This document shows positions 1 through 64,000 of a stretch of 64,000 nucleotides of DNA, in pieces (position 1 is the stretch's first letter; each line of letters opens with the position of its first letter). Source of the DNA: Gracilariopsis chorda (lineage: Eukaryota > Rhodophyta > Florideophyceae > Gracilariales > Gracilariaceae); contig NBIV01000003.1 in assembly GCA_003194525.1 (NCBI GenBank), positions 434,001-498,000 of the forward strand, read 5' to 3'. The notes beneath the pieces are model-generated. The model was not told the origin of the DNA and did not search any database. It saw only the letters and a list, made by a program, of their open reading frames with translations. Both the position numbers and the translations under genes were made by a program.

Positions 1-3000
1 ATGTCCACAGATCACTCTTCCACGGCAATTCGTTGAGAATGTTTGTGTACACTCGTCTCACATTTCCACTTGGCTCGGCCTCCATGTAAACCTGCGGCAC
101 CACTGGAAGCAGCTGGGAGTAGTCGCCGGATAGAACGATGGTCAAGCCCCTAAACGGAGGTGGGTTTTCCATTCCACTGCAGCGAAGATCTTTGAGCAAC
201 GCATCCATGAGTTCGAAGAGCTTTCTTGAGAGCATGGACGCCTCATCCAAGACGAGCAGTTGTATTTCGCGTAGCAGTTCTGCACGTTGAGATCGGGGAC
301 CGTACTTTGACAAAGTGGCTGTAGTGTTGCTTGTGCTGTCCCTATCAGCTACACCCAGTCCGAGAAGGCTATGTAAAGTGCGGCCACCTTCGTACAACGA
401 AGCTGCAATGCCTGTTGTAGCAGTCATTTCGGCGAGCATTCCTTCCGACTCAACGATATCACGAAGGAGGTTGAGCACGTATGTCTTTCCGGTTCCTGCG
501 GATCCTTGCACAAAGAACACGTTTCCAGGAGTGCTCGTTCGCTCCTGCAGCGCCTGTCGTTGTTGCAATGCGGCAATGACGGTGTCAATGACTTGTCTTT
601 GGCGAGGTTTTAAGGTGGCGTACCTTGACTGCAAAGTTGACGAATTTCGCACCACTCGTGCGTTTCGAGTTGTTGTAGCTCGATTCGCCTCAGTCAATGC
701 TGTATGATCCTGCTGTAGGTGTTGGGAGAAGAAGCTGTGATCGCGAAGCAGTCGTCCTCCGTGCCGGTCTGAGATCTCCACCACACGTCGATACATTTCT
801 TGCTTTCGTTGCTGCTCATCTCCTGTATTTATGTCACTACATAATGCCTCCCAGTTTTCGACGGCCATTTTTTCTGGGTCTGCGCCTTGTTGGTATAGTG
901 TGACAACCAGACGTCGTAGCTCGGAGGCCGTGCTGTATATCTGCACTGCTTCTTGGAATGCAATATCAAACTCAGATCCGTCCGCGAGCAGTCCGCTTAC
1001 AATCGCAGTTTCACGGTACGTTCCATACTGCTGTCCGTTGAAAGTCCTTGCGTCATCATAAGAGCTCGAGACGTGATTCATGAGCAGCAAGCGCAGAGCA
1101 AATAGCTCAATGTCGGACGGTGAAACACCTCTGATCCTTGCAACACACTGCTCGTCTTCCGTGCGCTCTACCACGTACATGGGCGGATCGTAGTCGTCTG
1201 TGGGCACCTGGGTGCTGTCTCCGTCGTATTGGTTAAGCACACGGGCTGGAAGCGTGCGATACAATCGAACTTTTTCAAAGTACGAAAGGTAGTCGAGGTT
1301 TGCGTATGCTTCGGGCCTTGCAAAGTATCTCTCCAGTGTAGACGGCTGTGATGCAGAAAGAAGCTGGTTGGGATCTCTCAGCAGAAATGTGCGCTCTCCT
1401 TCCAAGTGAATGGACAGTCGCTCTACTTTTGGTACGATGTGAACATGTCGAAACTCGAAAATTCTCCAAGCTGCATTGACAGCGCCCACCACACGTGCTC
1501 GCATGTATGCACGAATGTCGTTCTGCACCTGCGGCTCTTGTTGCTGCTCGTTGTGTGTGCCTGTCTCATTAGCACCACTCACGTTGAGCACCACCTCCTG
1601 AGCTTTGGGCTGCTTAAACGCGTACTTCATCAGATAAGCCACTGCGCCCCCTCCTTGCGTGCGCTCTACGTTGATATGAGAGCGGTACTTCTTGGTCAGA
1701 GTTGGGTTGTACGGCACTATCTTGAGGTCATGTTGCCTTCTTCTGCGGTAGACCACGCGATTCGTGCCTTCTTCAATGTACGTCTCCGGCACAATCATGT
1801 TGCGATCGTATCCAAACTTGCAACGCCCAGCGCGATTCCGGCAATAGGTGGAGTGGCGGTGCCTGTGCATGGAACGAATGAGGGCACGCAACGCGTCGTC
1901 TTCACCGGGAAGAGGAAGTTCTGCACGAATCAGCTCGTCGAGCACATCAACGTCTTCAATCACGCCTCCTTCAAGCCACACGAGCATGTGGTGATGAGGC
2001 ACATTGCGCTCCTGAAACTCGAGCTTTGATGCAAGCCCCAGGCACTTCAATCCGAAGATGTGCTCCGAGTTCTTCTCCAAGTCCTTCATGAAGTCGTTTG
2101 CGTACTGTTTGTACACCCTTGCAATCAGATCAGGTCGGTCAAACGGTCGAGGGCGGTTACTCTGTGCCGTAAATGCGCTCCGATTGCTGGTATCCATACC
2201 AAGGCGCTGGATGTCCTCTCTCCAGATGTTCATGGTGATTGTAATGAACAGAGAAGGCGGTCCTCTCCGCGCTACGATCGCCTGTACATCCATGCGCTTG
2301 TTCTTCCAGTACGCTGCTGAGTTGACCGAGTCATCGGGCAGAAATATGCGTCCCATTTGCGCGAACTGGGATGGTGACACATGACCTGTTTGCTGCTGTG
2401 CTTGCTGGATCTCTTGCTCTTGTACAATACGTGCCTATTGTTCTCTGTCCAGGAAACGTAGTCGTATTTCCTCAATGTTTGTGTGCGTGCGGAGCATCCA
2501 CATCTGCATCAACGGTCCACTGTTGAGGAGGATGTTGTCTGAGTACAAACGTCGCTTCGCGTTCTGAGCCCAGGTGAGCTTTCGGAGCTTCCAATCGTTG
2601 ACGCTGAGATCTGAGCTTTGCTGTGTGGAGTTCCTTGCCTCCAGGAACAGGACAATGTCAAATGGTTCGTGCTGATCACCGTACGGGTAGAGAAGAGGGA
2701 AAGTGCCCTTCTCTGCAAGTTTGGATGCCGGTTTTAGAAGTCGGTACCGCACTTGCGCATTGTTTGCGGCATTTGCAGTCGCCCCTGCTCCAGCAGCAGC
2801 AGCACTCGTCACTGCAGCGTGCTCTTCGGTTACGGTTCCTTCTACCAAGTGCGGTACTTGAGACTCCACTCGATACAGGCCAGTTGGATCCACGACGAGC
2901 GTTCTCATCATGGTTGGCCCGCCACCAGGAGCATCTTCAGGGAGAGGCCCAGCACCTACGTGAGGAGCACTGACTGTGGCACTTCGGGTTCCTTCGTAAC

Positions 3001-4531
3001 CACGTACGACTACTCCCTCTTCTGGTGCCTGCATGCTGATATCGACGGCGGTATCTGCATTTTGTTGTTGTTGTTGCGTGCTAAGCATGGATCGGTACCG
3101 CTCACGCACCACGTCTGGCTTGGGCTGGATCACATCGTACAACTTGGGCACGATGTCTCGTACGTTGATGTCTTGAATGAACGCACGCAAATTGGCACGC
3201 GCATAGTGAGAGGGATCCAAGGAAGGCAGACCAGTACCCCACAGAAAGCTGTAGCGCGTGTTGTTCTGGTTCTGCGTGGGCAGAGCGAGAGCTGCGTTTC
3301 CCTCGAGTCTCAGAAAGGAGGGACCGCCTCCCGTCACATACGACATGTCCATGAACGCTTGCGTCGTAGCGAAGATCGTATTCAAGTTGAGAAAATGGCT
3401 GTGGAAGGCTCTCAGACTATAAAGACTGCGAACCAACTCGTTGCTATGCCTTCTGCGGAACGTGACGCCCCACCCTGACATTCTTTTCATTCCACAGCAC
3501 ACTCCATTGGTCTCTTTGCCAAGCAAAACGCATCCGCAGTACTTGCAGCTATGAATTCTCAATGTCCAGTCCCGGTACGGGCAGGAGGAGAGCGTGTGTG
3601 CGTGCTCGCCGCATCTTCCGCATCGTCTTTGACCTGCAGTGGGAAGCGTCTCAAACTCTGGCACGCTTGCACGGATGGCCGGATCATTCCTCGCCTGAGC
3701 TGCCACGGAATCCCACGCTTAGTACACGCGATAGAGTCCTCGATCAGGACGCCCAGCACAGTGCATGACCGTCGTATCAAGCTGTTGCTGTTGCTGTTGC
3801 TGATGCTGCAGCTGGTGTGAGGGAGCCGGTGTGATCTCATCCGCTTCCACCTCCATCGAAATGGACATCTGTTGTTCTTCCTGTTCAGCTTGTGGCGACG
3901 CAGGCTGCGGCGGCGGGTGTGAGGGAGCCGGGGTGATCTCATCCCCTTCCACTTCCATCGGGACTGGCATCTGTTCTTCCTCTTGTTCAGCTTGTGGCAG
4001 AGCAGGCTGCTGTGATGGCGGTGGCTGTGAGGGAGCAGGGATGATCTCATCCTCTTCCAATTCCATCGCAATAGGCATCTGTTCTGCAGGCATCGGTGGG
4101 AGAGGGGGAGGCATCGGAGGCGGTTGAATGTGCCTTGGAAGGCCTCTCACAAACTCCAGAAATCCAGGAATTGGGCACGATGTTGGTAGATCTGTGGCAG
4201 CGGACCCACTGGCTCCAGCGGCGCTTGTGCTAACTGCTGCTGCAACCGAAGTAGGTGCAGGAGTAATTTCGTCTTCTTCAACCGCTGGAACAATAGGTCC
4301 TTGAACGTGTGCTCCGCTCTCATTTACTCCCAACTCATCTGGAGCTGGAGGAGCTGGTTCTCTTCGGGGTCTTCCAGCTCCTGCCCGTGCTCCACCACTG
4401 CCGACGCGACGACCACCAGCGTTTTGCCTTGAACCGCCTGCGTTCAACCTGGCACCTCCAGAATTGTCTCTGGCACCTCCCGAGTTAGATCGGATGCCAC
4501 CAGAGTTCAGACGTCGCCCTCCTCTCGTCAT
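1..4531 (-). pseudogene. Helitron Rep-helicase, 5' part and most of the body (left end outside window)
   Basis: The protein nicks and unwinds DNA for rolling-circle transposition. One frame runs from the ATG at 4531 to the left edge, about 1510 codons, interrupted only by TAA at 3719-3721 and TAG at 2435-2437. In order: a glycine-rich N-terminus of about 7-residue repeats (residues 1-60); three degenerate P/Q/E-rich repeats of about 35 residues (near 150-250); a cysteine cluster with CGRCGEHAH and CKYCGC near residue 300; a Helitron N-domain with FPLLYPYG near 600; the HUH Rep motif HHHMLVW near 845; the two-tyrosine motif AYLMKYAFK near 962; and a Pif1-type helicase with Walker A GSAGTGKT near 1341 and Walker B VLDEASML near 1425. 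The catalytic residues visible are intact. With two stops I call it recently inactivated; readthrough cannot be excluded from sequence alone. The helicase C-terminus and the element's 3' hairpin lie beyond position 1. Confidence 0.92.
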
Positions 4532-5190
4532 TTCAATTTACCAAAGAAAAGAAAAAACAATTCTATGTTTTTAAACCGTTAAAAAATTTGCCAGAGTTCC
4601 AGAATAGTTCCCAATAAAACACAAAGTTGAAAGTCAAAAAAACTGGTTGCAGTTTGTTGCGTTGCACCCACCGAGCCTAGTCGCATGCAGCAATGGAAAA
4701 CAAATTGCTGCAAGGCTTATATTTACCCGATGCAGTCGTGCGCAGCACAGGGACTCTCGACACACTCCTGTTGGATTATGACGGGCGGAGTGTGCCCAGC
4801 CGGTTTTCAAGCCGTTTGATGTTCAACCCGCGTCCGGTTGTAAGGATTGGTCTGCCTTTACTCACACACCGAAGTGTGCTTTCCGGCCCCAAGAGGTACG
4901 ACACGGCGGCCGCCCCGGACCCTGCACAGCAAGCTGGTATTAGGTCCGGTAAACCCTCAGACTTCCTGATCGCCGTCAAACGACCAGTATACCACAGAGG
5001 AGCACCTGACTTTTCCCAGATCCGTGGTACTTAGTGGGTTACTCTTGTGGCGACCTGCACACGAGCTCGGCCTTGCCTAGGTCCCAGGCCAGCAAACAGT
5101 GCCCAAAGTAGCAAAAGGTTACGACACTGCGCTATTGGCCAAGCCTGAATGGGATGCCAAAAAGTTGTTAGGGTCAGCAAGCGAGATGCA
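4532..5190. other. Region upstream of the Helitron gene, no supported gene
   Basis: AT-rich at 4540-4680. It holds a perfect 8-bp inverted repeat, GCAGCAAT at 4687-4694 and ATTGCTGC at 4704-4711. An open frame of 113 codons on the plus strand (4693-5034) has no recognisable domain. The Helitron 5' terminus should lie here or further right, but I cannot identify it. Confidence 0.4.
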
Positions 5191-5199
5191 TTTGGCACT

Positions 5200-5377
5200 G
5201 CGCCAGTGCAGTATATACGTCTGTTGCCGGCATGTCTGCAATGAAACTTCAGTATACACTGTACTGGCGCAGTGCAATTTGCCACGTGTTGGAATGCACT
5301 GCACTGGCGCAGTGCAATTTGCCACGTGTTGGAATGTACTGCACTGGCGCAGTGCAATTTGCCACGTGTCGGAATGA
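5200..5377. repeat. 40-bp tandem repeat with palindromic core
   Basis: Two full copies of a 40-bp unit at 5264-5303 and 5304-5343 and a partial third from 5344. Each begins CTGGCGCAGTGCAATTTG and contains CACGTG. The core GCACT-GGCGC-AGTGC is a near-palindrome. An inverted copy of the core lies at about 5200-5226, facing the array. Confidence 0.8.
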
Positions 5378-5487
5378 ACCGCTGGGTTTCTGCTGCTGAG
5401 TGGCTGGCACTACAATTTGATTGTATTGCAAGCCATTCAGCAGCCATTGCACAGTCAACATTCAGCAGCAGCAGCTAATTAACTGAA

Positions 5488-5640
5488 CGCTTTGCTGCTG
5501 CTGCTGCTGCTGAATTTTTTAAATGGTAGGGAGGCGTTGCGCCAAATGGGCGATTTGCATGGGCAAACGGGGGCGTGCAAGAGGATTTTATGGCGCAACG
5601 CCTCCATTCAATCAAGAACCCCCCCCTCATTGAGGAACAA
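5488..5640. repeat. Hairpin repeat unit, copy 1 (CTG tract plus 15-bp inverted repeat)
   Basis: A GCT/CTG trinucleotide tract, an AATTTTTTAAATGG segment, and then a perfect 15-bp inverted repeat, GGAGGCGTTGCGCCA at 5530-5544 and its complement at 5591-5605. Between the arms is a smaller hairpin, TTTGC..GCAAA. The layout suggests a short non-autonomous or foldback element. Confidence 0.75.
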
Positions 5641-5811
5641 ATACTTATGATGGAGAGACAAGTGGAAACGGCCTTCGGCCGTGGGCGGCGCTGCGCGCCG
5701 CGTTGTTCTTGTAGCTTTGTGTATTTAGTAGCGTTCGGAGGCTCTTCGAGCACTTTGCTCGCTTGCGCTCGCAATAGCGCTCGTAGAACCACGGGGCGCG
5801 GCGGCGCCTAG

Positions 5812-6066
5812 GTGCCTAAATTGACTGCAGTGCCAGCCAATGATGAGGAAGCGTGACACGTTGCTTTGTGTAACTGGGTGGCACTGCAGTCATTATGGTA
5901 GTGCCAGCCAGTAAGCAGGAAGCTTTGCTGCTGCTGCTGCTGCTGAATTTTTTAAATGGAAGGGAGGCGTTGCGCCAAATGGGCGTTTTGCATGCGCAAA
6001 CGGGGGCGTGCAAAGCGAATTTGTGGCGCAACGACTCCCGTCAGTCAACAACACCCCCCTCATACA
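5812..6066. repeat. Hairpin repeat unit, copy 2, with flanking inverted ACTGCAGTGCCA motifs
   Basis: 5926-6066 repeats the 5488-5640 unit in the same orientation, including the CTG tract and the inverted arms at 5963-5977 and 6024-6038, with one mismatch between the arms. Just before it, ACTGCAGTGCCA near 5825 and TGGCACTGCAGT near 5880 form a further inverted pair. Confidence 0.7.
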
Positions 6067-6340
6067 TGTGTAAATCATTGAGAGTGGGGTGTTGAGATTA
6101 CTGGAAATTCTTTTGCAGAATTCTGCAACCGTCATTACACTGAAATGTAAATTGCAGAATTCTATTCCACACATGTGATGAAAGAAGCGTAAAATTGAGA
6201 TGTTAGTGAAGGCCCGTGAGCGCAGTTGTGAGCAAAGACTGGTGACAGGTATACAAGATTTCGCGCGAACATTCCTGACACAAATGATAGTAAGCGAAGG
6301 CGTGGCTACTGACCAAACTACTGACTAAGCTAAAGCAAAG

Positions 6341-7159
6341 ATGGCAGAGGTTTTGATAGAGACCGCGCCTACACCAGGCAAGGCGGGGCGTCATTTGCGG
6401 GTTATGGCAGCTCAGGATCTGATCATTGCGAGTAAAGTGGCAGCGGCAAAGGCACATATGCCTAACTACCTCGAAACCATAAAACGGTCTGAAAGCGTTG
6501 CCGCAAAGGTTAACCCAAGTGCAGCCTTTGAAAACGATCATGTTAAATGGAAATCAGTACAGGATAGGTACAAGCGGATGCAGGAGCACTACGGCATGCA
6601 AGAAGATGGCGATGTGCGCTTGGGTGTAAGTGGCGGAGAGATGGGCGAGCTGGCTGATCTCCGTATGGCGATGCGTGAAGCGAAAGACGACTGGGAGGCG
6701 CAAAAGAACGCTACAAAGACCAGTGAACAAAAGAAAGAAGAAGAAAAGGAGAGGATGGGTCAAGCCTTGATTTAAAGTGCGACAAGACGAAGGCAGATTG
6801 AGAACAAATCAGAGGGAGAGAGTGCCAAAGATTCGGATGATGATGGCTTTACTCCTTCTACCACTAGGAAGAACAATAAGAGGCGTTTGTTACACTACTT
6901 GCATGGCGACAAGATGGATCATTTTGGATTGCACATGAAAGAGACGAAAATGGCGAAAATAGCTCTCGAAAGAGAACGGCTTGCCTTCTATCAAGAGCAA
7001 GCCGTTGCAAACCACATCGACCGAGAAAAGGAGCGACACGAAAGACGTTTGGAAAGGGAAGCAGAACGCCAGGAACCCCGAGATGAACCCATTGAGCAGC
7101 AAACGCTAGAGCTTGAGAAGTTCAAAGCGATGATTGAGTCTTTCAATCGCAACAAGTAA
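6341..7159 (+). pseudogene. Harbinger-type Myb/SANT-like accessory protein
   Basis: PIF/Harbinger elements carry a DNA-binding Myb-like partner that helps bring the transposase to the element ends. This frame encodes about 272 residues with a single in-frame TAA at 6773-6775. The KWKSVQDRYKRM segment (about residues 68-79) looks like the last helix of a Myb/MADF-like domain. A lysine/glutamate-rich stretch follows. The C-terminal part (about residues 195-270) is a charged, probably coiled-coil region rich in E and R. It faces the transposase at 7321-8480 tail to tail, the usual Harbinger arrangement. The family call rests on the partner and on general resemblance. Confidence 0.65.
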
Positions 7160-7320
7160 ATGAGTAGAAATCACTACCTTTCAGTACAGCATATTGAATG
7201 ATTTAGAGAGAAACGTCTCGAAACCTGCGTGGTTTCTCCTCGCTTTGCGCCCTCGGTATCCTCGGGACGCTGACTTTACCCTCGCTTCTCAGGCCCTCCG
7301 CTCGATTACTCAGGAGAAGC

Positions 7321-8480
7321 CTACTCTTCCAGGTTCGGAGGTTCTACACCAAAGTACCTTGATATTTTGTTTTGGTAAAAACAATTGCAAAAGTTAGAAA
7401 AAAGCATAAATGCAATGTACAACGTCCCGATCGGAGACTCAAAAGTCTTCATCTTTCTCTTAAATTCCACAGTTACAAAATGCATCTTAATCTCTTTGAA
7501 CACACATTCAACGCTGATGCGAACGGAAGACATCGCTTTGTTAAACGCAGCCCTTCCCGGTGACTGCGAAGCTCCTTGAACTGGAACTTTCAAGAACCAT
7601 CTACAATTATATCCCTAGTCCGCATAAATGCAGTATCGAGCACCATCTAGTTCCAATACTGCCCATAGTATATCATATACTTCACTCTTGACGTAAAGGA
7701 CCAGTCATGACGACGGCCTTCAAAAGATCCATCGACGTGTTGCAGTAAACCATCTGGCGTGATAACCACTTGATATTTCAGTGCATGCTTTCTCTTGTGT
7801 CCGTTATAACCTACAAGTTGAGCTTTAATTTCCTTTGGCCTCGCGATGCCAATAATAGTGCCGTCAACAAATCCTATGCAGTTGGCAAATGCGTTGGATT
7901 CATCGTGGATAGCTTGTGCATATTTCTCTAGCTTCGCTGCCAGAAAATGTTTACTAATCGTATCTGTGATAAGCTGCTGGCGTTCATGGACCAAGTGCTC
8001 TACGGCTTCTCAAAATATTTCGCTGAATTGAGGCTCGTGCTTGCCGAACATCTCCTCCAAGTCTTTCCAGCCTGCCGGTGCTACAAACCACCGAAGTACA
8101 ACACAGCAAGCCAAAATAGGTGTTAACCCGTAGCGATTGCGTTTTTTATGCAATTTATTATGCGGCCAACCCATTACTTGCATTTGCTGCAGCAAATCGG
8201 GCTTTTGGAATCGAAAGTGTAGCAAACAAGCAGCTTCGCTAAATAAGTGGAAATTGAACGTAAAGTCCGTAGTATAAGTGCGGTTTGTACGAAGCAAGTG
8301 ATTAGAAAGGTTGTTTCTGCAGTGCACGTAGTTCCACGCATTACAAAAGAGGCATTCGTTAGAAGAGAAAGCAGAACACTCATGACAATTTTGGATAAGT
8401 GTCTGCAAAATGGTGCGGGTCGAAAGTGCTCTCGTTTTCACAACAGTTGGAGAGTGGTCTTTCTGTCGACAGCAAGCCAT
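7321..8480 (-). pseudogene. PIF/Harbinger DDE transposase (DDE_Tnp_4 type), broken
   Basis: Catalyses cut-and-paste transposition. From 8480 the frame carries a conserved N-terminal segment with NRYGLTPILACCVVLRWF and MFGKHEPQFSEIF, a TGA near 8010, and then the catalytic core. The first aspartate is in GFVDGTIIGIARP, the second in the LDTAFMRTRD segment near 7620, and the glutamate in RISVECVFKEIK near 7510, so all three catalytic acids are still visible. There is one in-frame stop in the first half, a stop at 7647, and a frame change before the C-terminal part (7593-7321). About 380 residues would be near family length. It is convergent with the Myb-like gene. Confidence 0.85.
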
Positions 8481-8556
8481 GTCGAAGTTTGGCTCACTGC
8501 ATTGCAGTGCTACGATGCAGCGGATACTAATACTTAAGCTTCATTTTGACTGCAGT

Positions 8557-9489
8557 TGCTTAACACGTTTGACCCAACACTACAAAACGTAGTCAGCAAA
8601 AGAATTGTGCCAGCAATGATACAGAATTCTATGGCAAATATCCAGAATTCTCTCGTAGCGTAAGCTGTGTATTGAGGGAACGCTAGATTCATGCCAGATC
8701 ATCAAGACCCTGCTTGTCACTGATGCTTGGCAAGTCATATTAGGAGCACCATCGCTGATCAAACTCGCTAAGTCATCAAACGAATAAATCCGGCACTGAA
8801 ACCGATAAATCTCCAACATATGGAGGCCAAAGAGAAGACCCAGCACATGTTTTATAAAATGAAAGGATTTTTCATCGAAATTTAGCACTGTTAGAAGTAG
8901 GTCCAAACCTCTATATACACTCCGCGAGATGCTATAAATTTCAACTTGGATCATGACCGTCGATTCCAAACCCCTTCAACCACTGCACTTTTTTTCTTTC
9001 ACACATGTTTCTAATGCGGACATGCACCGGTTTAGCGTTATGTGTGGAATAGTTGTCAATATCTTCATGCTCTCCAGTGATCGATTACCACGATTCTGCG
9101 TCCAACAAAAATTGTGGGTACCCTGAATTAAAGCTCCAAGCGCCAAGCTCAAAGCCATCTTCAAAAGAAGAAAATGGGAATCACCCAAAGTTAGGCCTTT
9201 CTTGTTTGCCCTTTTTGTTATGGTTCTTTGTCACACAAAAATATGACATTTTCCTTAGACCTCACCAACAAAAGGCGTTAAATCAAAAAGTACGAGCTTT
9301 GCTGGGACAATTAAAGTACGTTTAATACGTTTTGGCAGATTGCCCTTGACTTAGAAACTACTCGCCTACATTAAGGCCCACGTCTTCCATGCGGTTACGA
9401 AACTGGTTCATGTTCGTGTTGAAACCGTCTAGGCGGCGTAAAAGAGAAAAGTTGTTGACGTTAGTTGCAACAGAAGCTAGAACGATCAG
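8557..9489. other. Intergenic, nothing recognised
   Basis: Only short open frames on both strands, without motifs. No repeat pair was noticed. Confidence 0.5.
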
Positions 9490-10102
9490 ATGGCCACTGC
9501 GTCAATTTGCGATTGTAATGTAAGTAGCACGCTCATGCGCTTTGGCTTAGGGGAGAAATCCACATCGTTTCTACTGCCAAGAGGCAACGATAGACAAACT
9601 TCAAAATTGTTTGACAAAACTCCTACGGCTGCATTAAACGACCTGCCGGAATGGATTGAATCCGCTCTATGCACCATATCGAATTCTTTTTATGAGCAGA
9701 ATCGTGCAGGAGTGGTTATTACATTTGCGTTCAGTACCGTCAAAGCTCTCGATCCACATAATGCGTGTTCTATATTGAACCATAATGACAAATTCAAGGT
9801 TATGATCAACATATTGGAGAACAAACTAGAGCCATCTTTACTAAGAGATTTAGTGGATATGAGGCGAGGCATGGAGCACAGAAGATGAGAGAGACATTAA
9901 ATTTATTCTTCAGGAACTTGCCGCACTGGTAATAGAGGTTTTGCGGAACGAAATCGCTCGTTCGCGTGTAGCTTCCGGCAAACGCTCCCGCCTTGAACAT
10001 GGCAAGATGTCCGAGAGACTGGTTAAGTCACGTTGTTTCCAGAACGATCGAAAGGAAAGTACTGGGCAACAATCTGGAACCGAAGTGCTTTCCTCTTCTT
10101 AG
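9490..10102 (+). pseudogene. Unrecognised gene, possibly frameshifted
   Basis: An open frame of 132 codons (9490-9888) contains the segments LPEWIESALCTISNSF and VMINILENKLEPSLLRDL. Close to its stop a second frame (9881-10102) continues with DERDIKFILQELAALVIEVL, a similar amphipathic helical character, and ends at TAG 10100-10102. Read with a frame slip near 9882 the two would give about 200 residues. I do not recognise the family. It could be a host gene fragment or part of an unidentified element. Confidence 0.35.
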
Positions 10103-10385
10103 AAAAGAACTTCAAACAAGAAGTGGATAGAACACCTTCTCAACGGAATATATGACGCAGTTCATCACGTGAACAATTTTCCTACTACCTCACCAAAGGA
10201 AGAAAAGCGGGTATTGCAGCAGTATTCTAAGACATAGAAGCTCCAAAAAAGCTTAATTGGTCGCAAAGCAAACATATGAAGGGCGGTATCGTTTCTTGAT
10301 TGGGGTCAAGATTGGTGCAGTTGCTCTTGGCGAGTACAGGGAGAACTTCAGCGTTTTTCGAAAATGTGATCAAAACAGACCTCTC

Positions 10386-10595
10386 TGATGACATGATTGC
10401 GCGAGCCTGACAGTTCTGTCGTAAGACAACATGGAATTGTGTTGTGTCAGAGATTGCGAAACAATTCAGTGTTTTGTAATATTTCAAGTAGTAGATATTC
10501 GTAGCTCCTTGCGTTAGAAGCTACTGTGAGATTAACTATTTTAGCGAGGTTTTGAGTTAATCGAATCAATATTAAAGAGGCAGTCACCACCAACA
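10386..10595 (+). repeat. Copia A 5' LTR (210 bp)
   Basis: Starts TGATGACATGATTGC and ends ACCACCAACA. It differs from the 3' LTR at about 11 of 210 positions, counted by eye. It should carry the element promoter; an AT-rich AATCAATATTAAAG lies near its end. Confidence 0.95.
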
Positions 10596-10598
10596 GAG

Positions 10599-10611
10599 TG
10601 GTAGCATCGCC
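10599..10611 (+). promoter_or_regulatory. Copia A primer binding site
   Basis: TGGTAGCATCGCC starts three bases after the 5' LTR. It would pair with the CCA-bearing 3' end of a tRNA ending GGCGATGCTACCA. I cannot name the tRNA from the sequence. Confidence 0.7.
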
Positions 10612-10676
10612 TGCAACGTTGCTTCCTCTGATTCAACTGCCTCTTCTCTCCTCCCCATTGTCCATTCAGCTATGCA

Positions 10677-13600
10677 ATGGACGAAGACGGGTTAAAGAAG
10701 CTACCGAAATTTACCGCTCGCCGCGATGAAGACTTCACGCTGTGGACTATGCGATTTGAAGCAGTATTGGAGTCTAAGGAACTGCTGACATTGTAAGACG
10801 TGACCCTGCAATAACCGCTCCAAACGGAGATATTGAGGCCGGTTCCGAAGACGCTATGAAGAAGGTTTCAAAGACATGCATGCTGTTAGTACAATCTTTA
10901 GGTGACAAGCCTCTTCGAACTATTTGTAGCGAACGCAGAAATCCGTTCTTGATGTACATGAAGCTCAAGGATAGATATGCAACGACAAATACGGCCACTA
11001 GAGTACAGATTCAGACATGGCTACATCAGATGAAATACACTGAAGACATGACGATGTCTGAGTACATTGACGAACTTGAATCCTTGTTGGTTAGGCTTGA
11101 GGGGATGGAAAGCGCATTGGAAGGGTCTATGCAAGTTGCCATCCTTCTTTCCAGTTTTGGAAATACCAGTGGCTCGCCTTATGGTGCTGTTGTATCTGCA
11201 CTACAGACCATGTCAGACCAGGAACTCAACTGGGACAGAGCAACTGCGCGCTTACTTCAAGAGTACGAAATTATTACTGCCGAGGGTGCCCGGTCGAGGA
11301 ATGGAAGCATATCGGTCGAACCGGAAACGGCGCTGCGAGCGCGAATGAGAGGAAAATGTTTCGAACGCGGGAAGAAAGGGCATTTCAAGAGAGATTGCCC
11401 TGACGGAAAGTCAGAAGCTGCTCCCAACAACGGGCATAGAAGAGTACACCGTGTTTTAGTTGCAAGAACTCAGTATAAGGTATTCGTTGTTGACTCGGGA
11501 GCCACTTGTCATATGTTTGGGGACAAGACTCTATCCAGGAACTTCCATAGGATGCCACCTAGGACCATTGCCCTTGGCGATGGAAGGTTGGTAGAATCAT
11601 CATTATGTGGAAACCTGGATATTGTTCTTGAAGGACAAGGGGGACAAGCTCAATCATGCTTATCTCTCAGGGATGTCTTGTTTGCAAATGATCTTGACTG
11701 CAATCTGCTTTCATGCTCAGAAATAACTGATGATGGTTTCGACTACACATTTACAGATAAGCACTGTGTCATTGCAAGGCAAGAGCAAAGGATTCTCGCC
11801 TCAAAGAGAGAAGGTATCTACGAACGTCATGGCACTGTACGCCATGACAGAATGTACAAGGCATCATCCTCAGGAAACGGTGGTGTGCAGCTCTGGCATG
11901 AACGCTTTGGCCATGGTGGGAAATAGACAATTCGAAGAATGGCTATCGAGCGTATTGTCAGTGGTATTGATCTGAACGAGAAGCCAGAGATGAAAGCAGC
12001 CTGTGTTCCCTGCACAGAGAGCAAGATGACGAGACTTTCACTCAGGCCAAGATCAAAGGCATCGGTAGGAATTGGTGACGTGATATACTCCGATGTTTGT
12101 GGCCCGCTTCCAACACAGAGCATTGGTGGAAAGAAATACTTTTTCTCTTTCATTGACAAAAATTCTTGCTAAAGACGTATGGCTCTTGAAGATGAGAAAG
12201 GCACTAAAGGTACAGTTCCGGTGCTTTCAACTCAATTTCGAAAGACGGACAGAGAGAAAGATAAAGTGTTGTACTCTGATAATGGGCATGAGTACATTGG
12301 GCTACGGAGGTGCCTTGCTGAAGAGGGGATAGATTGGGAAAACAGTGCCCCATATGTCCCACAGCAAAATGGTACAGCAGAGAGATTCAACAGAAGCTCA
12401 ATGAACATGGTGAGAGCAATGCTTTCTCATGCAGGCCTACCACAGAGATTCTGGGGTGAGGCACTGGTAACAGCAGTACGTCTGATGAACTGCACACCAA
12501 CTTCTACAACTGAAGATAGATCTGCACGCGAGATAATTGACGGTTTTGTACCGTACGTGGGACATCTCAGACCCTTTGGATGTGAGGTTTGGATGCATGA
12601 ACCAAACAGGAGGAAACTGAATAAGAAATCAAAACGTGGGATCTTGCTTAGATCCATATCACACAGGAACTACAGATTTTACGATATTTAAAGTGGTTCT
12701 ATAACCTCTGCACGTCATGTGCAAATTAACGAATCTGAATTTCGAGGATGACGTATCTTCAACACAGAGTGGGAATCCACAAGAGCAATGCGTCCAGACT
12801 CAACAGAAGAATCCGCAGATCGTGATGTCTCAGACTCGGGAACACTTGAAGAGATTGTCGGAAGAAGAGAAGCTGAATTTGGGCAATTGGAATCTGGAAC
12901 TGGACATGGATTGGAATCTGGAACTGGTGTGGAAAGTACTCAGGAAGGCCACGATGGAGAAGATCCTTGTTCGGGAAATCATGGTAACGAACCTCCGATT
13001 GGGGTGGCAGCCCATCTAGCAACAGTGGAACTGGTGAGAATGTTGATGCAGTGTCCATCTCTTCGAGCATGCAAGAGTTTTTAGCACACTACCCAGTCCG
13101 GAGGTACCCTACCAGGGATAGAAGTGCACCAAACCGATTCTCCGACACCCAGCACAGTGGCTTTGTCGGACGGGTGACTCTACCTAACGACATTCCAGAC
13201 TGTGTGGCAGCTGCTGTTTCATCAGAGTACAAGCAGGAATGGATGTAAGCCATCAAAGAAGAGCTGCTGACGCTGGAGAGGATGGAGACATGGGAGGTAT
13301 CTCAAGTACCGCGAGGGTGCAAAGTTATTGGCTCCCGGTTTGTTTTCGCTATCAAGCGCAATGAACATGGTTCGATTGCAAGATTCAAGGCGCGCCTCGT
13401 TGCAAATGGATGCCAGCAAGGTGCAGTTCAACAGGTATAATCCCCGGTTGTCAACTTTGAAACAGTGAGGATTGTACTGACCCTGGCAGTCAAACGTGGC
13501 TACAGCATTCAACAGCTTGATGTGAAATCTGCGTTCTTGAATGGCTGGATGCAAGATAGAGATCCAGTCTATATGCGTCCCCCACAAGGCGTACAGTTTG

Positions 13601-14699
13601 GAATTGGAACCGGTGAAGCTCTGAAGCTGAAATGGTCCATATACGGACTGAAGCAATCCAACTCTATATGGGGCAAACTGTTGACATCAAGGCTGATTAA
13701 CCTTGGGTTTCATGCACTAAAGACAGACAAGTGCTTCTTTATCATGAATGTTGGAAGAAGCACAGTGTGGATAGTCGTCTATGTTGATGATATGCTACTC
13801 ATGGGTAACGATGAAGGTGTGATGGGGAAGGTGAAGTCGGACTTGGAACCCTTTCAGATTAAAACCGAGAATAAGGCTGTTAGCTTTCTTGGGGTTCAAA
13901 TAGAGCGAGGAGAGCAGTCTGTTTTACTACGCCAGAAGGCCTTTACATCAGAGATACTGCAGCGTTTCAATATGGATGAATCGAAGGCTGCTCCAACCCC
14001 AATGTCTTCCGCTGCAAAGCCGGGTGATCTTTTGCAGGGAGAGCATATATCCTTTACTGTTCTCTACCAGGAGGTCGTAGGGGCACTGATCTACTTGGCT
14101 GGCCGGACGAGGCCGGATATCAGCCATGCTGTGAATATCCTTGCTCGTGCTCAAGCTCGGCCAACAATCAACCACTGGAGGGGAGTGAAGAGAGTTTTTC
14201 GTTACTTGAATGGGTCGCTGGACATGGGACTCACCATCTGCGCCGACGATGGAGACAATGACTCACCTCTAACTGCGTACGTTGATTCGGACTGGGCTGG
14301 TGATGATGTGGACCGGAAATCTACTTCAGGATTCTGTTTGTTTCTTCATGGCACACCCTTGTTGTGGAAGACTCTGAAGCAGCGGTCCATTGCCATGTCA
14401 AGTACCGAATCAAAGTACATTGCACTTTCTGAATGCGTTAAAGAGGTCAAATGGGTCCGAGCAATTCTTTCTGAACTAGGAATGAATGTTCAGAGTAGAA
14501 CTACGACAGTAATGGAAGATAACACTGGTGTACTACACTGTATTGCAGGAGACAGAAAAGCGAAGCAAGTTGAGTTGCAATATCGTTTTGAAGTACTGTC
14601 CGACATCTGAAAGGATTGCAGACGTATTCACTAAGCCTTTGCCAGTGCACCAGCATGATCTGAACTGTCAACGACTGAAGCTCAGCACTGTCAACCACG
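10677..14699 (+). pseudogene. Copia A Gag-Pol polyprotein, broken
   Basis: Gag starts at ATG 10677 (MDEDGLKK) and stops at TAA 10794. Gag continues in another frame at 10856-11420 and ends in a zinc knuckle, CFERGKKGHFKRDC, whose second cysteine is replaced by arginine. The protease has VVDSGATCHMFG (near 11490), and a pre-integrase motif LWHERFGH follows. Integrase has YSDVCGPL, YSDNGHEY and QQNGTAERFN. Stops at about 11924 (TAG), 12171 and 12689 (TAA) fall in one continuous frame. Reverse transcriptase has QLDVKSAFLNG, SIYGLKQSN and YVDDMLLMGN (13465-13840). RNase H has AYVDSDWAGDD and STESKYIALSEC. The tail ADVFTKPL (about 14620) is in a shifted frame. The RT-RNase H part (13465-14610) is the longest intact block, 381 codons. 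Confidence 0.9.
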
Positions 14700-14702
14700 C
14701 GC

Positions 14703-14712
14703 AAAGAGGGGC
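14703..14712 (+). promoter_or_regulatory. Copia A polypurine tract
   Basis: AAAGAGGGGC directly precedes the 3' LTR, as expected for the plus-strand primer. Confidence 0.75.
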
Positions 14713-14922
14713 TGATGAAATGATTGCGCGAGCCTGACAGTTCTGTCGTAAGACAACATGGAATTGTGTTGTGTCAGATATTACGAAACAAGTCAGTGTT
14801 TCGTAATATGTCAAATAGTAGATATTTGTAGCTCCTCGCGTTAGAAGCTACTGTGAGATTAACTATTTTAGCGAGGTTTTGAGTTAATCGAATCAATATA
14901 AAAGAGGCAGTCCCCACCAACA
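14713..14922 (+). repeat. Copia A 3' LTR (210 bp)
   Basis: Same length and ends as the 5' LTR, about 95% identical by eye. Contains TATAAAAG near 14897. Followed at once by the CTCTC target duplicate. Confidence 0.95.
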
Positions 14923-15129
14923 CTCTCTCTCTTCATAATGGTGTTGGCGAACCGATCTAAAGGTTAAATTCAATATGGAATGAGGCTACACCACATCAAA
15001 TTCGATAGTCTTTTCCATTACCATTTACTTACCAGGGTCTAGCATTCCTTTATTCTTGCGTGTAGTAACGTTATATGTCGTAGGTAGAAGAAAGAACTAA
15101 GTACTACGAATTAGTACATTGGGTTCAAC

Positions 15130-17088
15130 TTGGACGAACATCTGGAACCTTGTACACATGTGCACGGCAAATCCATGTCCGATATCGACCAAAACCAACT
15201 CGAAATTGCCGCTTTAAAGTACTGTGACCTTTCCTATCAGGATACTGAAGATGACCAGATCCCTCTCTTTGAGGCTGAAGCAGCTGAATTAGAAAAAGAC
15301 TCAAAAGAATCTATCAATGAGGCCATAAGGACGATTTTAAGCAACGCCAAAGACAATGGAATCTGCGGACAGGGCCATCAGCGTATAGTAGGTATCCTAG
15401 AGCACAATAGGGATGCCTCCAGGATCAAGTTGGGTCCTGACAATTCTGAAAAATACTCTTCATCTGGTGACTAAACCCATCAAAAACGCTCAACCATACC
15501 GTTCTCCTCAACTTTGCTATATTGCCCGGCAAAGGGACTTTACCATCCAAACAATCCGTGGGCCTGAGTCAATGGAGCAATATACAAAAACTGATCAGCT
15601 CGATGCGCGCGTCCAGCTCTTGAAGTTCAAAAACCCAGACCCGCAAGTTGCAGTTTACTGCAGATATCTGGGGTCCAAACTCACAAACAGTCCCAAACCA
15701 ATCCACGATGCACAACTTGGTGTCCAAACTCCGGTATGTGTCTGGAAGTACATGCTCCGCAAATAATGACTTAGCACACAGCTACTGGCAAGTTCTGTTG
15801 TCACTGGAAGCGCAGGAAATCGTGTTAGTCCAGACTTGGATAGAATTCTACCCTTCTCGCCGAATACTGCAGGTGGGAAGCAATCCCGGAAATCACTTCT
15901 AGGTGGTACCGCAAGAGAAGAGCGACAGCCGACTGAACAAAAGGATCCAGTAGTTGGACGATTTCCTTTCTTACACAAGAGACAAAGTCAAATTACTGTA
16001 TTGTCTTGAATCATTCTGGAAGATTTGTATAACATCGGAATCAAGGTCTACGCCAAGAGATTTGATTTGTGCAAAGCGCATGTCCTATTTTGTAGCGGGA
16101 TTTTACCTGCAGAAGGAATACAGTACCATCCAGGGCATTTCAGTTCTATCTTGAACATAAAAGAAAATCTCTTCTCCTGACGAGTTTAAACAGCTGCTTG
16201 GTACCACTAACTGTATGCCTGAGTCCATTCCTGCTTACGCTGAGCTCGTTGCACCGCTGTACTCTCTCATGGGAATGGCCTATGCCGAAACAGGCAGAAG
16301 GAAGACACCGCCTGTGCGCAAGACTTCACTCCCCAGGTGACAAGGTGCCGAACATGACAGTGCTTTCGACAGCATCAACAAATAACTGGCTGCCTGAGTA
16401 AAGCATGCGCACCGAAAATCTGATCACGACCATTGTCTGTCTACAGAAGCATGTGACTCACATTGAGTGGCGATCCGAACGGTAGTGCCAAACACCCAGT
16501 GACGTCAGCTAATTAAAGAGGAAGACCACACGCTGCTCTGCTTTCCATCAGGTGCATTCACAGGGTCCTCCGCCGATTGGAGAATCTCTGAAAAAAGACC
16601 GATTTGCTATTTTGGAGGCAATGTGTCGATTGCACTACCTTCTGCTCGGTCAGGAGGTATGTATACTTACATACCACGGGAGTTTGGTGTACCTCTACAA
16701 AACATTTGGCAACAATCCTAGTGTTTCACGAAGCACTGCCAGCAATCTGATGCGCTGGGCACCCAAGCTGAGCGCGTTCCGCTATGTCATTGAACACCTT
16801 CCAGACGACCGAAAATGTTTGGGCGGATGTGCTTATTCGACGGGCAGTGAGGCCGTGGAGAACTCTTAAACTGGCGCTATTGTTCCTCGTCCACTGGGAT
16901 AATCACTGCACGCTGACAACTCCAACGGGCTCTGGCATTCCGAGTTCTGCTTTATGTTCAAAAGAGAGAACGAAAAATACCTACTATTTTCTAACCCTGA
17001 GGCACGGCCACAACGGATATGCATGGTTAATGAACACTACTGGGACCAGTGCAGAAGCGAAAGCAGAGTTCATGATTTGGATTGACTT
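15130..17088 (+). pseudogene. Gypsy A: Ty3/gypsy pol remnant, truncated in integrase
   Basis: Pieces of one pol in several frames. The linker before RT is at 15130-15474 (with RIVGILEHNRDASRIKLG). The RT palm piece LDDFLSYTRDKVKLLYCLESF at about 15955-16130 has a DD motif. The connection and RNase H tail at 16552-16869 has RFAILEAMCRLHYLLLGQE and LSAFRYVIEHLPDD. The start of the integrase core (about 16970-17085, YYFLTLRHGHNGYAWLM) then stops abruptly where copia sequence begins. The protein style matches gypsy B, so it is probably an older member of the same chromodomain family. No LTR was found. Confidence 0.75.
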
Positions 17089-17669
17089 TGAAATACGCCA
17101 GTTGGATGTCAAATGTGCTTTTCTGAACGGACATATCGATGACAAAAGGCCAGTTTATATGTCACCACCTAAAGGTATGGACTTTGTTTTATAAAGAAAT
17201 CAATTGCTCAAATTGAACCCATCAATATATGGTCTGAAGCAATCCAATGCAATTTGGAGCCGCCTGTTCCACAAAGGTTGACTACCATTGGCTTTGTACA
17301 ATGCGTGACAGACCATTTTTTCCTCTACAAGACCTGGGGATGACACCAATTATGGATACTACTGTATGTTGCTGACCTCTTATTGATCGGCAATGACCGC
17401 CAGAAAACCAGGAAGGTGAAGAGCCATGCTCTTTTCAGAGTTTGTAATGAAGGAATGCTCTTTTAAAGGCAGCTATTTGTAGGTTTACATGCAACATAAA
17501 GAAGATGGAATAACTCTGCGCCAACGTCCGGCTGTGGAACGCATACTACAAAATTTCAACATGAACACCTCCAAGCCGGTGACTACAACATTGAGTCCGG
17601 ATTACAGACCTGCATCAGCATCAGAAGCAGACCTATTCAAGCCCAAAGAACTATATCAGGAAGCAATAG
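17089..17669 (+). pseudogene. Copia C reverse transcriptase, left half
   Basis: Begins without integrase at IRQLDVKCAFLNG and continues with DKRPVYMSPPKGM, PSIYGLKQSNAIW, a degraded active-site segment LLYVADLLLIGND (first aspartate of YVDD lost), and RPAVERILQNFNMN. It breaks at KELYQEA, exactly where gypsy B has inserted. It is closest in the window to copia A. Frame changes and TAA/TGA stops make it non-coding. Confidence 0.85.
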
Positions 17670-17899
17670 TGTAGTGGGTAGTAAACACCCACTTCGGTAG
17701 ACATACACAAATCTTGCCACCCACCCCAGAGCCATGGGTGGCACACCACATTAAATAGCACATCCACTTTAGATTGTTTCCCCATTGGGAACAGTTCCAG
17801 TGCTCTTAAGGCACTGAACTCGGCCTTATGAGTAAATTGGAGGCATTGAACTCCATATTCCCTGCACAACCCCTTGCGCTAGCAACCGGCAAGAGCACA
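17670..17899 (+). repeat. Gypsy B 5' LTR (230 bp)
   Basis: Starts TGTAGTGGGTAGTAA and ends GAGCACA. Differs from the 3' LTR at about 36 of 230 positions by eye. Confidence 0.92.
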
Positions 17900-17950
17900 G
17901 TGATCACTGCTGATACCGATGGTTGTATCGCACCTTCGTTCGGTCAACAA

Positions 17951-19233
17951 CATGGCGTCTACGACGACGCAATCAAATCATTCTGGAGAAGTGGTACAGT
18001 ACGCTCTCCAATATCCGACCTCTGTCGCATTTTCAATCAACCACCCGCGGCTCACCCACGCCAACCCGAAGCCAGTTCGAATTTTCTTCAGTCATTATGA
18101 CCAATAAGTCAAGGAAGTAACAGCTCGAGCGCTAAAACTAGCTTTTGTCGACTCTACCACTATGGAACCTGTTAATCTCAGTTATTGTGTCGACTCTGAA
18201 TGGCTGGAATGATGCATCGAATTCGTTAGATTGTATAAGCGGTGTCAAAGAATCCAAAGACCTCACTGACGCAAAATTGCGCACCTACTTGGAATCTGAA
18301 GCTGAAAAAGAGAAGGACACCACTACCCCAGCTGATATTGATGCTATCATACGAAAGAAACTCGCCATGGACATGAAAGACACTTCGTCAAAGTCCCGAA
18401 TGAAAGCGCTTTTTGCATCGTACGTATCTCTTCTGCGTCGCAGTGGTATTTCATGGGTCATCAAGTATCATCCAAGACAGGCCGTGAAGCATCTAGTAGT
18501 ATCTGCTGTTCAGCCTAAAGCGTTACAGCAACGTCTCGAAACAGATTTGGAATTTGTTTATGCTTCTTTAAAGAAAGATTTCAAGGGTTTCATGAAAGAA
18601 GCCATGACAGTGGCAGAAGCCTTCCAGGTCATTGACAACGGCCCCCCCGCTCGCAATCGAGTCTCTAAGCCCTGCAAAGGAAATTCAGGACAAAACGACA
18701 CAGGATCAGGATCAAGTTCATTGTTCACCGCTGGTTCTGACAGCAAAACCAACACCCAGAGGGGAAAGCGTGCTCCCCCATTCTGCCTTCATCCCCCCTG
18801 TAAACGGGAGGGCAAACTCCACTGGATTGATAATTGCACTGAGACCACTGACACCGAAAAAGAAGCTTTGAAAGCCGAAAATGCTGCAAAGAAAGCTGCA
18901 GATGGTCCTTCAAGATCCACTAGATCACAGAAGGCAAGCAATAATGCTCAGAATGCTGCAAAAGTCGGGAGGCTAAAGCCACATCAAGTGAACACCTCAG
19001 CGTCTTGCTCGATTACTGTATCAGATGGAACTACCTCGATTGAATCAACAGGTCTTTGTGATGACGGTAGCGATGACAGCATCGTCTCGCCCAAACTTGC
19101 AGACTCAGCAGCGCTAAAGAGAATCGGCAAGATAACTGTCATTCCTAAGGAAACACTTGCAGTCTCTCTGAAGAAAAGTGACAGGAGCACTCCGGAGCAA
19201 TTCTCGTTCTCAAGTACATGTAAAGTACCGTGA
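17951..19233 (+). pseudogene. Gypsy B Gag and protease region, broken
   Basis: Gag appears to start at ATG 17951 (MASTTTQSNHSG). It meets a TAA near 18104 and a TGA, and shifts frame near 18245. It is then open to 19233. The open part has a helical Gag core (about 18250-18630), a Cys/His cluster CLHPPCKREGKLHW (18780-18820), an alanine/lysine-rich helix, and a protease-like segment LCDDGSDDSIVSPKLA (19050-19100). The usual D-T/S-G-A is replaced by DDGSD, which may be normal for this family. Confidence 0.75.
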
Positions 19234-19392
19234 ACCATTCTACATTTGGCTTCAGAAAATCTTGTTCTCATGAAAATCTCCTTTCTCGTCGCCAATGATG
19301 ATCTCGCTTGGGACAATCTATTGTTCGGAAAACCTGTTCTGCAGCATCTTTGAGTAGACACCCACACTCTGCTAGACAAAACTTGCTTTTCT

Positions 19393-22300
19393 TTGAATGG
19401 ATCTGACTGTTCTGGAGTCTGGTATCCTACGTCGGCTACCACTACCAGTTTTGTCAGTCGCTTGATGATTGCCAGGCTTAATGAAACTGGGACAATGGCA
19501 AGAGAAAGCCCGCCACCGCTTAAACGCCCTCGTTTAATCTATGACACCATCCGCCGTAGCGAAGATCCGTTCCCAGACCCTGCGCTGCTGGATGAAGTCA
19601 ACTCCAACCAACATGAAACCACCTGGAAAGCCGTGAACGACATGGTACAAGGCGCCATCGCAAATGGCATGCCGGAGAAAGAATCAAACGAGCTGATAAA
19701 GTTGGTACAGGATCACATCGACATATTTGGCACGTCTTTCTCATCAGGCCCTCCACCTGAAGTACCACCGCTAAAGATCGCTCTGATGCTCGATGCTCAC
19801 CCGTCAGAGTCCGTTTGCAAAAGTACTCACTAGACCAACGGGACTTCCTGGACAAGTTCGTCTCGGAACTGGTACGAGCTGGTATCGCCTACCCAAACCC
19901 TTCTTCTGCTTGGTCATCTGCGCCGCTTATTGTCCCAAAGCCAGGGTCAGCACGGTTTCGTTTCACTGTAGACCTGCGCCAAATTAATAATTTTACTGTT
20001 AAATATTAATATCCAATTGCAAACGTAGAACAGGAACTTCTCAAGCCTGCGAAATCTCGTTTCTTTGCGACTTTCGATCTCTCACATGGTTACTTGCAGT
20101 TTCCACTGGATTTGGAATTTCAGGAGCTACAATCGTTCATCACACCTGAAGGCGTCTTCTCTCCCACCAAAGTATTGCATGGCACTACCAACGCTACAAC
20201 ACACCTTCAAACTGTACTTGCACAAGTCTTCCCAAAGAAACTTCGAAGTCATTCACTATACTGGCTAGATGGCATTCTTTACACCATCCCACTATTGAAG
20301 GCCTACTGGACGGAATCCACCTGCTGTTCCGCACTTGCGGGAGTTCGCCATCCGACTGCACTCCCAAAAGTTCATTCTCTTTGCGCAGTCCATCCTTTGG
20401 TGTGGCAAAATCGTTTCTGCATAAGACGTTCTACACGACCCACGAAATCTGGACGGTCTTATTAAGATGTAAACGCCAACAACTGGCGCACACCTTCAGA
20501 AATATTTTTGTGCAATGCAGTGGGTCAAAACAGGCTTTCCAGACTTCACGAACCTTATTTCGCCGCTTCACGAATTTTGGAACGGGTGTATGGCGCAGCA
20601 AGAAAACACACGAAGCGGGCAGTGGCAGCCATACAACTTGAAGTCCTAAACTGGGGTGCCACGTAAATGCAGGCTTTTGACAAATGCAAGAAACCCCTAT
20701 CAAACATCGTGACACTAGCACATCGCGATGAGCAAAAAGACTCTGTATCTACACTGACACATCCGACACAAACTGGTCGGGAATTGTCACAAAAGTACCT
20801 ATCGAGGATCTCGCTAAGCCGCACAAAGAACAGTGCCATAGCCCACTCGCCTTTTGCTCAGGTCTTTTCAATTCCACTCAGATAGGGTTGTCCACTCTCG
20901 AGAAAGAAGGTTTCGCATTCATGGCCACAATTGAACGCATGCACTGGCTTGCCGCCACTGCGGCAGGTTTTGAATTATTCATGGACCACAACAACCTCAT
21001 ATTCCTCTTCCATCCGTTGTCTTTGGTACCTGATCTCAGCCAATCATCTACGCGCAAGCTTCGATGGGCTGTTCGACTAAGTTCCTATTTGTACAACTTC
21101 TTCCACATAAGTGGCATCGATAATATTTGGGCGGACATGCTAACCTGCTGGTCCGCCCCTAAGATGGTTCGTCGCCTGGTCAAAGTACCCGTTCTCCCTT
21201 CTACAAACGCTGAAACGTTTTATTGGCCAACTGCCGAAGAAATAGCTCAGCAGCAGCAAAATATTCAACCCAGCGCCCAACGGATTTAGTACTCTCTGAC
21301 GGGATTTGGAAAACGACCAAGGGATCTATCTGGATTCCAAAGAAAGCCGAATATCTACAACTACGTCTATTCATCATAGCGCACACAGTTCCAGCTGGAC
21401 ACCGAGGCCGGGACACTACCAGCAAAGTTCTCATCCAACATTACAATTGGAACACCCTGTCACAAGATTTTAACATGTTCATCAAGGCCTGCATCCACTG
21501 TCTCTCAACTTTTGGCGGCGATAACTTACCCAGGCCATTTGGGTCGGCCCTCCACGGCACCCGGGCTAACGATCTACTCCAGTTCGACTATATTGAAACT
21601 GGCCCAAGTCACGCCGGAACCAAGTATATACTCATGCTTCGGGATGATCATTCGGATTACAAGTGGTTTTTTGCGACACACGGCACCACAGCGGAAAATA
21701 CTGCTCTCGCTATCATCGACTGGTGCGCCGCTTTTGATGTACCAAAAGGGTTAATATCTGATGGGGCTACACATTATAAGAACGAGACAGTCAGACTAGT
21801 GTCAGAAGGCTTACATGTTCCCCCTCACTTCACTCTGCCGTACACTCTTTGGAGTAATAGAGCGGTTGAACGTCTTGGAAAAGAAGTTCTCAGGACATTT
21901 CAAGCTCTCAAATCTGAGTTTCAAGTGGAATTCAAAGAATGGCCGGACTTGTTGCCATTGATTCAGAGTGCGTTGAACAACGCCCCGTCACCCCACCGCA
22001 ATAACCTTTCGCCGATCACAGCATTTACGGGAATGGATCCATCGCCTCCTATTGCAACGTTCCTTCGCATGCTGACGCACACGCCGGTCACCTTTTCCCA
22101 GATTCATCTCGAGCGATGCGTCAACATCGACGCACTGAAAAAACTCGTGGCTGAGCTACGCCCAATGGTCCAGGAATCCTTGCAGCACAATCTTCACTTA
22201 TCCCGCTCTCGAGCCTCACGTGGTACACTGCCAAACTTCAAAACAGGTGATTTTGTGCTGGTAGCAAGAGAGGACTTTAATGATGGCGAAAAACTTGCTC

Positions 22301-22662
22301 TCTGCTGGCGTGGACCAAGGCGCATTGTGAAAGTTTTCTCGGAATATGTGTATCAGGTTGAAGATCTGCGCAACGGATTGATGGAGGAAATTCATACAAC
22401 TCAACTGAAGTTTAATCAAGACTCATCGCTCAACAAAGAAGCCATCATGTCTCATGTTCTGTCCTAAGAAACTGGAATGAAAGTCTCACGTTCACTAAAG
22501 GTCGTCGAGGACAACAACGGTCTGTTCATTCGTGTCCGTTGCAAAGGAATTGATGAGGCCGCTGACACTCTTGAACCAATCCAGCAGATGTATAAAGATG
22601 TCCCTAGACTTACTATGAAGTTGTTTAGGCGCAAAAACACTCCCCTGGACGTGGCAGCATAG
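19393..22662 (+). pseudogene. Gypsy B Pol: RT, RNase H, integrase and chromodomain, broken
   Basis: RT pieces lie in several frames: SAPLIVPKPGSARFRFTVDL (19911-19975), FATFDLSHGYLQFPLDLE (20065-20120) and GVFSPTKVLHGTTNATTHLQ. The region of the catalytic DD is degraded (YWLDGILYT). RNase H and connection: FAFMATIERMHWLAATAAGF and ISGIDNIWADMLT (20888-21150). Integrase is one clean frame of 414 codons (21223-22467) with the H2C2 finger (HYNW..CIHC), FDYIETGP, SDGATHYKN and the E-bearing segment SNRAVERLGKE. A chromodomain follows a stop (22477-22662) with IRVRCKGIDEAADTLEPI and MYKDVPRL. The chromodomain would steer insertion by reading histone marks. The integrase block is the best-preserved gypsy part in the left half of the window. 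Confidence 0.9.
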
Positions 22663-22684
22663 GCTAAACGGGAACTATGTCTTT

Positions 22685-22696
22685 AAAGGAGAGCAG
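22685..22696 (+). promoter_or_regulatory. Gypsy B polypurine tract
   Basis: AAAGGAGAGCAG lies directly before the 3' LTR. Confidence 0.7.
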
Positions 22697-22926
22697 TGTA
22701 GTGGGTAGTAACCAACCACTTCTGTAGACATACACAAAACTTGTCACCCATCCCAGAACCATGGATGGCACACCACATTAGGTAGCACATCTGCTTTAGA
22801 TTTTTTCCGCATCGGGAACAGTTCCAGTGCTCTGAAGGCAATGAACTCGGTCTCCTGAGTAAATCGGAGGCATTGAACTCCATATACCCTACACATTCTC
22901 TTGCGTTGAATGTCGGCACGCGCATA
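22697..22926 (+). repeat. Gypsy B 3' LTR (230 bp)
   Basis: Starts TGTAGTGGGTAGTAA like its partner; the end has drifted from CACA to CATA. Followed by the AATAG duplicate. Confidence 0.92.
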
Positions 22927-22931
22927 AATAG

Positions 22932-23595
22932 GATCCTTGCTGTATCTATCTACACAAACTATGCTAGATATCTGTCGTGCCGTCAATATTATTTCAAGGG
23001 CTCAGGCACGGCCTACAGTCATACACTGGCCTGCAGTGAAGATATTAATGCGTTACGTGAACGGTACAAGAGATTACGGGATGCGCATTAAGAAAAGGTC
23101 CGAAACCCATCCAGTTCTGTGTCATAGGCGTACGCATATTGGGCTGGAGATGACACGGATCGCAAATCTACAAGTGGATTCTGTGAGTTAATCTTTGGCA
23201 ACGTCATATTGTGGGAAAAATTGAAACAGAGAAACATTGCAATCTCAACAACAGAGGCTGAATATATTTCATTGTCAGATTGTTTCAAGCAGGTGAGGTG
23301 GGTTCGCAATATATTATGTGAAACAAAGCCTGTATCAGTTGAACGACACCCAATCATTTATGAGGACAACACCGGATTCTGGATTGGGCCGCTGGTGGCA
23401 GACGGGCGAAGCATGTTGAACTACGATATCATTTCGTAAAAAAAGGTGTTCAGCAAAACGAAATCGTTTTGAATTACCGCTGCACAGAAAAACTGCTTGC
23501 TGACATATTCACTAAGGGTCTATCACACCGATGCCATCAAGAACTGCGGAATTTGCTTGGACTTGTGAGATGCTTTCGTGGCATGGGGAGAAAGT
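22932..23595 (+). pseudogene. Copia C right half: end of RT and RNase H
   Basis: Continues the RT frame broken at 17669 with SLLYLSTQTMLDICRAVN and RAQARPTVIHWPAVK. RNase H follows, with WAGDDTDRKSTSGFC, LKQRNIAISTTEAEYISLSDC and YEDNTGF, in two frames. A LLADIFTKGL-like tail is seen in another frame near 23500. A purine run, GGGGAGAAAG, ends at 23594 next to TGTGAGCATTGTGCC at 23596, a plausible start of its 3' LTR. Confidence 0.85.
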
Positions 23596-25284
23596 TGTGA
23601 GCATTGTGCCATTGAGCACTCACACTGTTCTCACGTAACACTCTCACACTATGTAAGGTGTTACCTTTGTGTTGCATGAGAGTGTGGCAAGATGTGATGT
23701 GTCTACATCTCGGCCGTAAATAGTACGATACGATTTATGTCGATGTAATATCGGATATGTGTGGTTCTTTGCAGCTCAGTGATAGAGCGTTGATCACAAG
23801 CTAGAAGTATCTTTTGATTTTGGCAGGACTTACCAAGTAACGCTTCCATTTTCAAAAAGGATGAGCTGCTCGAAAGAACAGAGAACTCGTCCCAACCATA
23901 CTCAACCATACCCAACAGCTGCGAATGAAGCTTATCTTTGCACTGGGAGCTTGATTAGGCCAACTCCAATGTCAAAGGTGCAATATTGGTTGGAAGAAGG
24001 AGTCAAATACTACCTCTCTTCACTTTAGGTTCATGCCTAGGAGGCCTCTGGAATTCTCCTGGGAAGTTAGCGTATTCTGAAAAACCTTCAATAAAGTGTA
24101 GATGTGAGTTTGAAGATTAAGAATTTTTCCACAAAGCAACACAAATTTTGCGTAAACACACGGGAAGGGGGAGAAAAGGGCATCAAATATGATGAAAATA
24201 GCAAGAGAAACGAGGAAGTGAGGGCCTGATACGCATGCTGCGAAGAGCAGAAATGGGGAGAACCCATTGAAAGCTGCTCTGCAAAAATTGGTCATTCGCT
24301 CTCTGTAAAGAGGGTGGCGTCGGTCAATTTTGTGAGAGAGAAGGGTTTAAAAAGACATCCTGTGCTTGGTACTCCGAGAAAGGACTACGATTAGAACTGG
24401 GGGAGGAGGGTCTAATGGCGTGGCACCGTGCAGACCATCCGTCTAAATGGAAGTACAAAGTATGAAACATAGTAATGCCTGCACTGTCCTGACTCATAGA
24501 CAAGGCGGATGTGCAAGATTGTTGGAAGACTACTGATGCATGTGTTCGTGAGCGTTCACGACGTGGGTTTACTTGGAGGATCAAAGGAAGTTGCTGCTCT
24601 CATCAATGCGTTGTCTATAATTCTACGTGCATGTAGGCAGTAAAAGTACTCTATCGGAATTATAAATGCCTTTCCTGGATCCTTTCTTGATTCCAACCAC
24701 AATTTTCAATTACTCCCATACCCTCTTCGTTTTCGCAGCGCAATGCACAATACACCAGGTGCTGAAGCACTTGCATTCCAAACAGAATGATTTGGGATCC
24801 GCTTGCCTCAGTACATTGTTGATGGTGGCATTCTCTCCTGAATGCTGGGCAGCGAAAAAAATTCATCAATGTTGTTACCGCGAGAGTTGCTCAAGATTTT
24901 GCACAAGTGCTAGGCTTTTCTAATAAATGAAGGCACAGAACTCTACAAAAGCGAAACCAACGGAAATTTTGTAATAAATTGCGCTAGAGACAAGAGAAAA
25001 TTTACCGATTAAAGATAGTGATAGTTTCTCACCACCACCAGAGGCAGTTGCTAAGAAACTGTACCATGATCACATTAAAGTATTTTTCGATTCATAAGCA
25101 AGCATTTAAGACGAAACAATACCGGGACGTTTAGCTCTTCCTCTTCGACTCCCATCAGGTATTATTACATCGAGTACATTATTGAATGAAAATCCTGAAA
25201 GTCTTGTTCCTAAGTTTGAAACGCAGCTTACCTATACCTTACACCTCTTGATCACTACTTTCTCTCGCCTTTCGCCTTCATGAG
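23596..25284. other. Possible copia C 3' LTR start, then unrecognised sequence
   Basis: 23596-23700 is rich in short CACACT/AGTGTG inverted motifs and could be LTR, but the 5' partner is missing (the element is truncated on the left), so its end cannot be set. The rest has only short open frames with no motif. Confidence 0.4.
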
Positions 25285-25309
25285 TTGTTTTGAGTGCTTC
25301 TAGACGATA

Positions 25310-25320
25310 TAAAAGGGCCA
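25310..25320 (+). promoter_or_regulatory. TATA box of gypsy E copy 1
   Basis: TATAAAAGGGC, conserved at the matching place in copy 2 (31498-31508). Confidence 0.6.
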
Positions 25321-25368
25321 ATTGACGCCCGGAACTCGGTCTGCACTCAACTCATCACACATACACAC

Positions 25369-25911
25369 TGTGAGGTAAGACGCGCGGGCGTCCTACTCGG
25401 GTGAAATGTCCGGGAACGGTAGCCGTGGGTGTTGCGCAACGGGGTATAAGGCCGTGCCGGTACCGAGTCGGAAAAGGCAGAACGGTGAAGGGGCAGAGTA
25501 GCGCAAGACCCAATGTGGTAAGGCGGCGTACGGAGACTTGCATAGCCCAAAAACATGCCACGCACCTAAGCAAGTAGGCGATGTCACAGTAGATATCTGA
25601 TATGACGCAGCCTGTACAGGACTTTGACGAGCTTTATATCCTACTATGTCTTAGGAACCGTGCTAAGGAAATAAGAGGAAGAGCCTAGTAGGATGCGAAT
25701 TGAGTTTACTGTTTGAGAGCTTCGGCCGCGCTATTGAAAAGCCACTATCTAGCTAGGCAGCGCCACACTTGTATGGCTTATCGTTTGCGAGGCACTAGTT
25801 GCCGCAGGCATACACGTGTGCTACTACAAATGCAACACTAACCGACTAGTTGAAGGGCTCTAACTGCCAGAAGACCACTCTGATAACCAGTACTCACTTC
25901 CTAATACACAC
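25369..25911. mobile_element. Insertion of about 535 bp inside the gypsy E leader, flanked by an 8-bp duplication
   Basis: Copy 2 reads straight through ATACACACAAACC, while copy 1 has ATACACAC at 25361-25368, about 535 foreign bases, and ATACACAC again at 25904-25911 before AAACC. The insert starts TGTGAGGTAAGACG and contains GGTATAAGGCC. An 8-bp duplication would fit a hAT-type element or, read as 5 bp, a solo LTR. I see no convincing terminal inverted repeat and no coding capacity. Confidence 0.6.
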
Positions 25912-26633
25912 AAACCTCACCGCCAACCTTTCTCATTGATTCTATAAACCATTAAACCATCACCTGCATGTACATATGCGTGTGCCTCTAGATACATACT
26001 CTGGTTGTGGAACTACCTTCACTAAGACCTGTTTAATTGCTTCAAGCGTGAATGGGAGACGGGCAGTGTGTATGAAAGGTGCTTTTGTCGTCTGTGAGGC
26101 CTACCGAAGTTTTGCTCGGATAATTGTATCGGTTGAAAGACCTGGTGATCTTCGTACAGAAATGCTGGACGAGAGGCTACTCGCAGGCGACGTGCTGTGC
26201 AATCTTTCCTGCAAAGGGCCAGATTGAATACATAGTGAAAGCATATCCCGCGGTTTGTAGCTCTTCTTTGGAGGTTGTGTAAGGATTGTACGCGCCTGTT
26301 TCTGGTTAGCGAAGAAGTAATTAAGCTGCAGAAATCGCTTCACATCCAGAATGTCTGACCAGAAGCCAGGAATCTGACTCTTAGTGGCCATTGATATAAA
26401 TGTTTGGTTGCGCGCTGTTTCGAGAAGTTTTGAAGACGTTTTTTGGATTGAGACTCCTCTCTCTCTTTTGATTTCATATTTTCTTAGCAGGTTGAGTACT
26501 TTTGGTTCCTGCATTTCCATTTCTTCGTGCTTTCCGTTTATCATTTTCATGTTTACGGGGCTTTCAGCTAGGAAGACACACTTTCCAGCCTACTTTGTTG
26601 CTGAGTTTGACCCCCCTGCATCACCGTTTTGTG

Positions 26634-27335
26634 ATGGCGCCCATATGGTACTCTCAAGCAGGGAACTCATCTGAGTCTAGCCCTACATACACTTCTTTTG
26701 ATGGATCGTCCGTCGATTTTGTGATGTTTTTCTTCTACACCGAGAATGTTGCTCTGAGAGGAAAGAGCGAAGACGATATGGCGCTTGAGCTTCTCGGCTT
26801 TCCAGAGGAGAGCGCTTTCGAGTTTTTTCTTGATACTTGCGCCAGTAATGGCTCAGTCTCGGAAGAACCAAAACATTATCAATCCGTGAAGCAAGCTTTT
26901 ATCAATCGCTTTGCGAAATGCGAAGAAACAGAAGAGGAAATCCGCCTGGCAATATTGGGTGAACTAGCTTACAGATATTTGTTTGGTTTCTTGACTCATA
27001 TGGACCACCTCCTCCAGAAAGCTGGGTTCAAGGCTTAGGCAAAATTTGGACTGTTGAGAAAAGTTGTGATAGAATACGCTGACGTAGCTCTGTGTATCGT
27101 CTTTCATAGTGCAAACGATTATGAAGATTTAAAGGTTTCAGTGAAAGCCTTTGATGCTGCCAAGAGAGCAATGGGTTCGCATGTTTCATTCGTGGGCCCT
27201 CCGAAGCGTATTGTCCAAAACCACGGGTCATTGGATCAATTTTCCTCCCAAAGTTTGGAGTCCAAGGTTGATAATTCATCCAAACAGTTTGCAGAGCTAA
27301 CTATCATGGTTAAGACTTCACAAATGAAACGTTGA
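26634..27335 (+). pseudogene. Gypsy E Gag, broken
   Basis: Likely start MAPIWYSQAGNSS at about 26634; an upstream extension of the frame lies in leader sequence. A helical Gag core with EPKHYQSVKQAFINRFAKC and LGELAYRYLFGF ends at TAG/TAA near 27036 and continues in a second frame at 27054-27335 (YADVALCIVFHSANDYEDL). A CCHC zinc knuckle CACCGRIGHSGITC near 27420-27462 lies in yet another frame. Confidence 0.7.
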
Positions 27336-27359
27336 GACTACGACAGAACCTTCCTTTAT

Positions 27360-30300
27360 TGCAGGAAGGCCGGTACTTACGCATCAACATGTGATGGAAA
27401 TCTGCATCGTGATATTAGATGCGCTTGTTGTGGAAGGATTGGACACTCTGGGATCACCTGTTGGAAAAGTCCCAGGCCAAAAGAGACTAGAGAAGTGTGC
27501 GAAACTAAAGAAGGGCAAAAGAAACCTTCTTCTAGTGTACACAAAACATCTGATCATGTGTCGATCGTGACGGAGAACTTTTAGAATGCGGAGATAGTTG
27601 CTAAAACAAACAGAAATGCCGAGCTCGAAGCCCTTCCTAAACAGCCCCGTTTGGATGGCAGAGCGCCCATCCTAGTCTTGCTAGACCCATCCCGTTCAGA
27701 AAAACGATTTCGTCAAGCAACGGTTCATGAGCATAGAATACGGATATAGAAACAGAGAAAGGTTAAGAAAACGAGAATACAGGATGATTCAAGCACGTGA
27801 AACGACCTGGCAGAGCTGGCAAATGCTTCATCCGGATTGAAATTTGGAGAAATGATTCGCGGAGGCGCTGATGATGCTAAGAAGGAGATTTGTAGCTTAT
27901 CGGTTGCTGGCTTAACGTTCTAAGTTCATTCGTCGGTCCAATTGGTAAGCAGACGTCTGAAAGCAGTCTATGTGAAGATATATGGAACTGAGACTGAAGC
28001 ACTACTCGATTCTGGAGCTGTGTCGAATTACATTTCTACCCAATCTTTGTGAGAAGTTGTCATTCGAGCAGAATGATACATCGAAGAAGATAAATGTAGC
28101 TAGTGGACAGCGCCCTACGAAAGGGTATACGTCATGAAGTTCCCATCTCGTTTGGAGGCATGTCCGTTCTGCTAGGATTTCTCGTTATCGATGGTCTTTG
28201 GTTTGGCGTTATAGTTGGTCATCCCACTCTTGAGACACTTCAAGTTTGTATTGACCTTGGCACCCAGCAAGTGAAGATGAAAATTGCCGTGAAGAGATTC
28301 ATACTTGTCTTCAACTGCGCTCGTGTTGTTTTTCCAGACGGGGCGAAGTTCATACAGATAGCGATGACATTACATCGGATTATGATGCTGCTTTCGATGA
28401 TGAACGTAATTCTGAAGACGAAGATGAACTGATTGTCGCTCTGACAGACAAGAGTCAAGATGATCCTGGCAACATGATACCACCTTTCGACATTTCTGTT
28501 GACAGTCAACAAAGAGAGTTGTTTTTTCTCTAAGCTATCCCATGTTCCCGAAAAAGAAAGGAAAGGGATGATGTCTTGATTGCAAGAGTCCAATGTATTC
28601 TCTTGGTCTCTGATATACCTTCGTCTTGCAGACTCTTCTGTACCTCATTCCTTTGAGTTAGCCGTGGATAAGCCAATATATTTCAGAGCCAGGAGAGTGT
28701 CTCCTAAGCACAATGAGTTGGTCCGCAAGGAAACTGATCTGTTATTGAAGGCTAGTATTATTACCCTTTCTGCTTCTGCGTGGTCATTTCTAGTGGTCAT
28801 TGCTTCTAAATAAGATGGATGTCCAGGGTTCTGCGTTGAGTAATGCGAACTCAATAGAGCCATGAAAGCCGATCGATGGTTACTGCCCCGCACGGAAGAA
28901 GTCTTTGACGACCTTGTTGTGACCACCCTCGATCTTTTTCCAGGGTACTGGCAAGTCAAGATGTCTGAAGATTCCAAAGAGATGACCACATTTGTTTGCA
29001 TATACGAGATGTTCATGTTTGAATTCATGCCTTTTACCCTTATGAATACCCCTTCCACATATCAGCGTGTGATGGACCATGTGCTCCCAGGACTTGCTTT
29101 TGTCCGAGTAAACATAACGGCATCGTGATATTCTCAAGGAATCTTGAAGAATTTATTTCTCATTGATACTAGTATTCGACCGCATAAGAAAGAATGGTCT
29201 TAAACTCAAGTTGTCGAAGTTTTTTTTTTGCTTTGTATCGGATATCTCTTCTTGGACATTTCATTGATGCAAATGGCGTATATGTAGACCACTCAAAGAA
29301 TGACAAGATTCAATAGGCTCCCGTGTGTACTAATACGACAGAGCTTAGGTCGTTTCTTGGTCTAGCAGGGTACTATCGGCGATGTACAAGAAACTTTGCT
29401 GAGAAATCTGTCGTACGTCACAGTACTACGTCAGAAAATAAGACATTGACATGGACAAAAGATATGCTTGATGCGTGTCGTGACTTGAAAAAGGAATTGA
29501 AGGAGTATCCACTGTTGTCGTTTCCAGATTTTGAAAAGCAGTTTCTCTTAGAGACCGATGCTTCTAGTGTTTCCCTAGGCACAGTGTTCTTGCAGCATAA
29601 AGAGAATGGAATAATTCACCCATTGCAGCTAGCCAGTCGTACTATGACCTCTGCTGAAAGGAAGTACTCGGCATGTGCATGAGAGGCACTGAAAGTCATT
29701 TTTGCACTCGAGATGTTTAAGTTATACCTTCTTTCTTCGGTTCCATTCAAGTTTATCACAGATCATATAGAGTTACGCTACGCTTTCCTGAATCGGGACA
29801 TACATGGACGCCTAGCCCGATGGCTTGACTTTATAGGCGAGTACCACTTTCAGATTGTGTATCGTGCAGGCAAGGTTAATGGTGCTGCAGAATACCTTTT
29901 TCGGACTCACCGCGGAGACAAGATACACTCACATGAAGACGAAAGGGATTTTGCTTGCCTTGCAGTTGAAGTTGAGCACTTTTCCGGACTGGAACCATAC
30001 TATTCCAGTATTGCCCGCTATCTTTGTAAGTTGCCGATGAATGAGAGTGACACGTATATTCCTCATGCAATCCGACGTTGGGCAAAGCAGTTTCTGGTCT
30101 GGGAAGAAAAACTGTTAGGAAGGATGCCAAACATTTTGCGAGTTGTTCTGGATATCACTCGGCGACGGCACATCATTAAGTCTTTTCACGACTAAATCAA
30201 CAATGAGACGTTGTAGCCTCACCAAAGTTTATCACTGAGCGATTTTGGTGACCGACTATGTATCGAGAAATCGGGAACTACGTAAAGAGCTGTGATGCAG

Positions 30301-31167
30301 GTCCGAGAATGTCACCATTGCCTAAGTATTATAGCAGTCTCCATAGATCTAAGGCTTAATTTTTTGACGTATCTTCGATGGACTTCGCCGGCCTATTTCC
30401 TACAAGCCAGTCGGGATAGAGATTTCTTTTGGTTATCGCTCAGCCTTTGACAGGTTGGCCAATCATTTCACCCACTAAGACCTCTACATCAAAAGTGGTC
30501 ATCGACTTTGTGAAAAATGGAATCATCTCTCCATTCGGCTTACACAGAGTTATCGTTTCAGACAATGAGATGTGTTTCACATCTAAGTCGCTTGTTGCAT
30601 TCATGAGAGAGAATGATGATAAGTGGAAGACTGTCCTAGCCTATGCTCCGATGTCAAATATCCGGGCAGAGAGAATGGTTGGCACTCTGAATAGAGCTTT
30701 CGAAAAGATGATGCTATCCAACTATTTGAATTGGGATGACCAATTGTCTTCAGTTCTGTATGACTACCACCGCCATCATCGCTCTAGTGGAGTGTCGCCC
30801 TTTGAGCAGCTTTACGGTGTGCGAACACGTATGAATTCGAAAGAAAATGGTCTTGTACCAAGTTTTGCAGACTACTTTCATACATTCAGAGAGTAGGACG
30901 TATTTGCAGCATCCAATCCAGGAGCTAAGTGATATTAGTTGGAACGTCATCAAATTAGTTTAACAAAGAAGATAACGAAGTTTGCAGTCCATGAGCTGGT
31001 TATTGTTGCTCGAGACTCTAAATACCACAGTGAAGTGCCCTGCATTTTTCTCCAAGTACTTTGGGCCGTATGGAATTGTGACATCTAAGCATCCCAGATA
31101 CACTTTGGTATCCCCGCACGACCGCTACATTTGCAATGGAATTCATGCACGTCATTTGAAGATATAA
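27360..31167 (+). pseudogene. Gypsy E Pol: protease, RT, RNase H, integrase, broken
   Basis: The protease motif ALLDSGAVSNYIS is at about 27999-28040. RT has RVSPKHNELVRKETDLLLKA, a split LPRTEEVFDDL and TLDLFPGYWQVKM (28580-29128); the YxDD region near 29140 is lost to frame changes. RNase H (29323-30195) has LRSFLGLAGYYRRC, FLLETDASSVSLGTVFLQ and LARWLDFIGEYHFQIVYRAG. Integrase has SMDFAGLFPTS, VSDNEMCFTSKS and IRAERMVGTLNRAFEKM (30380-30896). The usual C-terminal GPYGIVTSKHPRYTL and NGIHARHLKI close the frame at 31167. Many stops; not functional. It is a different gypsy lineage from A/B, with no chromodomain seen. Confidence 0.88.
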
Positions 31168-31469
31168 TTTTTGCCCCCATCGAAAGCTTAGAACTGGAGA
31201 TTGCCGCTACATAGCAACCGTTGAGGTTGAGGTTGTGTTGATCGCTGGACGTGTAGAATGTTCCGGCACTGCTTTAACACATTTGCAGAGTGTTCCAGCA
31301 GCTCTTAGAGCATTCTTAGCTTCCATGGCCTAGTAGTGCTACTGTATTTTATTCACGTTGGTGCCAGAAGACGGGGATTTATTGGGTATTATGCAGCTTC
31401 AGAGGCTGTTAGAAGCCAATGGAGTAACCTATACGCACAAAGTAGTAAGTAGAAAGTATAAATGCGTTT

Positions 31470-32316
31470 TTGGGTTGTTCTGAGTGCTTTTTGAAACTAT
31501 AAAAGGGCACCTTGATGCCTTAAACGTTGGTTCGGACTCAACTCATCATCAAACATACACACAAACCTTACCTTCTACCCTTTTCCATTCTTTTTATCAA
31601 TCATTCAACCATCATTTACATTTAGTGAAGCGTTTGCCGTGAGGCTTATACATGGAGTGCGGATCTGCTGTCACTAAGACCGGTTGAATGGCTTCAAGCA
31701 TAGACTAGAGATGGGCAGTGTGTAATAAGTCCCGTCGGTCGTCTGTGAGACCCACTAGAGCTTTGCTCAGATAGTGGTAGTGGTCGAGAGACCCGGTGAT
31801 TACGGAAATGCTGGACGGGAGGGTGCCTGCAAGCGACGTGCCGTGGACACTTTCCTGCAAAGGGCCAGATTGCGTATAGAATAAAGTCATAGCTTGCTGT
31901 TAGTCGCTCTTCCTTCGAAGCCCTGTTAAGATTGTACGGGCCAGGTTTTGGTTATCGCACCAGTAGGTAGGCTGCAGAAAGTGCTACAAATCTGCAGTGT
32001 CTGACTGGAAGCCAATAGTCTGACTTTTAGTGGCCATTGAAACAGATCTTTAGTTGCGCCCTGTTTCAAGAAGTTTTGAGGACATTTACTGGGATTGAGA
32101 CTCTTGCTCTCCCTTTGGTTATCATATTTGTATAGAAGGTTATGTCCATTTTTTTCCTACATTTCCATACGTTCGTGCTTTCTGTTTACCAGTTTCATCG
32201 CCACGGGGCTTTCAGCTAGGAAGACAACCTTTCTAGCCTACTTTATTTCTAAGTTTGGGCTCTTAGCCTTATTGTTTTGTGATAGCGCCCACATCAAAAC
32301 AGTATCGGCAACATAG
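31470..32316 (+). repeat. Gypsy E second copy: promoter, LTR-like and leader only
   Basis: Repeats 25285-26660 without the 535-bp insert, beginning near TTCTGAGTGCTTTTTG and TATAAAAGGGC (31498-31508), and ending around the GATAGCGCCCACAT segment where gag would start. It directly follows the gypsy E pol, so the order is element, then LTR-like region plus the leader of a second copy. Confidence 0.7.
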
Positions 32317-34337
32317 ACCGAGTTGTTAGTAGATTCTAGCTCAAACTTTGCTTTTTCGGACGCCCTCCTACCGTACCAACTAGGACAAATGAGCTATAAC
32401 CAGGAACGCGTTTCACGAGCAGTGTATGTAGGCGACTGGGCTTTACAGAAGAGCCTTCTGCCATGGCTTTTAACCTTGTGATTGGATAAGAGTATGAAAA
32501 TTGATGCGGCGTTGGTGAGCGAACAGGTACATAACTTGACGGTTTCAAACTGGCGGGACTTGCTGAAAGCGGTATCTTGCCCTGCATTGGTGATTTAGTG
32601 GAGTAGAGTAGGCATAGAGAAATCCACGCCTTGAATCTTCGCAAAAAGTCTTCACATAGCATTCATACCTGAGCACCTGAGCAAGCTCTTTTGGTGTTTA
32701 CTGCGCTTTGTGACGATCAAGGTATGATTTCCTTTCCTGTCGGCCTGTTTACTGGCGATGTTGATAATAACGCGATAGAGGAATGACGGGAAGCGCTCTG
32801 GATCTCTGAGAGCAGTACAGAATTACTTGGAATTGAATTGTTAATTATACGTTCGAGAGCATCTGCCGACCTGACTCAAATGGATCTCTACATGCGCACG
32901 CCAGCCGCGAATGCATCGTGCCACGCAAGTTGCACAGGCGAGAGGAACAAGATTGTAGGCACTCTCTATCAGGGATTTAAAAGTGGCACCTTGACGCGCA
33001 TCGGCCGGGATCGCACGGGGGACCTGAAAACGCAGACGGGAATCACTGCGTGCCATGAAATGGAGGTCTAGTGGCGCCGATCCGCCAGAGCGATATCATT
33101 GTTGAAGGCAATAGACACGCTATGAACTTCAGCTGAACTTGGAGCTGACGCTTTACATGTTTTTTTGAGTGCCGCCGCAACGCCAAGTCATGCACCACGT
33201 TACACGTATACCTATCTTGCTACGCCTCCATCAACCCTTTACCCCACATACTCCAAAGCATAGTAACCATCCTTCCTCGGGCGCCGCGTGCGCCTTGGCC
33301 TCTATAGGTGACTTGCTTTCGACGCAAGTCTTTAAGCCAGAAGAAAATCCTTACATGTGTACACAGTTTGATAGTTTGTCACGCGGTCGCTACGAACAGA
33401 AAGACGCTTACAAGGGTGCTTCCGTGCGCCAAAACTTGCAAAACACCATGTGGTGCGTTCTCAGCCAATAATATTAAGACGTGATGTGCTGCTTGTGACA
33501 GGCGTGCACCATCGCAATAGAGACTCCATGCGTGGCACTAGTGTTGAAGAAACTTTTCGAATCAGCAGCATACGCCCCACATAGCAGGCTTATGGTCGTT
33601 GCTGGCACACGGACAGTTAAAAACACTTCTTGTTCAAGAGCTTGGTGGGATTCAAATTAGGCCGAGCTCGAGGTGGAACCCGTGATACATGCCGGAACGG
33701 ATAAGCATGTGATGAGAGCTTTTTCAGTACGAATTGTACGCCCACATTTTTCTATCATACTTGCAAGCACGACAACATCTTCCAGCATCGCAGCGGCTTC
33801 TTCCATTGCTGAGCCTGCCACAGTATCGCTCGCTCATGCGTTTCTCTCCGACGGGCCTCTGATTTGAGTAAAGTTCCTTGCCCTTCTGCCGCAGATTTTG
33901 ACATCTAGTAATGCCTTGGTTGACTCACTCCAACACGCTAAACCACTCGCCGCGTCTGAAGAACTTGCTGAACGACTCTATGAAAGATTTGGATTTATAT
34001 GTTTACAGAAACTCGGTTTATTCTACTGCAAAGTCAACAATTCTGTATCCTAATCATTTGATTCACTACGTGGAGCCAGAAGGAGGGATAATTGCAACTT
34101 ATCAATTTTTAATGTAGTAGATTATGATTAATTCAAGTACCTGCTTGAATTTCCAAGAATTCCATTCTTCGCATGGGGCCTTCATCGCATTAAGGTATGA
34201 GATGCAAATTTTGAAGGCCAGGCCAGGTTGCACCACTCATTAGTGGTAGAGGCTTCCATTAAAAGGGATTAGGAAAATCGATTTTAGAGGGCCAAAAAAA
34301 TTGAGCCGAAACACAAAAACGCGGAATCCGGCTATTT
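32317..34337. other. Unrecognised region
   Basis: Holds a minus-strand open frame of 108 codons (32336-32662) and plus-strand frames at 32838-33071 and 33169-33471 (100 codons), none with a motif I know. Part may be further gypsy E internal or flanking DNA. No repeat pair was identified. Confidence 0.4.
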
Positions 34338-35279
34338 TCACCACTTGCCACCAACAAAGTTCAAGTGATCGTTGATGGACGCGCTTGTGCACTTGATTTT
34401 CCGTTCGGCTTGAGCAGAAAAATCGAGTTTGGCATCAGTTGCAGCTCCAGGCTGTACGTAGCAGAGAAACGTATCCGGTTTCTTCCAGCGGCCAGGCCAA
34501 TGGATGTGTAGGATAAGCTCGTTTTGTGTGTAGTCATGCGTCGCACCACCATAGCGGAAGCAGTGCGATGTGATGTGCGGGTTTTTCGGATCGCAGCAGA
34601 GATGATTTTGAAGAATATTACGAATGCACTCATTAAACTGCTCATTGCTAAGCGAAAAATGTTATGAATTCAGATCATGATATTTCTGTAGTGCAAATAA
34701 TCGTTGCGACTATTGCTTAAGGAAAGGTGTCCGAATAATCACACTTTGTTGTAGCACGAAGGTTTTACTTCGCTTTTAAATCAGAATTCCAGCATGCAAC
34801 TCATGTCGCTTAGCGGGGATTATGTCTTTGTATCGGAGCGCTGCCAACTCACTAGACCGTAGGTATCAGGAAAAAGAAAGCAGGATAGAAAGGCAAGACT
34901 CGAATAAGCAGAGGCGATTTCCAAAGTTGGCTAGAGCAACTACTAAATCACGAGGACAGGGAGTGTATTGCTGGCTAGGTACAAACCGATCCCAACCAAG
35001 CAATGCTTTATGCGAACGCGGGAGCTGAATTTTTAGTTTGGGCAGAAAAAATGAAACGGTCCTCCTTGTCTGAGTACAGATGCCCTTTCCAGCTCCTTCG
35101 TTAGAGTGATAGATGTAGGAAAAATATTACCCAAGCAGTGTGTCAATTTCATCAAGAGACGCGGTTTTCGGATTTTCTTTGCACCATTTCAAAAATCGAT
35201 TCATGACTTGCAAATGTCGTTTATGCGTCGCAGGGGCCAGTGACGCTACAGCTCATTCAAAACCGTCGTGACGGGGCAT
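34338..35279 (-). pseudogene. DIRS tyrosine recombinase
   Basis: Would integrate the circular DNA copy. One unbroken frame of 314 codons from MPRHDGFE at 35279 to TGA at 34340-34338, containing about six nonsense codons but no frameshift. The N-terminal core-binding domain shows SLAPATHKRHLQVMNRFLKW and SHKALLGWDRFVPSQQ. The catalytic domain keeps all diagnostic residues: arginine in YLRSSELAALRYKDI, HxxR in SHCFRYGGATHDY, and the likely nucleophile tyrosine in FLCYVQPGAATD. All six stops could come from CAA, CAG or CGA by one C-to-T change. Dead as it stands. Confidence 0.85.
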
Positions 35280-35289
35280 CTGCAGGATT

Positions 35290-36625
35290 CATTTCTGCGG
35301 CGATCCAGATTGGTATAAATTGGAGTTCTCCAGCTCATAACAATGCAGATATTCGACGGCAGGCTCGCTGGGGCGTGGACGCAGACGAATGACTTTTTCC
35401 AAGGAAAAAGACAAGACTTTTGAATCGATCAAAGAGGAAACGCTACAGCCTCTCAGACGGAACTGTTACATTGCCACCTGAGGCTACAGAGTAACGCTTC
35501 CGCTTCAACTACATTAATGTGCGCAGGCCACCACCATTCATGCGATTGGATTAGCTTCTATCCTACGGACTTGAGGTGTTCCCCAAGAAACGAAAAATCA
35601 AGTGCTTGATTTTCCAATTCTCGAGGATCCTTTCCCAGGAAAATGGGCTCTAGAACATCGGACTGATGCGCCACAATTGACGTTCGCGCGGGGTGTTGGA
35701 TGTTTACATGGGCCTAGAATCCCACTACTTCTTTTGTGCTAGAATCGGTACATAATAAAAACGGACAGTGAACCGCTTTCACGTCTGAATCTAGTAACGG
35801 TGCCAAGGCGATGGGATTTTTCAACTAATCTATAACACTTAAACGGGGAGCGAAAACCAATGTTTCAGTCTATGGCTACTTGTAAACCTGTTTGAGACAT
35901 GCAAACATCGGCCTTTCCAGTAGTAGAAACCAACTCCATGAGCCTAGGAGCGATTTCAACACCTAGCAAGGCTAAATCTCCTGCCTCACCTACAGCCAGA
36001 TATTAGCTATAACGCGCTCCAATATTTACGGGGCCGGTTCCAATTTACCCGAGGGATCCACGACGATTCTTAACACCGACACACGATTATAGCATGAAGA
36101 TACGCATTATGATAACTTCGGCGGGAGGTCGGTGCTTTCGAAGGCACCAAAAAACAGATTGTAGTATTTTGCCAGAAACTCCCGATCTCTTCCAAACATA
36201 AAGAAGTCATCATTGTAAATCCCGTATCTCACCAGCCCTAACCTTCTTGAAAAATTTCCGACAATCTAGAGTTCTTTTGGCAATTTTGCTAAGTGAAACG
36301 CTACGAAACGGTGATCGTGCTGCGCAATAATAAAAGAGTGAGTCCAACCCATGGGTAACACCCCCAGCGGATGTACACCCGTTACTATTGCGCAGATTGG
36401 CCGCAATCCACTAAACACTCAAAGGTGTACCGGGAGCTCCAAGTGATAATAGAAAGGGTCGATGTCTAATTTTCCAATCCATAGCTGGTTCGAAGTATGC
36501 ATTTTGAGCTGTGCCATTAAATCTGGAGTACGAAGTGAAGGGTCCTCAGGTTCCGAAAAATGCATATTCCCCCACCTGTCATCAATAATCAGCCATTGCC
36601 GATTTGAAATTTTTTGAAACTGCAA
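35290..36625 (-). pseudogene. DIRS reverse transcriptase and RNase H
   Basis: A single frame of about 445 codons without a visible indel but with some fifteen stops. RT motifs in order: WLIIDDRWGN, KLDIDPFYYHLELP (motif A), GVLPMGWTHSFIIAQH (motif B) and YGIYNDDFFMFGRDRE (motif C, YNDD). RNase H has FLLCTDSSTKEVVGF and HINVVEAEALLCSLRW, the arrangement typical of DIRS-like elements. Upstream coding sequence (37126-36630) is too decayed to place. Confidence 0.82.
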
Positions 36626-37296
36626 ACGCGCTTATCATTTCAACGGGCTCTTCGGCACAGATGTCTATCAACTAACCCTTCAATAACCTTTCCAAGAGTT
36701 TTTCATAATTTACATTCTTCAGCATGTTCAGGACTTTCTAATTACGGTGCTGCTACGGAGGAACAGAATCAGAAATCCTTGAGCGAGATTCCAGGTCCCA
36801 ATACTGCCGGGCAGTATCCAGTGGCAATACTTCGGAAAGAGGGACAGACCGTGAAATGTGACCAGCAGAGAGTGAAGTCAAATCAGAGTTAATCTAGAAG
36901 GAATGTGCCTTTCCAAACCGGCCACTGGCTGCACTTGCAGCAAGGCGAGGCGGCACAATTTTTCGAACCGGTCAGTGAAGTATTGCTTGACGTGGGCAGC
37001 AAGATACGATTTACCGGGGTACCATTCTTGGTTTTCCAGGAGTCGGGAGCGATAATACTTAACAAATCGCGCATTGGGGTTATAAAGCAGATTCGAGCTC
37101 CCAGCGTAAAGCTCAGTAGCACGCAAAATCAGACGCGAAAGATATAAACGCTAGCAGTTTCCGTGAGATGTGGAGGTTTTTCTGTATCCAGGAACGGCCA
37201 CTTTTAACGAAAATAGGTCACAGCGACCCATAACTACAAACTACTACTACAAACAACTGTTCTACGATAAATTGCAATAAAAACGAAAGTCTACTC

Positions 37297-38575
37297 TTAA
37301 CCGCCCCCACCCAGTCCCCCTTTTTTCCGGAAGCGTGGCTTCTGGGCGCATTCCATAGGAAGTTTGACAGCTCTAAAATGCTTGTACGACCTCAGTTGGG
37401 TGTCCTGAACACGCTTGAAGTGAGTATTGGAGTTTTCCTCCAAGGCGTCAGCAAATAGCCAGTTATGGTGAACAGTGGCTGTTTCGATGGCATAAAATCG
37501 GCACGCCATCACCTCGACCGCAGAAGACTTTTTCATCCATGCAATACCCTCATCCTGAAGGAGGAAACCCAACTCTCGGGCTATCAATGCAGATTCCCCG
37601 GTATCACGGGCATTATTGCTAGACTTGTGGTTCGGAACATGCTGCACCGCTACCGTGAACGATTCATATACCGAAAGCCAGTCTCGCATAAGGCTACCCG
37701 CAGTCCGTTCCTTTTGCTTCATCTTCATCCTTATTCCAGTGAGACAAAAATGACGACCGCACATGATTCTTCTTCATCATGTTCCGACTCACTTTCGCTT
37801 TCTTCCACCTTTTTCTTCTTGTGATTTCTCCGACGGCGTCTAGGCACTTCCAAATTGAGTTTGTTACTATGATATCTACTGCTCGATGAAGGTGAGTCAC
37901 TATCTGAATTTTGAAGTGGACTTCTTTCAGCTCAATTACGTACTCTGAGCATGCTTACTACGTCTCTAGACCTTTCGTCCTTTTCCCGCTTCTTGTTACT
38001 CTCAACTAGACCCGCCACGGCTGAGAAAACCTGGTCCAACTTCGCTGCAAAATATGCTGTAGAGAAGCTTTCCTCGCAACTTCTTCTGGCTTGTGAAGTG
38101 CAGATCGGAACCACCTCCTCACCATCTAAAATGACAGCATCTACTCGAGATTTCCTATTTCCCTTTGGCTTCTAGGATGACCTGTATTTGACTTTGAACC
38201 CCGGCGTTGTCTCGGAATCTGAAGCTGCGCGATGCTTACCGGGAACTATTATCTCGTCTTCCATATCAAGTATGAGAGACGGATAGCTTCCAGCCTCAAG
38301 CTCTGTTGTAACGAACGAAGCGGTCATTGGCTCTGGAATCACCAACGTCCACTCAAAATCAGGGTATTTTGCTTCAAGCCAATTGAGCGCATTGTTCAAG
38401 CCACTTTCAGTAAGCTTCGAGAGCTGTGCGAAAATCACCTCCTTTCTGAAATAGTCCGGCGCCTCTTTACTCGATCTCAAACCTTCACAATGGCGCAGGA
38501 CCTCGGACAATTTTTCTTTTGTAGCAAGTCAGTTTAATAGAAGAGCAGTTGACTCATACCATAATTCCTAGCCAT
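37297..38575 (-). pseudogene. Candidate DIRS ORF1 (Gag-like), possibly with a short intron
   Basis: From ATG 38575 a short first exon could be joined across a 44-nt GT-AG gap (38559-38516) to a frame running 38515-38172 (KLSEVLRHCEGLRSSKEAP, FAQLSKLTESGLNNALNWLE). The same frame continues past a TAG at 38172-38174 with FAAKLDQVFSAVAGLVES, and past a TGA at 37932-37934 into a basic then acidic-serine tract (RRRRRNHKKKK, ESESESEHDEEE). A further open frame (37764-37297) follows in a shifted register. I do not recognise the protein; the ORF1 role is inferred from position and strand ahead of the DIRS RT. Confidence 0.45.
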
Positions 38576-41280
38576 TTTAGCCTACTGAACGGCTCCTTTT
38601 TGGTTTGGAGGGCTGCTTTTATGGGGTAGGTCGGTTGAAAAACTCCCCAAGCCGGACTGGCTGCATTTTTGCACTCCAGTCCCTCGTGAGTCTTAGTGCG
38701 CTACGTCAGAGCACCTAAATGCGTTTATGGGCACAATGCTAGAACTTCCTATGAGACTAACAGTACCCAGACCCGTCCCAGACTGTTCTCTCTCGCAGGT
38801 TAACTAGGAATGGCAATCGAGCTTTTATGGTAACGCAGCCCCCAGTCCCCTCATTGAGTTAGACTAGCCCCTGGCGCGCCACAATACTGGCCAACCACTT
38901 TTCGTAAGTCAAGAGCCACTAGGTAAACGTGTCATAAATCCCAGAGCATTGGTTGACACCAAACTGGAATGCAGTTGGGCCTCACTTCAGGCGGAAATTC
39001 GCCGCATTGGATGGAAAAGTACACTTCTCGATCCAGGCTGCCAGAAACTGCCCTAAGAACACAGGCCTTATGCAGCTCTAAGTTTAGTTTAGTGTTTGAT
39101 CTTCCAAATCGAGTTCAACGATCGTTGAGACAATCAAGAAAATACAATAGCAGTGTAAAAATCTGTTGCAGTGGCATGAAAAAACACGTTGACAGACCCT
39201 CACCGATGAAGAATCTAAGCAAAAAAAGGGGTTTCACCCATTTTTGCCGCGCTCAAAAAAGTGGTTTTCTACAACTCAAAGACCCATATACATCTACAAA
39301 AAATCGCAGAGACGCTCATAACTCTTGAGGGTTGGAGATATAACCTTCGGACCAGAGCTGCCTTAGACGAAGGCCCTCCCATCCCCAAAAATTAACACAC
39401 GCACCCTGCTTATGAAGAGGACATAGCTCACTGCGAACTAGTGGTCAGCCAAATTTTATATCAGTTAATAAGGTGGGGAGCATTAGATAAAGTTCTTTCC
39501 ATCCATTTTCCAGACTAGCCAACCTAAGCGGCGATCGTTCCAATGTAGATATGCAGGAGTTTTAGTTTCTTTCAGAATGAACCAGACAGTTCAAAGAACT
39601 TCTTTTCTGTCCAGGAATCCAGAGTACCCACTAACGGCACAACGAGAACGTGCTCCTGCAGCGACGAAACTGAAAACGCATCTACTGCAATTTAAGCCCC
39701 CTAGTGGACTATTTACATAGTTCTCAGCACCAGATTCATGCTGGGGCACCCTCAATATCCGTACTACCGCACTTGCTTACAGTGTATTCTTCAACATGCA
39801 CATGGCACCATTTACTTAGGATTCTTTAGGAGTATTATGATCCGATTTACTCTTCAACTTAGAGCAGGGCACATCAAACCACAAAAGACCATTTTCCTGC
39901 TGACACAGGCCCGTAAGGCTAGTCCAGATCAATTTCCCGGTTAAAGCCTTGCATTGTTTAGTCGATACGCCTTCCACGGATTTTTGAGCCTATAGAATAG
40001 ACCACATGGGAGAGGCCTTCACGGGAGCATTACGCTGACGTCTACGGCCCAGCCGATTCTACCGTAAGACAGTGCATCCCCCTCTGGGTATGAGGAGTCT
40101 GATAAATCCTACCACCACGTCTAGACAACAAGGTAGACAAAATCCCTGGGTTCCCCGAGCACCGCTCCTCGCATGCCTCCCCACCCACGGCTCATCACAC
40201 AGCACGGCTGGAGGGGGGCCCCGGTGGTCAGTGTTCCCAAAGCTAGTGAAGTCAGAATGTTTCAAACCTCAATTCTCGCAGGACGCCGCGTTTCTCAGAC
40301 TTCTGTGCTCTTTCCCAGGGGTAAGCCTAGGATTAAGTTCGGATTTCACTAGACACAACGTTACCCATTAAAATCAAGGCTCGAGGGGACAGCAGAAAGT
40401 TTTGCCAGTGGGGGCGAAAAAATTTATTCGACCCCTCAAAGTTGGAAAATCTCCCCGAGAGGCCAAAAACTCGATCTGATTGACTGCATCAATTTCTCAG
40501 CGGAGTTAATCTTCAAACTCACAATTTTATGGCGGAGGAGCGTTGTACAACGTGAAAATCAGCTTCATTTCATAAATCCGAGACTTCAACCGAATCTACA
40601 GTACCGACTACCTCTCCAGAGAACAGTGCCGTAGTCTTGACGGAACGCCTATCCAATCCCCAGATATAATGGCCAAAATATTGTTTTCAGGCGCTTGGCC
40701 CTACTAATTCCTCCCTTTGAAATTTCACTAGGTCCAAAAACTACTCTGATGTTTTAAGCCAACCCCCCATGTTTTGACAGATCGATGTACCAAAAACTCT
40801 TATCGAACAGTACCGCTCCCGCTGTTTTTCTAACTATTGACATTTGCTTCGCACATCAGTCGGCGTCTCTCTATTTGCTCCTTTCGTAAGGATACATCAT
40901 GGTCAGCAATTTGAAATCCCAATCTAACTGGCGTGGAAGCTGGTTCATCTTTCATAACCATCGCAGAAACTGTGGTGTAATGTACTGCAGTTGCAGAGTT
41001 CTCAGTTGACCTCTACATTGTGATTGACTGAGCTCTTACGCAACTCACGGTGTGTAGATTCAGCCTTTCCTCCTTTTTAAGCTCTTCACCGCTGGACACA
41101 GGTAAATCGTGTTCTACTTGTTCGGAGATGGTCTAAGTGTGTGGTACATGCCATCACGAGTAATGAGCTTTGCAGTCACGTATGAAGGAGAATAATATCT
41201 TGTGATGAATATAGAATATCTGAGGATCGACCAAAGGTGGTTGGGATATTGCATCTTAAAATCCTCAAGAGTGTGAATAG
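38576..41280. other. Unrecognised region
   Basis: Short, motif-free frames on both strands. It could hold the DIRS left terminal repeat, but I found no inverted partner by eye. Confidence 0.4.
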
Positions 41281-41348
41281 AGCCACGATGGTTACCAGTT
41301 GGAACGGGGAGTACAGTCCCCTCGTTCCAACTGGTGGCAATAAACAAA
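41281..41348. repeat. Dispersed hairpin repeat, copy 1
   Basis: ACCAGTTGGAACG at 41294-41306 and its exact complement at 41323-41335 (13-bp arms), followed by GGCAATAAACAAA. A second copy lies at 52821-52890. Confidence 0.7.
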
Positions 41349-41519
41349 TGATCTCCCTGATCTGACCTCTCGGCAAGGTCGGAGGGTGGAAAGGGAGTGA
41401 AATCCAACCCCGCTACATGGTAGAATCGCCGCAAAACTAACCCTTCCACCCACGCCGCCTCATAACATCCCCGAGTGCGGCGCCGTTGCACCCAAAACCA
41501 CTGAATACTTTGTTTGGTT

Positions 41520-41895
41520 CCCTTGCTGCCACACCGCCACACCCACCCACCCGGATGACCCTGTTTGCTTCCCCGGTTGTCACCGCCGCCCACCTTCCGG
41601 CGCACATACCAATTGTTTGTCCTGTTGTCGCCGCCACCTCTCTCCCCCTCCGGTGCCCTGAATACTGGGTTGCCGTGTTGTCGCCGCTGCCCCCCCGGTG
41701 CACGTACTACTTGGCTGCCATGTTGCTGCTGCCGCCCTCTCCACCCCCGCTCTGGCGCACATAATATTTGGTTCCCGTGTTGTCGCCACCGCCCCCCCCT
41801 CCAGATACTAATTGGTTGCCATGTTGTCGCTGCCGCCTTCCTCAACTTACGCACACACATCACTTGGTTTCTGTGTTGTCGCTGCAATCCCCCCT
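41520..41895. repeat. GC-rich minisatellite, about 8 degenerate units of 44-57 bp
   Basis: The phrase TGTTGTCGCCGCC, or a close variant, recurs at about 41576, 41623, 41676, 41721, 41778, 41822 and 41874. Each copy is followed by a C-rich run and then a GCACATAC-TTGGTT-type spacer. The open frames through it on both strands are products of the repeat. Confidence 0.75.
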
Positions 41896-41899
41896 CCTC

Positions 41900-42866
41900 A
41901 CACGCATACTACCACATTTTCAAGTTGTACCCCCCCCGTATCCGGCTTTGCGTTAGAGCGTTCGCACTACAAGCTTCTTGAAAGCCATCGTGTTGTTGAA
42001 CAACTCTTTTCCCTGGCTTGTGGTCCGGACCGATCACCTGAAGCTTCTGTTGGCGACAAATCGCAGTTACTGCACGCTCCGCATAGCAGTCTTCGACCTC
42101 GGAATACCAGTACTGACAGCGAACTGGGAATTGTAAAGTCTTGAATAAGGCCTCGTGGTTTCATTACCCAGAAAGGGAAGTTGAACATAAGACGAGCTAA
42201 TTTGTAAGTCCTATGTAAGGCCTCCGCAGCTATAACCCCTTTAGAGAAGTAAGCACTTGGCTGAGCTTAAGTTCGCAAGCTAAATAGTGGTTGGGAATCG
42301 ACTGAGGACTTGAACTAAACCTGTTGGTAGCACGCTTGTCGTTTAACTGGCTCAGCTCGGGTGAGTGCAGCTGCTCGTACGATGACAGCGTGTCTCTTCG
42401 TTTGGCCCGGACTTTATTGAGGACAAGGGCCTCTTATGGAGCACGACCGCGGTGCAAGTAGCCGTAAGAAATTAGAGGAGGCCAACTGATTAACATATAC
42501 CTTACTGTTAGTAACATCTCCTGGGCATTCCAAAAGTTACATGCACCCTTGTTCAGGATTGCGAAGAACTTGGAAAGAACACTGAAATCGCAACTCACCG
42601 AGAAAGTCTAACTAAAAGCCAGAGGTCTGAACTTTAGGGAACGGGAGATAGCATCTCCTGCCAGTGGACCCGGCTACGAAAAAAGTAGTAGAAGGATCCC
42701 TCGACCAGTAGGGGACTGTTGAAAAATTCTTTTTGCCAGTCTACCTTAGTCCTGCGTTGAGTGGTACTACGTGATGGACTCTGAGACAGACAATGAAAAT
42801 AAATTTTTACCCCGTCTAAGAGCGGGCGCTGAATAAGACACTTGGCGAATAGAAATTAGGGATTGC
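41900..42866. other. Unrecognised region before copia D
   Basis: A 5' LTR and leader of copia D would be expected here, but no direct-repeat partner to the sequence after 46778 was found. Confidence 0.35.
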
Positions 42867-43571
42867 ATGCACTCCCTACAATCAATATTCGTTCTGAGTG
42901 AACCTCGTCCAACTGAGGGTTCCGCTGCAGGTCGAAAGAGATGGGACGATGGCGATCGTAAGGCGAGATCGGCTATCGTCCAGAACCTTTGCACGCTACC
43001 TATCTTCGCAGTCTCGGAACTACTCGAACGAGAACACTACTCTGCTTTGGAGGTACGGAATAAATTGTAGTCCACCTACAAGAAGAGCAACATGCAGACC
43101 AAGTTGAACCTTCGCCAAAAGCTAAGCACTGTGACATTCAAGGATGGCGACGACATACAGAGACATTTGCTAGAGCTAGAGATGACCTACTTAAAACCCG
43201 CTAGACTGGGTGACCCACTCACGGAAAAAGAGCGACCCGTGACTCTGCTCCGCACCTTGGCGGACTCATTAATGGCAACCACACTGTTAGCGGACGCAAC
43301 CAACATGGAATACGATTAAGTCGTCTCGCTTTTGCGATCTGAAATGGACCGACGTATTCACCGGGCTTCTACATCTACAACGAAGATCACAGAGACCAAG
43401 AAAAATGGCAGTCACCGTTACCCTGCTGCGAGGAAATCTACAACCCGCCGCAAACAGCGTGCAAAGGGGAATAACAACAGTGTCTTATGTTGGAATTGTG
43501 GACGCATTGGCCACATCAGGGCCGAATTTTGGCGCAAGAAGAATAATAATCAACAGCAGCCCAACAATTAA
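42867..43571 (+). pseudogene. Copia D Gag
   Basis: One frame with two stops (TAG 43068-43070, TAA 43317-43319) and no indel. It shows the copia Gag pattern WDDGDRKARSAIVQNL, MQTKLNLRQKLSTVTFKDGD and LLRTLADSLMATTL. A zinc knuckle CWNCGRIGHIRAEF follows, with its last cysteine changed to phenylalanine. The start used is the first in-frame start of this open stretch and may not be the true one. Confidence 0.8.
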
Positions 43572-43739
43572 AGCTCCAATAATAAATATAGCAAAGGGGA
43601 GGATGTAGCAACAATCAAGCTTGGGATTCGAGCAATTTTCCCGACGCCAAAAACCAAGGGTGACTAAACGCTAACTGCAACCATCGTGACAGAAACAGGA
43701 ACCACCATCGCGGATTCATAGCATTAGCTAATGCCAGTC

Positions 43740-46700
43740 TTCATCAGGACAACATAACCCCAATATGGCTACAATCTGGGGCTAGTAATGTTCTCATCAA
43801 GGAAAAACTGTTGTTCTGGGAATATCACCAAACAACTCCGCAAATAGTAAACACTTGCGACCACCAGTCAGATATCGTAGGGTGTGGAAATATAAAGCTA
43901 CCTGTCTGAACCAGACTTATGTTGTTGGCCAAAAATACCTGAACCTTCGACTCTAACTTGGTATCCTTATCCGTCTCGGCGACATATCTAGAGGTACAAC
44001 TCTCAAAAGGCTGCATAATCAGAAACCGTACAAATAACAAAGTCATACAACAATCCACTCCGAGGGACGGACTCTATCCCCTACCGAACCCCCACCCACT
44101 ACTACAGGTACAAGTAGCGGCAAACGCACCGGGCAATAGAGCCAAAGATTGGCACGAGAAACTCGGACACCCTGGCCGAGATAAAGTCTTGACATGCATT
44201 GACTTGTGTCAAAGCGTACCCGAAATCTCCCCAGACGAATTCAAGAATGTCATATGCACTCCTTGCATTGACGTCGGAGCCACGCGTGCTGCTCTTCGGT
44301 AATCACACTCCGTGGTGCAGAGACTATTGGAGTTAACGCACACCGATCTCCCCGAGCCCATTAAACCGACCTCTTAACAAGACTCCAAGTATATGCAAGT
44401 CCTCTTTGATGAGAACACGAAGCCAAGCTCAATACACTTTCTAAGTAAACAGACGCAGTTCTTGGAGTCTGTCCGTTGTTACAAGGCTTTTCCAGAAACC
44501 AAACTACCCTCTAACCTAATATACCGCGCTCGCTTTGACGGGGAGGGTGAGAATAGGTCCAAAGACTGTGCCTCATACGAGATGGAAAAAGTTATAGTAC
44601 TAGAGTTCATCCCACCGTACGCACACTAATCGAACGGCATAGCAGAGAAAGTTATCCAAGACTTGTGAAAGATTACTAGAACTTTTCTGTTTGCCTCCAC
44701 ACTACCACATGATCTTGGGGAGGAAGCCATCTCTCACGCGAACTACTTAAGAAATAGCCTACCAACTCATCGAGAAGGAATGACGGTTCCTTACAAATTA
44801 TGAGTCGAACGAAAACCAGACTTCAAACTCTTGCTGAAGTTCGGGCAAGAAGGCCACGCGTTCATACACAGGCCTGAAGCCGTTTCCAATAAGTCTTTCC
44901 TACTACGCGCTACTTCTGGAGACTTCATGGGGATGCAGAGCCTGCGGACACTGTACAGGATATAAATCCCACCCATGGGAAGTTAATAAAGTGCCGCGAG
45001 GCAGGTTTTAAGGTTTCAAAAAAGTCTCTTCATTCAACCCCAGATCTTATAGACTTCTATTCTATCAGACGATACGAAGCCGAGAAAGATATGTGTGAGG
45101 ATGTTGACGATAATCTAGATGCTTCTCTTGCTCATTGCCTTGTCGCACACTCGCGATTCAAAGACCTTGGGGATCATGGCAGAGTACCCAAGGGCTTTGA
45201 AGAAGCTATAGTGATGCTAGGATTGGCAAAAGCCATTGACAGGGAGTACGATGCGTTAGTAGAAAGAGTAACTTGGAAGCTGATTAATGGAAAACCCAAC
45301 ATGACACCCTTGCCATTTCTATGGAGGTTCTTAACAACTGTGTTAAGCTCTAACCCTCCGCGCATTCTTCCCAAGGCACATGGCGTAGCAAGGGGCGACT
45401 TGCGACGTTCGTACTTGAATTAAGACCAAGATAACTTGTACCCCACGTTTGCTCGACTTGAAATCATTCTCATATTGTTCGCAAAGGCTGCAGCTTATGG
45501 CCTGCTACTACAGACCATGGATATTAGCAGTGCATATCTGTACGGGATATAGACGAGCTTTTAATCATGGAAGACCCCCAAAACGATTCTGGATCATCAT
45601 TTGCTCCTTGCAATGTATGCTTGCTACTAAAGTCAATATACGGCGCATAACAGGCCAGAAATACATGGGGATATCTGATGCACGAAGAGCTATCGCGCTT
45701 GGGATTCAAGCACTCCAGCACAGAAAGTCGACTCTATAAATACAAGTCCAACAGCGGAACCTTGACCATGGTAGTGGTCGTTGATGACCTACTGAAATCT
45801 TCTAGCTCTCGATCTCCTCTGGAAGACCTCAAGTCAAAGATGCTAAAGCTCTTCAAATTTAAGGGTCTTTGCAAGGCAAAAAGTTTTGTGGGATTCGATA
45901 TATTGAGAGGGAACAACGGAATAAGGTACAACAAAGCAGATATAGTGACAAAACTACTGCTAGAAGATGGTCTGTCCAACTCTAACATTGCACTGACACC
46001 ATTATCGTCCGGTTCTGACATCGCAGCACGTCGAGAGAACGACTAGTATGTTTAATCTGGCGTACATGTCCACTACCGGAAATTGGTACGGATTTTGATG
46101 TACTTTGCGGTCTCATCGAGGCCAGACATGATTTTTGCCGCTTCAGTGCTGGCAATGCAGACCTTTGACCCATGCATGAGACATGTTGGGCTAGCGAAAA
46201 GAGTACTGAGATACGTCGAGGGGACAAAGGGCCTTTGCGTGTTCTTCCCCGCTGATACTAGAGCACCAATGGAGGCGTTCTGTGACGCAGATTGGGCTGG
46301 TTGTCGTGAGACGAGAAAGTTTATGACTGGATTATTAATAAGGTGAACGAAGCACCTGTCACGTGGAGTACCAAAAATCCAACCCTTGTTGCACTGTCGC
46401 CTGGAGAGGCAGATTATATTGCACTATCATTTTGTAGAAAAAAGGTAACTTGGTTGCGTAGAAGCTATTGGGAATTACGCAACGAAACAGTCGTGTAGGA
46501 TGAAATTCAAATCTACCCCTCTCAATAGCAACGAAAGCTCGGCTGCTATGTCGATTGTGAAGAATCCGAACGTCTTGGAAAGGAACAAGAATATTCCTCT
46601 GAAAAATCTCCACATAAAAGAGCTGCTGGAGACCAAGGTAATTGATTTTAAGTCACTAAGGACTGAGTTGCAAGCTGCCGAAACATTTACTAAGCCTGTG

Positions 46701-46778
46701 GTCTTTGAAAACCTCAAAAGACTGACGTTGCTTTGCGGTTTAATTCAAGATCATCATTCAATTGTAAATATTATCTGA
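43740..46778 (+). pseudogene. Copia D Pol, heavily broken
   Basis: Protease LQSGASNVLI (aspartate lost) near 43765; the protease and integrase regions have many stops. Pre-integrase: KDWHEKLGHPGRDKVL (44145-44190). Integrase traces: LLELTHTDLPEP and AISHANYLRNSLPTH. RT: LLQTMDISSAYLYG (45505-45545) and TMVVVVDDLL (45765-45795), keeping VDD. RNase H: FCDADWAGCRETRKF (46278-46325), SPGEADYIALS and QAAETFTKPV (46670-46700). It belongs to a different copia lineage from A and C. Confidence 0.85.
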
Positions 46779-47633
46779 ATGCATTGATGTATCGATAACA
46801 TTGCTTCATTTCTATCAACCCTGTTTTCAAAATCTATATATTGGTTTCATTGTGATAAGTATTGAAGGTAGTAAGAGTGTCATACCTTTTCCAAAACTAC
46901 ACATTTTTCCTAAAAGGGTATAGTGTGGTATAGATTTTTATCTGTGATTACTAATTGCAGTCGGTAGCCAGCTCCATTTGATCGAAATTTCGTATATTAT
47001 GATAAGTTTTCTGTGAGCCATCCGGTCCTTCGAGCCTTTTAAACCCCACCCTCTTCGCTCCATTCCAGAAGATTTTCCTGGTCGTTGTCCAAGGACCGAA
47101 ATAAACTACCACCAGATCGTTCGCTCGGTTCTGAAAACCCCCACACCCCAACAAAGCACTTTCTACTTGGGTTATAATCATTGTCTACAAGCCCCGTCCT
47201 GACTGGTTGCATAATGGAGCGCTGGGACAACGTTTTCTAAGATCTTTTCCCTGATGAAAACAACACTTCGCTCGCCTGCATGGCATATGGGTCTGCTGAT
47301 CTACGCCGACCGATTCCTGAATTACGTCTTACACCCACACAGCTCCATAGTCGGGCATCTGTCGATAGTGGGAGCCTTGAAAAAACCATTTCGACGACTG
47401 GACTTTTCGGTCGGGAACAAGTTTTGCTCTTTACAGAGCGCCAAAATAAGATATATGGCTGGCACATAATCTCTAATTCTCGTAAGTACGGACCACGGAT
47501 GACTCAGTCGGCTTTACAAACATGGAAATCTCGGTGCAATCTGTCTCGTTCTAGAAGACAGAGCGCAACGAGAACAAGGCATTGCTTTATATGCTAAGCA
47601 CTTTGCTCAAAGTCCTGCGCGATTGGAGTACTG
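46779..47633. other. Unrecognised region after copia D
   Basis: A minus-strand frame (46951-47181) has VVVYFGPWTTTRKIF, faintly like the tail of a gypsy integrase, but it is too short to call. A plus-strand frame at 47280-47597 has no motif. Confidence 0.3.
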
Positions 47634-50600
47634 ATGCCGAATAACAACAATATTCGTTCACTCACCAAAAAATGGAACATGTACAATGTTTCAACAATGC
47701 CGAAGGAAGCTATTGAATTTTTTGTTTCAGATTATCACGATCACTCTTGTTGTGAACCTCAAATTGTTTGTGCGGTGATGAAGGATCCCTCCGCTGTGTT
47801 TCTTTGTTACATTCATCTAAAACAAAGTCGATTTGCGCAAAAGAAGGCATCGTAGAGTGTCCTCACTGATTTGAATGCCATAGCCAGCACCTGTGTACTT
47901 GATGGCCATGGCTGCTCAAGGCACGAGAAAAGGAGTAACACAAGATTTTGACCCGTTCCACATATCGATGTTTGTGATGCTAATACCCTGGAAGATTTTT
48001 CTCAACTTGAGGAAACTTTATCGTCTCATTCTGATGGTTCTCTTCATGTACGGGAAGTTATGAGGAAGTTGTGCTGTCGTCGTTGCTTGTATCTGGACAT
48101 GGAGGTGAAAAATGTTCACCGTCCGGCTATATCCATTTCGAAATAACTTTAGTTGTCGACAGATGTCTAGTACGGTGTATATTGTTCGCCTTAGACTCTG
48201 GAGAAGAGTGCACCGCGCAAAACGCATTTGATTGTGGGCTAGCTAACAATTTTTGTGCTATTGCGAAGGAATTATGAGACAGCTGGATTTGTCCACAGTT
48301 TGAATCTGGCGATGGACTGCGTATGTTGCCGTTTCAAGAATCTGTTAAGGTTAGAGCTACACTGTTCGACAGTAACGTCAACAGTAATATTTTGGCTACT
48401 GGTATTGATACGCGAACTATTCAGAGGCAGCTTGACGGCGTTTTGGCATCGAAGGATGTTGTTTTGAAGAATCTAGAGTACAGATTGCGCTGCTACCTGA
48501 TCGTAGATCAGGTTGACAGACGTCTCTCTCGTCTATGGAATACAAATGTGTGCACGTTACCTCGGACCCCCAATCAATGGATTCCATGGCCATCTTCATT
48601 TGGTGTATGATACTTTTCGTAAGCGCAAATTCCAGTTTTGGAAGGGTCATTGCTCACTGACCAAAGTTATATCTCTAATCCCGCGCCCTGTAGGGACAGG
48701 TTACGTCCTACTTATTGCGTCTGGAAACAGATTGCGAATTTCGAAAGCGGCAAGTCGAGCTACCGGAATGCTGCTAAAGGACAATTTCCGACTGTCTAAC
48801 GTAAGGGAATCCCTCCCTTCCCCTTCAATATAGAAAAAGCTCTGCAATGGTGGTTCTTACTCTATGGCTGATATTTTGATTTGTCTCCGCGTGGTAAAAG
48901 CGATTGAGAACACATTCCTGTCGAGGACCGATGGAGTTGCTGGTCCTCTCACCATTGCCGTTTCTGTAAGCGGTATTTGCAAGGTATCTCCGTCGTTCGT
49001 CAGTGTACATAATGCCATGGGTCTGTTTCTATCATACCAAATGACCGGTGGATTTCGTGGGAATGAAATAGCTGAAAGAGAGCATACGGGCACCGGGGAC
49101 TTCAACAATATCGATGAGGCTTCGATACCCATCCTGAAATTTGACAATTGGGATATTAAGCTTCATGCTGTTAAAAAAGACGGGAAAGCAATGCTGGAAG
49201 TCAACGGTTCTCTCGTTCAAGGGCACTAGCTGGGTACGCGCAAGGGTAATACGCAAGCAGCGAGCGAGAAGTTTGACAACAGGCCGAAGAAGATTTCCAA
49301 GATCGACCCATGGAAAATCGTTGCATGTCTCGGTAGCAGGGAACAGTTTGTGAACCATTTCACAACGCCCTAGAATGCTGCGACCATTTACCAGTACAAC
49401 AATATTGTATTTGGTCTGGTCGCGCTTTTCCGACGTCAGGGTGGAAGGATGCTCAGAATGGGGAGTACAATGCCGCTACGAGAAAGGAGTTTGGCCTGGG
49501 GGTTGATAACGGCCATCGTTTTAACTTCAGGACGTTGCTAATATCCGCATTTAAACCTTATAGTGGGGCTGAAGCTACAGATGATACGCGTACAAACCAG
49601 CATGTCGTTTATGTTGAGATAAGCCGCTAAAGTGCTGCGGACATTCTTACTGTGAGAGGTTTTTTGAACATGATTCAGGAGCAATGGCATCCTGGTAGTC
49701 GGGGACGGCCACGGTACATCGTTGTGGGTGGTGAGCAACCATCATATAAGTTGTTCGTGGAATTGTGGTTAAAGTCATGGCGTCGTGAAACGCGTAGTGT
49801 TTCGACTGCTACACTTCTCTTGCATGGGTGGATGGTGCCGTTTCCTGATTGCATTCATGCGGAAGAGCAGGCCATGTATTTGTTTTGCAAAGAGATGCTC
49901 GACGGTCTTGGCCTTGAAGAGTTGGCGGGGTGTGCTGGGCTCTACGATGCCCATCTGGCGAACATCATTACACACTCCTATGCGCGCAACAATAAGGCTG
50001 TATTGTTTAACCTGGGCAGTGCAATGATAATTCATCTCATTGAAAACTTGTTGCTGGAGGAGGCTACAATGAGTGAGCCCGTAAAAAGGCTTCACGCGGG
50101 CCAGGACAGAAAAAGGCTGACGTCAGATGATATGAACGCTGGCTTAATGCACCAGCCGGAGCGTAACAGCGGGAAAGATCTCCCGTTTGGCTCTCGGTAT
50201 GAGCAGACGAGCACATCGATTTCCGATGACGCAATCAGGGTAGGGGAGATGCTTTGAAATAGAATTTCACGGCGGTTCTCAGATGGTGCAAATGGGAAGC
50301 ATTTCGTGCAGACAGTTTGATTCTCTTGCCTACTACCTACATTAGGCTTTCACTTACTACCACGCACAGGTCATACTGACTTCACGTACGCGTTCTGGTT
50401 CAGACATAACTCTGTTCTACACTAATCTACGCATCTGAAATATCAGGAACTGTCTCTCTTCTACATGTTTGTCCGCCGTATTATACCGTCTTTCGTGCAG
50501 TGGGACTTATTTACTGCGAAGCAAGGTCGGGCTGCTGTTCGATTGCTCAGCTTCACTGGACGCGGCAGTCAGGGATCTGATGGAAGGAGAAATGCTTATG

Positions 50601-50939
50601 TACGAGGCGCTGGAAATGCTTATTATGCGACATATAAAGAGCTTAAATTTGAAATTCGTGGCTCATCTGGAGAACGCGGCATCTTGGTTGATGGAGGTCT
50701 CCATGTTCAGGAGCTTACCTTGGTTCATGACTGGGGCATCTCGTGCGCTGCACAGGACGAGGAAAGATAATGACGCCGATGAGCTTGCAGCAGTTTCACG
50801 TCAGTATGACAGAAATGCCTGTCAATGGCGTACCATCCCCAGAATGGTTCACGTAATGAGGGAGGCTGGGTTTCTAAATGTGGCAAATCGAGGCTTGGAG
50901 TGGTTGACGACGTGTTTTCGAATCCTACGAGGCGAATGA
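47634..50939 (+). pseudogene. Decayed gene of uncertain family (FDNWD / VVGGEQ / PFPDCIH motifs)
   Basis: Several plus-strand frames look like pieces of one long protein: 47634-47855, 48513-48833, 48864-49229 (ILKFDNWDIKLHAV), 49652-50257 (RYIVVGGEQPSYKLF, WMVPFPDCIHAEEQ, LEELAGCAGLYDAHL) and 50469-50939. From memory this order (an FDNWD segment, then a VVGD-like strand followed by a PFPG(D/C)xH segment) resembles large uncharacterised multicopy proteins of eukaryotes, some labelled DUF6589-like, that may come from transposons. I cannot confirm that without a search. The 49652-50257 block is the longest, 201 codons. Confidence 0.35.
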
Positions 50940-51251
50940 CTGTGTAGAACGATGAAGATAGCCTGCTATCCGCATATACCAAGGTCAAGATTCTGGCTGA
51001 GATGCTACATGACTGACAGAATTCCAAAACAATGCCAAGCCAATCGTTGAGATAGGTGTAGACGAAGGTGACGAAGGGAATAGCAAGGTTTAAAGCCATA
51101 CTGAGACAGGTTCGGAGCAAGAAACATGCACTAGCAGTGACGTTGAAGAGGTTAAAGAGGTTATTGCATTATTATGAAAGCTCCTTGTTCGATAGCTCTG
51201 CCCATAAACAACTGTCTATAACTCAACTGCTGTTTACCTTGTCTATGATAA

Positions 51252-52167
51252 TTACAAACTGTACGAATTCTCTTTCATGTAAGCATCAATCATGCACTCA
51301 GAGCATCTCAACTCCGGCGGAAAGGCTCGGAGAAAGGCGTTGTCATGGAGAATGACATCTTCTGGAGTATAAAGATTTGCATATATCCATACCTGATAGA
51401 GTTCTTCTATATCCACTGGAGGACTATATTTCAAAAGATACTTTCTGTTGCGCCATACCAATATGCCCACAGAGTGATATTTGCTAGGTTTAGGTTTGTG
51501 GTTTTCTTTTGAAAGTACTACTTGCTTGTTCATGAACGGGAATGATCCTGGCCAAGCAGACACCAAAACTTCTCCTTCCGACGTTAAAGATTTTACATGA
51601 CTGGTTAGTTTATACCTCTCCGCAAGAGGACGGATAACTAGCCTGGAGTACGGAAACGATCGTTTCAAATTCATGTCGAAGCGACGGACAATAGAAGTGA
51701 TGAGCTAAACATCGAAAGGATGGTTGCCTGCAACTCCTTGTATTCAATTTTCGTGATCTTCCTAGTGACCCAATGCACTGAACGCGGGCCATTAACGTCG
51801 ATACTGCAATAGGCGGAAAGAACCCCACTCTCATTGAAGCAGTCTGCGAAGAGTTCCATAGAAACGCGCCAAGTAAGAGCTCACAACCGATATAGGCTTG
51901 ACGTAAAAATCCAAGATGGTAAAACATCACCTTGCGCATGTTTGCGTTCCAACGACCTCCATATCGCTCGCAAAAATCAAGGACAGCCTTCTCCAGGTAT
52001 TTTGCATGACGATGATTTGGATAAACATGAGAAAGTAGTGTCGAAGAGCAATGAAGTAAACAAAGGGACGCTTTCAGCTGCATCATGCACATATCTGCGC
52101 CACAAGAGCAATGAAAATGCGTAAGACAGAAGAAATGTGCGTGTTCGAGACCTGTTAGAAGCAGCAA
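51252..52167 (-). other. Two overlapping unrecognised open frames
   Basis: Minus-strand frames at 52167-51610 (185 codons, with YLEKAVLDFCERYGGRW) and 51674-51252 (140 codons, with SVGILVWRNRKYLLKYSPP) overlap in different registers. Their length and composition suggest decayed coding sequence, but no domain is recognised. Confidence 0.3.
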
Positions 52168-52820
52168 TGTGAAACTTGTGAGACTTTTAAAGACCTTGAT
52201 AGCCTTTTATTGGTAACTCAATAACCGAAACGGGCTCAGAGAGGTAGGAAGGATTCATATTACGGGTATCCATATATTGGAGACCTCCAGAAATTAAAAC
52301 GAGACCCTCGACATGCACCACGCCGTTGCAGTAGACACTCAGAGTGTATATGAAGCCTTAGGTAGGGTTGACGCGCAAGAAATCGAGCGATAATGGAGTT
52401 AAGATGAGATCGAAAGGGACAAAAAGGGGTCGCTTGAATGCCAGACGAGAAACAAGCACTCAAGAGAGACATAGGTGAGGTGTGCCAATTTTGGGCCGCA
52501 TGTCTGCAAAAGTGCTCTCTTGGCGTCATCTGAGACGCAAAAGAACCCGCAGAACGTGGACTGGGAAGCGAAACACGAAGCTTGCTTCGCGATGATTATG
52601 AGTCTCGAGCACTGAAGTGAGCGTTGTTCTTGCAGGTAAAATCCGAATAGCTCACCAATGTGTAAAAGATAATTAAATGTTTCATACCAAGAAATCTTCA
52701 TAATCGACATATTTTTCCACATTTTGTCGATAATTAGCCAAAAATAGGATGAAGGTCACCGACTGATCGTTGAAGTCGCATTCTGCCCTAAATGACTTGA
52801 TCGCGAGGGACGGTGAGCTT

Positions 52821-52890
52821 GGAGCCACGCTGGCCACCAGTTGGAACGTGGAGTACAGTCCCCTCGTTCCTACTGGAGGCAATAAATAAA
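52821..52890. repeat. Dispersed hairpin repeat, copy 2
   Basis: GGAGCCACG, ACCAGTTGGAACG, GGAGTACAGTCCCCTCGTTC and GGCAATAAA match 41281-41348 with a few substitutions; the right arm here has one mismatch. Confidence 0.7.
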
Positions 52891-53523
52891 GAAGAAGGGC
52901 TAAACTACACGACGTAGATAGTGTAGGCGAGTCAGTGCACATTTGAACCAATAAAAAGAGAGAGTCAGCGGGCACGTGCCATGGCGGGACGCCCATGTGC
53001 CCATGCCAGATGAGATCGTACTGTAGCCAGTTATATGCCCCTATTTGGTATTTTGACCAGTAAATCCGCAGATTCAGGACAGTCCCTCTATCCCTGCTTT
53101 CTCCGGCCGCCTGATCAACACAACGTAAATGTCATAATTTCCATTTGGAGCCATCGTTGTCCAAACTGGTGAGTGTAACCGAGCAAGAAGAGGGATAGGG
53201 AATTGTGATCGTGCTCCCTAAGCATTCGTTCCCCTTATGATGACGCCATCACAACCTCAATCTACGTATGGTCAAATTGGGCTGGATAGAACTCTAGAAA
53301 GACAACCGAGACAAACTAGCTCGGGTATTATTGACGGCTTTTCTGTGAAAATTTGGCTTCGGACATCCGCTTGTCCTGTAGGATATCTAAGACCAAGAGG
53401 TTCTTAGTTTGGTTCGTTAGAAGTACTCTCAGACAATGATGCAAGTGGGGCTACACAGGCTGCTGATATGAGACGGGTGCAATCTATTTCTGGCAAACCG
53501 TATCTCGTCGGCAATAACATCGA

Positions 53524-54457
53524 GTAGCTCCTAAGGCATCTACGCTTAAGTCAGCGTTAATGGACCCGCAAATTTTGAAGAGAAAGGCAAAGGGAGCGAT
53601 GAAGGAGTAATGGACTAATCCGTCAGTAAGTGAAGTCCAGCAAATTCTTGCAGACGAAGTCAAAGCTCCCAAATACAAAGGGATTTGTGCATGAGGCACT
53701 AATGGTGACGTTCAGTTCGCAGATCATACACCTGGAAAAGAGTATCGAGTTATTTGCAGGTCTAGTGAACTCACCAATCGAGGGGACTATTTTCTGCGAG
53801 TGCTTCTCCAAACTTTTTCGTAATCTTTCTGATATGGAGATTGACAATCCACGCTTTGGTGGGTTTGTGGGGAGACTTATCGGCTCTGCAGCTGCTAATG
53901 GAAAGCTAGATCCAAGTAGTAGGAAAGAATTTGGGTTGACGTTCTTGGGACGTGATCTTCAAGAAGTTGAAGAACCGAAGCGACGGGCAAACTTGGCTGT
54001 ACATACCTTTGCAGAGCTTTCTAGAAGACTAACTGTTTCGGTACCAGATGAAAAGGAGAGAAAAGACATGGTACGAAAGGTGGCAGAGCGGCTACATATC
54101 GACTTAGCTGCTGACATATCCCTTTGGAATCCTATGCGAGAGTTAATCAAGCTTTCAGATATACTACGTGAAAATAATATTTCTTTCCTTGTGCCCTACC
54201 TTCCATTAGAAGGTGAACTAAAAGATCTTATGGAAAACAAGGCACCTGGTGAGAGGATTGAAAATCTTCTTCAGTCCAAGTGTAAGACTGCGGATTTTCG
54301 TTTAATGCCGCTCAAAGTGCGAGTGGGAATGAACTGCTTGTTCATGAATTCAGCTGATACTTTTTTTGAGTCCTTTGACACAAAAGTTGGCTGTTCAGTG
54401 ATGGAGTTGTATGACACAATTCTATGTGAGCTTCACTTTTGGGGTTGTCAGATGTAA
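53524..54457 (+). pseudogene. eIF4G-like MA3-domain protein fragment
   Basis: MA3 domains of eIF4G, PDCD4 and relatives bind eIF4A in translation control. One frame from 53524 reads MDPQILKRKAKGAMKE, TAA (53608-53610), SVSEVQQILADEVKAPKYKG. After a one-base slip near 53683 it continues as FVHEALMVTF, SIELFAGLVNSPIEG, IDNPRFGGFVGRLIGSAA, the expected helical order of an MA3 repeat. The remaining 150 or so residues (to TAA at 54457) are helical and unassigned. The stop and frameshift make it a pseudogene or a captured fragment. It is the only cellular-type gene I recognise, and its end lies 212 bp from the MULE coding region. Confidence 0.6.
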
Positions 54458-54668
54458 GGAAGACTGTTCACGCGTTCATGAACGGAAATGTGGAATATGG
54501 GAAGGGAATTTCTCTATGCTAGGCAACCATATATAGAAGTTGAATAAAGAATTAAGTGAAGGAGAAGGCCATGGGAGCAAGAAACCTGGGCCTTTATGAA
54601 TATCAGAAAAAGCTCAAAGAGATTATGAAAGAAGGAAAGGGATCAAAAGGCTGTGGTCAATGCTGCAG

Positions 54669-57600
54669 CTAGTGGATGTGTCCAAGAGACTGCGACATAA
54701 TTCGAATTGCTTTGTCTTGTAAATCTTGGTCTATGGAAGTTGAGGATGCCAAAGCTGGTTCTGAGGATGTTGAAGGTGGGTGACAGTCTTTCTGAGATGC
54801 TTCCGAGGACGAATGTGGATTTGTCCTCGCTCGCTTTCTCGTGCGCTCCAAGGAGCTTTTTTTTCTCTGTTGTGCCCTCTGGCGTCCATTGTTTGGCTGA
54901 TGGATCTGTGAGGAACTGAAATTTTTTGTAGAAGGATATGGATGCAGTAAAGTGACAGTGTTGTCTGTTTGTTCCGCGTGTTCTGTTAATGAAGCCAACC
55001 TTGTTTTAAAAGTACCTCTAGCTTCGAATTGTGTCGCTTTTCCTTGCTGAATGTGGGCTATGGCATCCCTTATAAGACGTAGAACTCCACTCACTGCAAC
55101 AAGTCCAATTCCAGTAGCTTCTCGATTTAAAGCATCGTGAAAGTCTTTTCCTTCCATGTACGTACTGTACCCATATACTTCTGAGTCTTCTCTACTGGTT
55201 CTAAGTATATCTGAGTCAATGCGGATAAAATGTTTCTCCGTCGACTCATCAAAATGGCGCAGTCGGTAATTCATCTCCTCGTTGTTGAAGTATCGGGTCT
55301 GTGACCTGAGTTTCGCCATGTAGGGGACTGTGAAGGCAGATGTATCTTTTCTCCATTATGTAGAGAAAAGCGCTTCGAGAGGTATGAAGAATCTTGGTAT
55401 GTGTCTTAGTTCAAGGAACCGCAGACGGTCTTCTTGGTACACCACGGCACATCGAACCATGTGACGAAAAGCAGAGCCAACTGACCACGGTTGGCCACAG
55501 GAGCAGACACCAATAAACTCTGCCTATACGTCATCCCCCGAACCCGTATACCATTGTCAGATTTGTACAACAGTCTCCTGTGATGAGTGTTTTTCATCCA
55601 CCGATGCATTCCGGCTCTGACTCAGGTGGCTTCCCCATTTCAACTTAAAAGTGAGCTACAGGTCCAATTGCTGGGTTTGAACTACTTTCCAGGTTTCTGA
55701 TTGCTTCCGGCCACACGCTTCTTGTGAATAATCCACAACCTTTGTGCTGGAAAGAATGTAGTTCTTCTATGTCTTAAAACTCAAATATACGAAGTGCGCC
55801 AAAGTGTAGTTCGTGTACTCAGCCACCAAGTTGTCTACAACTTCTACAGGTAGAAATTGCTCAAGCTCCCTTGTCTTTCGATATCTCCCACTTTGAGAAG
55901 ATAAGGTTCGTACAAGCTCCAAGTTCCGAGTATCAGATCGTTCTTGAGACATACGCCGAACCTCCAAAGGAACCTTGCACAAGGGAATCTTCTTCGACAT
56001 AATGATCTTCTTGTATGCATAACTAGAAGACTATGGGTAGTCAGTCACTTGTAACATGAAGCGAGTAGGTATAGCTGCATTTCGGAAGCAAGACACCAGC
56101 ATATGCGGCTTATAGTGGTACAAGTACTTATAATACAAGAGAAGATGATCTTCAAAAGCATAAAAGTACTTGGATTCTAGCATTCTCCTCCTTTCGAAAA
56201 ATTTCTCCGACGTATATGGCTTTCTGAGGCTGACCAGGTCTTTCTTCATATCATACATTCAATCCATCCTAACAATCTTTCTGCACCAATTGGCCACACT
56301 CTTCTTCTGATTCTCGTTCAGGTGCCATTCGTCGAGGCTTATATAGGAAGAATTGAACAACTTTTCAGCTGCATTTATACACGCAGTGTTCTGGTCCATC
56401 CCTACTATCACCGGTGAAACGGCGACTATAGACTTGAAGTAGGAAAGAATTCGTACGAGGTTCTCTTCTGTCGCAGAGCACATATACCCCATGAAAAAAG
56501 TCAACACATAACCATCATTGGCTCTTCCACTAATTGTGACTAGAGGGAAGTCGTATCTATTGGCAATTGCTTTACAATCAATAGATCCCCCGGGACTATG
56601 CCAAACTTCTGGTAGTCTTCCATCCACTCTCGAAACGATCAACAAGCGTACTTCATCCTACCTGAATCATCCCAGCAAAGAATCCTTTATTCCCTGCATC
56701 CTTCTTGCTTAACGAAAATAGCAGGTCTTACCACTTTACCCATTCCAAATCGCGAGGATTTCTTGTGGAGGAAGCACAACTGAACTTCTTTCTCGTGGAT
56801 ACCGGACTTATCTGTTGATTGTACTTGTCTGCCAGTTATCGAATCGTATCTCTAAAGCCCATATGCAAATCGCTCGTCATATATATCGCTTCAGAACGCA
56901 TTTTTGGCTTGATATGTGTAATACCAAAACTCCCGAAGGGGCCATGTCCATGTCTACAACCACTAAAGTTAGCCACGTAGATCAGTCCACCATCCTTCTC
57001 CTGCCCAGAATCCTACGTCTTAATCGTTATCGAGAAGAGGCATCGCTCCATCTTGTTATAGTATTGAGCGCACTTCAAGATTCCTTTCTTCAACACCCTT
57101 CTATTCCCCCGTTCAGCACCACGACTCTTCGGAGACTATGTCTTATCCGGAGGTCTCTTTCGTTCTCCAGCGTATATAGAAGTCCTAACGAATAAGCTGT
57201 ACCCGAAGCATTCCGCGATAGATTGAAGTTCCTTCAGAACTGTAACACCAGGAGCATCGAGAGGAAGGGTTTCTAGATAGGCTAAGGCAGCTGCTTTAAA
57301 ACAATCCTCAATTCTTTCATTGGGTATCGTGTTCTGGACGGATTGCGTTCCCACTTTTTCATCAGCGTCTTCTGTCCAGCACTTTTCGTCCTTCTCTCCA
57401 AGGCCATCCTTCTCTCTTATTTCCGATTCTTTTTCATTCAGGATACCTCCATCATAATCTTCGAAGAAGCATGACAGAATCTCCTCTTCGTCATCTAAGA
57501 ATCGATCAATGAGAAAAGCATCATCAGCTTCAACGGATTGCTCATCTGAAACCTGCTGTGCATATGCTACGTTCGCGTTAAGTGTTTCAATCTTTTCACT

Positions 57601-59683
57601 CATTTTTGAGCATTGCTCACCGGTCAAAGTGTTGTGGGGTGCACGCTCGCGCTTGGCAACCACTGATTGTATTGAAGAGTTTGGAGAAGCAGCAAATGGA
57701 ACAGTTTCAAAAGAACTAATGCCAAAATCGCCTCTTACGCCACTGTTGACGTTACACGCGTTATCCAGGAGTCTATCCGAGCATTTTACATCGTTTAAGC
57801 CACCTTTCTCAATACCCTCCCTTGAGATTGGTCCTTGCCGTGGCGTATTCGGTAGAATTGAACCCAGTCTACGTTCTTCCTGTGGGATCGAAGTTTCTTG
57901 CTTCCAAAGCTTGCGTTAGGGTTTATACACTCCGCTTCGTGAAGCACGGCAATCAAAGACGCCTCCCCTCAGGGCATTTCGTGCTATGTAACACGCAAAA
58001 GGAAGGATAAAAGTCCTCAGAACCACTGGAGTCACCGTACACCACATCATCTTCGCTACGTGTGTCTGCATCGCTTTGAGATAAAGGTCCATGTAAATGA
58101 TCTAGGAGGTAGCATGATGGGCTGTTGTAGAACTCGGCTCCCTGGAAGGGGTGGATGGTTCGAATTATGCTCGATAGACGTAAATATTCTCCACTTTTCC
58201 GTACTTGCTCTTCTAAGTCTTGCACACGGGAGGTTAAAGAGGGGCGAATGCCCTCAAACCTCATTCTCAAATCATCGGGGCATGGAAACTATTGAGGGGT
58301 ATGCGTGTGTATCAAGTCTTGGTCAATTACCCAAAATCTCGTCACCAGATAGACTTTTGCAAGAATATTGGAGCGACACTGCGACTTGTGCCGCAGACAC
58401 CGCAATTCTCCAGTGAGTAGCGCAGACGACCTCGACTTCCTCGTCTGCAAAACTGAGAAGTATTGTACACCATAGAGGTATCCAAATGTCTTAGCGATGT
58501 AGGCAACCAGTGCAAAGAGGTCAAAGACCTTCTTTAAACCTTTCAGAGCTGAGACAAGCCTCTCATTTGACATCGCAAGTTCTGTCTTACATTCAATACC
58601 GTCCTGAAGATTCACCTGAACCCCTGGACGCGTTCTATTGTTTTCAAATCTCTCTTCGAAGTCTGTCTGAGCCTCAGGCCATGACCCGGTCTTCATAGCT
58701 AGTCATTCAGAGATATTCGTTGATGGTAGCTCCATGTGCGGCTTCTCCTGTAGCTGAGCATCAGAACAGGCTGCTAGCTCTTCATTAAGCTCTTGAGATT
58801 GACAACCATTCTCAGAAGCCTACTTATTCTCTTCAATCTGTGCTTCAGCTTGTGCCTTAAGCTTGGAAGTCGCAGCGGTCTCCTTCGCATTTTCTTCAGC
58901 TTCTATATCTACATATGTCTGTTTCCAATTCATCGTATTTGCTCGTGAATGTCCGTCAATTTCCATTTCTACTTCACAACCTTCTCCATTCTGAATCCCT
59001 TTCTGCTCCTCTTCTACACCTGATACTCCACCTACTTCAAAATATCTTCCAGTTTTCTCATCGAGCGCTTTTTGCACCACCTCGGAGCGCTGTGATACAC
59101 ATCTCTCAATCAATGTGTTCAAAATGTCCGCTACAACCAGAGCAGAATCAGAAAACTGTAATCGTCGCTTCATGCGAATCTTGAGGAGTAGACACATCGC
59201 ACTGCTCTGAACAGAGCTTTGGTTCAGCTCAAGAAGACGCTTTGTTCGCTGGCTTTTCCGTATAGCACGTTCCTCAGCGTCGCGCCCACCCAAGGGCATC
59301 GGCTTAAGAGTCTTTTCTATACAGGGGTTTTTTAAACCATCCACTACCTTTCTCTCTCCTTCTTCCCGTTCTCGCAAAACTGTATTCACATCTTCTTCTT
59401 CTTCCTTTCCAGTCTGCTTCCCAATGTTCCGCTCCACTCTTCGTTTCCTCCGCTGCCGTATTTTACCTTCCTTCCACATGAGAAGGAGTTCTGTACGGTG
59501 CTCTGACCGGAACCGTACCACCATTGTTTTAGTAAGAATGTGTATTTGAAAGAACTCCTTCGCCATCAGTATGTGTAGTATCCGGATTCTAATAGACATC
59601 CATCGAATCCTCTCAGCCAACTCCCGGCAGTACCCAGAGGCATATGCTCGCTTCGGGATACAGCTGTGGTCTACACTGAACAT
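54669..59683 (-). pseudogene. Mutator-like (MULE) transposase with FAR1-like and SWIM domains, broken
   Basis: On the minus strand. 59683-58820 is a charged N-terminal region in the same frame as 58696-58289 (FALVAYIAKTFGYLYGVQYF, GELRCLRHKSQC, FWVIDQDLIHTHTPQ), a FAR1-type zinc finger with C..C..HxH. That frame continues to 57953. 57663-57136 is acidic and ends in a second FAR1-like start, LQSIAECFGYSLFVRTS. 56645-56259 is the DDE core: YVLTFFMGYMCSATEENL, PVIVGMDQNTACINAAEKLF, LDEWHLNENQKKSV. 56258-55767 continues it. Near 55500 VCSCGQPWSVGSAFRHMV is a SWIM finger with one cysteine changed. 55319-54669 is a clean C-terminal region of 216 codons with a basic, serine-rich tail. At least four frame changes. 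Terminal inverted repeats were not identified. Confidence 0.8.
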
Positions 59684-59695
59684 GGTGAAAAGGGA

Positions 59696-60625
59696 TGTAG
59701 TGCAACGCCCTCAGGGAGGGATTCTTGGTACTTGAACGCTTTCCCGATATTATCGGTTGTGTAGTGTGTATATGAACTACGCCCCACTATGGTGGATATG
59801 GACACGTGGGACACGGTTTTGGGTAAGTTGGCGGTTGGCCACAGTAGTGGATGTTGCCACGAAATGTGGAGTATTTTAATTAATATTATTTATTATTTTC
59901 ACACCCATTTCTGGGAAGCTAGTACTTAGTGCGACGGCGCACTGCCGTCGCACCAGTAAACCTTCCCCAACAAGGGACCCCAACCTGGGGAATTGGCTCT
60001 AGTTGTTGCCGCTTGCGCGCGTGCTCTACTCCTCCTTGGAGGGAAACGCCGTGAACCACGGGACATCTAACCCCCTTGCACATCTAAAGGGACCCATCAC
60101 TGGGAGTATAATTGTTCCAATTGCATTGGTGTTTCGCCCTGTATAGGGGTATTGTTACCGGCATCGCCGTTCGTCCCCGTCGCTCTCGCGTCTCACTTCG
60201 CCCTCTTTTTCCCCTCTTCGCCCTTCATTTTTCCCCTTTTTAGGGTAGCACCTCCCGCTATCCGCGGCCCTCGTGTGCGCATCCGCTCACACACCCCCAC
60301 TTCCGTGGAAACATACCTCTACTGAGGATCACACCCCGCTCACGCGGATACCGATTCTTCGCCTTCACCTCCCTGCGCGAGTCGCGACAGGTGTCCCTGG
60401 TCTTACAAACCGGCTTCGCCGTGACACCTCTGGGAGGGCTCTACCCAACTGGGTTCACCTCGTGAGAGGAAGATCCCGAACTTCTTTCGGTGTTTTTCCC
60501 CTTTGGGGCATTGCACCACAAAGTGGTCTTCCGACCTTGAATCAGTTTTTGTTTTCCCTCTTACGAGGTTTGTTTTTATTTACCGGAAGTTCCGTGATCG
60601 TTTCCCGTCGTAACGGTATTTTCTC
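59696..60625 (+). mobile_element. Gypsy F 5' LTR and untranslated leader (limits approximate)
   Basis: Precedes gag. A possible LTR start is TGTAGTGCAACGCCC at 59696, 13 bases from the MULE start codon. Contains an AT-rich block (59878-59900) that may act as promoter and a perfect 10-bp hairpin, GTGCGACGGC (59929-59938) and GCCGTCGCAC (59944-59953). From about 59710 onward short perfect inverted repeats follow each other closely, for example CCCC-TTT-GGGG at 60498-60508 and ACCAC-AAA-GTGGT at 60515-60527. The 3' LTR is outside the window, so the LTR end and the primer site cannot be fixed. Confidence 0.6.
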
Positions 60626-62800
60626 ATGTCGAGAAATCCCTCCGACGCGGAGCCAGTGGTTACGCGCAGTCGCTCCCGCGACAACGCGGACACTTCCGAA
60701 GTTCGGTTCGTACCCCGTATCCCTATACGGACAAGTTCCAGCCGTGCTGGCGCCGTTTCATCGAGGAATGATACCCCCGACCGGGAACCCCGGAACCTCC
60801 TTTTGCCCTCTTTATCACCCCCGCAGGGGAATGCAGCATCGATTCCGGCTGTTGCCGCAGTGCCCCAGGCACCCCGGCCTGCTCCCGTGGTCGCGGCTTC
60901 AAACCCCCGTGGAACGGGCGATAACACCCCCCAGGGGACTTCCCTGGAATCCCAGGTCCGCGCTCTGTGGACCGCCCATGACACCCTTGTAGGGGAACTA
61001 AAATCCCTCCAAGAGGTGGTCTCGGCAACCCCCGTAAAGGAGGTCGCCGAGGAACTCCGTATTTTACGGTCTGACGTCAACTCCGTGTTGGAGAGTTTGG
61101 GACAACCCGCCACCTTCATCGAAGTAGTTGAAGCCCGGTTTGATCGGATTGGTGCCCGCCTGGAGACGCTGGAGCAGTTCGTCCTCATGGACAAACCATC
61201 CCCGGATGATCCGGTAAACGAGGCATCGCACAACCACCAGCTTGCTGGGAATAAGAAACGCCGTCATCGACGGAAACACCACCGAAAATATTCGGACTCC
61301 GGTTCTTCGACATCCTTGGACTCATCCCGAAACCATTCGGATAGCTCGAGCTCCTCGGACTCCGACTCGGAGGACGAGAAGCGAGGCTACTCCTCCCGCT
61401 CGAGGCGGTCATCGGCCACTGAAGGTGTGGTCCGAACCCGCCAGAAGGGGAGAAGACACCCCGGTCTCCGGGAATTGAAACCGACAAAACCGGATTACCG
61501 GAAGCTTTTATCATACCGGTACTACCGGCTCGAAGACTCGTCACTTGGACGTACGCCCCGTGGTACGGGAAAGGTGCGAGAATGCATTAAGCGAATGCAG
61601 CTCTCGCTCCGCAACCAGTATTTTACTGGAGAGGACCCAGTCCTAGTACTGGATTTCCTATCCCGCTTTATAGCGGAGGCCGATATCCTCGGTATGAATG
61701 AGGGACAAGCCTATTTGGCTTTACCGTATTTCTTACGGGGAGTGGCGGAGGACCAATACACCTCTGTCAGAGGATCTTCTCGCGCCTCCGAGGGAGGAGT
61801 TACTTGCTGGCCGGAGGCTGTGCAGTATCTTCTGCGCTCCTACGCCACCAACACCGCTATTCAGCACGCTATCCTCGCTTTGCGAGATACACGCCAGCGT
61901 GCTGGAGAGACCGAGACCGATTACTCGGTGCGCCTTAACAAGGCGTTCCACAGATGTGGTAACGTTTACCCCGCTGGGGAGCGCAGTACCATGTTCATTG
62001 ATGGTCTTGACCCGGCAATCCGGAGTTTAGTTACCCGTTATCGGGAGGACAAGCGGAGGATCACCTTCCTCGAGCTGGTCCAACACGCCCGAGCGGAAGG
62101 GGATGCACTTCGTGCAAGAACTCCGAACAATCGGTCTAAATCCGCCAAGGCGTTGTTGCTGGAAAGCGAAGCTTCCTCTCTCCCGCTCACCGCGGATGGG
62201 AACCCTGGACAGGGATTTGATACCGTGCATTTAGCGCACGGGGATGGTGTGTCGATACCCACCAGTGATTTACCGTCAACGACGGAGATGACCCGTGATA
62301 TGGGAATGGAAGACCCCGTTTTGTACAGTGGTAACAGTCGGGTTCAACCCCAACGACTCCCGTTTTCAAACGGTCAATCCCGTTATCAACGGCCTGGATG
62401 GACTGACACCCGCCCTGCGGTTCGCTTCTCCGATACTCGGAATAATAATCCGCGTGTCGCGGTGCTGGCTCTCATTTGCCACCTGTGTTATGCCCATGGC
62501 CATTCCTCTCCTCAGTGTATTTGTTCACTGAAGGATATGGCCAAGGTGGTGGCAAATTATGAGGCCCTCACTCCAGAGGAGAAACGTTCCGTCCCGACGG
62601 CTTCCTACCTCCGTGCTAAAACGGACTTTTCCCACGCCCTACCACAGACCCCGCGTGCGCGGCAAGCTTCATACACCCCGATTCAGGAGATCACGCAACC
62701 ATCCGTTGCAACCCCCGCTTATGCGGATAGAAACCCCCGTCAACGGGATGAAGCACTCGTTGTCAAGGAAACCAACCCACCGCCGAAGGCGGAAAACTAA
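60626..62800 (+). CDS. Gypsy F Gag, intact
   Basis: Forms the virus-like particle and binds the RNA. 724 residues, ATG 60626 to TAA 62798-62800, fully open. A variable N-terminus and a helical segment lead to a basic then acidic-serine tract (KKRRHRRKHHRKY, SSSSSDSDSEDEKR, about residues 210-260). The retrotransposon Gag core follows (NQYFTGEDPVLVLDFLSRF, FLRGVAEDQYTSV, LRSYATNTAIQHAILALRDT, RLNKAFHRCGNVYPAGER; about 330-500). A zinc knuckle CHLCYAHGHSSPQC (CX2CX4HX4C) sits near residue 618. Micro-hairpins in the DNA often fall on P-x-G or T-P-x-G peptides. An overlapping plus-frame at 60273-60992 is taken as chance. Codon use is richer in G+C than in the neighbouring elements. Confidence 0.93.
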   Translation: MSRNPSDAEPVVTRSRSRDNADTSEVRFVPRIPIRTSSSRAGAVSSRNDTPDREPRNLLLPSLSPPQGNAASIPAVAAVPQAPRPAPVVAASNPRGTGDNTPQGTSLESQVRALWTAHDTLVGELKSLQEVVSATPVKEVAEELRILRSDVNSVLESLGQPATFIEVVEARFDRIGARLETLEQFVLMDKPSPDDPVNEASHNHQLAGNKKRRHRRKHHRKYSDSGSSTSLDSSRNHSDSSSSSDSDSEDEKRGYSSRSRRSSATEGVVRTRQKGRRHPGLRELKPTKPDYRKLLSYRYYRLEDSSLGRTPRGTGKVRECIKRMQLSLRNQYFTGEDPVLVLDFLSRFIAEADILGMNEGQAYLALPYFLRGVAEDQYTSVRGSSRASEGGVTCWPEAVQYLLRSYATNTAIQHAILALRDTRQRAGETETDYSVRLNKAFHRCGNVYPAGERSTMFIDGLDPAIRSLVTRYREDKRRITFLELVQHARAEGDALRARTPNNRSKSAKALLLESEASSLPLTADGNPGQGFDTVHLAHGDGVSIPTSDLPSTTEMTRDMGMEDPVLYSGNSRVQPQRLPFSNGQSRYQRPGWTDTRPAVRFSDTRNNNPRVAVLALICHLCYAHGHSSPQCICSLKDMAKVVANYEALTPEEKRSVPTASYLRAKTDFSHALPQTPRARQASYTPIQEITQPSVATPAYADRNPRQRDEALVVKETNPPPKAEN

Positions 62801-64000
62801 CTGAGGGAGTCTCCCCTTTGGGAGAGGCGTCCTCAAGAACGAGGCTTTTGGCGCCCGAGGCGTCCTCGCCTCGCTCCCCGGTGAAAGTCCTCTCGAGGAA
62901 AGACACCGCTGACGCGGACTCTGCGCACCTCGGTGTGTTGCGTCGCCCGTGGATACGGAGTAAAAATCCCCGGATCCCCTGTAGAGTCTTGGTCTTGGCC
63001 AAGCGCAATTATAAGGTCTATGCCGACCTTGGCCTTGACCCCCAGTTTATGGTGAGGTTTCTCACCGTCCTGGATACAGGTGCAGGCCCCAACTTTGTTG
63101 TGGAATCATTGTTACCCCCGCTTGTGCGGTCGCGTATCCGCTCTGACGCGGTCCCCGACATTTCGGATGCAAACAACAATCCGTTACAAACGGTGGGCAC
63201 AGTGGACCTCGTCGTGAGACTTGGTACCTCTGTGGTGAAGTTGGACTTCATCGTTTGCCGTTCATTGGCAGCACCAGTAATACTGGGATGTGATTACTGC
63301 GACAGATTTGTCGACGCAATCAGGCCCCGCCTCAGGCGTGTAGAACTTGACGACGGATCGTCGGTTCCGATTGTTCGCCGCCCGCTAAAGCGGTCCTCTC
63401 GGAAACAAGTTCCCCTCCCTGCTGCGCAGGAACCACCGCCCGCGTCCCGCGAGTCCACCAAGCTCCACGTCGCTGCCTCGGTTTCTATACCGGCTGAGTC
63501 CCAAGTCTGGGTGCAGGTGAATTCCCGTCAACACGGTCTTCGGGTTATACAACCCATCGCCTCGTTGTACGAGAAATCCCAGCTGGCGCTGGCTAATGGA
63601 ATTGTCTCCATTTCCCCGGATGTCACTTTCCGGATATTGGTTGCCAACCTTGGCAAACACCCCCAGTATCTGGCCAAACACCAAGTAATTGGGAGTGTAA
63701 CCCCCCATCCTATGGGAATGCTGCCAACAAAGATGACAGCCGCCGATGTACTCGGAGTTACCACCTCTTCTGAGGAGTTCGCCCCGCCGTCCAAAGACGT
63801 CAAGTCTAAGGAGGGGGAGGAAACCGCTACTTCAGCGTCGAACATACCGAGTAACTCGGAAATGCGAACCACACCTGTTCCACAGGACAATGCTCCCTCG
63901 AGCAACAACTGGATTGATCCGGAGAAGGCACTTGAAGCGCTGGACTTCAGCCAAGTGCCAGAGTCGCACCGCAACAAACTCCGTACAATGTTACGGGAAT
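62752..64000 (+). CDS. Gypsy F Pol, N-terminal part (protease onward), intact to the right edge
   Basis: Open in the -1 frame relative to gag from 62752, after TGA 62749-62751, to the end of the window, overlapping the end of gag by 49 bases. A linker is followed by a retropepsin-like protease with FLTVLDTGAGPNFVVESLL (about 63055-63115) and PVILGCDYCDRF near 63275. A proline-rich stretch and a beta-rich segment (VSIPAESQVWVQV, ISPDVTFRILVANLG) follow, and then DFSQVPESHRNKLRTML, the usual lead-in to reverse transcriptase. RT, RNase H and integrase must lie to the right. The first codons are uncertain because Pol is probably made by frameshift. Confidence 0.85.
62791..62825 (+). promoter_or_regulatory. 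Possible -1 ribosomal frameshift site at gag-pol junction
   Basis: The heptamer G-GAA-AAC (62791-62797) sits directly before the gag TAA. Twelve bases later TCTCCC (62810-62815) pairs exactly with GGGAGA (62820-62825) around a CTTT loop. Slipping back one base enters the open pol frame. The heptamer is not one of the classical strong X-XXY-YYZ sites. Confidence 0.45.

What the first reader, a model, noticed from the sequence alone, without database searches (positions are those of the whole stretch)
59700..64000. Gypsy F is packed with tiny perfect inverted repeats, in coding and non-coding sequence alike
In gag alone (2175 bp) I count by eye 28 exact stems of at least 5 bp with loops of 2-5 nt. 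Equal base composition predicts about 8.5 (2175 x 4 / 1024). Most have the form CC...GG. Examples: CCGTAT-CCCT-ATACGG (60715-60730), CCAGC-CGT-GCTGG (60738-60750), CCCGT-GGA-ACGGG (60906-60918), GCATT-AAGCG-AATGC (61584-61598), CCGCT-TTAT-AGCGG (61663-61676), CCGTA-TTTCT-TACGG (61724-61738), CCGTT-TTCA-AACGG then CCGTT-ATC-AACGG (62360-62392), GGTGAG-GTTT-CTCACC (63051-63066), TTGCCAA-CC-TTGGCAA (63641-63656). Stem sequences differ, so this is not one repeat family but a repeated geometry. It starts where the element starts and I do not see it in the gypsy, copia or DIRS elements nearby. Possible causes: selection for local RNA structure (packaging, silencing escape, translation pacing), a template-switch mutational bias of its reverse transcriptase that perfects palindromes, or serial insertion of small palindromes. 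I know of no described retroelement with this property.
Basis: partly seen in the sequence, partly recalled or inferred. Interest (0 to 1): 0.9.

Follow-up and report, generated by a model that had tools for sequence, protein, structure and literature searches.

The report
Retrotransposon tiled with tiny hairpins
A family of jumping genes in a red-alga-like genome carries a short, perfectly matched hairpin every few dozen letters along its whole length, in genes and non-coding DNA alike; related families share the pattern, and evolution seems to preserve it, perhaps as a tag by which the element's own proteins know its RNA.

Summary
Confirmed, and stronger than reported. All ten quoted hairpins are in place. 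In 60001-64000 there are 77 perfect stems (arm >=5, loop 2-5) against about 16 in shuffles preserving 2- to 5-mers; gag has 54 (loop 1-5) against 12 under synonymous-codon permutation (maximum 24). The excess fills the ~9.9-kb Ty3/gypsy chromodomain element, LTR to LTR, and stops at its ends. The unit is specific: CC, two or three more Watson-Crick pairs, a short loop (mostly 2-4 nt), GG, A-rich flanks, preferred spacing about 20-24 nt. GG...CC stems are not enriched; CC-anchored stems seldom extend outward. Four further gag lineages (44-57% amino-acid identity) in this genome show the excess, with different stem bases (CC..GG versus TC/AC..GA/GT). Eleven other gypsy clusters lack it. Hairpins recur at homologous sites with paired changes. 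Between F copies, stem-losing substitutions are half the neutral expectation, without a clear excess of stem-gaining ones; two F2 copies look near-neutral. I favour selection on the sense RNA over a palindrome-making mutation bias. Function is inferred: most likely a dispersed binding array for the element's own Gag. Main difficulties: no tolerance of G-U pairs, high turnover.

The parts
59695..60521 (+). 5' LTR of element F (about 827 bp; 14 mismatches to the 3' LTR, 9085 bp downstream and outside the window); itself carries the hairpins
60522..60625 (+). leader; a possible primer-binding stretch starts near 60524 (judged by position and TGG only, a recalled rule, not tested)
60626..62800 (+). 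gag ORF, open; 48 perfect stems >=5 bp with loops 2-5, 32 starting CC
62477..62518 (+). CX2CX4HX4C zinc knuckle of Gag (C622, C625, H630, C635 of P0001), invariant in 13 aligned Gags
62752..64000 (+). second open frame, runs past the window end; RNase H, integrase and chromo domains follow downstream in L011
59695..64000 (+). hairpin array, the part in the window: 83 stems >=5 bp with loops 2-5 (47 starting CC)
60049..60061 (+). LTR hairpin CCGTG-AAC-CACGG; L002 has CCGTA-GTG-TACGG, a paired change shared by at least 8 of 9 other copies at the two stem columns
61583..61599 (+). gag hairpin TGCATT-AAGCG-AATGCA; F2 has CTGCATA-AAGCG-TATGCAG and L076 TCATACG-T-CGTATGA at the same centre; L077 and L078 have none there

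Best explanation
Element F belongs to a clade of chromodomain Ty3/gypsy retrotransposons whose genomic RNA is tiled from end to end with short hairpins of limited length. Each unit is a 4-5-bp Watson-Crick stem closed at its base by CC/GG (plus one more T-A or A-T pair in some families), a loop of mostly 2-4 nt and A-rich flanks, with a preferred spacing of about 20-24 nt. Shown here: the excess, its limits at the element's ends, the orientation and limited outward extension, the strand asymmetry of the surroundings, its presence in all five gag lineages of this clade that were sampled, recurrence at homologous sites with paired changes, and depletion of stem-losing substitutions among F copies. 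Inferred: that the sense RNA is the molecule that folds and is selected. Inferred further, and less surely: that the hairpins are a dispersed array of binding sites for the element's own Gag (it has a CCHC knuckle), used to select, coat and condense its RNA in virus-like particles.
For: Excess and controls. Specific unit: CC..GG with three inner pairs 95 against 6.1 expected, GG..CC 7 against 5.2, which plain folding energy would not predict. Limited extension: for CC-anchored stems >=5 bp the next outward pair is Watson-Crick in 4 of 90 (22.7 expected) in F and 2 of 40 (10.1) in F2. Sense strand: at that outer pair (stems >=4 bp) G-U is avoided and A-C favoured (9 and 57 in F+F2 against 34.6 and 41.4 expected from composition; p 7e-8); A exceeds T within 6 nt of F hairpins but not farther away; in F, G is rare at the last loop base (10 of 135) while C is not rare at the first (32 of 135; p 3e-4). 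Spacing: more pairs than random placement at 16-24 nt in F (z 2.7, 2.4) and 20-24 nt in F2 (z 3.6), fewer at 28-36 nt (z -1.1 to -1.9); C-minus-G spectral power over the whole elements is highest at 20-27 nt. Clade-wide. Covariation: 58 shared centres between F and F2 (5.8 by sliding), 9 of them identical in sequence; gags of five lineages. Selection: 150 polarised substitutions gave 16 stem losses (34.4 neutral, p 4e-4); single-copy changes among nine young copies 14 losses (about 22 neutral); decay from L001 would leave 82.9 stems (sd 4.1), L002 has 107. Folding: 120-nt windows mean z -1.34 in F, -0.15 and -0.09 in two controls.
Against: G-U pairs are not tolerated: at pairs 3-5 (arm 5, loop 3) A-T/T-A reach 87 against 10.9 expected but G-U only 22 against 12.4, near A-C 20 against 15.1; between F and F2 a stem pair becomes G-U about as often as A-C (70 and 66 by one change). 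The antisense strand folds almost as well (z -1.15). Most hairpins turn over: 20 of 151 F stems stay fully paired in F2, and over all stem pairs the rate of paired change matches isolated pairs in one direction (0.048 and 0.046) though not in the other (0.077 and 0.046). The F2 pair L075/L042 evolves near-neutrally for stems (8 losses, 7 gains, 4 unclear; about 9.2 and 4.4 expected), and its arms changed more than the rest (27/455 against 62/2750). On the short L079 branch 4 stems were lost in 9 substitutions (about 2 expected). F2 windows fold only slightly better than shuffles (z -0.46). The LTR piece alone has its spectral peak lower, at 14-22 nt.
Confidence: 0.48

Rival explanations
1. RNA-level selection for the same hairpins but for another end: shielding the RNA from small-RNA silencing or nucleases (roughly one hairpin per few small-RNA lengths, stems too short for Dicer), or pacing translation.
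For: Preferred spacing 20-24 nt and limited stem length; all parts of the RNA covered, LTRs included; genome-wide folding excess.
Against: A shield needs no CC..GG orientation and should accept G-U pairs; the stem base differs between families; translation cannot explain the LTR and leader.
Confidence: 0.22
2. A mutation bias: the element's reverse transcriptase (or a repair enzyme) turns near-palindromes into perfect short palindromes by template switching, so the hairpins are a by-product.
For: Pairs are strictly Watson-Crick and one-mismatch stems only mildly enriched, as argued for the perfect mitochondrial palindromes of Nematomorpha (PMC6649704, discussion read); one LTR hairpin changed by a 5-nt cluster that kept its stem; differences between copies cluster more than Poisson (gaps <=3 nt: 36 against 13.7, 111 against 72.1, 10 against 7.0); gains slightly above neutral among single-copy changes (8 against 4.9) and in the F2 pair (7 plus 4 unclear against 4.4); high turnover.
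Against: On the three polarised F branches gains are 6 against 7.5 while losses are depleted; most stems that differ between copies do so by one arm substitution (24 of 26 entries for L001/L002, 61 of 71 for L011/L074, 16 of 23 for the F2 pair); such a bias would not by itself give CC..GG only, limited extension, A-rich flanks or preferred spacing.
Confidence: 0.17
3. Selection on single-stranded DNA hairpins in the cDNA during reverse transcription, not on RNA.
For: In DNA a G-T pair is a mismatch, which fits the missing wobble.
Against: At the pair just outside the stem, G-U on the sense strand is avoided like a real pair; I recall no step of reverse transcription that needs hundreds of hairpins.
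Confidence: 0.08
4. Chance, composition or codon use.
For: The element is GC-rich (0.52-0.62 in most regions, leader 0.42).
Against: k-mer, synonymous-codon and codon-order shuffles; L077 and L078 have GC 0.52 and still show the excess; GC-rich bins outside F do not.
Confidence: 0.01

Closest known systems
Dispersed packaging signals of small RNA viruses (MS2, picornaviruses and others; PMC6281560, passages read)
   Same: Many small stem-loops spread through genome RNA, variable in sequence around a shared feature that the coat protein recognises.
   Different: In MS2 the feature is in the loop and a 5' A bulge; here the loop is free and the stem base is fixed. The carrier here is a ~10-kb LTR retrotransposon, the array has a preferred spacing, and protein binding is untested.
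Genome-scale ordered RNA structure (GORS) of some RNA viruses (recalled; only a listing seen)
   Same: Folding energy below shuffles along the element (120-nt windows z -1.34).
   Different: GORS as I recall it has no fixed short unit, orientation or spacing; the F2 folding excess is small although its hairpin excess is large.
Perfect coding palindromes in Nematomorpha mitochondria (PMC6649704; abstract and discussion read)
   Same: Perfect inverted repeats inside functional coding sequence, gained and lost between species, no excess of imperfect ones.
   Different: Those are up to 284 bp and their authors raise a repeat-conversion mechanism; here arms are mostly 4-6 bp with a fixed orientation, and stem losses are depleted among F copies.
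Yeast Ty3 genomic RNA (PMC11381356; abstract and section 29 read)
   Same: Ty3/gypsy element; Ty3 Gag has one CCHC knuckle, reported critical for RNA packaging (PMC4974528, passages), and F Gag has a CCHC knuckle too.
   Different: Ty3 RNA is A-rich (about 36% A) with mosaic structure and packaging functions placed at the 5' end; the parts read report no hairpin array.

Membership tests
Ty3/gypsy (chromovirus-type) LTR retrotransposon | two long terminal repeats flanking one element | tested here: met
   LTRs of about 827 bp, 9085 bp apart, 14 mismatches
Ty3/gypsy (chromovirus-type) LTR retrotransposon | pol order RNase H, then integrase, then chromodomain | tested here: met
   RT_RNaseH, Integrase_H2C2, rve in one ORF, Chromo in a downstream ORF of L011
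Ty3/gypsy (chromovirus-type) LTR retrotransposon | Gag with CCHC knuckle and gag domain | tested here: met
   knuckle invariant in 13 Gags; Retrotrans_gag matches 7 of 13 at E <= 0.01, not F itself
Dispersed packaging signals | many stem-loops with a shared feature through the genome RNA | tested here: met
   CC-anchored hairpins from LTR to 3' end of F
Dispersed packaging signals | stem-loops bound by the coat/Gag protein and needed for assembly | not testable with these tools
   no protein or RNA experiment available
Genome-scale ordered RNA structure | folding energy below composition-matched shuffles along the genome | tested here: met
   F mean z -1.34 (75 windows of 120 nt; antisense -1.15); F2 only -0.46
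Template-switch (quasipalindrome) mutation | excess of stem-creating changes over the neutral rate | tested here: inconclusive
   6 against 7.5 on three F branches; 8 against 4.9 among single-copy changes; F2 pair 7 plus 4 unclear against 4.4
Template-switch (quasipalindrome) mutation | multi-base changes that perfect an arm | tested here: inconclusive
   one 5-nt cluster at 60049-60061; single arm changes in 24 of 26, 61 of 71 and 16 of 23 differing stem entries of three pairs
Inserted mini-palindromes | length differences at hairpins between copies | tested here: not met
   ten copies of 4603 letters each although stems differ

The most novel reading that the evidence does not exclude
The array is a self-recognition code written through the whole RNA: each family's Gag reads the base of the stem, and the base has diverged between co-resident families (CC..GG with an A-rich flank in F, F2 and L079; TC..GA in L077 and L078; AC/TC in L076), so each family packages its own RNA among many gypsy RNAs. 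That would be a genome-long, quasi-regular protein-binding lattice in a retroelement, laid over the protein code.
Probability: 0.27. Interest if true: 0.92.

Novelty: new variant of a known kind. Interest (0 to 1): 0.83.

Why it matters
Packaging functions of studied retroelements (Ty1, Ty3, HIV-1) are placed at the structured 5' end of the RNA (PMC11381356, section read). An element in which about a quarter of the sequence lies in CC-anchored hairpins (26.5%), overlaid on the protein code and present in lineages at 44-57% Gag identity, would show that a retroelement can write its recognition signal everywhere. The lineages with different stem bases and their Gags make this directly testable by matched and mismatched binding. 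If it is instead a mutation bias, it would be an unusually strong case of a polymerase sculpting a genome into palindromes.

Tried and rejected
Chance, GC and codon use: rejected. Plain RNA stability: rejected as the sole cause, because GG..CC stems and G-U pairs are not enriched like CC..GG and A-U. Duplex-DNA binding of a CC..GG factor: would not need the inner pairs to match. Insertions: same length in ten copies. The first mapping of copies was wrong because minus-strand loci had not been turned; redone. The lower substitution rate of arms mixed fixed and private changes of L001; replaced by the neutral simulation and the polarised count. In one search six stem patterns that vary among the nine young copies were left out of the branch counts. 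Relatives elsewhere: two scans of viral contigs and one tblastn of plasmids found none; the protein search listed 37 Gag relatives, 6 named Agarophyton chilense, but I had no tool giving their DNA, so the age of the trait beyond this genome is unknown. Other gypsy clusters: 60 loci found by RNase H or chromo domain were all counted; L042, L056 and L072 exceeded twice the shuffles (L072 is F, L042 is F2; L056 fell to 24 against 14.3 with 100 shuffles). One representative each of 11 non-F clusters gave ratios of 0.7-1.7. L036 fell into the F cluster only through an F LTR at its end; its own ratio is 1.04. Whether any of these loci is the pol of the L076-L078 lineages was not tested. Weak single-dinucleotide signals (L037 AA..TT 9 against 1.2; L041 GG..CC 6 against 1.0; L056 AC..GT 6 against 1.1) were not followed up. 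F2 was picked because its copy L042 stood out; L076-L079 were picked from gag search lists before any hairpin count. Literature: nine searches listed no hairpin array in an LTR retrotransposon; most papers were seen as listings only.

Changed on re-checking: the confidence in the best explanation went from 0.50 to 0.48 and in the mutation bias from 0.15 to 0.17, because the gain counts of single-copy changes and of the F2 pair had been given too little weight.


Full report
What was checked. A full count of maximal perfect stems (arm >=5, loop 2-5) gives 77 in 60001-64000 against about 16 in shuffles preserving 2-, 3-, 4- or 5-mers (200 each, maxima 26-30). In gag (loops 1-5) 54 are seen against 12.3 under 500 synonymous-codon permutations (maximum 24). 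The rest of the window is at background, GC-rich bins included.

The element. F is a Ty3/gypsy retrotransposon: LTRs of about 827 bp with 14 mismatches, 9085 bp apart, RNase H, integrase and chromo domains, and a Gag with a CCHC knuckle invariant in 13 aligned relatives. The genome is an unnamed 91.3-Mb assembly; 61 gag matches at 95% identity or more were scored, a lower bound. Six of 37 protein hits are named Agarophyton chilense, the best among them, so the host is probably a related red alga; this is inference.

Extent. Regions of F from LTR to 3' UTR carry 9-24 stems per kb (arm >=5, loop 1-5), 2.7-5.0 times the shuffles; two flanks are at 0.9 and 0.6 times. CC-anchored hairpins (>=4 bp) number 1 in the 2.7 kb before the element and 27 in the 919 bp of LTR and leader.

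Geometry. By arm and loop the excess lies mostly in arms 4-6 with loops 1-5, peaking at arm 5 loop 3 (53 against 5.6 over F); arms >=7 with loops 1-5 are 11 against 2.9. CC..GG stems with three inner pairs: 95 against 6.1; GG..CC: 7 against 5.2; CC N{k} GG pairs are in excess for k = 5-10, and slightly again at 29-30. For CC-anchored stems of >=5 bp the next outward pair is Watson-Crick in 4 of 90 in F and 2 of 40 in F2 (22.7 and 10.1 expected). CC-anchored hairpins cover 26.5% of F and 13.7% of F2. Pair distances are in excess at 16-24 nt in F and 20-24 nt in F2, with dips at 28-36; the later peak near 36-44 in F is weak (z 1.2-1.3). The C-minus-G signal has its highest power at 20-27 nt over both whole elements, but at 14-22 nt in the LTR piece.

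Which molecule. Inverted repeats look alike on both strands, but their surroundings do not. Within 6 nt of F hairpins A exceeds T (0.326 and 0.246) while farther away they are equal. In F, G is rare at the last loop base (10 of 135) but C is not rare at the first (32 of 135). At the pair just outside the stem, sense-strand G-U is avoided and A-C favoured (9 and 57 in F+F2 against 34.6 and 41.4). These point to the sense strand, although the antisense strand folds nearly as well in silico (z -1.15 against -1.34). The puzzle is that inside stems G-U gains little over A-C, and between F and F2 stem pairs pass to G-U and A-C about equally. A reader that needs an exact helix would explain this; so would a DNA stage or a templated mutation.

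Spread. A sister family F2 (L075; pol 73%, gag 57% amino-acid identity) has 131 stems against 37.6 (maximum 54 of 100 shuffles), CC..GG 45 against 3.7; it was noticed through the high count of its copy L042. Four more gag pieces, picked from gag search lists before any hairpin count, all show the excess: L076 26 against 8.5, L077 31 against 9.0, L078 (one stop) 29 against 9.0, L079 36 against 7.5, with synonymous controls alike. L079 is F-like (96%); L077 and L078 are related (75%). Five lineages are thus represented: F, F2, L076, L077, L078. The stem base differs: CC in F, F2 and L079; TC (13/1.1 and 9/1.1) in L077 and L078; AC and TC in L076, where CC is only 2/0.9. In L077 and L078 the favoured start is T, C, C, which reads as the same CC with one more outer pair. 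Eleven other gypsy clusters (one representative each) gave ratios of 0.7-1.7.

Evolution. F and F2 (66% nucleotide identity) share 58 stem centres (arm >=4) against 5.8 by sliding, only 9 with identical sequence; 23 against 1.1 for arm >=5. Of 151 F stems 20 stay fully paired in F2, 8 of them through paired changes. Among the five gags, shared centres (arm >=4) exceed the sliding mean in all ten pairs, though not the sliding maximum in F-L077 and F2-L077; for arm >=5 F-L077 shares none. So sites are partly kept and mostly turned over at a maintained density. In 150 polarised substitutions in 3.1 kb, 16 stems were lost (34.4 expected) and 6 gained (7.5 expected); on the young-copy and window-copy branches together 3 were lost against 15.8. 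Among nine young copies, stems missing from one copy are 14 (about 22 expected from 97 singletons) and stems in one copy only are 8 (about 4.9). Random decay from L001 would leave 83 stems; L002 has 107. Against this, the two F2 copies look near-neutral with gains if anything above expectation, and one short branch (L079) lost 4 stems in 9 substitutions.

Reading. I favour selection on the sense RNA for a dispersed hairpin array, most likely read by the element's own Gag, since the trait follows one Gag clade and the stem base differs between families. That last step is inference. A different RNA-level benefit is the main rival, then a template-switch bias, for which the strict pairing, the clustered changes and one 5-nt cluster that kept its stem speak, and against which the depleted losses, the orientation and the strand-specific surroundings speak.

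Known relatives. Dispersed packaging signals (PMC6281560, passages) work alike in principle; GORS (recalled) is looser; Nematomorpha palindromes (PMC6649704, abstract and discussion) are longer and conversion was raised for them; Ty3 RNA (PMC11381356) shows no such array in the parts read. Nine searches listed nothing closer.

Noticed in passing
window 5257-5376: Three tandem 40-bp units; at 5300 and 5340 a 7-bp perfect stem TGCACTG-GCG-CAGTGCA. The 2-kb bin 4001-6000 has the highest stem count of the window outside F (19 with loops 1-5).
   Followed up: partly
window 59929-59953: A 10-bp perfect hairpin GTGCGACGGC-GCACT-GCCGTCGCAC in the F LTR, far longer than the usual unit; also seen in the F LTR at the end of L036.
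   Followed up: no
L037 (gypsy cluster L037-L039): AA..TT-based short stems 9 against 1.2 expected, total stems only 20 against 14.6; could be a weak analogue in another family or A-tract overlap.
   Followed up: no
L041: GG..CC-based stems 6 against 1.0 expected with no CC..GG stems, total stems at background; possibly chance.
   Followed up: no
G000 C883, C819, C573, C1001 and others: RT_RNaseH hits recur about every 5.68 kb along several small contigs, suggesting head-to-tail arrays of one gypsy family; similar ~6.35-kb spacing on C509 and C755.
   Followed up: no
window 58820-59710, minus strand: A 296-aa open frame (stop to stop) abuts the left edge of the F LTR, so F may have inserted at or next to another gene or element.
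   Followed up: no
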